From Chloroflexota bacterium (lineage in GTDB: Bacteria > Chloroflexota > Dehalococcoidia > Lucifugimonadales > Australimonadaceae): a DNA stretch of 53,617 nt. The stretch's first letter is position 1, and every line of letters begins with the position of its first letter. A program made the position numbers and the translations under genes. Shown in pieces: positions 1 through 53,617 of this stretch. The notes under the pieces were generated by a model. That model ran no database searches. It saw only the letters and a program-made list of their open reading frames with translations, and was not told where the DNA came from. The DNA lies in NCBI GenBank assembly GCA_009838965.1, contig VXQP01000011.1, positions 1 to 53,617 of the forward strand. Direction: 5' to 3'.

Positions 1-1034
1 CCCCCACACCGGTTCCCCCTCCCCCTGGCTTTGACGCGGAGGAGTACTTCGGCGGCAAGACCATCCGTATCATCACCGGCACGAGCCCCGGCGGTGGCTA
101 TGACACCTTCAGCAGACTCGTCGCCCAGGCGGCCGAGCGGCAGTTTCCGGACAGCACGCGCTTCATCGTCCAGAACCTCCCCGGCGCAGGGCAGTTGCGC
201 GGCCTGCGTGCCGTGCTCAACTCGGAGCCCGACGGCTACACCATAGGCCCCGTCCATTCCCGCTGGTTCGCACGGCAGTTGCTTGTGGGCGACGTCGACG
301 GCTTCGACCTCGACCGCATCTACATCCTCGGCTCCCCGACGTTCACCATCGCCGAGGGCGGCTTCTGCCTCGACAAGAACTTCGCCTCATCCTGGCAGGA
401 GGTGCTGGACAGGGACCTCACGATCCGGGTCGGCTCGGTAGGACCGGGCAACGAGCCTTCCATTGAGTTCATGATTGAGAACGGCGCCCCGTTCAAGCTC
501 ATCTACGGTTACGGGGGGACGTCCGAGATCATGGCTGCATTCGACCGCGGCGAGACGGACGGAACCAGCCGCTGCGGCCCGGGCACCGTGCCCCGCCTCT
601 ACCCCGAGTGGATAGAGCAGGGACGCATGGTTCCCATCTTCTACACCAAGAAGCCCTACAACGACGAATGGCTGGCCAGGCTCGGACGCACGGAGCCGCT
701 TCCCTCCTTCCGTGACCTGCCAGGCCTCACGTTCGACCCGGCGCAGGCGGAGGGGCTGGAGTTGAACCTCCTCGTAACCGAGTTGTCGCGCGTCTTCGTG
801 ATGCCTGAGGACGTGCCGGCAGACGTCACGCAGTACTGGCAGTCGGCGTTCGACCGCCTTGTGGTAGACCCGGCATTCATCGAGCAGCTCACCATCGCCG
901 GATACGAGGACTCCTACGGCTACGGCAGAGCAGAGGCCATCTGGGACATCATCGAACGGGTGCGGAGCGCCAGCCAGGCCACGCGCGACGTAGCGCTCGG
1001 CCTGAGCGGCGTCGGCACCCTGACCGTCAACTAG
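1..1034 (+). CDS. TctC/Bug-type tricarboxylate transporter solute-binding protein (5' end outside window)
   Basis: The reading frame is open from base 3 to the TAG at 1034, so the N-terminus, including any lipoprotein signal, lies outside the window. The visible part opens with a Pro/Thr-rich linker typical of a lipoprotein tether. It continues with the Bug-family pattern: KTIRIITGTSPGGGYD, then a LPGAG segment and an NSEPDGYTIG segment. These line the dicarboxylate-binding cleft in TctC/Bug proteins, which capture carboxylated organic acids outside the membrane for TctAB-type secondary transporters. No TctA or TctB gene follows; the next gene is an unrelated HTH protein. About 343 residues are visible, close to full family length, so only the signal region is missing. 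Family assignment is firm; substrate is unknown. Confidence 0.8.
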   Translation, partial: PTPVPPPPGFDAEEYFGGKTIRIITGTSPGGGYDTFSRLVAQAAERQFPDSTRFIVQNLPGAGQLRGLRAVLNSEPDGYTIGPVHSRWFARQLLVGDVDGFDLDRIYILGSPTFTIAEGGFCLDKNFASSWQEVLDRDLTIRVGSVGPGNEPSIEFMIENGAPFKLIYGYGGTSEIMAAFDRGETDGTSRCGPGTVPRLYPEWIEQGRMVPIFYTKKPYNDEWLARLGRTEPLPSFRDLPGLTFDPAQAEGLELNLLVTELSRVFVMPEDVPADVTQYWQSAFDRLVVDPAFIEQLTIAGYEDSYGYGRAEAIWDIIERVRSASQATRDVALGLSGVGTLTVN

Positions 1035-1116
1035 GGACAGGGCACGCCGGTGCGGACGACATATCTGCACCGGCGAGTGCCTGCCTGCCGGGACCGGGTG
1101 ACATTGTCCGATGTAG

Positions 1117-1137
1117 GGGCACCCCTTGTGGGTGCCC
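1117..1137 (+). repeat. Perfect GC-rich hairpin, possible terminator of the TctC gene
   Basis: Left arm GGGCACCC (1117-1124), five-base loop, right arm GGGTGCCC (1130-1137). It lies 83 bases beyond the stop codon of the solute-binding gene and is followed by a short pyrimidine run rather than a clear U-tract. A termination role is plausible but unproven, and it may simply be a dispersed repeat unit. Confidence 0.5.
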
Positions 1138-1170
1138 TTCCCGTTGACAGTGAGCCCCTGTCAAACCCGC

Positions 1171-1243
1171 TCATGGTGAGCCTGTCGAACCACCGTCATT
1201 CCCGCACCGGCGAGAATCCAGCGTGACCGGGCAGGTCACACGG
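1171..1243. repeat. Composite intergenic repeat, copy 1
   Basis: Two modules. The first (1171-1192) is identical to 31141-31162. The second (1195-1243) matches 31213-31261 except for a few bases and contains an inverted repeat around ATTCCCGC. In copy 2 the two modules are separated by about 50 bases; here they almost abut. Both copies sit in gaps between genes. This looks like a palindromic dispersed repeat family, not a gene. Confidence 0.75.
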
Positions 1244-1432
1244 CGGGGCTGGGTGCAGCTCTGCCCGACTCCCTCGCCTCTTAGGAGAGGGCGGCCGCGT
1301 CAGCGGCAGGTGAGGGTTGCCGCCTTGTTGAATTTGTGACATCCGCCCGTTGCGCGAACGATTTACCCCTGCTTACCCTGTTCCTGACCGCCGGGAACTG
1401 GTGCGCCACGGGTGAATGCGAAGGAGGACTCC

Positions 1433-1939
1433 ATGGGCTCGAAAAGGCTCACAAGGGCTCAGAAGAAGAGGCGTTTGAGCCGGAATGAGCCCCTTGGGGG
1501 CTCACCGGAGAAGCCCGGTTTACGAACGGAGGAGCATGAAGTGAGCCAGAACGAGCCGGTTTTTTCGGAGAATCTCTCCGACAGGCAGATCGTCGCCCTC
1601 CCGCATGTCGCCGCCGCTGCTACGAACGCCGAAGGCGCAAGAGCAGCGGACATCAGCCTCGCCACGCTCAAACGATGGCGGCAGGACCCCGCCTTCCGGG
1701 ATGAACTCCGCCGGATGAGGCAGGAAACTGCGGATCTCGCTCACGCCGAGCTCAACGGCCTTGCGCTGAAGAGCACCGTCGCACTCGCTGAGCTCTTGGA
1801 AGACCCCAACCCGCGGATCAGAACGCAGGCCGTCCGTCTCGCGCTCAGCCTCGGCATCAAGGTCGGTCAGGAGAAAGCGAACCAGCGGCGCATCAACCAG
1901 CTCCAGAAGGCCCTCACGCTCCTCAAGTACGTCAAGTAG
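1433..1939 (+). CDS. Helix-turn-helix protein resembling phage terminase small subunit-like (phBC6A51-type) proteins
   Basis: 168 residues from the ATG at 1433, chosen because AAGGAGG ends five bases upstream; a GTG seven codons earlier lacks a ribosome site. The N-terminus is very basic (KR-rich, about residues 3-15). The middle (about residues 48-95) reads as a helix-turn-helix: a segment starting near DRQIVAL, a turn, then SLATLKRWRQDPAF, a recognition-helix pattern seen in phBC6A51-like and small-terminase HTH proteins. The C-terminal half is helical with a HEAT-like stretch (NPRIRTQAVRLALSLG) and a basic end. No phage genes surround it, so it is either an orphan regulator or a domesticated remnant. 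DNA binding is inferred; a specific function is not assignable. Confidence 0.6.
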   Translation: MGSKRLTRAQKKRRLSRNEPLGGSPEKPGLRTEEHEVSQNEPVFSENLSDRQIVALPHVAAAATNAEGARAADISLATLKRWRQDPAFRDELRRMRQETADLAHAELNGLALKSTVALAELLEDPNPRIRTQAVRLALSLGIKVGQEKANQRRINQLQKALTLLKYVK

Positions 1940-1960
1940 GAAGTGTCCTCCCATCGCGCG

Positions 1961-1988
1961 TTGACGCTTCGGCTGAGGGCAGTGTAGG
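1961..1988 (+). promoter_or_regulatory. Possible weak sigma-70 promoter for the PfkB kinase gene
   Basis: TTGACG (1961-1966), a 16-base spacer, then TGTAGG (1983-1988). The -35 is good and the -10 is poor. It lies between the HTH gene stop (1939) and the kinase start (2037). Confidence 0.3.
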
Positions 1989-2036
1989 TTCCCCCCTTGT
2001 GCGATAACCGGAAACGAACGAGGTACGACGGATACG

Positions 2037-3044
2037 ATGGCTTACAAGTACGACGTCTACGGCGTCGGCAACGCGATAGTGGATACCGAGGTGGAGGTGG
2101 AGGACTCGTTCCTCTCGGGCCACGGCTTGGACAAGGGCATCATGACGCTCGTGTCTGCTGAGTCCCAGGCGGAGCTGCTGGAGAGCCTCGCCGGGCACGC
2201 CCGGCACGGCTCCGCCGGGGGGTCCGCGGCAAACACCGTGACCGCCGTGACCCACTTCGGGGGCAGCGCGTTCTTCACCGGCAAGATCGGCAACGACATG
2301 CACGGCGCGCTCTACCGCGAGAGCCTCGCCGAGGCAGGCGTTGAGTTCGACATGACGCCCGCGGACGCCGGTGCCACCGGCGCGTGCGTCATCCTCGTCA
2401 CGCCCGACGGCGAGCGCACCATGCGGACGAGCCTCGGCGCGGCCTCCACGTTGGGGCCGGGCGACATCGCCTCCGGCGCGCTCCGGTCCAGCCGCATCGT
2501 CTACGTGGAGGGCTACCTGCTCAGCACACCTTCGTGCGCCGAAGCCGCCGAGCGCGCCATGGCCGTTGCATCGGACGCGGGCGTGCAGGTCGCGCTCAGC
2601 CTCTCCGACCCCGCCATAGCGACACTCTTCATCGAGGAGTTCCAGCGCGTCACCCGGCAGTACGTCGACGTCCTCTTCTGCAACGAACATGAGGCGGAGA
2701 TATACGGGGGCAGCGGCTCGCGGGAGGAGCGGCTGCGGGCGGTTGGCACTGACGCCCCACTGGTCTTCATGACCTGCGGAGCGGACGGCGCGATGGTCTT
2801 CGACGATGGCGCCGTCACGCACGTGCCGGGATACGTTGTGCCCGTCGTCGACACGACCGGCGCGGGCGACGTCTTCGCCGCAGGCGCGCTCTACGGGCTG
2901 ACGCATGGCCTCAACCCCACCGATGCTGGTAAGCTCGGCGCGTTCGCATCCGCGAAGGTCGTGACCGGTTTCGGCGCGCGGCTGCGCGAGCCATTGCACG
3001 AAACACTGGAAGCCATACTCAACGGGGCCCATCCGCTCGGTTGA
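2037..3044 (+). CDS. PfkB-family sugar/nucleoside kinase, adenosine kinase-like
   Basis: 335 residues, the usual length for the ribokinase/PfkB family. The N-terminal family signature GGSAANTVTA is at residues 61-70, and the C-terminal anion-hole/catalytic-base motif DTTGAGD is at 272-278, with the Asp of GAGD as expected general base. The N-terminal start YDVYGVGNAIVD and the overall layout resemble bacterial adenosine kinase-like proteins more than fructokinases. The role would be ATP-dependent phosphorylation of a nucleoside or sugar in the cytoplasm. The methyltransferase gene begins 20 bases after the stop on the same strand, so the two are probably cotranscribed. Substrate cannot be fixed from sequence alone. 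Confidence 0.85.
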   Translation: MAYKYDVYGVGNAIVDTEVEVEDSFLSGHGLDKGIMTLVSAESQAELLESLAGHARHGSAGGSAANTVTAVTHFGGSAFFTGKIGNDMHGALYRESLAEAGVEFDMTPADAGATGACVILVTPDGERTMRTSLGAASTLGPGDIASGALRSSRIVYVEGYLLSTPSCAEAAERAMAVASDAGVQVALSLSDPAIATLFIEEFQRVTRQYVDVLFCNEHEAEIYGGSGSREERLRAVGTDAPLVFMTCGADGAMVFDDGAVTHVPGYVVPVVDTTGAGDVFAAGALYGLTHGLNPTDAGKLGAFASAKVVTGFGARLREPLHETLEAILNGAHPLG

Positions 3045-3064
3045 CCAGAGAGGAGAGACAGGTA

Positions 3065-3688
3065 ATGACCACCGACCGCCACCAGAAGGCTGCATGGGCG
3101 CAGACGCACGATGTGCCGGAGCAATGGGAGGAGCAGCAGTTCGTCGACAATTGGGTCACGCGCGACGACGGCAGGCAGGACACGCGGGGGCCTATGATCC
3201 AGACCACCGTGGACGCAGCGCCCTTCCCCACGGACCAGGCCATCCGCGCCTTGGACGTCGGCTCGGGCTACGGCCTGCTCTCCGGCTACCTGCTGGCGAA
3301 GTACCCCAACGCCCACGTCACGCTGCAGGACATCTCCGAGCCGATGTTCGGCCACGCGAAGGAGCGCCTCGCGGCATACGCGGATCGCACAGCCTACGTC
3401 AGGAGCGACTTCTCACAGCGCGACTGGGCGTCCGGGCTCGGCGGGCCGTTCGACTTCGTGATGTCCGCCATCGCCATCCACAACATGTACGACGACGGCC
3501 TCATCGCCGGCATCTACAAGGACATCCACGACCTCATCGCCGACGGCGGCATGTTCGCCAACCTGGACTACGCGGCCCAGGCAGGCGGCGTGGACATGCA
3601 CGTCCAGTGGTTGAAGGAGGCCGGCTTCTCCACCGTGGAAGCGGAGGAGATCAACGACCGCACTGTCTTGCTGAAGGCGTCGCGCTAG
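3065..3688 (+). CDS. Class I SAM-dependent methyltransferase
   Basis: 207 residues from the ATG at 3065, which has GGAGAGA upstream; a TTG at 3041 would overlap the kinase stop and lacks support. Motif I for S-adenosylmethionine binding is ALDVGSGYG at residues 62-70, followed by an acidic residue after strand 2 (TLQDIS, about residue 88) and a DFVMSAIAIHN segment as motif IV/post-IV. The C-terminus has the typical LKEAGFSTVEAEE strand region. Substrate is unknown. It follows the PfkB kinase closely, but the pairing does not reveal a pathway. Confidence 0.8.
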   Translation: MTTDRHQKAAWAQTHDVPEQWEEQQFVDNWVTRDDGRQDTRGPMIQTTVDAAPFPTDQAIRALDVGSGYGLLSGYLLAKYPNAHVTLQDISEPMFGHAKERLAAYADRTAYVRSDFSQRDWASGLGGPFDFVMSAIAIHNMYDDGLIAGIYKDIHDLIADGGMFANLDYAAQAGGVDMHVQWLKEAGFSTVEAEEINDRTVLLKASR

Positions 3689-3757
3689 CCCGCCGCCGAC
3701 GTCATTCCCGCCCTCACCCGGTGGGGGGGGGGTGGAGCGGAGTGTCCCCTGGGCGGC

Positions 3758-4903
3758 TTACCCCCAGAGCCGCTCGCTCGCGATAGCCGCGCCTTCCGCC
3801 AGCGACTCCAGCTTGCGGAAGATGATGTCCGGGTCCATCTTCCCGTAGCCCGCGAACGTGCCGAAGCCGCAGTCCGACCCCGCGAGCACCCGCTCGCGCC
3901 CGACGATGGCGGCGAACGTCTCGATGCGCTGCGCGACCAGCTCAGGGTGCTCCACGAAGTTGCTCGTGGAGTCCAGCACGCCGGGGGCCAGCACCTTGTC
4001 GTCCGGGATGTCGGCGTCGCGCCAGTCCTTCCACTCGTGGGCGTGGCGCGGGTTCGACGCCTCGAAGAGGATGGCGCTCGGTTTCGCCCGCAGGACGATG
4101 GGTATGATCTTCGATACGGCGATGTCGTAGTCGTGCGGCCCCTCGTAGTTGCCCCAGCAGACGTGCATTCGCACCGACTCGGCGGGCACGTTCTCCAGCG
4201 CCCCGTTCAGCACGTCGATATGGTGCTCGGCGCGGTGGAGGAACTCCTCCTCGGTCAGTCCCTGGAAGCCGGTATGAAAAGCCATCGCGAGGTCGGGGCA
4301 GTCCACCTGCAGCACGAACCCCGCCCCAACGATGGCCTCGTACTCCTCCTTCATGGCCGCGCCGAGCGCATCGACGTACGCCTCGTGCGTCGGGTACCAG
4401 GCATTTGGCATGAAGACGGAGGCCACGCCCGGCGAGGACGATGTCATGAACGCATCGGCCACGCCCGCGCCCTCGAGCGCCGCCCTGAAGTTCTCGAGGT
4501 CTTTCTGCAGCGGCTCCCGGTCCTTCACCTCCACCGGCCCGACGCACTGCGGGCGGCGCATCGGCTGGTCGCCTGTCATGCGGGCCATCTTCGCCCGGAA
4601 GTCCGGGTACGGCGCCACGTCCAGGTTGGGGCGGCGCGGACTGTCTCCCTCGAAGCCGGTGAGCCGGTCCTTGGCGTAAGTGGAATAGGCGACCTTGCTC
4701 ATCTCGCCGTCGCTCACGATATCGACGCCCGCAGCGTGCTGCCGCGCGACGATGTCGGCGACGCCCTGCCGCACAAGGGTCTCCAACTCTTCAGCGTCGT
4801 ACTCCTCCTCGCGCTCCTTCTTCAGCAGCAACGCGGCGACGTCGTCCGGACGCGGCAGGCTGCCGACGTGGGTCGTGAGGATGCGGTCTGTGGAAAGCTT
4901 CAT
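3758..4903 (-). CDS. Cobalamin-independent methionine synthase (MetE C-terminal)-like protein
   Basis: 381 residues, about half the length of full MetE: only the C-terminal catalytic TIM-barrel type domain is present. The N-terminal THVGSLPRP (11-19) is the family hallmark. Zinc ligands are visible as HVC (His247, Cys249), Glu281 and Cys345 in GSDCGFG. The ATG at 4903 was chosen because homologues start at the KLSTDRILTTHVGS region; an in-frame extension to 5023 would run through the divergent promoter and into the GNAT gene. Such single-domain proteins use various methyl donors and thiol acceptors, so methionine synthesis itself is not certain. It is transcribed divergently from the GNAT gene. 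Confidence 0.8.
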   Translation of the reverse strand: MKLSTDRILTTHVGSLPRPDDVAALLLKKEREEEYDAEELETLVRQGVADIVARQHAAGVDIVSDGEMSKVAYSTYAKDRLTGFEGDSPRRPNLDVAPYPDFRAKMARMTGDQPMRRPQCVGPVEVKDREPLQKDLENFRAALEGAGVADAFMTSSSPGVASVFMPNAWYPTHEAYVDALGAAMKEEYEAIVGAGFVLQVDCPDLAMAFHTGFQGLTEEEFLHRAEHHIDVLNGALENVPAESVRMHVCWGNYEGPHDYDIAVSKIIPIVLRAKPSAILFEASNPRHAHEWKDWRDADIPDDKVLAPGVLDSTSNFVEHPELVAQRIETFAAIVGRERVLAGSDCGFGTFAGYGKMDPDIIFRKLESLAEGAAIASERLWG

Positions 4904-4930
4904 GGGAGCGCTCCGGGGGAAGGTGAACCG

Positions 4931-4954
4931 GATTATAGCCGCGCTTCTATAATC
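4931..4954. promoter_or_regulatory. Palindromic divergent promoter with back-to-back consensus -10 boxes
   Basis: Perfect 8-bp arms GATTATAG (4931-4938) and CTATAATC (4947-4954) around an 8-base centre. The dyad contains TATAAT on the plus strand (4948-4953) and TATAAT on the minus strand (4937-4932). The plus -10 ends six bases before the GNAT ATG, so that transcript should be nearly leaderless. The minus -10 would give the MetE-like gene a leader of about 20 bases. Neither side has a clear -35 box. Confidence 0.6.
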
Positions 4955-4959
4955 TCGGC

Positions 4960-5412
4960 ATGGCGGAGCAGCACCGCATCGAAGTCCGGGTGGCGTCGAG
5001 CGGCGCCGACATGGAAGGCGCACTCGCGGTGCGGCACGAGGTCTTCATCGTGGAGCAGGGCGTGCCGCCGGAACTTGAGCGCGACGACGCGGACGACAGC
5101 GCCGTGCACGTCGTCGCTGGCGATGGGACGTCGGTCGTCGGCACGGCGCGGCTGACGCGCGACGGCGAAGCGCGGATAGGGCGCGTCGCGGTGCTGCCTG
5201 AGTGGCGGCGTCGCGGCGTCGCTGGACTGCTGCTCGCGGCGCTGGAATCCGAGGCGCGCAGGCTCGGCATCGAGGAGTTGAACCTGCACTCGCAAACGTA
5301 CGTGCAGGCGCTCTACGAGCGGCACGGGTACGCGGTTACGGGGCCGGGGTTCGTGGAGGCGGGCATAGACCACGTGCCGATGGCGAAGCGGCTCGATCAG
5401 CCCGCATCCTGA
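4960..5412 (+). CDS. GNAT-family N-acetyltransferase
   Basis: 150 residues, normal for a single GNAT domain. Motif A, which holds acetyl-CoA, is IGRVAVLPEWRRRGVAG (73-89) with the R-R-x-G-x-A pyrophosphate loop. Motif B follows with the YERHGY segment at 119-124. The N-terminal region (HEVFIVEQGVPPELE) resembles the ElaA/YjcF-like subgroup. No Shine-Dalgarno sequence precedes the ATG, and a consensus TATAAT ends six bases upstream, so translation is probably leaderless. The acceptor substrate is unknown. Confidence 0.85.
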   Translation: MAEQHRIEVRVASSGADMEGALAVRHEVFIVEQGVPPELERDDADDSAVHVVAGDGTSVVGTARLTRDGEARIGRVAVLPEWRRRGVAGLLLAALESEARRLGIEELNLHSQTYVQALYERHGYAVTGPGFVEAGIDHVPMAKRLDQPAS

Positions 5413-5416
5413 CCGG

Positions 5417-5956
5417 CTACGAGGAGACGGCCGCCCGTTTCGTACCGGGCGGCTGCTTGAGCACGAACGACCCGCGAACGTCGCGCAGGCTCAGCGCGCC
5501 GCTCTCCAGCAGCGCGCCGCGTATGCCGGGGCGGTGGCGCGCCCGGACGTCCACGGCGATGAGCGCGTAGCCTGCGGCGAGCAGCGCCTCGTACTCTGCA
5601 GCGTGCTCGTCGTCGAGCCCCTCCTCGCCGGCGGACATGGCTCCGATCCAGGAGCCGAACGCCGCGCCGAACTTCCAGACCGTCGCGGCCAGCAGGATCT
5701 TTATGTTGATGTCCATCGGGTAGACCAGCAGCGCGATGAGCGACGGCACCTCGATGATGAGCGAGCCCCAGATGCCCCACTTTATCGCCGCTCGCAGCAT
5801 GCTCTCTCCCCGCCGCTTCAGGCGCGGGGGCGCGGGGCCGTCGTCCGGAAGCACGTAGGTGACGCCCGTTCGGTCGCCGAAGCCGGCCTCTTCCAGCAAC
5901 TGCTCGGCGGCAACGGCAGCCGTGCGGTGCTCGAATATGCCGACGACGGCGGTCAT
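5417..5956 (-). CDS. Small membrane protein with N-terminal soluble domain, function unknown
   Basis: 179 residues from the ATG at 5956, which overlaps the TGA of the dienelactone hydrolase gene (ATGA), so translation is probably coupled. The first 30 residues (VVGIFEHRTAAVAAEQLLEEAGF) resemble the alpha/beta fold at the start of general-stress or DUF1269-type proteins. Two hydrophobic segments follow (about residues 60-82 and 86-108), the second glycine-rich like a glycine zipper. The C-terminal 70 residues look soluble. No catalytic motif is visible. Position as last gene of a hydrolase operon suggests an accessory role, but this is a guess. Confidence 0.6.
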   Translation of the reverse strand: MTAVVGIFEHRTAAVAAEQLLEEAGFGDRTGVTYVLPDDGPAPPRLKRRGESMLRAAIKWGIWGSLIIEVPSLIALLVYPMDINIKILLAATVWKFGAAFGSWIGAMSAGEEGLDDEHAAEYEALLAAGYALIAVDVRARHRPGIRGALLESGALSLRDVRGSFVLKQPPGTKRAAVSS

Positions 5957-6714
5957 GCGACGGGCTCCCTCGCTTTCAGTGCGCTGTCGAAGAAACCGAT
6001 GAGCTTCGGCCACGAGTCGGCGGAGACTTCAGGGTTGTACCGCACCGGGTTGTAGGGGTCGTTGAAGGCGTGCTGCCCGTCCGGGTAGCGGTGGAAGGTG
6101 AACGGCTTGCCCTCGGCCCGGAGCGCGGCTTCCAGCTTGTCGACGTCCGCAGGTGTGGGGTTGGCGTCGAGGTCGCCGAAGAAGCCGATGAGCGGGCAGT
6201 TGAGGTTCGCGGTGAGGCTCATCGGGTCGGGGCCGTCGCCCCAAGGGAGGTCGACGTCCACGCCGTAGAAGTCCGCACAGGCCGCGAACTCATCGGTCCG
6301 CACAGCGAGCATGTAGGCGATGCGCCCGCCGATGCAGAAGCCGGTGACGCCGAACGGGCCTGCCACGTCCGGCAGGCTGCGAAGGTATGCCAGACCCGCA
6401 AGCATGTCCTTCAGCAGTTCATCGTCGCGCAGGCTGTCCTTGAGCGGCATCGCGACCTCGCGACGCACCGGGTCCTCGAAGGCGTAACCCGTCAACCGTT
6501 CGTTCGTCACGTCGGATCGATGGAAGAGGTACGGCATGATGGCGGCATAGCCTGCCTGTGCGAGCCCGTCGCACTTCTCGCGCACGAACCGGTCCATGCC
6601 GAATACGTGCATCGCCACTACAACGCCGGGGTGCGGCCCCGGAGCGTCCGGTAGAGCGAGGTACGCGTCCACCGGCTTGCCGTCAACGTCAATGCTCACC
6701 CACTCGGACGCCAT
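5953..6714 (-). CDS. Dienelactone hydrolase family protein
   Basis: 253 residues from the ATG at 6714, preceded by AAGGAGGAAGGCG; the longer in-frame start overlaps the upstream gene. The catalytic triad of dienelactone hydrolases is visible: Cys127 in GFCIGG, Asp183 in GDLDANP and His215 in GQHAF. Family members open lactone rings of chlorocatechol-type intermediates or act as promiscuous esterases in the cytoplasm. A paralogue lies at 32776-33546 with the same triad. It sits 22 bases behind an MDR oxidoreductase and overlaps the membrane protein gene downstream. Confidence 0.85.
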   Translation of the reverse strand: MASEWVSIDVDGKPVDAYLALPDAPGPHPGVVVAMHVFGMDRFVREKCDGLAQAGYAAIMPYLFHRSDVTNERLTGYAFEDPVRREVAMPLKDSLRDDELLKDMLAGLAYLRSLPDVAGPFGVTGFCIGGRIAYMLAVRTDEFAACADFYGVDVDLPWGDGPDPMSLTANLNCPLIGFFGDLDANPTPADVDKLEAALRAEGKPFTFHRYPDGQHAFNDPYNPVRYNPEVSADSWPKLIGFFDSALKAREPVA

Positions 6715-6736
6715 CGCCTTCCTCCTTCGTGCGCGG

Positions 6737-7702
6737 TCAGTCATCCTCGCTGATGACGAGCGCACTCTTGCCCTTGATCTCGCGCGACTCCTGGTAGCGG
6801 TGGGCCTCGACAGCCTCGGCGAGCGGCCAGGTCCGGTCTATCGTCGGCTTGAGTTTACCTTCGCCGAACCAGCCGAGGATCATCCGGAAGTCCTCCGGCG
6901 ACGTGAGCGCCGCGCCCGCGCCGGTTACCGAAACCGGGCCGCGATAGAAGCTGGCGATCGGTACCGTGGTCTCTCGTCCACCGGCGGCGCCGAACACGGC
7001 CAGCCGTCCACCGCGGGCCAGGGCTCCCAGGCCTCTGGCCAGAACGTCGCCGCCGATGCCGTCGACGATGACATCCACGCCGCGCCCATCGGTCAAGCGT
7101 TTCGCCTCCTCGACGAAGTCCTGTTCAACGTAGTTGATGCCGTGGTCCAGCCCGTACTGAGCCGCCCACTCGAGCTTCTCGGCGCTGCTCGCGGTGCCGA
7201 ATACGGTCATGCCCAGCTGCTTCGCCAGCTGGATGGCGGCGATGCCGCAGCCGCTCGCGGCGGCCTGGACGAGGACGGTGTCGCCCTCCTTCGCGCCGCC
7301 ACGGACACACAGCGCTGCCCATGCGGTCGTGTAGATGATGGCGAGCGTTGAGGCTTCAACGAGGCTGAGGTTGCCCGGCACTGGAAACACGACGTGCTCG
7401 GGAACGGCGATCAGTTCAGCATAGGTGTGCAAGTACTGACGTACGATGACCCGGTCGCCCTCGCTCACCGAGGTCACGTCCCGACCGACCTGCGCTACGA
7501 CGCCCGCCCCCTCCACGCCGAGCATGGCGGGGAAGCCGATGTCCTGCCCCATGCGTCCGGTGCGCCGCGAGGCATCCGTGGGGTTGACGCCGGAGGCCGC
7601 AAGCCGCACGAGCACGTCGCCGTCGCTGGGCTCGGGGTCGGGGACGTCTTCGAGGCGGAGCACCTCGGGGCCGCCGAACTCGTGGAATCGAACCGCTTTC
7701 AT
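6737..7702 (-). CDS. Quinone oxidoreductase-like MDR family protein
   Basis: 321 residues, the usual length for zinc-free medium-chain NADPH:quinone reductases. The N-terminus MKAVRFHEFGGPEVL and the loop LGVEGAGVV (61-69) are characteristic. The cofactor motif AAASGCGIAAIQLA begins at residue 147 and is of the A-x-x-G-x-G type typical for NADPH. No structural zinc cysteines are present. It is the second gene of a minus-strand set beginning with glutaryl-CoA dehydrogenase, 68 bases downstream of it. Reduction of a quinone or enone is likely; the exact substrate is unknown. Confidence 0.85.
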   Translation of the reverse strand: MKAVRFHEFGGPEVLRLEDVPDPEPSDGDVLVRLAASGVNPTDASRRTGRMGQDIGFPAMLGVEGAGVVAQVGRDVTSVSEGDRVIVRQYLHTYAELIAVPEHVVFPVPGNLSLVEASTLAIIYTTAWAALCVRGGAKEGDTVLVQAAASGCGIAAIQLAKQLGMTVFGTASSAEKLEWAAQYGLDHGINYVEQDFVEEAKRLTDGRGVDVIVDGIGGDVLARGLGALARGGRLAVFGAAGGRETTVPIASFYRGPVSVTGAGAALTSPEDFRMILGWFGEGKLKPTIDRTWPLAEAVEAHRYQESREIKGKSALVISEDD

Positions 7703-7770
7703 CGACCCTCCTCCTACACAGGTCGATTATCCGCCTGGGGAGCGCATGAGGCAAACCTGCCCGTCGCCAG

Positions 7771-8937
7771 TCAGGAGATGGCGTTGATGCCGGTCAGGTG
7801 ACGCCCCAGGATGAGCTGATGCATGTGCTGAGTGCCCTCGTAGGTGTGCACGGTCTCAAGGTTCATCGCGTGGCGCATCGGGGAGAGGTCGTCGGTGATG
7901 CCGGCCGCACCGAGCAGGTCGCGGCTGGTGCGCGCGATCTCCAGCGCCGCGAGAGTGTTGCTGTACTTCGCCATGCTGACGTGCGACCAGTGCAGCGTCC
8001 CCGCGGCCTTCAATCGCCCCAACTGCAACGCGAGCAGCTGCGCCTTCGAGAGCGACGTGGCCATGTCCGCGAGCTTCTGCTGCACGAGCTGGAACGACGC
8101 CAGGGGACGTCCGAACTGCTCTCGCTCCTTCGTGTATTCGATGGCGGTGTGCAGGCAGTCCGCAGCCGCCCCGCAGACGCCCCAGACAATGCTGTAGCGC
8201 GCTGCGTTGAGGCAAGCCAGCGCCGAACCCAGACCCCGCGTACCGGGGAGCAACGCATCCTCTCCCACGCGCACGTCTTCCAGGAAGAGCGCGCTGGTCA
8301 CGCTCATCCGCATGGAGAGTTTGTTGTGGACGTCCTCCCTCCGGACACCCGCCAGGGTCGTATCCACAAGGAAGCCTCGTATCGCGTCGCCCAGCTTCGC
8401 CCAGACCACCACGACATCGGCGATGCCGGCATTCGTGATCCACATCTTGCCGCCGTTGAGCGTGAATCCATCCGCGGTTTCGACAGCGTGCGTCTCCATC
8501 CCGGCTGGGTCAGAGCCGTGGTCGGCCTCGGTCAGTCCGAACGCGCCGAGGACGCGGCCTGCAGCCATGTCGGGCAGGTAACGCTCGCGTTGCTCCTCGG
8601 TGCCGAACTCATGGATGGCGGTCATCGCCAGAGACGACTGGACAGACGCGAAGGAGCGGTAGCCGGAGTCTGCGCGCTCCAGCTCCTGCATGACGAGGCC
8701 GTAGGCGACAGGGCCGAGTCCGGCGCAGCCGTAACCTTCCAGGTGGGCGCCGAAGAGGCCCAGTTCGCCCATGCGCGGGACGAGTTCCAGTGGGAACGTG
8801 CCTTCGCGGAAGTGCGGGACCACAGCGGGCAGCGCCTCCGCCTCGACGAAGTCGCGGACGGTGTCGCGCACCTGGCGCTCATCGTCGGTGAGTTGAGATT
8901 CGATATCCAGCAGGTCTATGCCGCGGTAGGGCTGCAT
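7771..8937 (-). CDS. gcdH: Acyl-CoA dehydrogenase, probably glutaryl-CoA dehydrogenase
   Basis: 388 residues, normal for the family. The FAD/acyl-CoA segment FGLTEADHGSDP is at 133-144. The catalytic base is Glu367 in TYEGTQ. The C-terminal HQLILGRHLTGINAI and the segment GYRSFASVQSSL (about 92-103) match the glutaryl-CoA dehydrogenase subgroup rather than short- or medium-chain enzymes. Glutaryl-CoA dehydrogenase oxidises and decarboxylates glutaryl-CoA to crotonyl-CoA in lysine, tryptophan and aromatic breakdown. A -10-like TAGAAT lies about 35 bases upstream. It heads the minus-strand group running to the dienelactone hydrolase. Confidence 0.85.
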   Translation of the reverse strand: MQPYRGIDLLDIESQLTDDERQVRDTVRDFVEAEALPAVVPHFREGTFPLELVPRMGELGLFGAHLEGYGCAGLGPVAYGLVMQELERADSGYRSFASVQSSLAMTAIHEFGTEEQRERYLPDMAAGRVLGAFGLTEADHGSDPAGMETHAVETADGFTLNGGKMWITNAGIADVVVVWAKLGDAIRGFLVDTTLAGVRREDVHNKLSMRMSVTSALFLEDVRVGEDALLPGTRGLGSALACLNAARYSIVWGVCGAAADCLHTAIEYTKEREQFGRPLASFQLVQQKLADMATSLSKAQLLALQLGRLKAAGTLHWSHVSMAKYSNTLAALEIARTSRDLLGAAGITDDLSPMRHAMNLETVHTYEGTQHMHQLILGRHLTGINAIS

Positions 8938-9017
8938 GAGGGCCTCGCGATCCAGTTTTAGAGGGTCATTCTAACAAGCAACGTGAACCGGCTCAGGGTG
9001 CCGCCATTCTCAAAAGA

Positions 9018-9046
9018 GAAGCCCCCCGGGTTCTCCGGAGGGCTTC
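9018..9046 (-). terminator. Rho-independent terminator of the secreted-protein array
   Basis: On the minus strand GAAGCCCTCCGG pairs with CCCGGGGGGCTTC across a short loop, followed by a TCTCTTTT run. It lies 27 bases beyond the stop of the last of three tandem secreted-protein genes and separates them from glutaryl-CoA dehydrogenase. Confidence 0.75.
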
Positions 9047-9072
9047 CAGGTTTCGCCTATGCCTCGTGTGGC

Positions 9073-9813
9073 TTACGAGGGGCAGTGGTCAGGAACGCCC
9101 TGGCCTCCCTTCAACCCCTCGATCTCCGCCGTCAACTCGACGATCTGCGCGTCGAACTGCGCCTCGAAAGCAGGGTAGAACGCGGTCGCCAGCGCCCAGG
9201 CCGCATCGGACACATTGACGGGCTTGTCGCCCAGACCCTCATCCCTGTCGGCTTGGACGAGCGCGAGGTCAGACTCCAAGCCGGCGATCTCCTCGGCCAG
9301 AGCGACGCGGTCGCTCAAGCGGCAGAAAGCCAACGGTGTGCTGGTGATGACATCGAACGTGCCGGGGTCGATGACACTGAGGGTACGCATGCGCTCCACG
9401 TTGCCGTCGCCGGGGCCTATGCCGGAGCGTTGGCGGGTGAAGCGGCCAAGCGTCCAGACACTTGTCCATGCGCCTTGGTCGTTGGCAACGAGGGTGTTGT
9501 TGGCACTCTTGTTGCTCACGTAGTTCGTGATGTCGGAAGGAGTGCCGGGGCCGTCGTTGATAAGGAGGATGACCTCCTGGCCGGGAGCGAAGCCCGCGCC
9601 CCAGATGCGAACCTGCACACGAGACGAGCGCGCGCCCAACTGGTGGTTGACGACCACGTCTCCTGTCACGACGCTCTCGACTCCGGAGATGTGCCCGTCG
9701 GCCGATGCCTTCGGAGAGAGGATGGCGTTCCCGGCTACCAAGCCGAGCAGCAGTCCCGCAGCGATAAGCGCCAGAACCATGGCCCGGGGGTGAGTTGCGA
9801 TTGCCTTAGTCAC
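9073..9813 (-). CDS. Secreted protein of the tandem three-member family (third copy), C-terminal extended
   Basis: 246 residues from a GTG at 9813 with AGGAGG upstream. Signal peptide: basic start, hydrophobic core about residues 12-30, likely cleavage after ASA before DGH. The mature part shares a layout with the two upstream genes: RIWGAGFAPGQEV (Ig/TIG-like strand-turn), a GAWTSVWTLGRFTR segment, LAFCRL, and a cysteine close to the end. Unlike its siblings it has about 60 extra residues, predicted as an alpha-helical coiled coil (LAEEIAGLESDLALVQAD and a second heptad stretch near 225-240), between the two conserved cysteines. Function unknown; extracytoplasmic location is well supported. 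Confidence 0.75.
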   Translation of the reverse strand: MTKAIATHPRAMVLALIAAGLLLGLVAGNAILSPKASADGHISGVESVVTGDVVVNHQLGARSSRVQVRIWGAGFAPGQEVILLINDGPGTPSDITNYVSNKSANNTLVANDQGAWTSVWTLGRFTRQRSGIGPGDGNVERMRTLSVIDPGTFDVITSTPLAFCRLSDRVALAEEIAGLESDLALVQADRDEGLGDKPVNVSDAAWALATAFYPAFEAQFDAQIVELTAEIEGLKGGQGVPDHCPS

Positions 9814-9837
9814 GATTACCTCCTGTGGACCTTACGC

Positions 9838-10413
9838 TTACGCCGAGCAGAAGTTGGGGACTTCCACGGGTTCCGCTTCAGGATCGTCATTCCGTGTCAG
9901 GTTGCAGAGCGCGATTGGTGCGCTGGCTAGGAAAGTGCCGCTGGTCTTTTCCACCGCCCACATGGTCGCCAGACGCTCTGCGCCAACGTTCTGGCGGGTG
10001 AAGCGTCCGAGGCGCCACTTGGTCGCGAAAGCACCGTCGTCGTTCACGATGAGCGGCCAGACGCTGCCCGCGCCGTCGCGGTAGCGGGCGGGGTCACAGT
10101 TGCCCTCGTCATCCCAGCGGCAGGCACTGATGATGTAGAGCGCACCCTGGAAGTCCGCCACCATGAGTTCCACTTCGATACCCGGGGTGAAACCGGAGCC
10201 GCGGATCCAGACTTCTTCTCCCGAACGGCTCGCGCCCGGTTCGAAGTTGACCTCGGTGTGCGAGAGCACGATGCCTTCGGTTCCCGTGGCATGCCCGTCG
10301 GCGCGCGCACCCTGGTATGCCGAGAGCGCGATAGCGAGCGCCAAGCCAGCGATGAGACCGGCAGCGATCAAGATGGTCGCTGACCGTTTCGTTACTATGG
10401 TCGTACCTGTCAC
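9838..10413 (-). CDS. Secreted protein of the tandem three-member family (second copy)
   Basis: 191 residues from a GTG at 10413 preceded by AGGAGGACTCA. The signal peptide has a hydrophobic core about residues 12-30, and the mature start would be DGHATGTEG after ARA. Conserved blocks shared with its neighbours: WIRGSGFTPGIEVELMVAD, then GAFATKWRLGRFTR, then APIALCNL, with a final cysteine three residues from the end. A short insertion holds one extra cysteine pair (ACRWDDEGNCDP). The GSGFxPG turn is typical of Ig-like extracellular domains. No enzyme motif is visible. It lies 40 bases from the first copy and 24 bases from the third, so all three are one transcript. Confidence 0.75.
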   Translation of the reverse strand: MTGTTIVTKRSATILIAAGLIAGLALAIALSAYQGARADGHATGTEGIVLSHTEVNFEPGASRSGEEVWIRGSGFTPGIEVELMVADFQGALYIISACRWDDEGNCDPARYRDGAGSVWPLIVNDDGAFATKWRLGRFTRQNVGAERLATMWAVEKTSGTFLASAPIALCNLTRNDDPEAEPVEVPNFCSA

Positions 10414-10453
10414 TGAGTCCTCCTGCTCAACGAGTCTTCAAGGGGCTGGGGGG

Positions 10454-10966
10454 TTACGCCGAGCAGTGGCTCGGGACTTCGGCATCTTCGGCGCGGCCGC
10501 TGAGGTTGCAGAGCGCCAGAGGAGCAGTCGCCAGTTCGTCGAACGAGCCCGCGTCCACTGCCCTGACCGACTGCATGCCCTCGCCGCCGACACCGGTGCG
10601 GGTGAAGCGACCGAAGGTCCATTCGAACCCGAACGCGCCGTCGTCGTTGGCGACCACATCGACGCCCGAGAGAGCGCCAACGTCCGTGGCAACGCCACGC
10701 TGGTCGGCAATCAGGACGAGGACGCTCTGACTGGGGTTGAAGCCGGACCCGTAGATCCACACCGCAGTGCGAGAACTGCGCGTTCCAGGAACGAAGTCGG
10801 CCTCATTCGGCGTGACCACGAGCGTCTCCCCGCCGGTGGCGTGACCGTCGGCGCGCGCGCCTTCATTCGTGGAGAGCGCCGCCGCGAGGGCGAGTCCCAC
10901 CAGAGCGGCAGCGGCCAATGTAACCAATGCGAACCGCGGCGACAGTAGTGAATACGTTCGAGTCAC
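10454..10966 (-). CDS. Secreted protein of the tandem three-member family (first copy)
   Basis: 170 residues from a GTG at 10966 with GAAGGAGG upstream. Signal peptide core about residues 14-32; predicted cleavage ARA before DGHATGGE. The body carries the shared blocks WIYGSGFNPSQSVLVLIAD, GAFGFEWTFGRFTR and APLALCNL, and ends SHCSA. It is the shortest and simplest version of the family and is closest to the promoter at 11034-11061. The two late cysteines conserved in all three copies could form a disulfide. I do not recognise a named family; an Ig/TIG-like fold is inferred from the GSGFxP turn only. Confidence 0.75.
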   Translation of the reverse strand: MTRTYSLLSPRFALVTLAAAALVGLALAAALSTNEGARADGHATGGETLVVTPNEADFVPGTRSSRTAVWIYGSGFNPSQSVLVLIADQRGVATDVGALSGVDVVANDDGAFGFEWTFGRFTRTGVGGEGMQSVRAVDAGSFDELATAPLALCNLSGRAEDAEVPSHCSA

Positions 10967-11033
10967 GGCTTTCCTCCTTCAACCCGATGCTCACGGCCAG
11001 ACAACTCGTGTGTGCCGCGAGTGCGGCGCAGAG

Positions 11034-11061
11034 GCTATAAGGGTTTGCCGCTGCGTGTCAA
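11034..11061 (-). promoter_or_regulatory. Strong sigma-70-type promoter for the secreted-protein array
   Basis: On the minus strand: TTGACA (11061-11056), a 16-base spacer, then TATAGC (11039-11034). The -35 is perfect. It lies 67 bases before the GTG of the first array gene and after the stop of the MDR gene at 11112, so the array is probably transcribed independently. Confidence 0.65.
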
Positions 11062-11111
11062 GCGTTAGGGAATCATACCCCAAAACAGCAATTTATGGAA
11101 TGCACGGCACA

Positions 11112-12089
11112 CTACATCGTGAGGGAAACCTTGAGTGCGCCGCCGCTGGGCTCGTGCGCCAGTTCGAAGGCGTCGCCCACCCGTTCCAGAGCCAGGGTGT
11201 GCGTCACGTACGGAGACATATCGATCTCCCCTTCGGCGATGAGCCGAAGGGCCTGCCTGAACGACACGAGGCCCGGTTCGTCCTGGGCGCCGAATATCGT
11301 GCGTACATCGAGCCGTTTGAGGAAATAGGTGCCCAGATCAAAGGGCACGGGGTCGAAACCGGTCGGCAGGCCGAAGACGTGCACGTGCCCTTCCGCTTTC
11401 GCCATGCGCACGGCCTGGTCCAGGGTCTCGTGGCCGCCCACCGCGTCCACGATCACCTCGGCGCCCTGCCCATCCGTGAGTTCTAGCACGGCGTCCACCG
11501 CAGCGTCGCCGGTCACGTCCAGCGCCTCGTCGGCGCCGAGCGCCACGCCTGCTGCGCGCCGGTCGTCGTTCGGTTCGATGGTGATGATCCGCTCGGCCCC
11601 GAGGCGGCGCAGATAGAAGTCGTGGAAGAGGCCGGCGCTCCCCTGCCCGATGACCACAGCTGTCTTGCCTGCCATCTCAGGCAGTTTTTGCGCTGCGAAA
11701 ATGACGGTGCCCAACTGCTGGGCCATCATCAATTCGGCAAGGGGACGCCCCTCTGGCAGTTCGATGATGAAGTGCGGCGAGACTGCTTGGTACTCGGCAA
11801 AGTTCCGAGCTTCCCAGATGTTCGGAACGGTGAGGACGAGCGCACCCTCCCGCAAGCCGGTCTCGCCGGGGTCGACGATAGTGCCTACCCCTTCATGCCC
11901 GGGCTCCCCGGGCTCCATGGGGTACGTGTTGCGTGGCCAGCCGTGGTAGACGTAGTGCAGGTCCGTTCCGCAGATGGACGCCATGTGCATCTGCACGAGC
12001 GCCTTCTGACCGTCCGGCCCCGGCATGGGCACCTCGTCGCAGACGATATCCCGCAGTCCTCTGAGGATGGCGGCTTTCATCATGGGCAT
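11112..12089 (-). CDS. Zinc-type MDR dehydrogenase lacking the structural-zinc lobe
   Basis: 325 residues from the ATG at 12089; an ATG at 12110 with AGGGAG further upstream is an alternative. Catalytic zinc ligands are present as Cys40 in SICGTD and His65-Glu66 in PGHEGVG. The cofactor-binding segment is VIGQGSAGLFHDFYLRR. The four-cysteine structural zinc loop present in the paralogous dehydrogenase at 31649 is absent here. The family oxidises alcohols or polyols with NAD(P). It is divergent from the glutaredoxin-like gene, with under 100 bases between the two starts. The substrate cannot be told. Confidence 0.8.
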   Translation of the reverse strand: MPMMKAAILRGLRDIVCDEVPMPGPDGQKALVQMHMASICGTDLHYVYHGWPRNTYPMEPGEPGHEGVGTIVDPGETGLREGALVLTVPNIWEARNFAEYQAVSPHFIIELPEGRPLAELMMAQQLGTVIFAAQKLPEMAGKTAVVIGQGSAGLFHDFYLRRLGAERIITIEPNDDRRAAGVALGADEALDVTGDAAVDAVLELTDGQGAEVIVDAVGGHETLDQAVRMAKAEGHVHVFGLPTGFDPVPFDLGTYFLKRLDVRTIFGAQDEPGLVSFRQALRLIAEGEIDMSPYVTHTLALERVGDAFELAHEPSGGALKVSLTM

Positions 12090-12164
12090 GGTTGCGGCTC
12101 CCGCACGCATCGTTGGATGGCTCCCTAGCCTACCAGCCCGTGCGCTGGTATGATGAAGGGCACG

Positions 12165-12389
12165 ATGGTCAGTGCCCCCGAACTCATCGTCTACACCCGC
12201 CCCGACTGCACGTATTCGGATGCGCTGCTCCACGACCTCAAAAAGGACGGGGTGGAGTACCGGGAGATCGACCTGGAGGAGCATCCCGAACTCATCGAGG
12301 AGTTGGAGCGGCTGACCGGCGGAGAGCGGGTGACCCCGGTGATGGTCGAGGGAAGCCTCGTCATCGTGGGTTATCATGGGATCGGTTGA
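12165..12389 (+). CDS. Glutaredoxin-like monothiol protein
   Basis: 74 residues from the ATG at 12165 (an ATG at 12150 would add five residues but overlaps a TATGAT -10-like box at 12149-12154). The thioredoxin-fold start LIVYTRPDCTYSDALL carries C-T-Y-S at the active site, i.e. a single catalytic cysteine in place of CPYC. YREIDLEEHPE and the cis-proline region VTPVMVEG are typical of short bacterial glutaredoxin-like proteins. It probably acts in thiol redox or iron-sulfur chemistry in the cytoplasm. If the -10 box is real the mRNA has almost no leader. Confidence 0.75.
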   Translation: MVSAPELIVYTRPDCTYSDALLHDLKKDGVEYREIDLEEHPELIEELERLTGGERVTPVMVEGSLVIVGYHGIG

Positions 12390-12400
12390 GCGTTCTGACC

Positions 12401-12419
12401 GCCCCGGTGTAGCCGGGGC
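12401..12419 (+). terminator. GC-rich stem-loop between glutaredoxin-like gene and tRNA-Asp
   Basis: GCCCCGG (12401-12407), five-base loop, CCGGGGC (12413-12419). It lies 12 bases after the glutaredoxin-like stop. No U-tract follows, so it could be a weak terminator or an RNA-processing signal just ahead of the tRNA at 12430. Confidence 0.4.
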
Positions 12420-12429
12420 AAGCTACCGC

Positions 12430-12508
12430 GGCCCGGTGGTGTAGCTTGGTTTAACACACCGCCCTGTCAAGGCGGAGATCGCCGGTTCAAATCCGGTCCG
12501 GGTCGCCA
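12430..12508 (+). tRNA. tRNA-Asp (GTC)
   Basis: Full cloverleaf: acceptor GGCCCGG/CCGGGTC, D-arm with GGTTTAA loop, anticodon stem CCGCC/GGCGG around loop CTGTCAA (anticodon GTC), T-arm GCCGG-TTCAAAT-CCGGT, discriminator G and encoded CCA. Confidence 0.95.
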
Positions 12509-12523
12509 GCAGCGGCAGCAAAT

Positions 12524-12554
12524 GAAGCCCCCGCGCGCAATGCGTGGGGGCTTC
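12524..12554 (+). terminator. Strong stem-loop after tRNA-Asp
   Basis: GAAGCCCCCGCGC pairs with GCGTGGGGGCTTC around a short loop. It ends the tRNA-Asp unit. Read on the other strand it lies 60 bases past the peroxiredoxin stop, so it may serve both directions. The downstream U-tract is poor. Confidence 0.65.
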
Positions 12555-12613
12555 GTCTGTCATGCAGGGGCGGAGCCGCAGCTCACCGTGACTAGGGGCG
12601 CAGCGTACAGGCT

Positions 12614-13273
12614 TTACTGGCTGGGGTCCTTCACCTTGCGAAGGTAGGGCTTCACCGTCTCCCAACCGTCCGGGAAGAGTTCCTTGGCAGCCTCATTGTC
12701 GATAGCTGGCAGGATGATGACGTCCTCGCCCTTGTTCCAGTTCGCGGGGGTCGCCACCTTGTGGCCGGCGGTGAGCTGGCAGGAGTCCAGAACCCGCAGC
12801 AACTCGTCGAAGTTGCGTCCGGTGCTCATGGGGTACGTCAGGCTCATCTTTATCTTCTTGTCCGGGCCGACGAGAAAGACCGTACGCACGGTCTGGTTGG
12901 TTGCCGCGGTGCGGCTGTCCGAGGGCTCCTCCTCGGCGGGGAGCATGTCGTACAGCTTGGCGACGTTCAGTTGATCGTCGGCGATGATGGGGAAGTTGAG
13001 GGCAGTGCCGCCGATCTCCTCGATGTCGGATGCCCAGCGCTGGTGGTCCTCGACCTTGTCGACGCTGAGGCCGATCACCTTGCAGTTGCGCTTTGCAAAC
13101 TCGTCGTTGAGGCTGGCGACGTAGCCGAGCTCGGTCGCGCAGACGGGGGTGAAGTCCTTGGGATGGGAGAAGAGGACCGCCCAGCCGTCGCCGACCCACT
13201 CGTGGAAGTTAACGGTGCCGTCGCTGGTGTCGGCCGTGAAGTCAGGGGCGGTGTCGTTGATGCGTAGCGCCAT
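12614..13273 (-). CDS. Peroxiredoxin, 1-Cys Prx6 type
   Basis: 219 residues from the ATG at 13273, preceded by GAAGGAG. The peroxidatic cysteine sits in SHPKDFTPVCATELGYV (about residue 47), the PxxxTxxC motif of peroxiredoxins. The length, the LNFPIIAD segment and the long C-terminal part (LDSCQLTAGHKVATPANW) match the Prx6 group, which reduces hydrogen peroxide and organic peroxides. The gene starts 148 bases downstream of tRNA-Asn on the same strand, with a strong hairpin between, so read-through from the tRNA promoter is possible. Confidence 0.9.
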   Translation of the reverse strand: MALRINDTAPDFTADTSDGTVNFHEWVGDGWAVLFSHPKDFTPVCATELGYVASLNDEFAKRNCKVIGLSVDKVEDHQRWASDIEEIGGTALNFPIIADDQLNVAKLYDMLPAEEEPSDSRTAATNQTVRTVFLVGPDKKIKMSLTYPMSTGRNFDELLRVLDSCQLTAGHKVATPANWNKGEDVIILPAIDNEAAKELFPDGWETVKPYLRKVKDPSQ

Positions 13274-13296
13274 GATGTGTATCTCCTTCGTGTTTA

Positions 13297-13320
13297 CCCG
13301 CGGTGGTCCGCCACCACGGG
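13297..13320 (-). promoter_or_regulatory. GC-rich hairpin in the peroxiredoxin leader
   Basis: On the minus strand CCCGTGGTGG pairs with CCACCGCGGG (one wobble pair) around the tetraloop CGGA. It ends about 12 bases before the GAAGGAG ribosome site of peroxiredoxin and lies 102 bases after tRNA-Asn. It could terminate or attenuate transcripts from the tRNA, or protect a processed mRNA end. Confidence 0.5.
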
Positions 13321-13421
13321 GCTTAAATCTCTCTCGTGGTTGCGTTCTCGATCCTCGCCGCCGGGCTTCAACATAAGCACATTCTGTTTCACCTTCCTTA
13401 TTGCAGAATCCCATTGCGTTC

Positions 13422-13497
13422 TGGCTCCCGCGGTAGGACTCGAACCTACGACCAATCGGTTAACAGCCGACCGCTCTACCAACTGAGCTACGCGGGA
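13422..13497 (-). tRNA. tRNA-Asn (GTT)
   Basis: Acceptor TCCCGCG/CGCGGGA, D-arm GCTCAGTTGGTAGAGC, anticodon loop CTGTTAA-type with anticodon GTT, T-arm GTAGG-TTCGAGT-CCTAC, discriminator G, encoded CCA. Confidence 0.95.
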
Positions 13498-13508
13498 ACG
13501 CGAAAACC

Positions 13509-13535
13509 ATTGTAGCAAACGGCTGGAGGACGCAA
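13509..13535 (-). promoter_or_regulatory. Probable promoter of tRNA-Asn
   Basis: On the minus strand: TTGCGT (13535-13530), a 15-base spacer, and TACAAT (13514-13509), ending 12 bases before the mature 5' end of the tRNA. The -10 is good and the spacing is short. Confidence 0.45.
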
Positions 13536-13627
13536 GCGGGCGAGGTCTTCACACCCTGCGATTCAGGCTGCGTGTGCTATAGTAGTGAGCGTCGCACCGC
13601 CGCCGTTGGCGGCAGGGGGCGCATCGT

Positions 13628-13703
<76 letters not shown>

Positions 13704-13766
13704 CTCCGCGCCTTGGTGTCCTCATCGGATAGAACAGCGGCGCAAGCTACCCACTGCGATGCCTTC

Positions 13767-14765
13767 ATGAGATTCGGCTTATTCCTCGGCACCGAATACC
13801 CGGCACGCCGCTCAATGGTGGCGAGGGTCGACTCGCTCATCGAGCAGGTGCGGCTGGCACGTGACCTGAGATTCGATTGCGCGCTGGCCGGTCAGCACTA
13901 CCTCAGCTACCCCGTTCAGATACTGCAACCCACACCGCTGCTGGGCCGCCTCGCCGCAGAGGCCGGGGACATGCGGCTGGGGACGGGCATCGTTCTGCTG
14001 CCGCTCCAGCACCCGGTGGACATGGCCGAACAGGTCGCTACGCTCGACCAGATTACCGGGGGCAGGTTCATCTTCGGCACTGGTCTGGGTTACGAGAGGG
14101 AGGAATTCGAGGCGTTCGGCCTCGAAGTATCTGACCGCGTCGGGAGGTTCGAGGAGTCGCTCGCCCTTATGAAGCGCCTGTGGACCGAGGACGAAGTGCA
14201 TTTCGAAGGAGAGCACTTCACCCTGCACACCCGGCCATCCTCATGGCCGTTGCAGAAACCGTACCCGCCGGTTTGGATAGCGGCCAACGGGCACGGGCCC
14301 GTCAGGCGCGCGGCGCGCCTTGGCGATGTCTGGTTCGCCAACCCCCACGCCCGGTTCTCGACGCTCGCCGAGCAGATGGACATCTATGAGGCCGCACTCG
14401 CCGAATACGGGACTGACCGCCCTGGAGACGTAGTGGTCAGCCGGGAGGTGTTCGTGGCAGAGTCGAGCGCAGAAGCGGTACGCGTTGCGCGGCCTGCTCT
14501 CCACGAGCGGTACAGGGTGTACTCCGTACAGGGTCAGGATGAGCAGCTCCCACCAGGCGACCGTTTCGAGAGCGAGTTCGATGCTCTGGCCGCCGACCGC
14601 TTCGTGCTCGGCGACCCGCAGCAGTGCATCGAGGAGATCAGGCGGTACGAGGAGCTCGGTTTCAACCTGTTCATCATCGATTACCACTGGCTCGACCTCG
14701 ACGACGCCACGGCGCTCAACACCCTGCGCCTCTTCGGCGAACGCGTGATGCCGGCGTTCCGTTAG
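13767..14765 (+). CDS. LLM-class flavin-dependent oxidoreductase (luciferase-like)
   Basis: 332 residues from the ATG at 13767; the frame stays open upstream into tRNA-Ala, but that part is not coding. The luciferase-like TIM-barrel pattern is clear: RFGLFLGTEYP at the start, a LGTGIVLLPLQHPVDMAEQVATLD stretch (about 71-93), GGRFIFGTGLGYEREEFEAFG, and KPYPPVWIAANG. These residues bind FMN or F420 and the substrate ring. The C-terminal QCIEEIRRYEELGFN is typical. Members oxidise alkanes, sulfonates or aromatic compounds with a reduced flavin from a partner. Which cofactor is used cannot be decided here; a deazaflavin-type protein elsewhere in the window makes F420 possible. Confidence 0.85.
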   Translation: MRFGLFLGTEYPARRSMVARVDSLIEQVRLARDLRFDCALAGQHYLSYPVQILQPTPLLGRLAAEAGDMRLGTGIVLLPLQHPVDMAEQVATLDQITGGRFIFGTGLGYEREEFEAFGLEVSDRVGRFEESLALMKRLWTEDEVHFEGEHFTLHTRPSSWPLQKPYPPVWIAANGHGPVRRAARLGDVWFANPHARFSTLAEQMDIYEAALAEYGTDRPGDVVVSREVFVAESSAEAVRVARPALHERYRVYSVQGQDEQLPPGDRFESEFDALAADRFVLGDPQQCIEEIRRYEELGFNLFIIDYHWLDLDDATALNTLRLFGERVMPAFR

Positions 14766-15003
14766 CGGCAGAGGATCGGGCCGCAGATAGATTCCTCAAC
14801 GATCATTACTTGGTCGCCCCGCCAGCCGTTCATTACAGCACATGCTCCACATGGCAGTGAGAACGAGTCTCAAGAGATTCACACTCCCCGGAATGCCTTG
14901 CGGCTTGAGTTTCGAGTGGGAGATACTGCCCCCAACTGGTCCATCTGGACATACGCAGGATGGAGAGACCGTAGGTCTATTGCATCTTCGAAAGGAGAGT
15001 GCC

Positions 15004-16221
15004 ATGACGGTGAGGTACATTCAGCGTGTTGCTCTCGTCTGTCTGCTACTGATTCCGGCACTTGTGGTTGCCGCATGCGCAGACGAACCGACACCCACTC
15101 CTACAGCAGCGCCTACAGCGACACCTACGCCGCTACCGCCATTCAAGATTGGAGTGATGGAGTCGCTCACGGGACCCGGGGAAACTTACGGAACCGTTTC
15201 CAACCAGGCCAAGCAGATGGCGGTCGACGAGATCAATGCAGCCGGTGGCATCAATGGGCGCATGATCGAACTCATAGTAGAGGACTCAAAGTGCAGCGCC
15301 CAGGACGCAATCACTGCGTACAGGAAACTCACCGACGTGGACGGCGTGAAGATCATCCTGGGTACATCCTGCAGCGGCGCGATGCTTGGCGCAGCACCCC
15401 TGGCGGAAGATGATGGCATCGTGCTCTTCTCCGGGCTGGCGACCAATCCGGACATCGCGGAAGCCGGCGACTACATCTTCAGGACGGCGATGAGCGACGC
15501 GCAGCTCGGCATCGACACAGGCAACGTGCTGTGGGCCGACGGCATCCGTACGCTGGCTACCATCACGGAAGCAACCGATTACGCTGAGGGCGTGCGCCGC
15601 TCATCCGTTGCCCAGTTCGAGAAGCTGGGGGGAGAGGTCGTGGGGGCGGAGCGGTACCCATCCGACATCGTCGACTTCAGGAGCCAGTTGACGAAGCTGT
15701 TCAATGCGAATCCGGACGCGCTCCATATCGCCGCTCAGGCGGAGTTCAGCGGCGGCACCATCATCAAGCAGGCCCGCGAGCTCGGCTTCGACGGGCCCAT
15801 CTACTCCGAGGTCGTACCCATCGGAGCGACAGCCCTGGAGGTTGCTGGTGAAGCCGCCACTGGGGTGAAGGCCATCACGGCAGACCTCGACCCCGCCAAC
15901 CAGAAGGCGCAGGAGGTGCTCCGCAACTTCCGGGAGACCTACGACTACGTCACGCTCCCCTGGTACCTGGGGTCAGCGTATGACGACGTATACATCACTG
16001 CAGAGTGCCTCAAGCAGACCGGTGACGACCAGGACGCAGACGGGTTCCGGGACTGCCTGTACGAGATCACCTGGAGCGGGGCCATCGGCAATAACTTCAG
16101 CTTCGACGACAAGGGCGAAGTGGTCGGCCTCTCCAACGTGGTCGTTGAGGTGCTGCCGGTAGCCGAGAGGACGGAAGACAACCAGGGCTACAAGGTCCTG
16201 GGTGGGGCTCCTACGCAGTAG
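15004..16221 (+). CDS. livJ: Branched-chain amino acid-type ABC transporter solute-binding lipoprotein
   Basis: 405 residues from the ATG at 15004, with GAAAGGAG upstream. The N-terminus is a lipoprotein signal with lipobox VAAC at about residues 23-26, followed by a Thr/Pro-rich tether. The mature part starts FKIGVMESLTGPGETYG, the usual opening of periplasmic-binding fold type I (LivJ) proteins, and includes AAGGINGRMIELIVEDSKC. It is the first gene of a livJHMGF set. The family imports amino acids but also amides, urea, aromatic acids and other small carboxylates, so the ligand is open. A stem-loop follows its stop. Confidence 0.85.
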   Translation: MTVRYIQRVALVCLLLIPALVVAACADEPTPTPTAAPTATPTPLPPFKIGVMESLTGPGETYGTVSNQAKQMAVDEINAAGGINGRMIELIVEDSKCSAQDAITAYRKLTDVDGVKIILGTSCSGAMLGAAPLAEDDGIVLFSGLATNPDIAEAGDYIFRTAMSDAQLGIDTGNVLWADGIRTLATITEATDYAEGVRRSSVAQFEKLGGEVVGAERYPSDIVDFRSQLTKLFNANPDALHIAAQAEFSGGTIIKQARELGFDGPIYSEVVPIGATALEVAGEAATGVKAITADLDPANQKAQEVLRNFRETYDYVTLPWYLGSAYDDVYITAECLKQTGDDQDADGFRDCLYEITWSGAIGNNFSFDDKGEVVGLSNVVVEVLPVAERTEDNQGYKVLGGAPTQ

Positions 16222-16235
16222 GAGGCATCATCTGA

Positions 16236-16262
16236 GCCCCCGCTGACCACGGTCGCGGGGGC
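16236..16262 (+). terminator. Intercistronic stem-loop between livJ and livH
   Basis: GCCCCCGC (16236-16243), 11-base loop, GCGGGGGC (16255-16262): perfect 8-bp stem. There is no U-tract. Its place right after the binding-protein gene fits a partial terminator or mRNA-stabilising hairpin that raises binding-protein output over the permeases. Confidence 0.6.
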
Positions 16263-16275
16263 CGGGATCCCTTCA

Positions 16276-17631
16276 GTGCTACGCTCCGCCGCATATCGTG
16301 AACGCCGAGGCAGGATCCTCGCGGCATCCCTGACCACCGTGGCGGCTGCCTACGTGGTCTGGAAGATAACCGAATCCCCCGACCAGGCCGTGCAGTTCGC
16401 GTTCAATGGATTGTCTGTGGGCGCCGTGTATGCGCTCCTCGCGCTGGGGTTCACTCTCGTCTATAGCACCGTGTGGTTCTTCGATCTGTACTACGGCGCC
16501 GCGGCGGCGATGGGGGCGTATGGCGTCTTCTACCTGCGGACCTCCGAGACAGTAGGCGGGAGCCACGTCAACAATCCTTACGTGAGCGCCATATTCGCCC
16601 TCGTCGTGGCCGGAGTGATCGCCTGGGTGCTTTACGAAGCCTTCTTCATCCGACTGCAGAGCCGCTTCACCCACAAGTCGCTGTATATCGCCGGTGGGAT
16701 GCTCGCAGGTGCCACGGGTATCTACACGGGGTTCGTCCTGACCAATCCGGACCACCTTCATCTGCTGCTGAGCCCCGCCGTCGGAGCCGTGGCAGCCGTG
16801 GTGGCGGGTTGGGTCGTGAACCGGGTGATACGGCGCCTCTTCTCGAATACCGGCCGTACGACGCTCCTGACGACCTCCGTCATCGTGGGGTCTCTGTTCG
16901 GTGCGTGTTGCGGTCTGCTCCTTGCAGGTGCTCCCGAGTCGAGGCTCTACCTGAGCTGGGCGATGTCCTGCCTGGTGGCGGGAGCCGTGGGCGTCGCGCT
17001 GTACCGGAGTCTGTACGTGTACATGCGCAAGCGGGCCCGGTCACCCCTCATCATGCTCGTCGCCTCGCTGGGTGTTCTACTGGCCATCACCGCAGCCACC
17101 GCCATCGTGTTCGAGAGCGCTCCTCGCCCGCTGCCTCGAGCGTTCGGGAGCGAGCCCTGGACGATCTGGGGCAGCAACATCAAGGGGTTCAACATCTTCA
17201 CCATCGGCGTGGCCATCGCCGGGTTCCTGGGGTTGCTGTTCCTCCTCAAGAGGACCTCGCTGGGTAGAACGATACGGGCCATCGGCGACGACGAAGAAGT
17301 CGCGAAGGTGGTGGGCATCAACACCACCGTCGTCATCGCGATAGTGTTCTTCATCGGAGCGGTCTTCGCCGCTGCGGCCGGTCTGTTGAGCGGACACGAC
17401 ACGGCCATCCAGCCACGGATGGGCCTGCTGCTCATGCTGAAAGGCTGGATAGCCTCCGTGGTGGGTGGGATGGGGAACCTGTACGGGGCGGTGGTCGGCG
17501 GTTTCGCGCTCGGCATGGTTGAACAGTTCGGTATCTGGGACCTCGCAGGAGAGTGGAAGGACGTCATCTCCTTCGTCATCCTTATCCTCTTCCTCTCTTT
17601 CTGGCCCCGGGGACTGCTACCGAGGGGATAA
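16276..17631 (+). CDS. livH: ABC transporter permease, LivH type, enlarged
   Basis: 451 residues from a GTG at 16276. The core LivH features are present: GLSVGAVYALLALGFTLVYS early, then GRTIRAIGDDEEVAKVVGIN, which is the cytoplasmic coupling loop contacting the ATPases, then a GGMGNLYGAVVGGFALGMVEQ motif and the end FWPRGLLPRG. Typical LivH proteins have about 300 residues; this one has roughly 130-150 extra, placed between the first helices and the core (about residues 95-235), rich in additional hydrophobic segments separated by basic turns. The reading frame is intact, so the insertion is real unless the assembly is wrong. It works with LivM in the membrane channel. Confidence 0.8.
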   Translation: MLRSAAYRERRGRILAASLTTVAAAYVVWKITESPDQAVQFAFNGLSVGAVYALLALGFTLVYSTVWFFDLYYGAAAAMGAYGVFYLRTSETVGGSHVNNPYVSAIFALVVAGVIAWVLYEAFFIRLQSRFTHKSLYIAGGMLAGATGIYTGFVLTNPDHLHLLLSPAVGAVAAVVAGWVVNRVIRRLFSNTGRTTLLTTSVIVGSLFGACCGLLLAGAPESRLYLSWAMSCLVAGAVGVALYRSLYVYMRKRARSPLIMLVASLGVLLAITAATAIVFESAPRPLPRAFGSEPWTIWGSNIKGFNIFTIGVAIAGFLGLLFLLKRTSLGRTIRAIGDDEEVAKVVGINTTVVIAIVFFIGAVFAAAAGLLSGHDTAIQPRMGLLLMLKGWIASVVGGMGNLYGAVVGGFALGMVEQFGIWDLAGEWKDVISFVILILFLSFWPRGLLPRG

Positions 17632-17635
17632 CGCT

Positions 17636-18691
17636 ATGTCCACGGACTCCGGTGGAGGTGGCAGCCTCATAAGAGCGGCGCGCGAGCCGGGTGTGTTCAT
17701 GCGGCTGGCGAGGGGCAACCTCGAACTGTGGGCCAACCTCGTCGTCATCACGTGGGCTGTCGTGTTCGCGATATGGCAGGGGTCCGGGTTCGCCATCACG
17801 CTGGGGACCGTCTTCGCCATCTGGGCGATCCTGGCGGTCAGCCTCAACCTCGTGGTGGGGTTCACGGGGCTGCTGTCGGTTGGTCACATCGGCTTCTTTG
17901 GCATCGGCGCCTACACCGTGGCAATCCTCACTTCGAACGCACAGTACGAGCAACTGCGCACAGAGGCCATTCCCACGTTCGGATGGCCGTTCTTTGCCGC
18001 GTTGCCTGTCGGTATCGTCCTCGCGGGGCTGACTGCCATAGCGGTAGGCGTCGTGTTCAACAGGTTCAGGGACGACATCTTCGTGCTCGTCTCTTTCGGT
18101 TTCGCGGTTATCTGCTTCAACGTCTTCCTGAACTCACGGGCACTGACGAGAGGAGCGTTCGGCATCCACGAGATCGCCAAGCCCGAGATTGGCAGCGTGG
18201 CCTTCGGCAGCGAGGTGGCGTTCCTCATCCTCGCCCTCGTGTTTCTGGCGGTCGTCGTCCTCATCTCCTGGCTCATCGTGAGTTCCTCATTCGGACGAGT
18301 GCTTACCGCGATACGAGAGGATGAGCGAGCGACGGAGGTCTTCGGTTATCAGGTAACGCACTTCAAGCTGACAGTCTGGGTGATCTCGGCCATGATGGCC
18401 GCCGCCGCGGGCGGGCTGTTCGCCAGTTGGACGACTTTCATCGACCCCAACTCGTTCATCTTGCTGGAGTCGATCCTGCTCGTGTCCATCGTCATCCTGG
18501 GCGGGCTGGCCACGATATGGGGTTCGATCCTCGGAGCGATGGCGTTTGTGCTGCTCGAAGAAGGGATGCGGTTCCTTCCGTTCCTGCCTGACGAGTACGT
18601 CGGTCAGGCGCGTCAGGTCATCCTGGGAGTGCTGTTGGTCCTGCTGATGCTTTTCAGACCCCAGGGGCTCCTCGGGAGGTACAAGCTATGA
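17636..18691 (+). CDS. livM: ABC transporter permease, LivM type
   Basis: 351 residues from the ATG at 17636, four bases after the livH stop and with GAGGGGATA upstream; the frame is open further back inside livH but that part is not coding. LivM hallmarks: LNLVVGFTGLLSVGHIGFFGIGAYT, the coupling loop FGRVLTAIREDERATEVFGYQVTHFK, GGLATIWGSILGA and the end LFRPQGLLGRYKL. About nine hydrophobic segments. It forms the channel with LivH. The stop overlaps the livG start (ATGA). Confidence 0.9.
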   Translation: MSTDSGGGGSLIRAAREPGVFMRLARGNLELWANLVVITWAVVFAIWQGSGFAITLGTVFAIWAILAVSLNLVVGFTGLLSVGHIGFFGIGAYTVAILTSNAQYEQLRTEAIPTFGWPFFAALPVGIVLAGLTAIAVGVVFNRFRDDIFVLVSFGFAVICFNVFLNSRALTRGAFGIHEIAKPEIGSVAFGSEVAFLILALVFLAVVVLISWLIVSSSFGRVLTAIREDERATEVFGYQVTHFKLTVWVISAMMAAAAGGLFASWTTFIDPNSFILLESILLVSIVILGGLATIWGSILGAMAFVLLEEGMRFLPFLPDEYVGQARQVILGVLLVLLMLFRPQGLLGRYKL

Positions 18692-19449
18692 GCATCCGCA
18701 CAGAGAGCGACGGCGAGCGCTTCGCCCTGGAGACGATCGAGGTTGCGAAACACTTCGGCGGCGTGCACGCGGTTGACGGGCTCTCCATAGCGATACCCCG
18801 CGGGAAGATCACCTGCGTCGTCGGCCCCAACGGCTCCGGCAAGTCCACGCTCATCAACCTCCTGAGCGGGATGCTGCCGCTGGACGGAGGAGTAGTCATC
18901 GTCGACGGCGTGCGTCTCCGAGCAGTGAAGCCACACGAGACGCCCGGCCTCGGCATCACCCGCACGTTCCAGGACGTTCGTCTGTTCGACCAGATCAGCG
19001 TCTGGGACAACATCATGGTGGTGTTGACGGAGAGGCGCCTCCTGCCTGCGCTGCTCGAACGAGGGAAATCCCGGCAGCGAGAACGGACGGAGCAGATACT
19101 GCGGAGCGTGGGCATGTGGGAGAAACGGCGCTCCCTGGCGATGGACCTCTCATACGGCCAGCGGAAGTTGCTGGAGATTGGCCGGGCGATGGCACTGAAC
19201 GTCAATACGTACCTCTTCGACGAGCCGTTCGCGGGACTCTTTCCACAGATGCTCGAACGGGTGAAAGACCTCATGCGGCAGTTGCGCAATGATGGCAGGA
19301 CCCTCCTGTTCATCTCGCACAACATGGATATCGTGCGGGAGTTGTCCGACCACCTGATCGTGATGGACAGCGGAAAGCTCCTCACCGAGGGAGATGCAGA
19401 GGAGGTACTGGCTCAGCCTGAAGTGATCGAAGCGTACCTGGGAGTCTAG
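18688..19449 (+). CDS. livG: ABC transporter ATP-binding protein, LivG type
   Basis: 253 residues. Walker A GPNGSGKS at 46-53, Q-loop TRTFQDVRLF about 91-100, signature LSYGQRK at 154-160 (a Y for the usual second glycine-position residue, common in LivG), Walker B YLFDEP at 175-180, switch His211. The ATG overlaps the livM stop by four bases, so translation is coupled. It hydrolyses ATP on the cytoplasmic side together with LivF. Confidence 0.9.
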   Translation: MSIRTESDGERFALETIEVAKHFGGVHAVDGLSIAIPRGKITCVVGPNGSGKSTLINLLSGMLPLDGGVVIVDGVRLRAVKPHETPGLGITRTFQDVRLFDQISVWDNIMVVLTERRLLPALLERGKSRQRERTEQILRSVGMWEKRRSLAMDLSYGQRKLLEIGRAMALNVNTYLFDEPFAGLFPQMLERVKDLMRQLRNDGRTLLFISHNMDIVRELSDHLIVMDSGKLLTEGDAEEVLAQPEVIEAYLGV

Positions 19450-19469
19450 TAGCCCGGGCCAGCCAGACG

Positions 19470-20297
19470 GTGAGCGACGTGGAAGAGCAAGACGGACAAC
19501 CGGCCATAACAAGGGAGGACAACGGCAGCGCAGGTGCGGAAGGCAACGTGCTGGAAGATTCGTTCATCCTCGAGATGGTCAACGTTTCCGTGCGCTATGG
19601 GGCGGTCAGCGCCCTCGAGGATGCGTGTCTTGGCGTTCGCAGGGGCGAGGTAGTGGCGGTGATGGGGCCTAACGGAGCGGGGAAGTCCACCGTGCTGAAA
19701 GGACTGATGGGGTTGGCGCCCGTGGTCGCAGGACAGGTGTACTGGCGCGGGGAACGATTGACGTCCGCCACGCACGAGATCGTGAAGCACGGCATCGCGT
19801 TCGTCCCCCAGGGAAGGCGGCTCTTCACGCACCTCACCATCGAGGAGAACCTCGAGATGGGATGCCCGTACCTCAGAGACCGGCCTGAGGTGCGCCGCCG
19901 CATGGACTCGGTCATGGAACTCTTCCCCGTTCTGCATCAGAAGCGGCGGGACCTGGCGAGCCAGATGTCCGGCGGGCAGCAGCAGATGCTGGCGCTGGGC
20001 CGGGGCCTGATGGCCAATCCCGAGTTGCTGCTGCTGGATGAGCCTACCCTGGGGCTGGCCCCGAACATCGTGAAGGAAGTCTTCCAGACGGTGGCGCTCA
20101 TCAGCGAACGGCTCGGCACGACCATCATGGTCGTGGAGCACAACATCAAGGGCGTGCTGGACATCGTCGACCGTGCCTACATCCTGGACACGGGACGCGT
20201 CGTCTTCGAGGGCACCCCGGCATCGGTGCGCGAGACGAACATCCTGGCGGAGGTGTTCCTCGGCAAGGTGCAGCGCGCCGATCCCGACGAGCCGTAG
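19470..20297 (+). CDS. livF: ABC transporter ATP-binding protein, LivF type
   Basis: 275 residues from the GTG at 19470. Walker A GPNGAGKS at 66-73, Q-loop AFVPQGRRLF, signature MSGGQQQ at 166-172, Walker B LLLLDEP at 186-192, then GLAPNIVKEVF and switch histidine in VVEHNI. The first 26 residues are hydrophilic and not part of the domain; a GTG at 19548 with GGAAGG upstream would give a 249-residue protein, nearer the normal LivF length, and may be the true start. It ends the plus-strand importer operon and stops six bases from the end of the convergent MmgE/PrpD gene. Confidence 0.9.
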   Translation: MSDVEEQDGQPAITREDNGSAGAEGNVLEDSFILEMVNVSVRYGAVSALEDACLGVRRGEVVAVMGPNGAGKSTVLKGLMGLAPVVAGQVYWRGERLTSATHEIVKHGIAFVPQGRRLFTHLTIEENLEMGCPYLRDRPEVRRRMDSVMELFPVLHQKRRDLASQMSGGQQQMLALGRGLMANPELLLLDEPTLGLAPNIVKEVFQTVALISERLGTTIMVVEHNIKGVLDIVDRAYILDTGRVVFEGTPASVRETNILAEVFLGKVQRADPDEP

Positions 20298-20303
20298 GTC
20301 CCT

Positions 20304-21665
20304 CTACAGGGCCATCGCGTCGATGATTCCCGGCACCGAGGGATCTTCTTCGAACGCCCATAGCCGCGATAGCAGTGCATCGACCTGCTCCTGTCCCATC
20401 ACGCCGCCCGCGAGCGCTCGGAATTTGGCCTCGACCTCCTCGTCCGAGAGCGGGTTCGCCGCGTTCCCCTTCGAGTTTTCGATCTCGACCACGTACGTCT
20501 CGCCGCCTGCGACAGCCTCGATGCGCGCCGCCTGCGCCCGGGGAAAGCGTGCGGTCATCTCCGGGTCTTCGGCCACTTCGACGCGCGCCATCAGGTCGTG
20601 CACAGCAGGGTCGGCGATGCGCTCATCTGTGAACTGCCGCACGGTGACCTCGCCGTCGAGCAGCGCCGCCGCGATGACGTAAGGCATAGAGTGATCGGCC
20701 GTCTCACGGTCGTGCACGCGCCACTTGTCAGGGTCTGCGGAGCTCGTGACCGCCTGCCGGTAGCTGGATACCAAGATCCTGTCCGGTAGCCTGCTCTGGA
20801 GGCGTTCGCGCAGACCGAGCGCCGCCCATATCGCGGCCTGTGCGTTGAACTGCGCCGGGAACGCCTTGATGCTGCTGAGACTTGAGTGGAACCGGTCCGA
20901 CGCTCCGCCGAGCGCGGGCAGCGGTGTCCGCGCGCCGAGCATCCCCGCGAGCCCGCTGTCGGCGTAGAAGGGCTCCTCCGGGCCCGTCATCCCCCGCTCC
21001 GCCAGTCTGGCCGCGAAGACGGCGGCCTGCGCGGAGTTGGCGGCTGAGCCGGCCTTCCACATCGACAGCTTCCCGTCGCGGGAGATACGCAGCGCCAGGT
21101 TCGACGTAAGCGCGATAGAGATGGCGTGGGCCGTGCGCTGTGCATCCAACCCCAGCGCTTTCGACGCTCCGGCAGCCGACCCTACGGCGACGTGCAGCGA
21201 GTGGTCGATGAACTTCGTCGAGGGCTTCTGCACCTCCCCCAGCCCGCAGAACACCTCGTACCCCGCGACCATCGCAACAAGTGCATCCCGCCCGTTCAGC
21301 CCGAGCGCATCCGACAACGTCAGTGTTGCCGCGATGGTGTCGCTTGGGTGCCCGCCGTCCAGCGCGAAGTACGTATCGTTGAAGTCGAGGTACCGCACCA
21401 TCAGTTCGTTGGCGAACGCGGCGAGTTCCGGCGTCGTGCGCTCGCCGGTGAACCACACCCGCCCCGGAGTCGCGGCCCCTGCTTCCCGCGCCAGCGCTCG
21501 CGCCACCGCCACCGGCTCCCCATCCTGCCCCCCGATGGCACACCCGATGGAGTCGACCAGCCGCACCTTCATCCCGTGTACGGCGTCTGCGGGGATGTCG
21601 TCGTAAGCCAGCCCGGCGACGTAGGAGCTGAGATGCTCGGTCAGCGCATCCATCAGATTGCTCAA
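20304..21665 (-). CDS. MmgE/PrpD family protein
   Basis: 453 residues from a TTG at 21665 that overlaps the CaiB stop (TTGA); an ATG four codons later at 21653 is equally possible. The family pattern is clear: VDSIGCAIGG (about 37-46), YLDFNDTYFALDGGHPSDTIAATL, then HPSD-like and ALRISRDGKLSMWKAGSAANSAQAAVFAA. MmgE/PrpD proteins dehydrate 2-methylcitrate, epimerise iminodisuccinate or act on aconitate-like acids. Here it is the last gene of the carboxylase operon, so it likely acts on a carboxylated intermediate, but no 2-methylcitrate synthase is present, which argues against a simple methylcitrate cycle. Confidence 0.85.
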   Translation of the reverse strand: MSNLMDALTEHLSSYVAGLAYDDIPADAVHGMKVRLVDSIGCAIGGQDGEPVAVARALAREAGAATPGRVWFTGERTTPELAAFANELMVRYLDFNDTYFALDGGHPSDTIAATLTLSDALGLNGRDALVAMVAGYEVFCGLGEVQKPSTKFIDHSLHVAVGSAAGASKALGLDAQRTAHAISIALTSNLALRISRDGKLSMWKAGSAANSAQAAVFAARLAERGMTGPEEPFYADSGLAGMLGARTPLPALGGASDRFHSSLSSIKAFPAQFNAQAAIWAALGLRERLQSRLPDRILVSSYRQAVTSSADPDKWRVHDRETADHSMPYVIAAALLDGEVTVRQFTDERIADPAVHDLMARVEVAEDPEMTARFPRAQAARIEAVAGGETYVVEIENSKGNAANPLSDEEVEAKFRALAGGVMGQEQVDALLSRLWAFEEDPSVPGIIDAMAL

Positions 21666-22879
21666 GAACCCGGTGCGGCCAGGCCGCGCTCTCCGATGAC
21701 GCCTTCCTGTCGCAGAGTCGCGATCTCGTCCGCAGTCAGCCCGAGGCGCGAAAGCACCTCTTCGTTATGCTCGCCGAGGCCCGGAGGAGGCACGTCGTAG
21801 GTGAGTGGCGTGCCGAGCAGGTTGAGCGGGTTCTTCGCCGTGACGGAGTCGCCCTCCGGGTGCGAATGCTCGATGCGGATGCCCTGGTGCGCGAACTGCG
21901 GGTCCTCGACCAGTTCGTTGACCCGGTACGCCGGAGCGCCGGGCACGTCGTGCTGTTCGAACAGGGCAAGCCACTCGTCCCGCGTGCGCTGCTTGAAGAG
22001 CGGCGCGAGCTCCTCGTACAGCTCGTTGTAGTGCTCGGCTCGCGCGTTGCGGTCGACGAAACGCGGGTCGTCCCGCAGGTCGGGACGTCCGACGGCATCG
22101 GTGAGCCCCTCCCAGAACTTGGGCGGAGACGACAGGTGGATGGCCAGTTGCTTCCCGTCCGTGGTGTCGAACCCGTACACCTGCGCGAGCCTTGGCCTCG
22201 TCCAGGCGTTGGACACCATCCCCTGCGCCTCGTAGAACGTCAGCGTCTCGCCGACGAACGCCGCGACGGACTCCAACTGCGAGGTCTCGACCTTCTGCCC
22301 GGCGCCGGTGCGCTCACGCGCCATGAGCGCGGAGAGTACGCCGAACGCGCCGAAGAGACCGGTGAGCGAGTCCGCGAGCGCAGGGCCCCGGGGGCGCGGG
22401 TCGTCCGAGTCGGTGAGCAGCGCGAGCAGGCCGCCCATCGCCTGCCCCACGGTGTCGTAGCTCGGCCTGTCGCGGTAAGGCCCGCTCTGCCCGAACCCAG
22501 AGAGCGAGCAGTAGACGATACGCGGGTTGCGCGCGGAGACGGTTTCGTAGTCCGCACCGAGCCGCGCCATGACGCCGGGGCGGAAGTTCTCGATGAGCGC
22601 GTCGGCCTCGTCGGCGAGGCGGAGGAGCACGTCCCTGCCGCGCTCCTGCCGAACGTCCAGGGTAAGGCTCTTCTTGCCCCGGTTGAATGCGCAGAACGCG
22701 GGGCTGTACAGCCCTTTCCCCCACGCGCGGAACGGGTCCCCGGACTTCACCTCCTCCACCTTGATGACCTCCGCCCCGAGGTCGGCCAGCAGCATCCCCG
22801 CGTACGGGCCCGCGATGAAGTTGCCCATCTCCACGATGGTGAAGCCTTCCAGTGGGCGCTGGCCGGTGTTGCTGGTCAT
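21662..22879 (-). CDS. CaiB/BaiF family CoA transferase
   Basis: 405 residues from the ATG at 22879, which overlaps the stop of the HyuA-like gene upstream (ATGA). Type III CoA-transferase features: LEGFTIVEMGNFIAGPYAGMLLADLGAEVIKVE at the N-terminus, RGKKSLTLD (68-76), and the catalytic aspartate Asp170 in GPALADSLTG. The enzyme moves CoA between carboxylic acids through an aspartyl-CoA thioester. Within the operon it most likely activates the acid made by the carboxylase subunits, replacing an ATP-dependent CoA ligase. Donor and acceptor are unknown. Confidence 0.9.
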   Translation of the reverse strand: MTSNTGQRPLEGFTIVEMGNFIAGPYAGMLLADLGAEVIKVEEVKSGDPFRAWGKGLYSPAFCAFNRGKKSLTLDVRQERGRDVLLRLADEADALIENFRPGVMARLGADYETVSARNPRIVYCSLSGFGQSGPYRDRPSYDTVGQAMGGLLALLTDSDDPRPRGPALADSLTGLFGAFGVLSALMARERTGAGQKVETSQLESVAAFVGETLTFYEAQGMVSNAWTRPRLAQVYGFDTTDGKQLAIHLSSPPKFWEGLTDAVGRPDLRDDPRFVDRNARAEHYNELYEELAPLFKQRTRDEWLALFEQHDVPGAPAYRVNELVEDPQFAHQGIRIEHSHPEGDSVTAKNPLNLLGTPLTYDVPPPGLGEHNEEVLSRLGLTADEIATLRQEGVIGERGLAAPGS

Positions 22880-24885
22880 GGCCGCGTGTCCGTCATCTCG
22901 AGGAACCCGTAACCGTCGACGGCGAGCCGCCACCCGCCGGGAACCACGTACCCGGTGTCCGCTGCGTCGACGACCGCGGGCCCCTCCACAACCGCTCCCG
23001 GTGTGAGGTCTGTCAGTTCGTGTGTCGGCGTGGCGACCGGCCCCTGCTCTGCAGACCACGTCACCTCCCGCGATCCGGACGCGGCGAGCTCGTGCGCGGC
23101 GAAACCGTTCACGCGTTCCGGCGACCAGTGCGGGACGCCCGCCGACACGACCATCCATGTAGCTTCGAGGGCGACGGGGCCGGGCTCATCGAGGCCGTTC
23201 GTCACCCGCTGCACCGCTCCGGCAAGCCCGTCGCCGTTGGCTGTGGGGACCAGGGCCGGGCGACCTCCCGTCCAGAGCTCCAGCACGGTCTGGAAGTCCA
23301 GTTCGTCGAAGCGGAAGCCTTCACCGCGCATGTCCTTCACAGCAACGCTCTGCATGCGCTCCGTTCCTGATTCGATGGCGTCGGCCAGGCCGGGGCTCGC
23401 AGCGGGCAAGCCGTGCGTATCGCGGTAGAGGTGCATCACGTCCGTCGTGCTCGACCCATAGGCGCTGAACACCGAGCCGAAAGGGAACGCAAGCACGCGG
23501 CGGATGCCCACATGTTCCGCGATGGAAGCCGCGTGCAGCGGCCCTGCGCCGCCGAACGCGAGCAAGGTAACGCCTGCGGGCTCCAGCCCGCGCTCTTCGA
23601 TACCCCGCACGATGGCAGCCGCCATCTCCCCGTCGATCGTCTCCCGGACCATCGCCGCCGCAGCATCCAGCGTCGTGCCGGACGGTGCGGCAACCCGTTC
23701 CGTGACGGCGTCCCTCGCCGCCGAGAGGTCGAGGGGCATCCGTCCCGCGAGGAGATGGCCGGGGTCTATGTAGCCGAGGATGAGGTCGGCGTCGGTAACG
23801 GTCCCTTCGACGCCGCCCTGTCCGTAGCACGCCGGGCCGGGATAGGAACCGGCGGAGTCCGGCCCGACCGAGAGCGTGCCGTCTCCGTCCACGCGCGCGA
23901 TGCTGCCGCCGCCCGCGCCGATGGACTCGACGCCCAGCATCGGTATGGCGAGCGGCACCCCCTCGACGGTTGGGCGCGGGTCCCACGGCGGTTGTTCCGC
24001 GGACGCGAAGGCCACGTCGAGGCTGGTGCCGCCCATGTCCGCGGCGACGACGTGCTCCGCGCCGGTGAGTTGCGCGATGCGCCATGCGCCGAGCACCGCC
24101 GCCGCGGGACCGGACTGCAACGTCTCGGCCGCGACGGTCTTCGCGACGCGCGCGCAGCCGCCGCTCGCGTGAGTGACGAGCAGGGGCCAGCGGTAGCCCG
24201 CGTCTCGGAGCCGGTCTTCCAGGTCGTACAGGCTGCGGGTCATCTCGCGGTGGAGCATCTCGTTGACGATGAGTGAGTTGGCCCGGGCGTGGTCGTTGGA
24301 GACGGGCGAGACCTCCGTGCTGAGTTGCAGCGGGACGGAGCGCAGGTAATGCACGGGGTATCGCTCGTGGATGATCTCCCGTACGCGGACCTCGTGGGCG
24401 TCGTTCCGCCACGCGTTGCGGAGGCAGACGCCGATGATCCGCGCGCCCCGGTGCACCAGCCCTCTGACCGCGGCGAGCACCTCCTCAGGGTTCACCGGCG
24501 CGGCTTCTGTGCCGTTCTCGTCTATAGCCCCGCCGATGCCGGTGATCATCTCCGGCCTGATGAAGCCCTGCGCTATGACGCCCGCGGGGTCGTCGCCGTA
24601 AAGGTCCTCCTCGGCGCCCGCGCTCACGAGCAGCCCCGCCTTCGCCCCGCGCCCCTGCACGATGATGTTCGTACCGATCGTCGTCGCCAGCCGGAACACG
24701 GACGCCTCGCGCAGCAGTCCCGCGGTGTCCGTGCCGAACGCTGCCGCGCCCGCAGCTACGCACTCCAGCACGCACGCGGGAACGTCGTGTGCGGTCGTGG
24801 GCACCTTCGCCGTGCGATAGGTCTGGCCGTCCGAGAAGAAGCCGTCGGTGAACGTACCGCCGACGTCCAGATCGATGGTGTACAT
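22876..24885 (-). CDS. HyuA-like hydantoinase/oxoprolinase subunit (second copy; carboxylase alpha-type)
   Basis: 669 residues. Nucleotide-binding actin-like fold motifs: IDLDVGGTFTDGF (4-16), ATTIGTNIIVQGRG (about 68-81), ADMGGTSLDVAF and GAGGGSIARVD. These are shared by HyuA, the acetone carboxylase ATPase subunit and acetophenone carboxylase alpha-type subunits. It is clearly diverged from the HyuA at 27014-29143, and is about 40 residues shorter. The ATG overlaps the HyuB stop as TGATG, and its own stop overlaps CaiB. I infer an ATP-using kinase subunit that activates carbonyl or bicarbonate in a four-subunit carboxylase. Confidence 0.85.
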   Translation of the reverse strand: MYTIDLDVGGTFTDGFFSDGQTYRTAKVPTTAHDVPACVLECVAAGAAAFGTDTAGLLREASVFRLATTIGTNIIVQGRGAKAGLLVSAGAEEDLYGDDPAGVIAQGFIRPEMITGIGGAIDENGTEAAPVNPEEVLAAVRGLVHRGARIIGVCLRNAWRNDAHEVRVREIIHERYPVHYLRSVPLQLSTEVSPVSNDHARANSLIVNEMLHREMTRSLYDLEDRLRDAGYRWPLLVTHASGGCARVAKTVAAETLQSGPAAAVLGAWRIAQLTGAEHVVAADMGGTSLDVAFASAEQPPWDPRPTVEGVPLAIPMLGVESIGAGGGSIARVDGDGTLSVGPDSAGSYPGPACYGQGGVEGTVTDADLILGYIDPGHLLAGRMPLDLSAARDAVTERVAAPSGTTLDAAAAMVRETIDGEMAAAIVRGIEERGLEPAGVTLLAFGGAGPLHAASIAEHVGIRRVLAFPFGSVFSAYGSSTTDVMHLYRDTHGLPAASPGLADAIESGTERMQSVAVKDMRGEGFRFDELDFQTVLELWTGGRPALVPTANGDGLAGAVQRVTNGLDEPGPVALEATWMVVSAGVPHWSPERVNGFAAHELAASGSREVTWSAEQGPVATPTHELTDLTPGAVVEGPAVVDAADTGYVVPGGWRLAVDGYGFLEMTDTRP

Positions 24886-27017
24886 CAGTCGTGCTCTCCC
24901 CAGAACGGCTTGTCGTAGCCGGGGACGCGTGGGTCGGGCCAGTCGCCGTAGTAGATGAGGAGGTGCTCCTTCGGTTTCTGTGTCAGCCAGCCGCCGATGA
25001 AGTCGTCGAAACTCTTTCCGCGAGCGATGCGCGCCTGCCGCTCCTCCTCTCGCAACGCCTCCGTACCGGCGTGATCGACTCGCAGTGTCTCCTCGTCGTA
25101 GACGACCTTGTACACGCGCGAGGCGACGGCGGCGGAGATCATCCCTTCCCGCACGTCGGTCATCACCGCCTCCGGGTCGCGCTCAAGCACGTCGCCGTAG
25201 CCGCCGCCGGACCCCGTATCGCACAGGAACACGTCGCCGATCTCGAACTCCTTGGGGTTGACGCTGGACGACTCGAACGCGTACTCGCCGCCGAGCCGGC
25301 GCTCAGCCGCCAGCGAGTGGTGCGTGAGCTCCGGCAGCGCGCCCTCCGCCATCAGTTTCAACGCGTCGTTCTTCGTGATGGTGAGGCGAGGGTTGGGCGG
25401 TCCCCAGTAACCGCCGAACAGCCCCGGATTGTGCGAGATGACGTCCGACGTCCCCCAGGAGGTCATCACCACCGGGTTCGGGTAGGCCATGCTGACCTCG
25501 ATCAGGGCCGAGCCCCCTCGGTACATGCCGAAACCGTGGTAGTCCGTGCCGAGCAGTCCCCGCGCGACGATGGTGAACGGGTAGCGCGCGTCGAACTCCT
25601 CCACCTCGCCCGCATCGGTCATCGACGCCCAGTAGAACCCGGTGGAGTGCTCGCCGTCGCCGTCGAACCGCGCGCCTTGTCCCGCTCCGTTGCCGGTGGA
25701 CGTGATGCCCGTGGCGCGGTAACCGAACAGGTTGGAGCCGTAGAACACCAGCGCCACCATGTTCCGCGAGAAGGGCGCCGAGACGTTCTCCCTGAACGGG
25801 CTGTCGAACAGCATCTTGGACCCGATGATGTGGAAGCTCTGCACCACCGCCGCGGAGATGATGGTGCCTTCCGTGTGCGCGACGTCCTCCGGCGAATTCG
25901 CGACCGACGGCCCCTCGATGAGGAAGGTGAGCGGTTCGAACAGCCCCACGTTCGGCATCAGCCCCCGGAAGAAGTAGGCGAACAGGTAGACTGCCTGCGA
26001 GGCGCGCACGAGGTGCCACGTTGCGTGTACCGGCCCCTTGCCGTTCGGCGGCGAGACACCCTGCACGAGGATGGTCATCTCACCGCCCTCCTTGATGACC
26101 GTGACCGGTATCCGCACCAGCCCCTTCTCCGCGCCGATGGTGTCGTTGAAGAGGATGGAGCGGTAGACGCCGTCGTTGATCTGGCGCAGCCGGTCGGATG
26201 CCAGTTCGCTCGAACGGTCGATCAGCCTGCGCAGACCGCCCGACACGGCCGCGGGGCCTCGGCGCTCGACCTCGCGGAGGATGCGGTCGCGCATCCGCAG
26301 GCAGGTCGCCACGCGCGAGCGCAGCTCCACGGCGAACACGAACGGGTTGCGCACGGAGCCGCACAGGTAGTCCAGCATGTCCTTGCGGATGCGGAAGTTC
26401 TCGCCGATCTTCACCCCCGCCATGTGAAAGCCCTCTTCGAACCGGCTCGTGGCGTACGGGTTGAATCCGCCCGGTGAGACGGAACCGCAGTCGCCCTGGT
26501 GTCCACCCACCTCGGCCCACGCCACGAGTTCGCCCTCGTGAAAGACCGGCATCGCCGTGAACATGTCCGGCGCGTGGGTGGAACCGGCGAGCGGATTGTT
26601 GAAGAAGAAGATGTCGCCCTCGTTCAAGCCGACCGTGGGGTCGTCCCGGTAGTACTTCAGGATGAACTTGGACTGGGCGTAGTTGAGCAGTGCGTGGAAG
26701 TGGATGCCCGTGGAGGCGACGGCCAGATCCCCGCTGGGCGTGAATATGGCGGTGGACATGTCGCCCGCGAGGATGATGTCGGAGATCGAGAGGTTCTGCC
26801 AGACCTCGCGCGCCTCCTCAACGATGGTGAGCATCTTGTGGTAGAAGATCTCGAGCTCCACGTCGGAGAGGAGGTCGTAGCCTTCCTTCTCGATCGGGCT
26901 CGGCTCGGCGGCCTTCTCCACGATCAGTTCCGGGTCCCAGCCCGGCCCCTTGCCGTAGGCGTGGCGGTCGTACACGAGCCCCTCGTGCAGCTTGATCTGG
27001 TCTTTGAGGGATGTCAC
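24885..27017 (-). CDS. HyuB-like hydantoinase/oxoprolinase subunit (carboxylase beta-type)
   Basis: 710 residues from a GTG at 27017 that overlaps the HyuA stop (GTGA), with GGAGAAG before it; the frame is open far upstream inside hyuA but that part is not coding. Family features: LSISDIILAGDMSTAIF, GDIFFFNNPLAGSTHAPDMF (about 135-155), VGGHQGDCG, RPLTFLIEGP-like VGLFEPLTFLIEG and the C-terminal GDVFLCDTGSGGGYGD. Two HyuA genes flank it. This subunit carries the carboxylation or hydrolysis site in acetone and acetophenone carboxylases and in 5-oxoprolinase. The neighbouring gamma-like gene favours a carboxylase. Confidence 0.85.
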   Translation of the reverse strand: MTSLKDQIKLHEGLVYDRHAYGKGPGWDPELIVEKAAEPSPIEKEGYDLLSDVELEIFYHKMLTIVEEAREVWQNLSISDIILAGDMSTAIFTPSGDLAVASTGIHFHALLNYAQSKFILKYYRDDPTVGLNEGDIFFFNNPLAGSTHAPDMFTAMPVFHEGELVAWAEVGGHQGDCGSVSPGGFNPYATSRFEEGFHMAGVKIGENFRIRKDMLDYLCGSVRNPFVFAVELRSRVATCLRMRDRILREVERRGPAAVSGGLRRLIDRSSELASDRLRQINDGVYRSILFNDTIGAEKGLVRIPVTVIKEGGEMTILVQGVSPPNGKGPVHATWHLVRASQAVYLFAYFFRGLMPNVGLFEPLTFLIEGPSVANSPEDVAHTEGTIISAAVVQSFHIIGSKMLFDSPFRENVSAPFSRNMVALVFYGSNLFGYRATGITSTGNGAGQGARFDGDGEHSTGFYWASMTDAGEVEEFDARYPFTIVARGLLGTDYHGFGMYRGGSALIEVSMAYPNPVVMTSWGTSDVISHNPGLFGGYWGPPNPRLTITKNDALKLMAEGALPELTHHSLAAERRLGGEYAFESSSVNPKEFEIGDVFLCDTGSGGGYGDVLERDPEAVMTDVREGMISAAVASRVYKVVYDEETLRVDHAGTEALREEERQARIARGKSFDDFIGGWLTQKPKEHLLIYYGDWPDPRVPGYDKPFWGEHD

Positions 27018-29143
27018 GTCTGCTTCTCCAACCATCCCATACGGTGTTCGTCCAACCGGAAGTACCACCCGCGCGGCGCGGCGCCCACCGAGTCTTCCGC
27101 CTCGATGAGCACGGGGCCTTCCATCGCCGCGCCCGGCCCGAGATCGTCCAGACGGTAGACCGGCGTCTCTTCCCAGCCCCGCTCCAGCTCCCAGAGCACG
27201 CGCCGCGAGCCGATGGGCGGCGGCATGGCCGGGGCGGCCTCGAACGACGGCAGCGCGAGCTTCTCCGACGCGCCTATGACGTTGAGCCGGACGAGCCGCA
27301 CCTCCGCGCCGGACTCCGGCGAGGTCGAACCCTCGCCGAAACTGTCCGCGTACGCGTTCTGGAAGCGGTCGAAGAGCGTGGAGAGGTCGGCTGCGCCGTC
27401 CACGTGCAGACCGGAGTGCGGTATGTCGAGCGTCTGGCGCTGCATGCCGTAGCTCATCTGCAGCTCCAGCACGAACGTGACCGCGTCCGGGTCGAGCCCC
27501 TCTTCCGCGATGTCCCTGCCTGCACTGACCAGCAACTCCTCGATCTCCCCGTTGAGCACGTCGGCGGCAGCGGGGTCGAACTCGGTGCTGCCCGGCATCC
27601 GGATGACGACCTTCCGTCCTTTCTCGTAGGTCTGCACGAGGTCCATCGAGAGCGTCCCGAACGCGCCGAACGCCCCAGCGAACGGCGGCAGCGCGATGCG
27701 CCGGACGTCGGCGAACTCGGCGTAGCCCGCCGCGTGCACAGGCCCCGCGCCGCCTACGGCGAACGCCGTGAACTCCCTGGGGTCGGAGCCGGAATTGAGC
27801 GCAGTCCGCATGTACAGCTCCTGCCCCATGATGCCGTCTATCTGGTGGCGGATGTGCCACGCGGCCTCGTCGACGGTCATGCCGAGCGGCTCCGCCACCC
27901 GTGTCCGCACCGCCTCGGCGGCGAGCGCGGCGTCGAGCTTGATACGGCCTCCGAGGAAGTAGTCCGGGTCGATGTAGCCGAGCACCACGTCGGCGTCGGT
28001 GACGGTCGGTTCCGTACCGCCCCTGCCGTAGCAGGCCGGGCCTGGGCGCGAGCGCGCGCTGCGCGGCCCCACGTGGAGCCTCCGGTCCTCGATGTACGCG
28101 ATGCTCCCGCCCCCAGCGCCGATCGACCAGTGAGCGATGACCGGCACCTGCACCCGCCACCGGTCGAAGACCGGGTCCGCTTCGTAGAGCCGGTCCCGCG
28201 CCTCGACGATCAACCCGGCGTCGAAGCTCGTGCCGCCCATGTCAGTCAGGAGGACGTTGCGCAGGCCGTACTCCTCGGCGAGCGCGCGGGCGCCGAACAC
28301 TCCGGCCACCGGCCCGCTGCCGAGCAGGTGGACGGGGCGTGTGCGTGAGACCGACGAGATGCCGCCAGTGCACTTCGCGAGGAACAACGGCTTGCGGTAG
28401 CCCATGTCCAGCAGGTCGTTGCTGATGTCGAGGATGTGCTCCTCCGTGTTCACGCGCAGGTAAGCGTCGATAATCGTGGTCAGGCTGCGGCGGTACTCGC
28501 CCATCTGCGGCGAGACCTCGTGCGAGAGGAAGACCGGCATCCGCCCCAGGTACACCTCCGGATACTCCTCGTGGATCAGGTCCCGGACGCGGTTCTCATG
28601 CTCAGGGTTGATGAACGAGTTGAGCAGGACGATGACGAACCCGCGCACGCCCAGGTCGACCAGCCGCTGCACCTGCGTCCGCACCTCGTCCTCGTCGAGG
28701 GGAATGAGCACCTGCCCCCGGCTGTCTATGCGCTCGCGCAGGCTCACCGTGAACTCGTCGCGGGGGATGAGCGGCTCAGGCTTGCGCGCGCGTCCCTTCG
28801 CGAACCGCACCTCCAGCGGCATCCCGTCCGCCCAGCTGCGCGACCGTCCCACCTTGAGGGTGTCCTCGAACCCCATGGTCGTCAGGAGGCCGAGTTTCGG
28901 GCCCGAGCGCTCGATCAGCGTGTTCGTCCCGACGGTCGTCGAGTAGATGAGCGCCTCGGCATCCCGCGCGACGTCGGCGAGGTCGGCGCCCAGCCGTTCG
29001 GCGGCGCGGGCGGCGGCCTCCATGAAGCAGTCCTTCAGGTCGTGGTGGGTCGTCTCCGCCTTCGCCCAGACGAGGTCCCCGTTCAGCACGCCGACGGCGT
29101 CGGTGAACGTCCCGCCTATGTCGAGTCCCAGCCGTGCGTTCAC
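27014..29143 (-). CDS. HyuA-like hydantoinase/oxoprolinase subunit (first copy; carboxylase alpha-type)
   Basis: 709 residues from a GTG at 29143 overlapping the gamma-like gene stop (GTGA). Phosphate-binding motifs: LGLDIGGTFTDAV (5-17), YSTTVGTNTLIERSG (about 67-81), TDMGGTSFDAGLI and IGAGGGSIAYIED. Two blocks typical of the family follow: RPGPACYGRGG and TVTDADVVLGYIDPDYFLGG. The C-terminal 150 residues form the variable domain. It is the larger of two HyuA paralogues in the operon and is next to the gamma-like gene, as in acetone/acetophenone carboxylase loci. It is expected to bind ATP and phosphorylate substrate or bicarbonate. Confidence 0.85.
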   Translation of the reverse strand: MNARLGLDIGGTFTDAVGVLNGDLVWAKAETTHHDLKDCFMEAAARAAERLGADLADVARDAEALIYSTTVGTNTLIERSGPKLGLLTTMGFEDTLKVGRSRSWADGMPLEVRFAKGRARKPEPLIPRDEFTVSLRERIDSRGQVLIPLDEDEVRTQVQRLVDLGVRGFVIVLLNSFINPEHENRVRDLIHEEYPEVYLGRMPVFLSHEVSPQMGEYRRSLTTIIDAYLRVNTEEHILDISNDLLDMGYRKPLFLAKCTGGISSVSRTRPVHLLGSGPVAGVFGARALAEEYGLRNVLLTDMGGTSFDAGLIVEARDRLYEADPVFDRWRVQVPVIAHWSIGAGGGSIAYIEDRRLHVGPRSARSRPGPACYGRGGTEPTVTDADVVLGYIDPDYFLGGRIKLDAALAAEAVRTRVAEPLGMTVDEAAWHIRHQIDGIMGQELYMRTALNSGSDPREFTAFAVGGAGPVHAAGYAEFADVRRIALPPFAGAFGAFGTLSMDLVQTYEKGRKVVIRMPGSTEFDPAAADVLNGEIEELLVSAGRDIAEEGLDPDAVTFVLELQMSYGMQRQTLDIPHSGLHVDGAADLSTLFDRFQNAYADSFGEGSTSPESGAEVRLVRLNVIGASEKLALPSFEAAPAMPPPIGSRRVLWELERGWEETPVYRLDDLGPGAAMEGPVLIEAEDSVGAAPRGWYFRLDEHRMGWLEKQT

Positions 29144-29481
29144 GATGTGCCTCCGCCGGCGTGCTTGCGCTTGAGGGCGTCGATGTCGGGTTGGATGTCG
29201 TTGGTCAGCGGGTGCCCCGGCGGCAGGTATTCGTTCTCCACCATCACCCCGCAATGCGGGCAGTAGAACTCGATGATCCGCACCCAGTCCGGGTCGAAGG
29301 AGTAGTTGAACACCGGGTGGTCGCTGATCGGCTTGTGTATCTCGCGCGGGTCGCGCTCGTGCAGCAGGCAGCCGCGCTTGTACGGCTCCCGGGCGGAGAT
29401 GAGGTCGCCGCCGCACCGGTTGCAGCACCAGAGCTCCCGCTCCAGGTCGATATCGAGGTATTCGGTGATCCGTACGCGCAA
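29140..29481 (-). CDS. Acetone carboxylase gamma subunit-like zinc-ribbon protein
   Basis: 113 residues from a TTG at 29481, three bases past the end of the DUF35 gene; a CTG two codons earlier would overlap its stop. The layout ELWCCNRCGGDL (16-27) ... EFYCPHCGVMVENEY (71-85) gives two C-x2-C pairs (Cys20/23 and Cys74/77), as in the AcxC/Apc gamma family. The middle has a conserved HERDPREIH segment. In acetone and acetophenone carboxylases this small subunit joins the large HyuA/HyuB-type subunits. Its presence between DUF35 and HyuA is the best sign that the operon codes for a carboxylase rather than a hydantoinase. Confidence 0.75.
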   Translation of the reverse strand: MRVRITEYLDIDLERELWCCNRCGGDLISAREPYKRGCLLHERDPREIHKPISDHPVFNYSFDPDWVRIIEFYCPHCGVMVENEYLPPGHPLTNDIQPDIDALKRKHAGGGTS

Positions 29482-29483
29482 CG

Positions 29484-29882
29484 TCAGGCCCCCGCCGGTG
29501 TGAAGTACGGAAGCCGCAGGCCCTCCGGCCCATCCCGGAACACCACGCGCACCGGCTCTCCCACCCGCAGCGACTCGGGCTCGGCGTCCACGATGTTCGT
29601 GAACATGCGCGGCCCCTCCTCCAATTCCACGATGGCGGTCACGTACGGCACGATAGCCTGGAACGCCGGACTGGGGCCTCGGTACACCACGCTGTATGAG
29701 TACAGCACGCCGTTGCCGGACGCCTCGCGCCACTCCGGTTCGGCGGCGGGGCACTTCGCGCAGAGCGGGCGGGCGTAGTACTGGTACACGTTGCACGCGG
29801 CGCAGTACTGTAGCATGAGCTTTCCCTGCTCTACGCCGTCCCAGTACGGCTGCGTGACCGTATTCACCCGCTCCATCGTCAT
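29484..29882 (-). CDS. DUF35 zinc-ribbon/OB-fold protein (thiolase partner)
   Basis: 132 residues from the ATG at 29882, overlapping the thiolase-like stop (ATGA). The N-terminal zinc ribbon has four cysteines, Cys27/30/41/44, in QYCAACNVYQYYARPLCAKC. The OB-fold follows: GVLYSYSVVYRG, VTAIVELEEGPRMFTNIVD, VGEPVRVVF. DUF35 proteins bind thiolase-superfamily partners and are required for their activity, for example ChsH2-type domains with Ltp2 aldolases. The tight coupling to the thiolase-like gene supports such a complex. Confidence 0.85.
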   Translation of the reverse strand: MTMERVNTVTQPYWDGVEQGKLMLQYCAACNVYQYYARPLCAKCPAAEPEWREASGNGVLYSYSVVYRGPSPAFQAIVPYVTAIVELEEGPRMFTNIVDAEPESLRVGEPVRVVFRDGPEGLRLPYFTPAGA

Positions 29883-31048
29883 GTCCCCAGCACCAGCGTG
29901 ATGGACGACGATGCGAGCGCCGCCGTTCCTTGCGACACCGCGATCTTCGCGTCCGCCACCTGCCGCTCCCCGCACTCGCCGCGCAGCTGTCGCGTGGCCT
30001 CGACGATGAAGTGCCCGTGTCCGCCGTTGTAGGAGAGCAGCCCGCCGTGCGTGTTCGTGGGCATGCTTCCGCCCAGGTCGATGTTTCCCGCTTCCACGAA
30101 TGCGCCTCCTTCGCCCGCGCCGCAGAAACCCATGTTCTCCAGCGTCACCATCGCCGTGCTGGTGAACGAGTCGTACAGCTCCAGCACGTCGACCTCGTCG
30201 CGGTTGATCCCGGCGGCGGCGAACGCCTCGTCCGCGGACTCGCGGATCGGAAACGACGTGATGGAGGGGGCCTGGTACGGGTTGTAGCCCTGGTGCGCCT
30301 GCCCGAGGCCGAGCAGGTACACGGGATCGCGCCGGAGCGTGCTCGCGTATTCCGGGGTCGTCACGAGGATGGCGCTGCCCCAGTCTGAGATGAGCGCGCA
30401 TTCGTCGCGGTGCAGCGGCCACGCGATGACGGGACTGGCCAGCACATCCTCCACGGTGACGGGTTTGCGGAGCTGCGCACGCTCGTTGAGCGCGCCATGC
30501 GCCCTGAACGTAACGGCGATGCGCGCGAACTGCTCCGGCGTGGAGCCGTACTCGTACATGTGCCGTGTGGCCATCATCCCGTACAGCGCGGGAGCGGTCG
30601 GCCCGTACGGGCCGTCGAACTCGTGAGGCGGCTCGATGCTGCTCAGGTGCCCGACCTGCGAGCTCATCGCCTGCACCTTGTCCTGGCGCGAGAACTTGGA
30701 CGCCCGGTTGTCTCCGTCCGCGACCATCACCGCCCTGCAGCGCCCCGACTCGACCAGCGCGGCGGCGAGCGCCATGTTGGAGTGGGGCGTCGCTCCGCCC
30801 ATCTGCACTGCGGAAGTGAACCGGGGGCGCAGACCCAGGTACTCGGTCAGCCACGTCGAGAACATATGGTGCGGCTCCGCGTCCGGGCTGGACGTGAGCA
30901 CGCCGTCTATCGAGGCGGGGTCTATCGGGCAATCGGCCAGCAGGTCCAGGAACGCTTCCGCGTACAGCTGCACCGTCGTCTTCCCGGTGGCGCGTCCGCC
31001 GCGCGCCTCGCCGACTCCCGCAATCGCAACCTTTGGGTTCGTGGCCAT
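29879..31048 (-). CDS. Thiolase-superfamily protein lacking the nucleophilic cysteine
   Basis: 389 residues, first gene of the carboxylase operon. Thiolase fold features: VAIAGVGEARGGRATGKT at the start, DGVLTSSPD, SGRCRAVMVADGD, ELYDSFTSTAMVTLENMGF and THGGLLSYNGGHG with the conserved histidines. The position of the nucleophile is occupied by QMGGATPHSN, with no cysteine, as in SCP2/Ltp-type proteins. Ltp2-like members with DUF35 partners catalyse retro-aldol cleavage of CoA thioesters rather than thiolysis. Here a retro-aldolase or carbon-carbon bond-forming role is inferred. A near-consensus promoter lies 46 bases upstream. Confidence 0.85.
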   Translation of the reverse strand: MATNPKVAIAGVGEARGGRATGKTTVQLYAEAFLDLLADCPIDPASIDGVLTSSPDAEPHHMFSTWLTEYLGLRPRFTSAVQMGGATPHSNMALAAALVESGRCRAVMVADGDNRASKFSRQDKVQAMSSQVGHLSSIEPPHEFDGPYGPTAPALYGMMATRHMYEYGSTPEQFARIAVTFRAHGALNERAQLRKPVTVEDVLASPVIAWPLHRDECALISDWGSAILVTTPEYASTLRRDPVYLLGLGQAHQGYNPYQAPSITSFPIRESADEAFAAAGINRDEVDVLELYDSFTSTAMVTLENMGFCGAGEGGAFVEAGNIDLGGSMPTNTHGGLLSYNGGHGHFIVEATRQLRGECGERQVADAKIAVSQGTAALASSSITLVLGT

Positions 31049-31093
31049 CGCCTCGCTCGAATCGTGGCGCTCACACAGGCCACGCGCGCAACC

Positions 31094-31122
31094 TTATATG
31101 GGCGGGCGTGAACAGTGTCAAG
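31094..31122 (-). promoter_or_regulatory. Near-consensus sigma-70-type promoter of the carboxylase operon
   Basis: On the minus strand: TTGACA (31122-31117), exactly 17 bases, then TATAAG (31099-31094). The -35 is perfect and the -10 matches five of six. Transcription would start near 31087, giving a leader of about 39 bases before the thiolase-like ATG at 31048. Confidence 0.75.
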
Positions 31123-31140
31123 GCAAACCCTCGCCCGCGC

Positions 31141-31261
31141 TCATGGTGAGCCTGTCGAACCATCCTGCCCTTCCTCGTCGTTCCCATGAAATAGCGTTAC
31201 GCAGCCGACTTCGTCATTCCCGCACCGGTGGGAATCCAGGGTGACCGGGCAGGTCACGCGG
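31141..31261. repeat. Composite intergenic repeat, copy 2
   Basis: Module one (31141-31162) is identical to 1171-1192. Module two (31213-31261) matches 1195-1243 and contains the dyad ATTCCC...GGGAAT around ACCGGT. The two modules are separated here by 50 bases of unrelated sequence. It lies just upstream of the carboxylase-operon promoter. Confidence 0.75.
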
Positions 31262-31310
31262 TGGAAGTGTAGTGCGGGCGCTTGGCCCCTTCCGTATGAC
31301 ATCCGCCCCT

Positions 31311-31590
31311 TTCGCAGTCGCAGGGCAGCCGAGTACGCTGGTTGTGTGACTGCGAACCCCGCACGACCCATAGATTTCGTCTATACCTCGCGGCCTACCC
31401 ATAGACAGCGCCTATGGCTCCGACAGCAACTTTTGAAATCATTGGCACTCTTGGCATCCTTAAGGCCGGAAGCAGGCCACTACCTTGGAAATGCCCGCAT
31501 TAAGAGTGCCAAGAGTGCCAGATCGGGTGGTCGGTTTACTCGCAAGGCTGGCATTAAGAGTGCCAAACTTCGGGCGGGTTGGCATCCTTG
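31311..31590. other. Noncoding stretch dense in inverted and direct repeats
   Basis: Part of the 600-base gap 31049-31648. Visible elements: TTCGCAGTC/GACTGCGAA (31311-31319 and 31348-31356), ATAGA/TCTAT (31370-31384), CCATAG/CTATGG (31399-31417), GGCACTCTTGGCA with its exact inverse TGCCAAGAGTGCC (31444-31456 and 31507-31519), the direct repeat GCATTAAGAGTGCCA (31497-31511 and 31551-31565), and TTGGCATCCTT twice (31451-31461, 31579-31589). Possible reading frames here simply translate the repeats. It could be a structured RNA, an operator array or the remains of a repeat element. Confidence 0.6.
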
Positions 31591-31648
31591 ATCGCCCGCC
31601 TGTCCCCGCTCCGCTATCCTTGCGCCAGCATCCGGAGGAGGCGACACG

Positions 31649-32734
31649 ATGAGCAACAGCCGGGCCGCAGTGTTCACGGGGCAGGACCAGCCGCTGGAGG
31701 TTTGGGAGTTCCCTCAGTCCGACCCCGAGGAGGGCGCGGTGGTCGTCCACATGGAGATGGCCGCCATCTGCGGCACCGACGCCCACGCCATCCACCACCC
31801 GGACACGCCGGCGCCCACCATCTTCGGGCACGAGAACATCGGGACAATCGCGGCGAGCCGCCTCGAACGCAACACCGATGCGTTGGGGCAGCCGTTGAAG
31901 GAGGGCGACCGCGTCACCTTCCGCGCCTCGCCGTGCGGCCACTGCTACAACTGCACCATCGGCGAGTTCTGCATGAACGTCCGCCAACCGGGCTTCACGC
32001 CGTCGAACGAGCCCCCATACCTCTACGGCGGGTTCGGCCAGCAGGTGCACCTCCCGCCGGACCCGTGGCTCCTCCGCATACCGGACGACCTTTCGAACGA
32101 GCGCGCGCTCCTCAGCGTCGTCGGCACCCACACGCTGCTCAACGGCTACGAGCGCATCGGCGGGCTCAACCTTGGCGATACCGTCGTCATCCAGGGATCG
32201 GGGCCGATGGGCATCGGCGGCCTGCTCCAGGCGAAGCTGCTGGGCGCGGGGCGCGTCATCGTGATCGGCGCGCCCACCGGACGGCTCGAGCTCGCCACTC
32301 GCCTCGGCGCCGACGAGACGATAGACATCAAACAACTGACCACGGCGGACGAACGCGTCGAGGCAGTGATGGACCTGACCGGCGGACGCGGCGCCGACGT
32401 GGTGGTCGAGTGCTCCGGCGCGGTCGGAGCGACGCAGGAGGGGCTGCGCATGGCCCGCTTCGGCGGGAAGCACCTCCTCGTCGGCCCGTGGACCGACTAC
32501 GGGACGCAGGACATCAATCCCACGCTCATCACGAAGAAGGCGCTGCGTGTCAGCGGGGTCGTTGCGTCGGAGCCGCGCCACATCGTCCGCTCGATGGAGG
32601 CGCTGCGCTCGATGATCGACGTGCCGGTCGAGGACCTCGTCACCCACCAGTTCCCTCTCGCGCAGGTGAACGAGGCATTCGAGGTGCACGAGTCGCTGGA
32701 GGCGATGGTCGCCGTGATACTGCCGAACGCGTAG
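31649..32734 (+). CDS. Zinc-dependent alcohol dehydrogenase (MDR)
   Basis: 361 residues from an ATG with GGAGGAGG upstream. Catalytic zinc ligands Cys41 (ICGTD) and His61-Glu62 (GHENIG). Structural zinc cysteines Cys96, Cys99, Cys102 and Cys108 in SPCGHCYNCTIGEFC. NAD-binding GSGPMGIGG at about residues 190-198. It resembles threonine/sorbitol-type dehydrogenases but no subgroup is certain. The dienelactone hydrolase starts 41 bases downstream and the SDR follows, so the three genes probably form a small degradation operon. A long repeat-rich leader region lies upstream. Confidence 0.85.
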   Translation: MSNSRAAVFTGQDQPLEVWEFPQSDPEEGAVVVHMEMAAICGTDAHAIHHPDTPAPTIFGHENIGTIAASRLERNTDALGQPLKEGDRVTFRASPCGHCYNCTIGEFCMNVRQPGFTPSNEPPYLYGGFGQQVHLPPDPWLLRIPDDLSNERALLSVVGTHTLLNGYERIGGLNLGDTVVIQGSGPMGIGGLLQAKLLGAGRVIVIGAPTGRLELATRLGADETIDIKQLTTADERVEAVMDLTGGRGADVVVECSGAVGATQEGLRMARFGGKHLLVGPWTDYGTQDINPTLITKKALRVSGVVASEPRHIVRSMEALRSMIDVPVEDLVTHQFPLAQVNEAFEVHESLEAMVAVILPNA

Positions 32735-32775
32735 GAAGGGGTTGCTTGAAGGTCTCCGGGAGGGGTGAAGCGCTC

Positions 32776-33546
32776 ATGACTTCGACATGGACGACCATAG
32801 ACGTGGACGGCAGCCCGATGGAGTCGTACCTGGCCCTGCCCGCGGGCGACGGGCCCTTCCCGGGCGTCGTCGTTGCGATGCACGCCTACGGCGTCGACAA
32901 CGGCGTCCGCAAGTTCTGTGACGACCTCGCCCTCGAGGGTTTCGCCGCCGTCGCCCCCTACCTCTACCATCGCAACACGGACATGACCGTCCACGAGTTC
33001 AGTTCCATCCCCTTCGGCGACCCGCGCCGGCAGGAGGAGGCCGCCGTCAGGCGGACCATCGCCACCCTCGAAACCCTCCACCGCGACTGCCTCGCCGCGT
33101 TGGCACACCTGCGCACCCTGCCGGAGGTCGGCGACTCTCCGGTTGGTATCACCGGTTTCTGCCTCGGCGGACGCGTCTCCCTCTACATGGCTGGATCCTC
33201 CGACGGGTTCGCCGCCTCCGCCATCTTCTACGGCACCGACATGAACCGCGGACGCAACGGTGACCCTGCTCCCCTCTCCTTCGCCTCCGGCATCCGCTGT
33301 CCGCTCGCCGGCTTCTTCGGCAGCGAGGACCAGAACCCCAGCCCCGCCGACGTCGACGAGGTTGACCGCGCGCTCGACAGGCTGGGGGTCCCGCATACCT
33401 TCCACCGCTTCGAGGGAGCCCCTCACGCTTTCAGCGACCCATTCAACCCCGTGCGCTGGACCCCCGCTCCCGCCGCGGAGTCGTGGCGGCTGCTCGTGCA
33501 GTTCTTCCGCGATGCACTCGTCGCCGCGCCTCAGCCCGCCGGGTAA
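32776..33546 (+). CDS. Dienelactone hydrolase family protein (second copy)
   Basis: 256 residues from the ATG at 32776; the frame continues upstream through the dehydrogenase gene but is not coding there. Triad: Cys129 in GFCLGG, Asp185 in GSEDQNP and His217 in APHAF. It is a clear paralogue of the protein at 5953-6714, with the same start (DVDG-P) and end (FNPVR) patterns. The gene lies between an alcohol dehydrogenase and an SDR, which suggests stepwise ring-lactone or ester breakdown. The start has only a modest ribosome site (GGTGAAG). Confidence 0.85.
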   Translation: MTSTWTTIDVDGSPMESYLALPAGDGPFPGVVVAMHAYGVDNGVRKFCDDLALEGFAAVAPYLYHRNTDMTVHEFSSIPFGDPRRQEEAAVRRTIATLETLHRDCLAALAHLRTLPEVGDSPVGITGFCLGGRVSLYMAGSSDGFAASAIFYGTDMNRGRNGDPAPLSFASGIRCPLAGFFGSEDQNPSPADVDEVDRALDRLGVPHTFHRFEGAPHAFSDPFNPVRWTPAPAAESWRLLVQFFRDALVAAPQPAG

Positions 33547-33593
33547 CCAGCAGCCGCCGTCCGGCGGACACAGACCACCAGACGAGGAAGCCC

Positions 33594-34334
33594 ATGCGCC
33601 TGCAGAACAGGACGATCATCGTAACCGGGTCCGGACGCAACATCGGCGAGGGCATCGCCCATACCCTCGCCGGCGAGGGCGCGCGCGTCGCTGTCGTGGA
33701 CATCATCCGTGAACGCGCCGAGGCCGTCGCCGCCGCCATCAACGCCGCCCATCCCGATACGGCGCTCCCCATCGCCTGCGACGTCACCAACAGCACCAAC
33801 GTTCAGGAGATGGTCGCCAGAGTCGTCGACGTCTGGGGCAACATCTACGGCCTCGTCAACAACGTGGGCGTCGTCGACCGGAAGGACATCCTCGAGACCG
33901 ACGAGGCCGAGTGGGACCGGGTCATCAACGTCTCCCTCAAGAGCGTCTTCCTCGTCTCCAAGTACGTCGCCCACTGCATGGTCGATCAGGGGCGGGGCGG
34001 ACGCATCATCAACATCGGCTCCACCTCCGGGCTCGCGGGACGCACGGGCGCCGTCGCGTACCCCTCCGCGAAAGCCGGGGTCTACAACCTCAGCCGCTCG
34101 CTTGCCATCCAGCTCGCCCCGCACGGCATCAGGGTCAACACGGTTACTCCCAACCGCATCCTCACCGAGGCCGAGCCGGGCGCTCCCCCACGAACCTGGC
34201 AGGTCACCAACCTCGTGGGCAGGCAGGGCACTCCGCAGGACGTTGCGGCCGCAGTCGCCTTCCTCGCCTCCGATGAGGCCGACTTCATCACCGGCTCCGA
34301 CATCACCGTGGACGGCGGCGTCCGAGCCGGATAG
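33594..34334 (+). CDS. Short-chain dehydrogenase/reductase
   Basis: 246 residues from the ATG at 33594 with GAGGAAG upstream. Cofactor loop TGSGRNIGEG at 11-20, NNVG at 89-92, catalytic Ser143, Tyr156 and Lys160 (YPSAK), and the C-terminal GSDITVDGGVRAG typical of FabG-like classical SDRs. Asp36 after the second strand favours NAD over NADP. It follows the dienelactone hydrolase by 47 bases. The substrate is not identifiable. Confidence 0.9.
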   Translation: MRLQNRTIIVTGSGRNIGEGIAHTLAGEGARVAVVDIIRERAEAVAAAINAAHPDTALPIACDVTNSTNVQEMVARVVDVWGNIYGLVNNVGVVDRKDILETDEAEWDRVINVSLKSVFLVSKYVAHCMVDQGRGGRIINIGSTSGLAGRTGAVAYPSAKAGVYNLSRSLAIQLAPHGIRVNTVTPNRILTEAEPGAPPRTWQVTNLVGRQGTPQDVAAAVAFLASDEADFITGSDITVDGGVRAG

Positions 34335-34388
34335 GAGCACTATCGGGAAGCAAGGTGGGCCCCGTCTGGGGGACGAAACTCGGTACGG

Positions 34389-34472
34389 TGGTGGGGAAGG
34401 GGAGACTCGAACTCCCACGCCCGAGGGCACATGATCCTAAATCATGCGCGTCTGCCGTTCCGCCACTTCCCC
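34389..34472 (-). tRNA. tRNA-Leu (TAG)
   Basis: Acceptor GGGGAAG/CTTCCCC, anticodon stem CATGA/TCATG around loop TTTAGGA (anticodon TAG), a long class-II variable arm (GTGCCCTCGGGCGT), T-arm GGGAG-TTCGAGT-CTCCC, discriminator A and encoded CCA. Confidence 0.93.
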
Positions 34473-34500
34473 GCCGACGCTCTTATCGTATCCCACATGC

Positions 34501-35022
34501 CTAGAACCGGGGACGCCTCCGACGGCGCGGTGGACGGCGGCGCGGAGTTGGAGCAGGCCCTGGGCTCGGCGGCGCTTCCACCGACTCACTGTCCAGGGCT
34601 TCGGATGAGCGCACGTCTGGTGCCGGAGTTGGGGCCGCCGGGGGCTGAGATCGGAGGTACACGAGCGCGAGCAGCACCATGAGCGGGTGCACGAAGATCA
34701 TCTGTGTAACCAGTTGCAGGAAGCCCACCCCAACGCCCGCGATAGACCATCGCATGGTGTTCATCCGCTTGCGGCGCGCCATCATGGGGATCAGCCCCAC
34801 GGGCACGATAAGCAGGCCGAGATAGACAGCCTGTTCGGTCGAACTGACTTCCCGGGTCACCTCTTGGGGTTCGTCGGCATCCTGTGCTGCGGTCTCGCTT
34901 GGCTCGGTGGCCCCCGCGAACATCAATGCGGCCGCGAGGAGCAGGGCGATGCTGGTCATGAACGCGAGCGGCCACGCGAAGAGGGGCGGCATGGAGAAGA
35001 GGAACGGAGTTTTCGGCTGCAT
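34501..35022 (-). CDS. Hypothetical membrane protein with basic proline-rich tail
   Basis: 173 residues from the ATG at 35022; a GTG at 35058 would add twelve residues, and neither start has a good ribosome site. Three or four hydrophobic segments are visible (about residues 13-38, 63-86 and 92-125), with a short acidic loop between the first two. The C-terminus is proline-rich and ends in an arginine/proline run (last 15 residues). No family is recognised. It lies divergent from the alpha/beta hydrolase at 35127 and upstream of tRNA-Leu on the same strand. Confidence 0.55.
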   Translation of the reverse strand: MQPKTPFLFSMPPLFAWPLAFMTSIALLLAAALMFAGATEPSETAAQDADEPQEVTREVSSTEQAVYLGLLIVPVGLIPMMARRKRMNTMRWSIAGVGVGFLQLVTQMIFVHPLMVLLALVYLRSQPPAAPTPAPDVRSSEALDSESVEAPPSPGPAPTPRRRPPRRRRRPRF

Positions 35023-35126
35023 GCCGGAAGCGTACACGACCCGCGCCGCACTTGACACGGCAAACGTGCGCTCGCACGATACGCAGGCGCACCCGGCAGG
35101 GGCGCATTTTCATGACGGAGGGCGAG

Positions 35127-35954
35127 ATGAGCGTAGACCTCGGTGGCGTAGTCATAGAGAACGGCGAGGAGAAGTTCGTGGAGATGAGCCACGGCACGAC
35201 CCGCTATGTCGAGGCCGGCGACGGCTATCCAACGATCCTCGTGCACGGCGTGGGCTACACGAGCGGCGCGCACGACTGGGCACGGGTCATCGGGCCGGTC
35301 TCCGGCAAGCTTCGCGTCATCGCGGTGGATGCGCTGGCCTGGGGCAAGGGCGAGGGCTGGCTCGAGCAGGAGTACTCGTTCGCCTACCTCGTGGACTTCC
35401 TGCGCGAGTTCCAGGACGTGCTCGGCTTGGAGAAGACCAACCTCGTGGGCCATTCCATGGGCGGATGGCTCGCGTCGCTCTTCGGGTACGAGAGCCCGCA
35501 CCGCCTCAACAAGCTCGTCCTCGTGGCGAGCGGAGGGGCAATGCCGCGCCAGCTGCCGAGCATGGTGCAGTTCCAGCCCCCATCACGGGACCAGATCGTC
35601 GAACACCTGCGGAACAGATTGACCCCCGACGAGGACTTGGAGGCGATGGCCGACTATCACTATTCCCTCGCCCAGAACCCGGAGCGGCTCGCTGCCTACC
35701 AGCGTGTGCTGAACCACATGAACAACATGGAGACGCGCCGACGCTACAACACCGTCCGCCGCTTCCCGCACATCCCCGTTCCCACGCTCGTCGTCTGGGG
35801 CAGGAACGACTCGACGAACGCCTTGGAGATGGGTGAAATGACCCACGCGGGCATCCCGGGGTCGAAGATGGTGGTCTTGGAGTGCGACCACTGGATCCCG
35901 ACCGGGATGCCGAAGGAGCTGAGCGCCGCTTTGCTCGACTTCCTGCCGGACTAG
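35127..35954 (+). CDS. Alpha/beta hydrolase
   Basis: 275 residues from the ATG at 35127, which has GGAGGG upstream; an ATG at 35112 would add five residues. The oxyanion-hole motif is LVHGVGY (38-44), the nucleophile elbow GHSMGG holds Ser110, Asp228 is in WGRNDS and the catalytic His255 is in CDHW. The pattern resembles MhpC-type carbon-carbon hydrolases and related esterases. Not part of the four-gene hydrolase array, from which it differs strongly. The substrate is unknown. Confidence 0.85.
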   Translation: MSVDLGGVVIENGEEKFVEMSHGTTRYVEAGDGYPTILVHGVGYTSGAHDWARVIGPVSGKLRVIAVDALAWGKGEGWLEQEYSFAYLVDFLREFQDVLGLEKTNLVGHSMGGWLASLFGYESPHRLNKLVLVASGGAMPRQLPSMVQFQPPSRDQIVEHLRNRLTPDEDLEAMADYHYSLAQNPERLAAYQRVLNHMNNMETRRRYNTVRRFPHIPVPTLVVWGRNDSTNALEMGEMTHAGIPGSKMVVLECDHWIPTGMPKELSAALLDFLPD

Positions 35955-35983
35955 GTGAGAGACGGGTCACCCCCTCCCCGCTC

Positions 35984-36346
35984 TTAGTCCAGCACCTCGA
36001 CGCGGAAGAGGTGACTGCCCGCGACGCGCGCCTCCACCGTATCCAGCGCATCCTCCTTCTCGAGGATGCGCGTGAGGAGCGCGCGCTTCTCATCTATGTC
36101 GCGCACCGGTGTGGCGCGCGCTCGCAGGTCGCGCTGCACGCTCTCTTTCAGGTGGTAGGTGAACTCCGGATTCGCGAGCAGATTGGCTGCCCAGTCGCGC
36201 GGGCCGGGGTTGTTGGAGAGATACGGCTGACCGTCCAGTTGGCGCAGCCGCACCTCCTTCCGATGCGGATTGCCGCTCTTGCGTCCGGTAGTCGTGATAT
36301 CGACGAGCTTATCGGTCTCCAGTGCCTGGCGTGCTGCGTCGTCCAA
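35984..36346 (-). CDS. DDN-type nitroreductase/deazaflavin-dependent oxidoreductase family protein
   Basis: 120 residues from a TTG at 36346 with GAAGGAG eight bases upstream. The family core TTTGRKSGNPHRKEVRL (about 20-36), a DGQPYLSNNPGPRDWAANLLANP block and the C-terminal LFRVEVL are characteristic of PF04075 proteins. These bind F420 or a related flavin in a split beta-barrel; several reduce quinones or nitro compounds. Its presence hints at F420 in this organism. The VOC gene lies just upstream on the same strand (29 bases). Confidence 0.75.
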   Translation of the reverse strand: MDDAARQALETDKLVDITTTGRKSGNPHRKEVRLRQLDGQPYLSNNPGPRDWAANLLANPEFTYHLKESVQRDLRARATPVRDIDEKRALLTRILEKEDALDTVEARVAGSHLFRVEVLD

Positions 36347-36375
36347 GGTCGAGGCTCCTTCGGGTAGGTATGGGA

Positions 36376-36777
36376 TTAGTTGGTCATCGAGCTGGCGATG
36401 TAGGTGTGGGTGATGACCTCCCACACATGGCCGTTCTCGCATTCGAAGTAGAAGCCGCGGCCCTGGTGCTTGTAGTTGATCTTGCCGTCCGTGCGCGTGC
36501 CCGGCCCACTGCCGTACACCACGCCCTCATCCTTGATCCGTCCTAGGATCTCGTCGAACTCCTGGTCGGAGGCGAGGAACGCGTAGTGGTTGGAGCGCGG
36601 CTTCTGCTCGCCTTCTTTCAGGTCGTCGAAGTCCAGGGTGAGCTTGTCGTTGATCTTCACCGGAGCGAAGTGGCCGTAGGGGCCGTCGTATGTGAGCCCG
36701 AACATCCGCGCGATGAACTCGGCAGACTTCACCTTGTCGTACGCCGGAACGATCGTGTGGTCCAACTGAAGCGCCAT
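36376..36777 (-). CDS. VOC (glyoxalase/dioxygenase) superfamily protein
   Basis: 133 residues from the ATG at 36777, preceded by AGGAGG. One paired beta-alpha-beta-beta-beta module set: LDHTIVPAYD at the N-terminus (His7 as likely metal ligand), SNHYAFLAS in the middle and GFYFECENGHVWEVITH at the end, with a glutamate as likely last ligand. The family includes glyoxalases, extradiol dioxygenases and resistance proteins; the substrate here is open. It heads a two-gene minus-strand unit with the deazaflavin-type protein. Confidence 0.8.
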   Translation of the reverse strand: MALQLDHTIVPAYDKVKSAEFIARMFGLTYDGPYGHFAPVKINDKLTLDFDDLKEGEQKPRSNHYAFLASDQEFDEILGRIKDEGVVYGSGPGTRTDGKINYKHQGRGFYFECENGHVWEVITHTYIASSMTN

Positions 36778-36901
36778 GACTGACCTCCTGTGTGAGTTGC
36801 TCTGCTTGTGCCCACAGGATACTCCCGTACGCAATCCTCTGCGACGGGACTGCGCGCGATGGTAGGCTTGCATCGCACACACCACTGCAAAGGCAAACCC
36901 C

Positions 36902-37900
36902 ATGATTATCGACATGCACACGCACATCGTCCCGAAGGACTTCCCCTTCCTCACCGACCGTCCTTCCGGCGACGCCTTCCCCTCGATGGCCCCGAAGGAC
37001 GAGGGGCGGTCCACCATCATGATCAGCGGTGAAGAGTACCGGACGGTGCGGGACGTCTGCTGGGACGCACCGAAGCGAGCCGCAGAGATGACTGGCCAGG
37101 GCACGGACAAGCAGGTGCTCTCACCCCTGCCCGAACTGCTGATGTACCACCTCGACCCGAAGGACGGGGCGGACCTCGCCCGGCATCTGAACGAGACCAT
37201 CGCAGGGATGGTTGCCGAGGAACCGGAGTGCTTCTATGGGCTCGGTTCCGTCCCCATGCAGGACGTCGAGCTCGCCGTCGCGGAGTTGGGCGTCATCAAG
37301 GAACTCGGCCTGCACGGCGTTGAGATTCGCTCCAATATCGAGGGGCGGAGCCTCGGGGAGGAGCGGTTCCGCCCCTTCTTCAACGAGGCCGCTGCCCTCG
37401 ATCTCGCGGTCTTCCCGCACGCGAACCGTCCCACATTCGCGGACCGGCTGGCGCACATACCGCCGATCGTGGCGGACGCGCCGCTCGGCTTCCCCATCGA
37501 GTCCGGGCTCGCAGGCGCGTCGATCATCTGGAGTGGCCTGCTCGAGGAGCTGCCCGACCTGCGCATCTGCATCAGCCACGGCGGCGGCGTGCTCATGCAA
37601 CTGCTCGCCCGCAGCGATGAGAACTGGCACTCACGCGAGCCCGTCCGCAAGCTCCTTCCCAAAGCCCCCATGGAGTATGCGTCCATGCTCTACTACGACG
37701 ACATCACGTTCGGCACGGCTCCACTGCGCTACCTCATCGACCACGTCGGCGCGGGGCAGGTGATGATCGGTTCCGACTGGCAGGGCACAGGCCCCAAGAC
37801 GCCGTCTCCGGAGGAAGAGTTCGACGCGCTCGGCCTCGGACCGGAGGAGCGCGAGCTCATCGGGTGGCGCAACGCCTTGCGATACCTGGGAACGACATAA
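36902..37900 (+). CDS. Amidohydrolase family protein, ACMSD-like (COG2159)
   Basis: 332 residues. Metal ligands expected for the family: HTH at residues 6-8, His173 in FPHANRP, His226 in ISHGGG and Asp292 in GSDW. This set matches 2-amino-3-carboxymuconate-6-semialdehyde decarboxylase and related non-hydrolytic decarboxylases or hydratases. Two other amidohydrolases in the window (46241 and 49489) are distant relatives. The solute-binding lipoprotein starts one base after its stop, so the two are cotranscribed. Confidence 0.85.
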   Translation: MIIDMHTHIVPKDFPFLTDRPSGDAFPSMAPKDEGRSTIMISGEEYRTVRDVCWDAPKRAAEMTGQGTDKQVLSPLPELLMYHLDPKDGADLARHLNETIAGMVAEEPECFYGLGSVPMQDVELAVAELGVIKELGLHGVEIRSNIEGRSLGEERFRPFFNEAAALDLAVFPHANRPTFADRLAHIPPIVADAPLGFPIESGLAGASIIWSGLLEELPDLRICISHGGGVLMQLLARSDENWHSREPVRKLLPKAPMEYASMLYYDDITFGTAPLRYLIDHVGAGQVMIGSDWQGTGPKTPSPEEEFDALGLGPEERELIGWRNALRYLGTT

Positions 37901-37901
37901 C

Positions 37902-38936
37902 TTGTCGTCCCGCATCCTCCCGCTTGCTCTCGCTGCCCTGATGGCCGTCTCCGCAGTGGTCGTAGTCGCCGCTTGCGAAGACCGCGCCGCACCTCCGTCC
38001 CCCGCGGCGTGCACCGACGGGCGGACGCTCAACTTCGCCTTCTACGCCTTCTTTGAGCCGGTGAGCTTCAGCGCAGACGCAGACCCGGGTTCCTCGGGTT
38101 TCCACGAGCACGCCGGCTATGAGGCCGACCTGCTCACGGCGCTGGAGGCGATGGACGGAGCGGGACTGCGGTTCAACCGTATCCCCATCGCCGAGTGGCC
38201 GGGCATCTGGCTGCTCCCCTCCACACCCGGTTTCGACATCGCCGGAGGCGGCATCACCATCCTCGACACTCGCACCCGTGACTCCGATGGCAACCACGTG
38301 GTCAACTTCACGTCCGGTCACATCTCCTTCCAGCAGTCGCTGCTCGTTCGCGCCACGGACGCCGAGCGGTACGCGACCCACGACGGCCTCACGAGCGGGT
38401 CCCGCGTCGGCGCGATATCCGACACCACGGGCGAGGCCCGCCTGCTCCAACTCACCGGTCTTGTGAACCCTGAAGGGCTCCTCGCCGATGGGACCCGGAT
38501 AGTCTCCGGATCGGGGACCCTCACTGCAGACGGCACGGACGCTTACTTCATCACCGCCGCCGGGTCCTCGGCGAACCTGGAAGGACGTGAGCGTCTTCTG
38601 CCGCCGTCGCCGAATATGCCTGAGGTCGTCTATTTCAAAGCGGAGACCGAGATGATCGAGTCCCTGGCCGACGGCTCCATAGACGCCGTCGCCCGCGGAG
38701 CGGTCGGCAACACCGAGGTTGCCTATTCCTATGGCGGCGGGGGCGTCCTCGCCGTCACCGCACTCGACCCCGCCGTTGAGCATGGAGGCTGGACGCTGTC
38801 TACCACCGAGACTGCGCTGACCGCCTGCCTCAACGACAAGGTCGACTATCTGACTAACGGCGGCGCCATTGGCTATTCGGAATGGCGCGCTGAACCAGAG
38901 GCCTTCCTCAAGCGTGCACGTGCTTGGCGCTCGTAG
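37902..38936 (+). CDS. Solute-binding lipoprotein, family-3 like
   Basis: 344 residues from a TTG at 37902 immediately after the amidohydrolase stop. Lipoprotein signal with lipobox VAAC (about residues 22-25). The mature part fits the periplasmic type II fold: NFAFYAFFEPVSF, a GYEADLLTALEAMDG segment and GFDIAGGGITI, where amino-acid-type receptors contact ligand. No transporter permease genes are nearby, so it may be a sensor input or use permeases elsewhere. The MerR gene converges on it. Confidence 0.75.
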   Translation: MSSRILPLALAALMAVSAVVVVAACEDRAAPPSPAACTDGRTLNFAFYAFFEPVSFSADADPGSSGFHEHAGYEADLLTALEAMDGAGLRFNRIPIAEWPGIWLLPSTPGFDIAGGGITILDTRTRDSDGNHVVNFTSGHISFQQSLLVRATDAERYATHDGLTSGSRVGAISDTTGEARLLQLTGLVNPEGLLADGTRIVSGSGTLTADGTDAYFITAAGSSANLEGRERLLPPSPNMPEVVYFKAETEMIESLADGSIDAVARGAVGNTEVAYSYGGGGVLAVTALDPAVEHGGWTLSTTETALTACLNDKVDYLTNGGAIGYSEWRAEPEAFLKRARAWRS

Positions 38937-38944
38937 TTGAGCGC

Positions 38945-39700
38945 TCAGGGGGCCGATCTCTCCCGCACCCGCTGGATGAACGCGAAGTCCTCCGCCTGCG
39001 GCGCGCGGTCCATGCCTTCGAACGAACCCGCCTCGTAATTACGGCCTATCGCCTCGATCAGTCCGGGCTTGCCCGTGAAGTGCGCCATCGTCCGCTCCTG
39101 CAGCCCGTCCCACCGCGCCACGAGCGCCTTTGCCTCCGCGCTGGCGGGGTCGAGCCCGCGCGACGCCCGCACGTCCGCGAGCAGCGCCAACCACTCACGT
39201 TCGACGGCCTTGATCTCCTCAGGCGGCGTCTCGGCGCGCAACTCCGCGAACTGCGCCATCTGTTCCGGCGTGTAGTAGCGTTCCATGATGTTGCCTCTGC
39301 TGTTCCCAGCCGCCGCTGCGGCCGTCAGTACCTGGTCCCAGTCCCACACACCGCTGCGCTCCTGCGCATCCAATGCACCCTTTATTGCCGACTCGATGCG
39401 CTGCAACTCCTCGATGCGCTCCCGCAGGGCAACGCGCTGCACGTGCAGCGATGCCGCAACGTCGAAGTCTTCGCTGTCGAGCACGTCTCGGATACGTCGG
39501 AGCGGGAATCCCAGGCAACGCAGCGTGAGCACCTGCTGCAGGCGGAGGAAGTCAGGTTCGCCGTAGAGCCGGTAGCCTGCTTCCGAACGCGCAGAAGGCT
39601 GCACGAGACCGAGACGGTCGTAATGGTGGAGCGTCCGGACGGACACTCCGACCCGCGCGGCCAGCTCCCCGATCCGGTAAGGGTGTGGTCCCGTGTTCAT
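38945..39700 (-). CDS. MerR family regulator with TipAS-like ligand domain
   Basis: 251 residues. The N-terminal winged helix YRIGELAARVGVSVRTLHHYD (about 8-28) is a standard MerR recognition region, and the wing ends GYRLYG. A helical linker follows (about 70-110), then a C-terminal domain resembling TipAS (ERYYTPEQMAQFAE, HFTGKPGLIEAIGRNYE), which in TipA-like proteins captures thiopeptide or other bulky hydrophobic drugs. It should activate its own promoter at 39710-39740 by DNA untwisting. No efflux pump gene is adjacent, so other targets are likely elsewhere. Confidence 0.85.
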   Translation of the reverse strand: MNTGPHPYRIGELAARVGVSVRTLHHYDRLGLVQPSARSEAGYRLYGEPDFLRLQQVLTLRCLGFPLRRIRDVLDSEDFDVAASLHVQRVALRERIEELQRIESAIKGALDAQERSGVWDWDQVLTAAAAAGNSRGNIMERYYTPEQMAQFAELRAETPPEEIKAVEREWLALLADVRASRGLDPASAEAKALVARWDGLQERTMAHFTGKPGLIEAIGRNYEAGSFEGMDRAPQAEDFAFIQRVRERSAP

Positions 39701-39709
39701 AACAGCATC

Positions 39710-39740
39710 AGCGTAAAGCCTGACGCTGCGTCAGGGTCAA
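39710..39740 (-). promoter_or_regulatory. MerR-type promoter with operator inside a 19-base spacer
   Basis: On the minus strand: TTGACC (39740-39735), 19-base spacer, TACGCT (39715-39710). The spacer carries a perfect 7-bp inverted repeat with a 3-base centre (CCTGACG at 39719-39725, CGTCAGG at 39729-39735 on the plus strand). Long spacers with the operator between -35 and -10 are the hallmark of MerR-controlled promoters. The start codon is only nine bases beyond the -10. Confidence 0.75.
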
Positions 39741-39768
39741 CACCTTCCTGAACGATGCCGGCGACAGC

Positions 39769-40014
39769 CTATGCGCGGCTGTCACCGGTATAGGAAGCAG
39801 TTCGGCCGGGCCCCACGAAGCGATTGCCGTCAACAGTGGCGATCTCCTCGGACGGGAGCGAAGCCTCTTCACCCTCAGTGACGTCCGCTCCGCCCAGAAC
39901 GTCGACGAAGCGGACGCTCGCGGTAGCGCCATCCGCGCTCACGCCCAGCAATTCGACAACGTCCCCGCTCACGGTTACCAGGCGCGTACCTGCTTCGATG
40001 CCTTCCAGGTTCAT
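39769..40014 (-). CDS. Small hypothetical protein downstream of the Rieske oxygenase
   Basis: 81 residues from the ATG at 40014, 22 bases after the Rieske stop. The protein is predicted all-beta with a VTVSGDVVELLGVS-type opening reminiscent of SH3-like barrels, is acidic in the middle (EGEEASLPSEEI) and has no cysteines, so it is not a ferredoxin. It is probably translated with the oxygenase. I do not recognise the family. Confidence 0.55.
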   Translation of the reverse strand: MNLEGIEAGTRLVTVSGDVVELLGVSADGATASVRFVDVLGGADVTEGEEASLPSEEIATVDGNRFVGPGRTASYTGDSRA

Positions 40015-40036
40015 GCTGCGACTCCGAATCGTTCTT

Positions 40037-41437
40037 CTAGCCCGGCGAGACCTCGACCGTCGTCTTGGCCGATTTCGGGAACGGCGGCGGCAGCGTAGCG
40101 CCGATGCGCTTGGCGTACTCCAGGTTCAGCGTGTTGAACTTGCCGGACGAGCCGGTCGACATCCCCTCGGCGTGTCGGTCCGGGTTCTTCGGGATGGCCG
40201 TCTTCCCTACGATGGTCTCATCGTCCATCCGGTCGAACGGAATCCAGATGATGTCGTTCTTCGCGGGGTCGCGGAACACGTTCATCGGTTCGCCGCCGTC
40301 CTCCATGATCTGCATCTGCTCGAGGAGCATGCGGCGGAAGAGGATGATTCCGATGTCCGACTGCCCCAGCTTCTCCAAGTAGCGGCGCGTGCGGGGACCC
40401 TGCGACGTCCATGCGAAGTGGTCCTGGCCGCTGTTGTTGTCGAGCTGCTCCCAGATGGGCTGCCCCCATTCGTCCACACCGGCGATCGGCACGTGGTAGA
40501 CGGGTATCTCGTCTTCCCGCTGGTTCGGGTTCTCTCCCTCGCGCGGCCAGTGAGACTGGTAGTAGACATAGTACGTGTGCGTGTCGTCCATCGGCACGCG
40601 GATCTGGAAATCGTGCCCGCCCGTGCCGGACTCCAGGTTGGGGAAGAGTATCGGGTGGCCATAGCGCCAGCCGATGGACTCCTCCTTCTCCTCCCCCTCC
40701 AGCCAGCGGTGCTTCAGGATGCCATGCTCGAACCTGCTGGTGGACGCGGAGATGTGCCGCATCGTGCGGCCCGCCTTCCGCCAGTACGGACCGAAGTCCT
40801 CATTCTCTTCCGGCGGGCGCTTGCCGTAGATGTCGCCGCGGTGCTTCAGCAGCCCGACCCGCTGGAGAGCGTACTTGGAGAAGTACCCGTGGAGGTACTC
40901 GGCGTGGATGGGGTCCAGCGAGTTCTCCATGATCTGCAGCCAGTTGCAGGTGACGACCGTCCAGCCGATGCTTCGCACTCTCCCCTCTTCCACGAACGGG
41001 TAGTAGTGCGGGAGCAGGGGAACAGGCTGCGGGCCGAGGTATGCGAACACGAGGCCTCCGAGCGTTTCCACCGGGTAGGCCTTCAACTGCACACGGCTGG
41101 GGAAGGTCGAGTCTCCGGGCTCCGCCGGCATCTCCAGGCACTGGCCTGTTTCGTCGTACAACCAGCCATGGTACGAACACCGGAGTCCTTTCGGCTCCGG
41201 GATACCCCAGAGCATGTTGACCCGACGATGAGCGCATGAGGCGTCGATCAAGCCGAAGGTGCCGCCCTCATCCTTGTACAGCACGAGGTCCTCGCCCAGC
41301 AGGCGGATCGCCTTCGTGGGGTTCTCGTTGAACTCCGACACCCCGGCGATGGGCTGCCAGTAGCGCCGCATCAACTCGCCCATGGGCGTCCCCGGCCCCA
41401 CCAACGTCAAACGGTCATTCTGCTCTGGGGTCAGCAT
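40037..41437 (-). CDS. Rieske non-heme iron aromatic ring-hydroxylating oxygenase, phthalate dioxygenase-like
   Basis: 466 residues from an ATG preceded by GGGAGGTGACCG. Rieske 2Fe-2S ligands: Cys68-x-His70 in SCAHRR and Cys87-x2-His90 in RCSYHGW. Mononuclear iron site in NSLDPIHAEYLH: His178, His183, with the bridging Asp175. The single-chain alpha-only layout resembles phthalate 4,5-dioxygenase or O-demethylase types. It hydroxylates or demethylates an aromatic substrate using electrons from a reductase, which is not in this window. The NTF2-like gene lies 85 bases upstream on the same strand. Confidence 0.9.
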   Translation of the reverse strand: MLTPEQNDRLTLVGPGTPMGELMRRYWQPIAGVSEFNENPTKAIRLLGEDLVLYKDEGGTFGLIDASCAHRRVNMLWGIPEPKGLRCSYHGWLYDETGQCLEMPAEPGDSTFPSRVQLKAYPVETLGGLVFAYLGPQPVPLLPHYYPFVEEGRVRSIGWTVVTCNWLQIMENSLDPIHAEYLHGYFSKYALQRVGLLKHRGDIYGKRPPEENEDFGPYWRKAGRTMRHISASTSRFEHGILKHRWLEGEEKEESIGWRYGHPILFPNLESGTGGHDFQIRVPMDDTHTYYVYYQSHWPREGENPNQREDEIPVYHVPIAGVDEWGQPIWEQLDNNSGQDHFAWTSQGPRTRRYLEKLGQSDIGIILFRRMLLEQMQIMEDGGEPMNVFRDPAKNDIIWIPFDRMDDETIVGKTAIPKNPDRHAEGMSTGSSGKFNTLNLEYAKRIGATLPPPFPKSAKTTVEVSPG

Positions 41438-41522
41438 CGGTCACCTCCCTGCTCCCTGTCAGTTCTTCTTGTTACGGATGAAGATTGCCACTCCGAGCGC
41501 GTCCGGTCAATGCGTCCACCAG

Positions 41523-41918
41523 CTATCCACCGAGGACGGGCGAGCCGTGATGGTGCACCATCAGCCAACGCCCATGCCGGCTGCGAAAGACGTTCGTCGC
41601 CTCGACGTGCGCGTCCATCACCCGCCCCCCGGCCACGGATGTCAGGTTCTCGGTGCATGTGACCCATGCAACCCCGCCCTCGACCGTTGCCTGCGCGCCG
41701 GTAATCGTGAACGTCATCATCGCCGCGCCATCGAATATCCGCTCCCAGCTCTCCATGACCTCGGCCCAACCATCGAGCGCGGTCCACCCGGGGTGGACGC
41801 ACGTCACTACGTCGTCGCGCGACCAGACATCCTCCATTTGGTGGATGTCCAGCGTACCGAAAGCATCGTAGAACGCCTTGTTGGCGGCGAGAACCGCCGC
41901 TTCGTCCGCGTCGCTCAT
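41523..41918 (-). CDS. NTF2-like/SnoaL-like protein
   Basis: 131 residues from the ATG at 41918, which has a TAGAGT -10-like box seven bases upstream and no ribosome site, suggesting leaderless translation. Cone-fold features: ANKAFYDAFGTLDIHQMEDVWSRDD, HPGWTALDGWAEVMESWERIF, and GRWLMVHHHGSPV at the end, as in DUF4440/SnoaL-type proteins. Small oxygenase beta subunits share this fold, so an association with the Rieske enzyme downstream is possible but not shown. It is divergent from the SDR at 41994. Confidence 0.75.
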   Translation of the reverse strand: MSDADEAAVLAANKAFYDAFGTLDIHQMEDVWSRDDVVTCVHPGWTALDGWAEVMESWERIFDGAAMMTFTITGAQATVEGGVAWVTCTENLTSVAGGRVMDAHVEATNVFRSRHGRWLMVHHHGSPVLGG

Positions 41919-41993
41919 CGCGTAAACTCTACCATGACCACCCCACGCCCGATGCGGATGTATCATCCACTCGCGCTGAGAGAAGGAGACGCC

Positions 41994-42785
41994 ATGCCCA
42001 GTTTCGATCTGACAGACCGTGTTGCCATCGTCACGGGAGGCTCGCAGGGGTTCGGCAAGGCCATCTCGCTTGCGCTTGCACGCCAGGGTGCAAACGTCGT
42101 GGTAGCGGCACGTGAACCGGAGCAGGTGACCGTCGGCAGGGAACGGCCTCACGCTCCTGTGCATCCCGTTGTCGACGAGATTCGCGCTATCGGCAGCCGC
42201 ACGCTCGGTGTCACCGCAGACGTCCGCAACCAGGACGAGGTGGACAACCTCGTCGCGCAGACGATGGCCGAGTTCGGACGCATCGACGCGCTCGTCAACG
42301 TGGTTGGCGGCAGCTGGGGCGAGACGTTCCGCTCCGGGCCGCTCATGGAGCTGGAGCCGCACGATTTCATCGAGTGCTACCGCGTCAACGTGCTCACCGC
42401 GTTCATGTGCTCCAAGGCGGTGCAGCCCATCATGAAGGCGCAGGGCAGGGGCGCGATCGTCAACATCGCGTCTGGCGCAGGCGTCAACCCCGGCACAGGC
42501 CAGGCCGCGTATGGCGCGGCCAAGGCTGGCGTCATCAACATGTCCAAGTCTATGGCCTACGAGTGGGCGCCCGAGATCCGCGTTAACGCCATCGCCCTCG
42601 GCGGCATCGAAACGCCCCACCGCCCGATGTGGCATGAGAGCGTCCGCTCAACGACGACGAACCGCAGCGCGATGGGGCGCCTCGGCACGCCGGACGAGCA
42701 CGCGGGCACGGTCCTCTGGCTCGTCTCCGACGCCGCGGGCTACATCACCGGCACAGCCATTGAAGCAGACGGCGGCAGGCGCTAG
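41994..42785 (+). CDS. Short-chain dehydrogenase/reductase ahead of the hydrolase array
   Basis: 263 residues from the ATG at 41994 with GAAGGAG upstream and a TATCAT -10-like box at 41961-41966. Cofactor loop TGGSQGFG at 14-21, VNVVGG at 101-106, catalytic Ser160, Tyr173 and Lys177 (YGAAK). It has an insertion of about 15 residues after strand 2 (near 42-60), unlike the SDR at 33594. The first alpha/beta hydrolase starts 25 bases after its stop, so it is probably the first gene of a five-gene transcript. Confidence 0.9.
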   Translation: MPSFDLTDRVAIVTGGSQGFGKAISLALARQGANVVVAAREPEQVTVGRERPHAPVHPVVDEIRAIGSRTLGVTADVRNQDEVDNLVAQTMAEFGRIDALVNVVGGSWGETFRSGPLMELEPHDFIECYRVNVLTAFMCSKAVQPIMKAQGRGAIVNIASGAGVNPGTGQAAYGAAKAGVINMSKSMAYEWAPEIRVNAIALGGIETPHRPMWHESVRSTTTNRSAMGRLGTPDEHAGTVLWLVSDAAGYITGTAIEADGGRR

Positions 42786-42810
42786 GCCGGCACACGCAAA
42801 GGAGCAAGCT

Positions 42811-43632
42811 ATGCCATACGAAGACCGGTTCGTCGACAACAACGGCGTCAGCATCCACTACGAGGTGGAGGAGGGACCTGCCGGATCGCCTGTCATCATC
42901 TTCGTGCATGGCATGGGCGGCAGCACGAAGGGCTGGCGGATGCATGGTTACCCGGAGAAGCTGCGCGACGAGTACAGGGTCGTGCTCATGGACTCGCGCG
43001 GATTCGGCCAGAGCGACAAACTGAAAGACCCTGACGACTATGGCCGCCCGCAGAAAGTATCCGACGTGGTCGCGGTACTGGACGACCTTGGCGTCGACAA
43101 GGCGTACTACTGGGGCTACTCCATGGGAGCGAGCATCGGCTGGGCGGTCGGCATGCTGGCGCCTGAACATTTCCACGGCCTCATCCTTGGCGCGTATCCC
43201 GTGCTCTCACCGGAGGTGCCGGAGATCGACCGCGTGCGTTGGGAGGCGCGCGCCAAGCTCATGCGGCTTGGCATGGACGTCTACATCGCCGCGATGGAGA
43301 TGGACCAGGGCCCCTTGGCAGAGGAGAACAAGGCGCGGCTGCTGGCGAATGATAAGGACGCCTACGCCGCCCAGCAGATAGCCAACCTGAGTTGGGGCGC
43401 CCCGGACGAGGACATCGTCAACATGACCCTGCCGGCGCTCGTTTACTCCGGCACCGAGGACGAGTACCCGATGCCCCGCAACCATGCGCTTACCAAGCGT
43501 TCGGCGTCGCTCGCTCCTAACGCGAAGTTCCTGCCGCTGGAGGGCCACACGCACGCATCCGCGATGGCCTCGGCGGATGTGGTGATCCCGCACGTGCGCG
43601 AGTTCATCGCCATGGTAGAAGACTCAAGATAG
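42811..43632 (+). CDS. Alpha/beta hydrolase, tandem array member A
   Basis: 273 residues. Triad: Ser104 in WGYSMGAS, Asp217 in SGTEDEY and His246 in EGHTH; oxyanion-hole motif HGMGG at 33-37. The protein resembles 3-oxoadipate enol-lactonase and MhpC-like hydrolases of the same superfamily. It is nearly the same as member B: by hand alignment about 40 of 273 residues differ. A strong AAAGGAG ribosome site precedes it. All four members share the long identical core from SRGFGQS to KVSDV and the block AAMEMD. Confidence 0.85.
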   Translation: MPYEDRFVDNNGVSIHYEVEEGPAGSPVIIFVHGMGGSTKGWRMHGYPEKLRDEYRVVLMDSRGFGQSDKLKDPDDYGRPQKVSDVVAVLDDLGVDKAYYWGYSMGASIGWAVGMLAPEHFHGLILGAYPVLSPEVPEIDRVRWEARAKLMRLGMDVYIAAMEMDQGPLAEENKARLLANDKDAYAAQQIANLSWGAPDEDIVNMTLPALVYSGTEDEYPMPRNHALTKRSASLAPNAKFLPLEGHTHASAMASADVVIPHVREFIAMVEDSR

Positions 43633-43660
43633 CAACATCCAACACCCAGGGAGCAGCGAT

Positions 43661-44482
43661 ATGCCATACCAGGACCGGTTCGTCGACAACAACGGCGTCA
43701 GCATCCACTACGAGGTGGAGGAGGGGCCCGTGGAGTCGCCCGTCATCGTCTTCGTGCACGGCATGGGCATGAGCACGAAGGACTGGCGGAACGCAGGCTA
43801 CCCGGAGAAGCTCTGCAACGAGTACAAGGTCGTCCTCATAGACTCGCGCGGGTTCGGACAGAGCGAGAAGCTGAAGGAGCCCGCCGACTACGGACGCGCG
43901 CAGAAGGTATCGGACGTCACTGCCGTGCTGGACGACCTCGGCGTGGACAAGGCCTACTACTGGGGCTTCTCCATGGGTGCCAGCATCGGCTGGGCGGTAG
44001 GTATGCTTGCGCCTGATCGCTTCCACGGTCTCATCCTCGGAGCGTATCCCGTGCTGTCGCCGGACGTGCCGGAGATCGACCGCGTCCGCTGGGAAGCGCG
44101 CGCCAAGCTCATGCGGCTCGGCATGGACATCTACGTCGCCGCGATGGAGATGGACCAGGGCCCCTTGCCCGAGGAGAGCCGTAACCGGCTGTTGTCGAAC
44201 GACAAGGACGCCTACGCCGCCCAGCAGATAGCCAACCTCGAGTGGGGTGCGCCTGACGAGGACATCGTCAACATGACGTTGCCCGCCCTCGTCTACTCCG
44301 GCACCGAGGACGAGTACCCCATGCCTCGTAACCATACGCTCACCAAGCGCTCCGCCTCGCTGGCGCCCAACGCCAGGTTCCTGCCGCTGGAGGGCCACAC
44401 GCACCTGTCCGCCTTCATGGCCGCAGACTTGATGATCCCGCATGTGCGGGAGTTCATCGCCTTGGTGGAGGACACGCGCTGA
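43661..44482 (+). CDS. Alpha/beta hydrolase, tandem array member B
   Basis: 273 residues, same length as A and closest to it. Triad Ser104 in WGFSMGAS (F where A has Y), Asp217 and His246. The oxyanion-hole motif is HGMGM, with Met in place of the second Gly, followed by DWRNAGY. In this short stretch B resembles C more than its closest relative A. Intergenic distance from A is 28 bases, with a CAGGGAGCA ribosome site. Confidence 0.85.
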   Translation: MPYQDRFVDNNGVSIHYEVEEGPVESPVIVFVHGMGMSTKDWRNAGYPEKLCNEYKVVLIDSRGFGQSEKLKEPADYGRAQKVSDVTAVLDDLGVDKAYYWGFSMGASIGWAVGMLAPDRFHGLILGAYPVLSPDVPEIDRVRWEARAKLMRLGMDIYVAAMEMDQGPLPEESRNRLLSNDKDAYAAQQIANLEWGAPDEDIVNMTLPALVYSGTEDEYPMPRNHTLTKRSASLAPNARFLPLEGHTHLSAFMAADLMIPHVREFIALVEDTR

Positions 44483-44509
44483 GAGAACCTGAACATAAGG
44501 GAGCAGTCC

Positions 44510-45322
44510 ATGCCATTCGAAGACCGGTTCGTGGACAACGACGGCATCCGCATCCACTACGAGGTGAACGACGATGCGCCGGCTGACGTGCCCCCGCTCG
44601 TGCTCATGCATGGTATGGGCATGAGCACGAAGGATTGGCACAACGCGGGCTATACGGACGCGCTCTCCGGCGAGTTCCGCCTCATCCTCATCGACTCGCG
44701 CGGCTTCGGCCAGAGCGAGAAACTCACCGACCCCGCCGACTATGGGCGCGCGCAGAAGGTGTCCGACGTTACCGCAGTACTGGACGACCTCGGCATTGAC
44801 AAGACGTTCTACTGGGGTTACTCCATGGGTGCGAGCATCGGCTGGGCGCTCGGCATGCTGGCCCCGCATCGTTTCCATGCTCTCGTGCTCGGCTCTTACC
44901 CCGTCATATCCGTGAACGTCTCCGATTTCGACCGCATCCGCTGGGAGGCCCGCGCCAAATTGATGCGGCTCGGCATGGACGTCTACGTTGCGGCGATGGA
45001 GATGGACGCAGGGCCCCTACCCGACTATGACCGAGAGCGCCTGCTGGCGAACGACAAGGACGCCTACGCCGCCCAGCAGATAGCGAACCTCGATTGGGGT
45101 GCTCCGGACGAGGACATCGTGAAGATGATGCTGCCCACGTTCGTCTATGCAGGCACGAAGGACAGGCGCAACCATGAACCGGCCAAACGATGCGCGGCGC
45201 TCGCCCCCAACGCGTCCTTCCTCTCGCTGCCCGACCACACGCACATGCAGGCGTTCCTGGCAGCGGGCATGATGATTCCGCACGTGCGGAAGTTCATTGC
45301 GGGCGTCCAGGACGCACCTTAG
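44510..45322 (+). CDS. Alpha/beta hydrolase, tandem array member C
   Basis: 270 residues. Triad: Ser105 in WGYSMGAS, Asp in AGTKDRR and His in DHTH. HGMGM is at 34-38. Compared with A/B it has NDDAPAD after the first strands, lacks the EYPMP acid-loop segment and has SLPDHTH. It pairs with D (about 40 differences over 270). Intergenic distance 27 bases with AAGGGAGCA before the ATG. Confidence 0.85.
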   Translation: MPFEDRFVDNDGIRIHYEVNDDAPADVPPLVLMHGMGMSTKDWHNAGYTDALSGEFRLILIDSRGFGQSEKLTDPADYGRAQKVSDVTAVLDDLGIDKTFYWGYSMGASIGWALGMLAPHRFHALVLGSYPVISVNVSDFDRIRWEARAKLMRLGMDVYVAAMEMDAGPLPDYDRERLLANDKDAYAAQQIANLDWGAPDEDIVKMMLPTFVYAGTKDRRNHEPAKRCAALAPNASFLSLPDHTHMQAFLAAGMMIPHVRKFIAGVQDAP

Positions 45323-45350
45323 GGACAACCCGGATCCAAGGAGCACCGTT

Positions 45351-46163
45351 ATGTCGTTCGAAGACCGCTTCATCGACAACAGCGGCGTCCGCATCCACTA
45401 CGAGGTGAATGACGATGCGCCGGCTGACGCGCCCCCGCTCGTACTCATGCACGGCATGGGCGGCAGCACGAAGAACTGGCACAACGCGGGCTATACCGCG
45501 GCCCTCTCCGGTGAGTTCCGGCTCATCCTCATCGACTCTCGCGGCTTCGGCCAGAGCGAGAAACTCACCGACCCCGCCGACTATGGACGCGCACAGAAGG
45601 TGTCCGATGTTACCGCCGTACTTGACGATCTCAGCATCGAGAAGACCTTCTACTGGGGCTACTCCATGGGTGCGAGCATCGGCTGGGCGCTCGGCATGCT
45701 TGCCCCACACCGCTTCCACGCCCTCGTGCTCGGCTCCTACCCGGTCATCCCCCTGCCCATCCCTGAGTTCGACCGCGCCCGCTGGCAGGCTCGCGCGAAG
45801 ATCATGCGGCTGGGCATGGACGTGTACGTCACGGCGATGGAGATGGACGCCGGGCCGCTCCCCGAGCAGCAGCGCGAGCGACTGCTGGCGAACGACAAAG
45901 ACGCTTACGCTGCACAGCAACTCGCGAATCTGGACTGGGGCGCGCCGGACGAGGACATCGTGAACATGACGTTGCCTGCATTCGTCTACGCAGGTACGAA
46001 GGACATACGCAACCACGAACCGGCCAAGCGGTGCGCGTCGCTCGCCCCAAACGCGTCGTTCCTCTCGCTGCCTGACCATACGCACGCGCAAGCGTTCCAG
46101 GTGGCATACACGATGATTCCGCACGTGCGTGAGTTCATCGCGAAGGTGAGAGCGTCGCTGTAG
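45351..46163 (+). CDS. Alpha/beta hydrolase, tandem array member D
   Basis: 270 residues from the ATG at 45351, with CAAGGAGCA upstream; the frame is open 54 bases earlier but overlaps member C. Triad Ser105, Asp in AGTKDIR and His in DHTH. The oxyanion-hole motif is HGMGG, as in A and unlike its near twin C. It closes the array; the amidohydrolase at 46241 follows after 77 bases, with its own TATACT box. Confidence 0.85.
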   Translation: MSFEDRFIDNSGVRIHYEVNDDAPADAPPLVLMHGMGGSTKNWHNAGYTAALSGEFRLILIDSRGFGQSEKLTDPADYGRAQKVSDVTAVLDDLSIEKTFYWGYSMGASIGWALGMLAPHRFHALVLGSYPVIPLPIPEFDRARWQARAKIMRLGMDVYVTAMEMDAGPLPEQQRERLLANDKDAYAAQQLANLDWGAPDEDIVNMTLPAFVYAGTKDIRNHEPAKRCASLAPNASFLSLPDHTHAQAFQVAYTMIPHVREFIAKVRASL

Positions 46164-46240
46164 CGCGCTACCCGCGGTCTCCTGCAGCAGACGCTATACT
46201 TGGGGACTGCGAAGTTACGCAGAGCGGAGGAGGAGACACC

Positions 46241-47437
46241 ATGAAGGACGGCATGCGGTTCGTTGACTGCGACATGCACGTGATGGAACCGGCTGACATA
46301 TTCGACCGGTACCTCGACCCGAAGTTCAAGGACCGCGTCATCAGCGCTCCCGGGCGCGCGGGCGGTGCCTCGGTAGTGATAGACGGCTTCTCCCGCTCCG
46401 GCGACGACGACCTGCAGCAGTACCGGAAGCGCAGCAAGAACGTCTCCTCCAACCAGCGCCAGCCGCTCTCCGGCTCACGCTCCGCTCCGTACCTGGGCTT
46501 CGCCATAGAGCGCAACTACGACCCCGTCGCCCAGGTGATGGGCATGGAGATGGAGGGCGTGGACATCGCCGTCCTCTTCCCCACCATGGGACTGGGACTC
46601 ATCGCGCGGAACGGCATGGACCCGCTCCTCTCCAACGCGCTCTGCCAGGCGTACAACAACTGGATCGCGGACTTCTGCAGTTACAGCCCGGACAGACTGA
46701 AGTTCGCGGCGATGCTCCCCTTCCACGACGTGACGCTCGCCTGCCGGGAGCTGCGCCGCTGTGTGACCGAACTCGGCGCGGTCGGCTCCTTCATGCGGCC
46801 CAACCTCGTGAACGGGCGCTTCTGGCACTCCAACTACTGGGAGCCGCTCTACAGCCTGCACGAGGAGCTCAACGTGACGTGGGGGTTCCACGAGGGCACT
46901 GGCGCGTGGTACTCCAACATGAACACGCTCTACGGTGAGAACCGCTTCTATCGGCACGTCGCGAGCCACTGGATAGAGATGCAACAGGCCTTGGTAGCGA
47001 TGATTATCGGCGGCGTCTTCGAGTTCCACCCCAACCTGCGCGTCGGCTTCCTGGAGGCGCAGAACTCGTGGGCTCCGGGCCTCTTGAGCCGCATCGAGTG
47101 GGACTACCCGCAGTACCTCGATACCCACGCTCCCTACCTTTCGTTGACGCCGAAGGAGTACTTCCGCCGCAACTGCTGGGCTGCCGTCGAGGGCAGCGAG
47201 CCTGAGATCGAGGCGACCGCCTCACTCATCGGCGCGGATCGGATGTGCATCTCAACCGACTACCCGCACTTCGACTCCAACTTCCCGAACGTGTCGAACA
47301 ACCTCGTTCAGGGTGTGTCGCGCGAGACGGCAGCGGCCATCCTCTACGGTGGCGCGACGCTCTACAACTTCAGCGAGGCGGATTTCGCGAAGGCGGACGA
47401 GGCCCGACAGGTCCAGGAGGCTGCGACTGCCCGCTAG
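46241..47437 (+). CDS. Amidohydrolase family protein (COG2159), long form
   Basis: 398 residues from an ATG with GGAGGAGGAGACACC upstream and a TATACT -10-like box at 46195-46200. N-terminal FVDCDMHVMEP carries Asp11 and His13 in the D-x-H form of the metal site; ISTDYPHFDSNFP near residue 340 contains the metal aspartate. The FEFHPNLRVGFLEAQNSW block is typical of ring-opening or decarboxylating amidohydrolases. It is about 65 residues longer than the ACMSD-like protein at 36902 and is more like the one at 49489. It may act on the product of the hydrolase array. Confidence 0.8.
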   Translation: MKDGMRFVDCDMHVMEPADIFDRYLDPKFKDRVISAPGRAGGASVVIDGFSRSGDDDLQQYRKRSKNVSSNQRQPLSGSRSAPYLGFAIERNYDPVAQVMGMEMEGVDIAVLFPTMGLGLIARNGMDPLLSNALCQAYNNWIADFCSYSPDRLKFAAMLPFHDVTLACRELRRCVTELGAVGSFMRPNLVNGRFWHSNYWEPLYSLHEELNVTWGFHEGTGAWYSNMNTLYGENRFYRHVASHWIEMQQALVAMIIGGVFEFHPNLRVGFLEAQNSWAPGLLSRIEWDYPQYLDTHAPYLSLTPKEYFRRNCWAAVEGSEPEIEATASLIGADRMCISTDYPHFDSNFPNVSNNLVQGVSRETAAAILYGGATLYNFSEADFAKADEARQVQEAATAR

Positions 47438-47449
47438 GCATGTTTGATC

Positions 47450-47472
47450 CCTTCCCCCTCGATGGGGGAAGG
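47450..47472. terminator. Bidirectional hairpin at a convergent gene end
   Basis: Perfect 9-bp arms CCTTCCCCC (47450-47458) and GGGGGAAGG (47464-47472) around TCGAT. It lies 12 bases after the amidohydrolase stop and directly abuts the TAA of the convergent hydrolase gene, so it can end both transcripts. Confidence 0.65.
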
Positions 47473-48336
47473 TTAGGATGGGGGTGACTCTAACCCCAAC
47501 TCGTCGGCGAAGCCGAGGATGGCGGCGATCGTCGCCTCCGGCTGCTGCTCCTGCACGTAGTGCGCACTGCCCTCTACCGGCCAGCCGCGAACGTCGTTCG
47601 CGACCTCCCGCCACGCTCCGAGCACGTCTGCGTTCGCCGACGGCCCGGAACCGCCCCATATCGACAACACTGGCACTGTGGTCTTCCGCCCGGCTGCGAC
47701 CTCGGCGCGCCAGTAGTCCGGGTCTTCCTCCAGTGCTAGACGGTAGTCCCAGATGACCGCGTCTGCCGTGCCGGGGCGGGAGAACATCTCCACGTAGTAC
47801 GCACGCTCCTCCGGTGACAGGTGCGGGTTGCGGTCCAGGAAGAGGCCGAAGAACAGCTCGGGTACCGCGTTCACGATCGGTTCCGCCACGTTACGCTGGC
47901 GGAAGAAGTCGAAGTACCACTGCCGTCCGCTTGGGTCGCGGCGCCCCTCGCCCACACCCTGCGGCGTCGAGTCGACCTGCACCATGCCCACGACGCGCTC
48001 CGGCAGGTCGGCGGCGATGCGCCTTGCGGTGGGCGCGCCCTTGTCGTGCCCCACCACGATGAACCGCTCGTGGCCGAGATGGTCCATGAGCGCGACCGCG
48101 TCTGCTGCCATCGCCGCGAGGCCATAGGCGGCAGGATCGGGGATGCGTTCCGAATCGCCGTAGCCCCGACGGTCCGGCGCAACGACGGTGAAACGCTCCG
48201 ACAGCGCCGGCGTTATCTGCTCCCAGGTGCGGCGCGTGCGCGGGAAGCCATGAAGCAGCAGCAGCGGGAAGCCGCTCCCGGACGTTTCGTACGCCGTGCG
48301 TACGCCGTTGACGGTGGCGAACTGCGCCTCGCCCAT
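47473..48336 (-). CDS. Haloacetate dehalogenase/epoxide hydrolase-like alpha/beta hydrolase
   Basis: 287 residues from the ATG at 48336. The nucleophile is an aspartate, Asp98 in VVGHDKGAP, as in fluoroacetate dehalogenases and soluble epoxide hydrolases; Asp122, Tyr198 (WDYRLAL) and His259 (SAHYVQE) complete the site. Compared with what I recall of fluoroacetate dehalogenase, the two arginines that hold the carboxylate are Lys99 and Pro102 here and the halide histidine is Gln139, with Trp140 kept. A changed substrate is therefore likely. The last residues ESPPS are encoded by the dispersed-repeat-like sequence that carries the stop. The 41-residue membrane protein gene lies 7 bases upstream. 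Confidence 0.8.
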   Translation of the reverse strand: MGEAQFATVNGVRTAYETSGSGFPLLLLHGFPRTRRTWEQITPALSERFTVVAPDRRGYGDSERIPDPAAYGLAAMAADAVALMDHLGHERFIVVGHDKGAPTARRIAADLPERVVGMVQVDSTPQGVGEGRRDPSGRQWYFDFFRQRNVAEPIVNAVPELFFGLFLDRNPHLSPEERAYYVEMFSRPGTADAVIWDYRLALEEDPDYWRAEVAAGRKTTVPVLSIWGGSGPSANADVLGAWREVANDVRGWPVEGSAHYVQEQQPEATIAAILGFADELGLESPPS

Positions 48337-48343
48337 GAAGCGC

Positions 48344-48469
48344 CTACGGCCAGACGAAGCTGAGGACGATGAGCAACGCGCCGAAGCCGATGGCGCCACC
48401 GGCGGCCACGGGCCAGAGTATGTAGCCGATGTCTTCAGCGTTGCTGAACGGCCAGATCAGGTCTTTCAC
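48344..48469 (-). CDS. 41-residue single-span membrane protein
   Basis: GTG at 48469 with GGAGGAG eight bases upstream; TAG at 48344. The sequence begins with VKDLIWPFSNAEDIGYILWP, read from GTG as Met, and continues into a glycine-rich hydrophobic helix (about residues 18-39) ending FVWP. It is the first gene of a two-gene unit with the dehalogenase-like hydrolase, behind a TTGACA/TATGAT promoter. Too small for most gene finders. The ribosome site, promoter and hydrophobic helix all argue that it is real. Function unknown. Confidence 0.6.
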   Translation of the reverse strand: MKDLIWPFSNAEDIGYILWPVAAGGAIGFGALLIVLSFVWP

Positions 48470-48497
48470 GAATCGACTCCTCCGTGGGACTACCGCC

Positions 48498-48528
48498 ATC
48501 ATAGTCGGGCAGGCAGCGCCGCTGTCAA
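48498..48528 (-). promoter_or_regulatory. Promoter of the small membrane protein/hydrolase unit
   Basis: On the minus strand: TTGACA (48528-48523), a 19-base spacer and TATGAT (48503-48498). The boxes are near-consensus but the spacer is longer than optimal; no clear dyad lies within it. It sits 28 bases before the GTG of the 41-residue protein. Confidence 0.5.
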
Positions 48529-48551
48529 CGCGACGCGTCACAGCCTGAATG

Positions 48552-49484
48552 TCACTCTTCGCCTGCCTCCGCCTCCCGCATCGCATCCACGGTGCGACGT
48601 ATGCCCTCCTCGAGCGACACGACGGCGCGCCAGCCGAGTTCTCGCTCGGCGCGGCGGACGTCCAGATAGATACGATGCACGTCGCCCGGACGCTCAACTG
48701 CGTGCTCTGCGCTCCCGCCGTAGTCGGTGGCCCCGGCGACCGCGTCGAACACCTGTGAGACCGTCGTTCCCTCGCCGGTCCCGATGTTGTATACGCCGTC
48801 CGCGTCCTGCCCGAACGCGAGCACGTTCGCCTGCACCACGTCGTCCACGTAGACGTAGTCCCGCTCGTGCGAGCCGTCGCCGAAGATCGTGGGGCGCTGC
48901 CCGCGCATCATGGCTTTGGCGAAGATGGCGACGACTCCCGCCTCGCCGAACGGGTCCTGTCGCGAGCCGTAGACGTTGCCGTAGCGCAGGATGGTGTAAC
49001 GGATGCCAGAGAGCGAACAGAGCGTCCGCACGTACGCCTCGGCCGCATCCTTGGACGCACCGTACGGCGAGAGCGGACGTACGGGGTGCTCCTCATCGGC
49101 GGGCAGCCGCTCCGGTTCACCATAAAGAGCGCCGCCCGTCGAGCTGAACACGAAGCGCCCCACCCCATAAGCGGAGCACTGTTGGAGGACATTCAGCGTA
49201 CCGAGCACATTCACTTCGGCATCGTGCATCGGATCGCGAACGGACTCACTCACGCTGGCGTGGGCCGCGACGTGGAAGACGACCTCCGGTCGCGTGGCCT
49301 CGAACGCAGCCGCGAGCGCCGGACTGCGGATGTCGATCTCGTAGAGTGCTGCCTGCGGGTTGACGTTCGCGCGTTTGCCGGTGGCCAGGATGTCCACGGC
49401 GGCGACGCTATGGCCGTCCGCGACGAGCCTGTCCACGATGTGAGAACCGATGAAGCCGGCCCCGCCTGTCACCAGTACGTTCAA
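48552..49484 (-). CDS. NAD-dependent epimerase/dehydratase, UDP-glucose 4-epimerase-like
   Basis: 310 residues. The extended-SDR NAD loop TGGAGFIG is at 6-13; catalytic Ser115 in FSSTGG, Tyr141 and Lys145 in SPYGASK. The HVAAHASVSESVRDP, RYGNVYGSRQDP and RDYVYVDDVVQA blocks are typical of GalE-like sugar-nucleotide epimerases. It probably works in nucleotide-sugar supply for surface glycans. It starts four bases after the amidohydrolase stop, in the same operon, although a functional link is not obvious. Confidence 0.85.
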   Translation of the reverse strand: MNVLVTGGAGFIGSHIVDRLVADGHSVAAVDILATGKRANVNPQAALYEIDIRSPALAAAFEATRPEVVFHVAAHASVSESVRDPMHDAEVNVLGTLNVLQQCSAYGVGRFVFSSTGGALYGEPERLPADEEHPVRPLSPYGASKDAAEAYVRTLCSLSGIRYTILRYGNVYGSRQDPFGEAGVVAIFAKAMMRGQRPTIFGDGSHERDYVYVDDVVQANVLAFGQDADGVYNIGTGEGTTVSQVFDAVAGATDYGGSAEHAVERPGDVHRIYLDVRRAERELGWRAVVSLEEGIRRTVDAMREAEAGEE

Positions 49485-49488
49485 CGTC

Positions 49489-50559
49489 TCACAGGCGGTA
49501 GTAGCGCAGGGCGTTCCGGCTCAGGATCGCTTCCTTGTCGGTGTCCGCCAGCTCCTCGCTCTCGCGCACTTCCTGGATCTCCCGCTTGCACATCTCCGTC
49601 GTGACCTCGTGCGGAAAGTCACTGGAGTAGAGGAAGGCATCAGGGCTGTATCGCGTGGCCGCGAAGCCAAGCGCGGGTTCCTCACCTTCGCACCCGACAT
49701 AGAGGCGACCCTCGCGGATGTGCCGAAGGATGTATTCGCTGGGTATCTCGTCGCCGTGCGGGCCGTACTCGCCCTCCGGGTCGTCCTCGATATGCGTGAC
49801 GTGCGAGCGGTCGAACCGTTCCATCACCATGAGGAACCAGCCGATCCCGCCTTCCAGGAAGCTCATCCGCATGTTGGGGAACCGGTCGAGCACGCCGTTG
49901 AAGACGATGCTGGCCATCCCGATCATCACGCCCATCGGGTGACCCATGGCGTGGACGGGTGCGTACCGGTTCAGGTCGTCGAAGCCCATACCGTCGTGAC
50001 AGCCTCCATGGATGGCGACCGCGCAGCCCAGCCGGTCGGCCTCCTCGTACACGGGCCAGTACATCTTGGCCCCCAGGTGCCCGATTAGCCCGCGTGACGG
50101 AAGCATCGCGCCCACCATCCCCAGCTCGGTCACGGCTCGCCGGAGCTCCTCGACCGCGGCGACGGGGTCCTGCATCGGGATCAGCGCCATACCCTTGAAG
50201 CGCGAATCCCGGGCGCAATAGGTGGCGTGGAGCCAGTCGTTGTACGCCCGCGTCGCGGCGACCGCCCAGTCGATGGCGGTGATCTTGCCGTAGGCGAGCC
50301 CTTGCGTCGGGTAGAGCACGGTGGTGTCGATGCCGACGTCGTCCAGGAACGTCACCCACTCGTCCGGCCCAACCACGCCCCGCTTGACGCGCTCGGGATC
50401 TGGATGGATCAGGTGATAGCGGTGGAAGTGATCGAAGGGCGGAAAGATTGTCCGCATCCTGTCCCTGAGGAAGGGGGTTGGCAGGAACTCTCTGATCCCG
50501 TCGTTGTCCTCCTGGACATGCCCGTCAGCGTCGATGACCAGCTCGATGTTCGCGTTCAT
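49489..50559 (-). CDS. Amidohydrolase family protein (COG2159)
   Basis: 356 residues from the ATG at 50559 with GAGGAGGAAGGCG upstream. N-terminal VIDADGHVQE supplies Asp12 and His14; AIHGGCHDG (about 183-191) and FLYSSDFPHE near 313-322 carry further metal ligands. It resembles the protein at 46241 more than the ACMSD-like one, especially in DRFPNMRMSFLEGGIGW. Decarboxylase or hydrolase activity on an aromatic-derived acid is plausible. A good promoter lies upstream. Confidence 0.8.
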   Translation of the reverse strand: MNANIELVIDADGHVQEDNDGIREFLPTPFLRDRMRTIFPPFDHFHRYHLIHPDPERVKRGVVGPDEWVTFLDDVGIDTTVLYPTQGLAYGKITAIDWAVAATRAYNDWLHATYCARDSRFKGMALIPMQDPVAAVEELRRAVTELGMVGAMLPSRGLIGHLGAKMYWPVYEEADRLGCAVAIHGGCHDGMGFDDLNRYAPVHAMGHPMGVMIGMASIVFNGVLDRFPNMRMSFLEGGIGWFLMVMERFDRSHVTHIEDDPEGEYGPHGDEIPSEYILRHIREGRLYVGCEGEEPALGFAATRYSPDAFLYSSDFPHEVTTEMCKREIQEVRESEELADTDKEAILSRNALRYYRL

Positions 50560-50597
50560 CGCCTTCCTCCTCTACGCATGGACTTCTTCCTGCGCGG

Positions 50598-50626
50598 AGT
50601 ATAGACCCCGCTTCTGGCAAGTCCAA
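50598..50626 (-). promoter_or_regulatory. Promoter of the amidohydrolase/epimerase operon
   Basis: On the minus strand: TTGGAC (50626-50621), 17-base spacer, TATACT (50603-50598). It lies 39 bases before the amidohydrolase ATG. A divergent TATAGT (50660-50665) on the plus strand may serve the MFS gene. Confidence 0.6.
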
Positions 50627-50676
50627 ACCGCGGGACAGTTGTCGCACGGCACAGGGGCGTATAGTGGAGCAGCCCC

Positions 50677-51939
50677 ATGCATACGCCGAGCCAGCAGCCA
50701 GTCCCGCCCGCAGCGCAGAGCGCCGTCTCCAGGCGGGCGATGCACTATCCCGATTTCCGCATCCTCTGGTTCACGACCGGGCTCGTGGCCGGAGGCATCT
50801 GGTTCCAGCAGGTGACGCTCGGTTGGCTCGCCTACGACCTCACCCGCGACGCGCTGCATACCGCCGGCGTCGTCGGCGTGCGGACCCTTCCGTTGCTGCT
50901 CTCGCCGATCACTGGCGTGATCGCCGACCGCGTCGACCGCCGGAAGCTGCTGCTCGTGGACCAGGTGCTCGTGACCGTGCTCGTATTCGCTTTCGCGCTC
51001 GTGCTGTTGAACGACCTGCAGCAGCTGTGGCACCTCTACGTCTTCGCGCTGGTCTTCGGCACCCTGTGGGCAGCGAACAACCCGGTGCGCCAGGTGCTCA
51101 TCGCGAACACGGTACCGCGTGAGGCGCTGATGAACGCGACAGCGATGATCTCCATGTCCTTCAACCTCATGCGCGCGCTCGGTCCGGCCATCGGCGGGTT
51201 CGTCATCGCCTTCTTCGGCCCGGGCATCAATTTCCTTATCCAGGGAGTCCTCTTCCTGCTGGCGCTGCTGGTGCTCACCCGTATGCGAACGCCCTACTAC
51301 ACCGCGGACCGGGCGCACGCACGGGAGAGTTCGCCGCTGCAGAACCTCAAGGAAGGTTTCGTCCGCGTCATCACCGAGCCGACCACGCGCATCACGACCC
51401 TGATGACGTTCGGGCTGTCGCTCACGATGCTCGCCATGGTGTTCAACCAGCTGCCGGTCTACACCGCGGAGATACTGAACAACGACGACGGCAGCCAGCT
51501 GGGTCTGCTGCTCATGGCGATGGGGTTGGGCGGATTCCTCGGAACGGCCCTGATCGCCGCGTTCACCTCGACGCGCCGGAAAGGGGTACTCGCCTCCGCC
51601 GCGTTCGCGCTGTCGGCGGTCACCGTCGTCATCCTCTCGCAGGTGGCGACGCTCTGGCTGGCGATGCTCGCGCTGTTGCTCCAACAGATGTTCGTGCAGG
51701 TGGTGATGACGACGAACATGACCATCGTGCACTCCATGACACCGGACGACCTGCGCGGGCGGGTGATCGGCGTCTACCAGATGGAGATCGGGCTGATGCC
51801 GTTCTGGGGACTGGTCGGAGGCGCGCTCTCCAGGGCGTACGGCGTCGACAACGCCTTCCTCATCGCCGGCATCACAGGGCTGGCGATCATCGCCATCGGC
51901 AGCGTGGCGTTCCCACGCTACCGGCGTCTGCAGTTCTAG
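50677..51939 (+). CDS. MFS transporter, EntS-like
   Basis: 420 residues with about twelve hydrophobic spans. The loop GVIADRVDRRKLLLVDQ (about 86-102) is the MFS A-type motif between helices 2 and 3; NPVRQVLIANTVPREALMNATAM and DDLRGRVIGVYQM are typical of the MFS_3/EntS-like group, which exports siderophores and drugs by proton antiport. A TATAGT box ends 11 bases before the ATG, so the leader is very short. A second, unrelated MFS gene follows after 67 bases. Confidence 0.85.
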   Translation: MHTPSQQPVPPAAQSAVSRRAMHYPDFRILWFTTGLVAGGIWFQQVTLGWLAYDLTRDALHTAGVVGVRTLPLLLSPITGVIADRVDRRKLLLVDQVLVTVLVFAFALVLLNDLQQLWHLYVFALVFGTLWAANNPVRQVLIANTVPREALMNATAMISMSFNLMRALGPAIGGFVIAFFGPGINFLIQGVLFLLALLVLTRMRTPYYTADRAHARESSPLQNLKEGFVRVITEPTTRITTLMTFGLSLTMLAMVFNQLPVYTAEILNNDDGSQLGLLLMAMGLGGFLGTALIAAFTSTRRKGVLASAAFALSAVTVVILSQVATLWLAMLALLLQQMFVQVVMTTNMTIVHSMTPDDLRGRVIGVYQMEIGLMPFWGLVGGALSRAYGVDNAFLIAGITGLAIIAIGSVAFPRYRRLQF

Positions 51940-52006
51940 CACGCTACACCGAACGGCACACGAGAGCGGCGCGTATAATCGCGGGAACGGGGCGAAGGGA
52001 GCAGGG

Positions 52007-53302
52007 TTGGCTTCAAACGGCAGGACGGGCCAGGGCGGCATCTTCTACGGCTGGTACATCGTGGCCGCCGTCTTCTTCATGGTGTTCGTCTCCATCGGCT
52101 TCCGGCAGAGCTACGGCGTGTTCGTGGTGACGTGGGAGAGCGAGTACGGGCTGGATTCGCGCGGGTTCCTCTCCAACGTGGCATCCGCCGGGTGGGTGGT
52201 GAACGGCCTGGCCCAGCCGGTGGTCGGCGGGCTCGCCGACCGCTACGGTGCGCGCGTGGTGACCGCCATCAGCCTTGCGGTGCTCGGGGCGAGCACGCTG
52301 GCGATGGCGTTCTCGTTCAACGTCTGGATGCTGGCGTTCTTCTTCGCCTCGTTCGCCTCGTTCTCCAACGCAGGGGCGATGTTCACTCCGGTAACGCCGC
52401 TCATCGCGCGCTGGTTCGTACGCAAGCGCGGAGTAGCGCTGAGCATCATCACTGCCGGAGGCTCGGCGGGTGCGATGCTGATGATCCTGTTCGCCACCTA
52501 CCTGCTGAACCTCTTCAACTGGCGCGTATCGCTTGCCGCCGTCGCCGTCATAGTCCTGCTGGCGCTGCCGCTCGTGCTCGTGGTCATCCGCAACCGCCCG
52601 TCGGACCTGGGGCTGGTGCCGGATGGGAGTGCTCCGTCCACAGCGGGCGGAGCGGCGAGGGTCTCGCTCCTCGACGGCCCACTGACGGTGTCTCACTGGC
52701 GGCACGCGTACCGCTCCGCCCCTATGTGGCAGCTCACGCTCACTTACGTCGTCTGCGGGATAACGACGGCCGTCATCGCCGTGCACTTCGTGCCGTTCGC
52801 CAAGGATGAGGGCATCACGCAGACGACCGCCGCGTTCGCCTTCTCGATCCTCCACTTCGCGAACATGGGCAGCGTGCTCGCGGTGGGTTTCCTGCTCTCC
52901 GACCGCCTCCAGCGGAAGGACACGCTCACCTTGGTCTACGCGGTGCGCGGGCTCGGCTTCCTCTCGCTGCTGGTGCTCCCGACCTCCGTGGGATTCTGGG
53001 TCTTCGCGGTGGTGGCGGGCAGTTCGTGGCTGGCGACGGTGCCGCAGACGAGCGCGCTCGCGGCGGAGATCTACGGCGTCCGCAATTCGGGTTCGATCAC
53101 GGGGATGCTGACCATGGTGCACATGTTCGCCGGAGCTGTTGCGGTGGCCGCCGCGGGCGCCGCGTTCGACTACTTCGGCTCCTACGACCAGGTCTGGCTG
53201 GTATGCGTCCTCCTGCTGGTGGGAGCGTCGCTGATGGCCTGGCTGGTACGGGAGCGGGAGGTCTCGGCACGCTACATGCCCATGCGGTTCGCCGAAGCGT
53301 AG
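52007..53302 (+). CDS. MFS transporter, oxalate/formate antiporter or monocarboxylate type
   Basis: 431 residues from a TTG at 52007 with GGGAGCAGGG upstream and a perfect TATAAT at 51974-51979. Twelve hydrophobic spans; the N-terminal FYGWYIVAAVFFMVFVSIG and PVVGGLADRYGARVV loop are characteristic of the OFA/MCT-like group that moves carboxylates. TPVTPLIARWFVRKRGVALSI is a further family block. It could import an aromatic or short-chain acid for the catabolic genes nearby. The 62-residue membrane protein follows after 15 bases. Confidence 0.85.
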   Translation: MASNGRTGQGGIFYGWYIVAAVFFMVFVSIGFRQSYGVFVVTWESEYGLDSRGFLSNVASAGWVVNGLAQPVVGGLADRYGARVVTAISLAVLGASTLAMAFSFNVWMLAFFFASFASFSNAGAMFTPVTPLIARWFVRKRGVALSIITAGGSAGAMLMILFATYLLNLFNWRVSLAAVAVIVLLALPLVLVVIRNRPSDLGLVPDGSAPSTAGGAARVSLLDGPLTVSHWRHAYRSAPMWQLTLTYVVCGITTAVIAVHFVPFAKDEGITQTTAAFAFSILHFANMGSVLAVGFLLSDRLQRKDTLTLVYAVRGLGFLSLLVLPTSVGFWVFAVVAGSSWLATVPQTSALAAEIYGVRNSGSITGMLTMVHMFAGAVAVAAAGAAFDYFGSYDQVWLVCVLLLVGASLMAWLVREREVSARYMPMRFAEA

Positions 53303-53317
53303 GAGAAGGAGCGCGGC

Positions 53318-53506
53318 GTGGGCATTCGCGCGCATCACTCCGAACCGACGGACCCGGAACTGCTGGAGTGGCTCGTCCATACCGTGGACCTCGTCCTGGG
53401 GCAGGGGCCCGTCATTATGGTGGCGCTCATCGGAGTGGTCGTCATAGCGATCCCGCTGGCGATAACGGTGCTGGCGCTTCGTCGGCGCGGCGGACGGCAG
53501 GCGTAG
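53318..53506 (+). CDS. 62-residue single-span membrane protein
   Basis: GTG at 53318 preceded by AGAAGGAG, 15 bases after the MFS stop. An amphipathic N-terminal half (PELLEWLVHTVDLV) is followed by a strong transmembrane helix (about residues 30-54) and a basic end RRRGGRQA, which predicts the C-terminus inside. Possibly an accessory to the MFS carrier. No family is recognised. Confidence 0.6.
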   Translation: MGIRAHHSEPTDPELLEWLVHTVDLVLGQGPVIMVALIGVVVIAIPLAITVLALRRRGGRQA

Positions 53507-53562
53507 TCGCAACACCCCCCACCCCTCCACCGCAAAGCCCTCACCCGTCGGGGTTCAGCGGG

Positions 53563-53584
53563 CCCCCTCCCCGGACGGAGGGGG
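53563..53584 (+). terminator. GC-rich hairpin after the last gene
   Basis: CCCCCTCC (53563-53570), six-base loop, GGAGGGGG (53577-53584). It follows the small membrane protein by 56 bases. The remaining bases to the end of the window are low-complexity G/C and hold no gene. Confidence 0.5.
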
Positions 53585-53617
53585 GGCGCCCGGCGGTCTG
53601 GTGGGGCGGGGGGCGGG

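Follow-up and report, generated by a model that had tools for sequence, protein, structure and literature searches.

A conserved cluster of three predicted exported Ig-like proteins in marine SAR202 bacteria, with remote relatives in transporter operons

SAR202 bacteria have a wide distribution in the ocean and also occur in sponges, and the proteins of their outer layer are poorly known. The described systems closest to the gene trio reported here include the IPT/TIG domains and other bacterial Ig-like domains (PF01833 and its kin), which share with the trio proteins a G-x-G-F-x-P-G turn and a predicted beta sandwich. The weak matches found among 393 genomes of the class belong to this circle: they are general Ig-like lipoproteins and repeat proteins, among them collagen-like lipoproteins that have a single Ig domain and proteins with TIG-like repeats. 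Unlike IPT/TIG proteins, the trio proteins are single-domain, carry a GRFTR block and end in a cysteine pair with a variable insert. The neocarzinostatin family (PF00960) is close to the trio in size and may resemble it in predicted fold, but shows no significant sequence match to it; an extra cysteine pair inside the domain occurs in copy 2 only, and a tail slot bounded by cysteines is not known among the features of that family. Described tripartite tricarboxylate transporters (TTT) consist of three parts, none of which is known to be Ig-like. Remote members of the present family are encoded inside TctA/B/C operons, whereas the trio is not. The S-layer proteins of Dehalococcoidia are, like the trio proteins, exported and probably located outside a cell that lacks peptidoglycan. 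The trio proteins differ from them in having no visible anchor, and typical S-layer proteins are larger.

The window, the whole stretch of 53,617 nucleotides that was analysed, holds three tandem open reading frames on the minus strand, in agreement with the coordinates and strand given for them in a preliminary description. Copy 1 (10454–10966), the first gene of the operon, encodes 170 residues, with a signal peptide at residues 1–39, an Ig-like domain at about residues 43–156, and Cys153 and Cys168. Copy 2 (9838–10413, minus strand) encodes 191 residues in a similar layout, with an extra cysteine pair at residues 98 and 106. Copy 3 (9073–9813, minus strand) encodes 246 residues, and in it a predicted helical hairpin lies between Cys164 and Cys244. 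When the genome was searched with copy 1, copy 3 was found at E=4e-25 and copy 2 at E=5e-20, so the similarity of the three is not due to chance. The same search found two remote paralogues on other contigs.

All the features that the preliminary description had listed are found in each copy: a hydrophobic N-terminus leading to an AxA↓DGH site, the GxGFxP turn, the GRFTR motif, CNL or CRL, and a last cysteine followed by two residues before the C-terminus. The AxA↓D site is a signal-peptidase-I site and is preserved across copies and genomes; export of the trio proteins is well supported. No membrane or wall anchor is left in them once the signal peptide is cut, and they might merely be released from the cell. 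The ribosome site AGGAGG of copy 1 lies at 10973–10978. The GTG starts noted earlier, each with an AGGAGG-like ribosome site, are preserved in the cassettes of the eight genomes compared. In one genome (G001; L039 9695–10336), copy 1 has a near-duplication of about 40 residues around the signal peptide, which is either real or an assembly fault.

Two genera of one SAR202 family have the full trio in each of their eight genomes examined: the source genome and G001–G005 of genus g1, and G014 and G015 of genus g7. In genera g2 and g4 a single copy was seen at the place of the cassette; in G007 the gene is cut by the contig end. The searches of genome sets scored the best few candidates per genome, and their counts are lower bounds. 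At least 12 of 16 genomes of the SAR202 family have a match, and a match occurs in all 10 family genomes with at least 90% completeness and at most 5% contamination. Beyond the SAR202 family, the 393 genomes of the class yielded clear relatives in at least two genomes, both of family f25; a phylum-wide search of 400 genomes added at least one further weak match. Homologues with the same motif blocks do exist, and their absence would have counted against the preliminary description. Those with names come from metagenome-assembled genomes of SAR202, Dehalococcoidia or Chloroflexota, which places the host in Chloroflexota. The bacteria that carry the trio are marine, uncultured members of SAR202, and at least one comes from a sponge. 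No paper describing the family was found in the literature, and the trio is a lineage-specific new family within a familiar fold.

A promoter-like site, TTGACA-16 nt-TATAGC, is located at 11034–11061 on the minus strand, 95 nt upstream of copy 1, and is conserved in the two genera. The form TTGACA-(15–16)-[TG]ATAG[CT] precedes copy 1 in all eight trio clusters, in keeping with the shared promoter proposed before. At the other end, a hairpin of 13 pairs followed by TCTTTTG (9017–9047, minus strand) forms the terminator. A strong hairpin stands 3′ of copy 3 in each of the eight operons, mostly with a T-rich tail, so the earlier claim of a terminator after copy 3 also holds. A consensus scan for promoters and terminators overlooked both the promoter-like site and this minus-strand terminator, and the cross-genome comparison recovered them; the promoter-like site was missed because its −10 hexamer lacks the final T. 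A short hairpin, GCCGC-ACTC-GCGGC (11014–11027, minus strand), lies close to where the mRNA presumably begins. In the second genus the equivalent place also holds a hairpin, its register shifted by one base, and the sharing of a 5′ hairpin by two genera is suggestive only. A compensatory change in it was considered and dropped, since pairing one base off register is no true covariation. Copies 1 and 2 use codons as ordinary genes do. This is a weak test, in which ribosomal genes barely differ from the background, and codon bias was set aside as uninformative on high expression.

The preliminary description recognised no named domain and suggested an Ig-like extracellular fold, to be checked by structure prediction. 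Pfam and NCBIfam give no match above cut-off for the trio proteins, and in particular no Pfam or NCBIfam S-layer family matches the window copies. No copy in the window matches PF01833, which one of 30 family members reaches at E 0.0079, under the curated cut-off. AlphaFold, run with 30 family members, predicts copy 1 as a beta sandwich with a mean pLDDT of 82 and about 90 over much of the domain. For copy 3 the predicted sandwich is weaker, and an antiparallel helical hairpin (helices 166–192, 203–210 and 213–236) is confidently predicted between the cysteines. In Foldseek and VIA-align searches, neocarzinostatin, repeats of adhesins, MG domains of complement and further Ig-like domains score similarly; one S-layer chain is matched by fold at a middling Z. 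These matches to solved structures fix the class of the fold and not the function. An Ig-like fold is well supported by these models. A confident match to a family of enzymes or S-layer proteins would have spoken against the earlier view, and none was found. Weak matches to Peptidase_M17_N_1, MdoH and antibody light chains fall under cut-offs and were taken as chance, as was an HCV_NS4a match of the G009 protein, which falls on its signal region.

The best Foldseek match of copy 1 is neocarzinostatin (E 4e-4; VIA Z 8.2, rmsd 2.8, 100 aligned), and two of the 30 members, neither a window copy, weakly touch PF00960. Small-molecule carriers of the neocarzinostatin kind could be read from this. 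However, the Z score is tied with those of unrelated Ig-like domains, and the sequence matches are far below significance (best E 0.039, none above the curated cut-off), with no match at all in seven copy 2 proteins. The characterised neighbours of the cassette do not form a biosynthetic cluster either, and we hold such a carrier role to be very improbable.

The two tail cysteines, Cys153 and Cys168 in copy 1 numbering, are invariant across the alignment of 30 members, which takes in the remote paralogues. Every SAR202-family member examined has an even number of cysteines in its mature domain; since they are paired in every member, a disulfide between the tail cysteines is likely, and is the simplest reading of the sequences. 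The extra pair of copy 2 (98, 106), within an insert, is invariant among copy 2 orthologues. The f25 relatives have no cysteines, and the GRFTR block is found more widely than the pair. VKOR and Thioredoxin_4 have no match in the source genome (96.6% complete). No exported oxidase was found there, the sole DSBA-family match having no visible signal peptide, so the disulfide would form without a known catalyst.

Judged from the sequences, the stretch between the tail cysteines is a general insertion slot of variable length. It comprises 14 residues in copy 1, 18 in copy 2 and 79 in copy 3 of the window, and 8 to 137 across the family. The length is 8 in the ABC-linked type of paralogue, 13–20 in copies 1 and 2, and 26–30 in the g2 single copy and the TTT-linked type. 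It is 79 in copy 3 and also in the Ala/Val/Glu-rich tail of G007, 107 in G009 and G011, and 137 in copy 3 of G005. The insert of about 60 residues previously reported between the cysteines of copy 3 measures about 61–65 residues and is the predicted hairpin. At two loci (L046 9756–11012 and L047 8985–10241), each with 107 residues in the slot, an N-terminal domain containing two cysteines is fused to the Ig-like domain. No library names the extra N-terminal domain of the g4 single copies (G009 and G011); a cupredoxin (copper-protein) reading of it, made by eye, found no support in Pfam or PDB sequences and was rejected.

In a tree of the Ig domain, copies 1, 2 and 3 fall into separate clades; support is 95 for copy 2 and 100 for copy 3, but no more than 68 for the whole copy 1 clade. 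Each clade covers both g1 and g7; therefore the genes were triplicated before these genera split. The single copies of g2 and g4 group beside copy 2. The dN/dS of the mature parts is 0.02–0.32, which is purifying selection. It is well supported that the three copies are old orthologous lines, separately kept, and such separate old clades under purifying selection make redundancy of the copies unlikely. The same values bear on adhesins or secreted factors acting on a sponge host or its matrix. One carrier, G001 (probably MPMJ01000003, of MPMJ bin16), was binned from the sponge Aplysina aerophoba, adhesin domains are among the structural matches, and the insert slot varies. Yet the copies are conserved, not diversifying, with dN/dS well below 1, and relatives from other families sit within transporter operons; a role toward the sponge is improbable.

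These relatives concern the origin of the family. In f25, a relative is encoded inside a TTT operon in the order TctC-[Ig]-TctA-TctB, the gene names being assigned by reading the sequences. Small exported Ig-like proteins in such f25 operons lie at L087 1311–1772 and L088 4720–5271. In the genus of the source genome, one paralogue comes after a gene with a weak TctC match and a gene for a TctA-family protein (TctC-like-TctAB-[Ig]). Another paralogue stands beside a solute-binding protein (SBP) lipoprotein, an ABC permease and a cupin in the source genome and relatives. The identities of these three neighbours come from Pfam for the source genome and G005, and from reading or similarity for G001, G002 and partly G004. 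This paralogue, with the solute-binding lipoprotein, a 600-residue ABC permease and the cupin, was seen at L056 15527–16111 and near 9.2–10.1 kb of L090, L091 and L093. The trio family seems to have descended from relatives adjoining nutrient-uptake genes, and such descent would place the trio probably on the outside of the cell.

The trio proteins could be accessories for substrate capture or docking, working with solute-binding proteins on the surface of a monoderm cell and serving a transporter encoded elsewhere. The GRFTR-like relatives inside the f25 TTT operons and after the TctC-like and TctAB genes of the source genus speak for this, and so does the paralogue joined to an SBP, a permease and a cupin in several genomes. 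But the trio is flanked by a promoter-like site and a terminator of its own, no transporter gene adjoins it, it is not in a TctABC operon, and its conserved neighbours are dehydrogenases. We consider this uptake role somewhat unlikely and rank it next after a surface assembly.

Around the cassette the window holds genes for an alcohol dehydrogenase, an acyl-CoA dehydrogenase, a quinone oxidoreductase-like protein, a dienelactone-hydrolase-like protein and a MetE-like protein; the oxidoreductase and hydrolase names come from reading the sequence. The order alcohol dehydrogenase-[cassette]-acyl-CoA dehydrogenase is conserved, and most neighbours recur in other g1 and g7 genomes and beside the g2 single copies. 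The g4 single copies share the acyl-CoA dehydrogenase neighbour with the cassette, and G005 is an exception to the neighbourhood. With its own promoter-like site and terminator, the cassette is linked to the dehydrogenases by position. A few kb from the trio, at 14842–20294, lies an uptake operon of the branched-chain amino acid ABC type, which by reading of the sequence encodes a binding protein, two permeases and two ATPases.

SAR202 cells and isolates have been described as monoderm; they are reported to lack peptidoglycan and to bear an S-layer-like outer coat (PMC10444878, PMC11994032). A search of the source genome, at its 96.6% completeness, gave no match to a penicillin-binding transpeptidase (control matched in 10 of 14). 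We tentatively favour, at somewhat less than even chance, a reading in which the trio descends from accessory proteins of transporters and supplies exported Ig-like subunits to an assembly on the outer surface of a SAR202 cell that lacks peptidoglycan. It is preferred because of the export, the fold, the old paralogy, the reports of monoderm SAR202 cells and the lack of matches to penicillin-binding transpeptidases. Against it speak the absence of an anchor after signal-peptide cleavage, of an adjoining transporter gene and of an exported oxidase in the source genome and, weakly, the ordinary codon usage of copies 1 and 2. The trio would have arisen by duplication within a family of extracytoplasmic proteins that act as accessories to TTT and ABC uptake systems, and the three proteins would act outside the cell. 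In copies 1 and 2 the disulfide would pin the tail as a short loop, in copy 3 as a helical hairpin. Each mature protein would be a subunit that the other two cannot replace, within a single surface assembly, a coat or scaffold, in which the copy 3 hairpin may be a spacer or contact arm. A wider proposal, that wall-less Chloroflexota possess a TTT/ABC Ig-like accessory family with a disulfide-bracketed slot of 8–137 residues, one branch of which was triplicated into coat subunits, is unlikely to be right as a whole.

The remote relatives in transporter operons and the tail slot of variable length are new here. The transporter-linked relatives are the chief new lead and suggest that tripartite tricarboxylate transporters of Chloroflexota have a fourth, hitherto unrecognised component. 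The conserved cluster of exported Ig-like proteins offers a concrete candidate for the outer layer of SAR202 bacteria.
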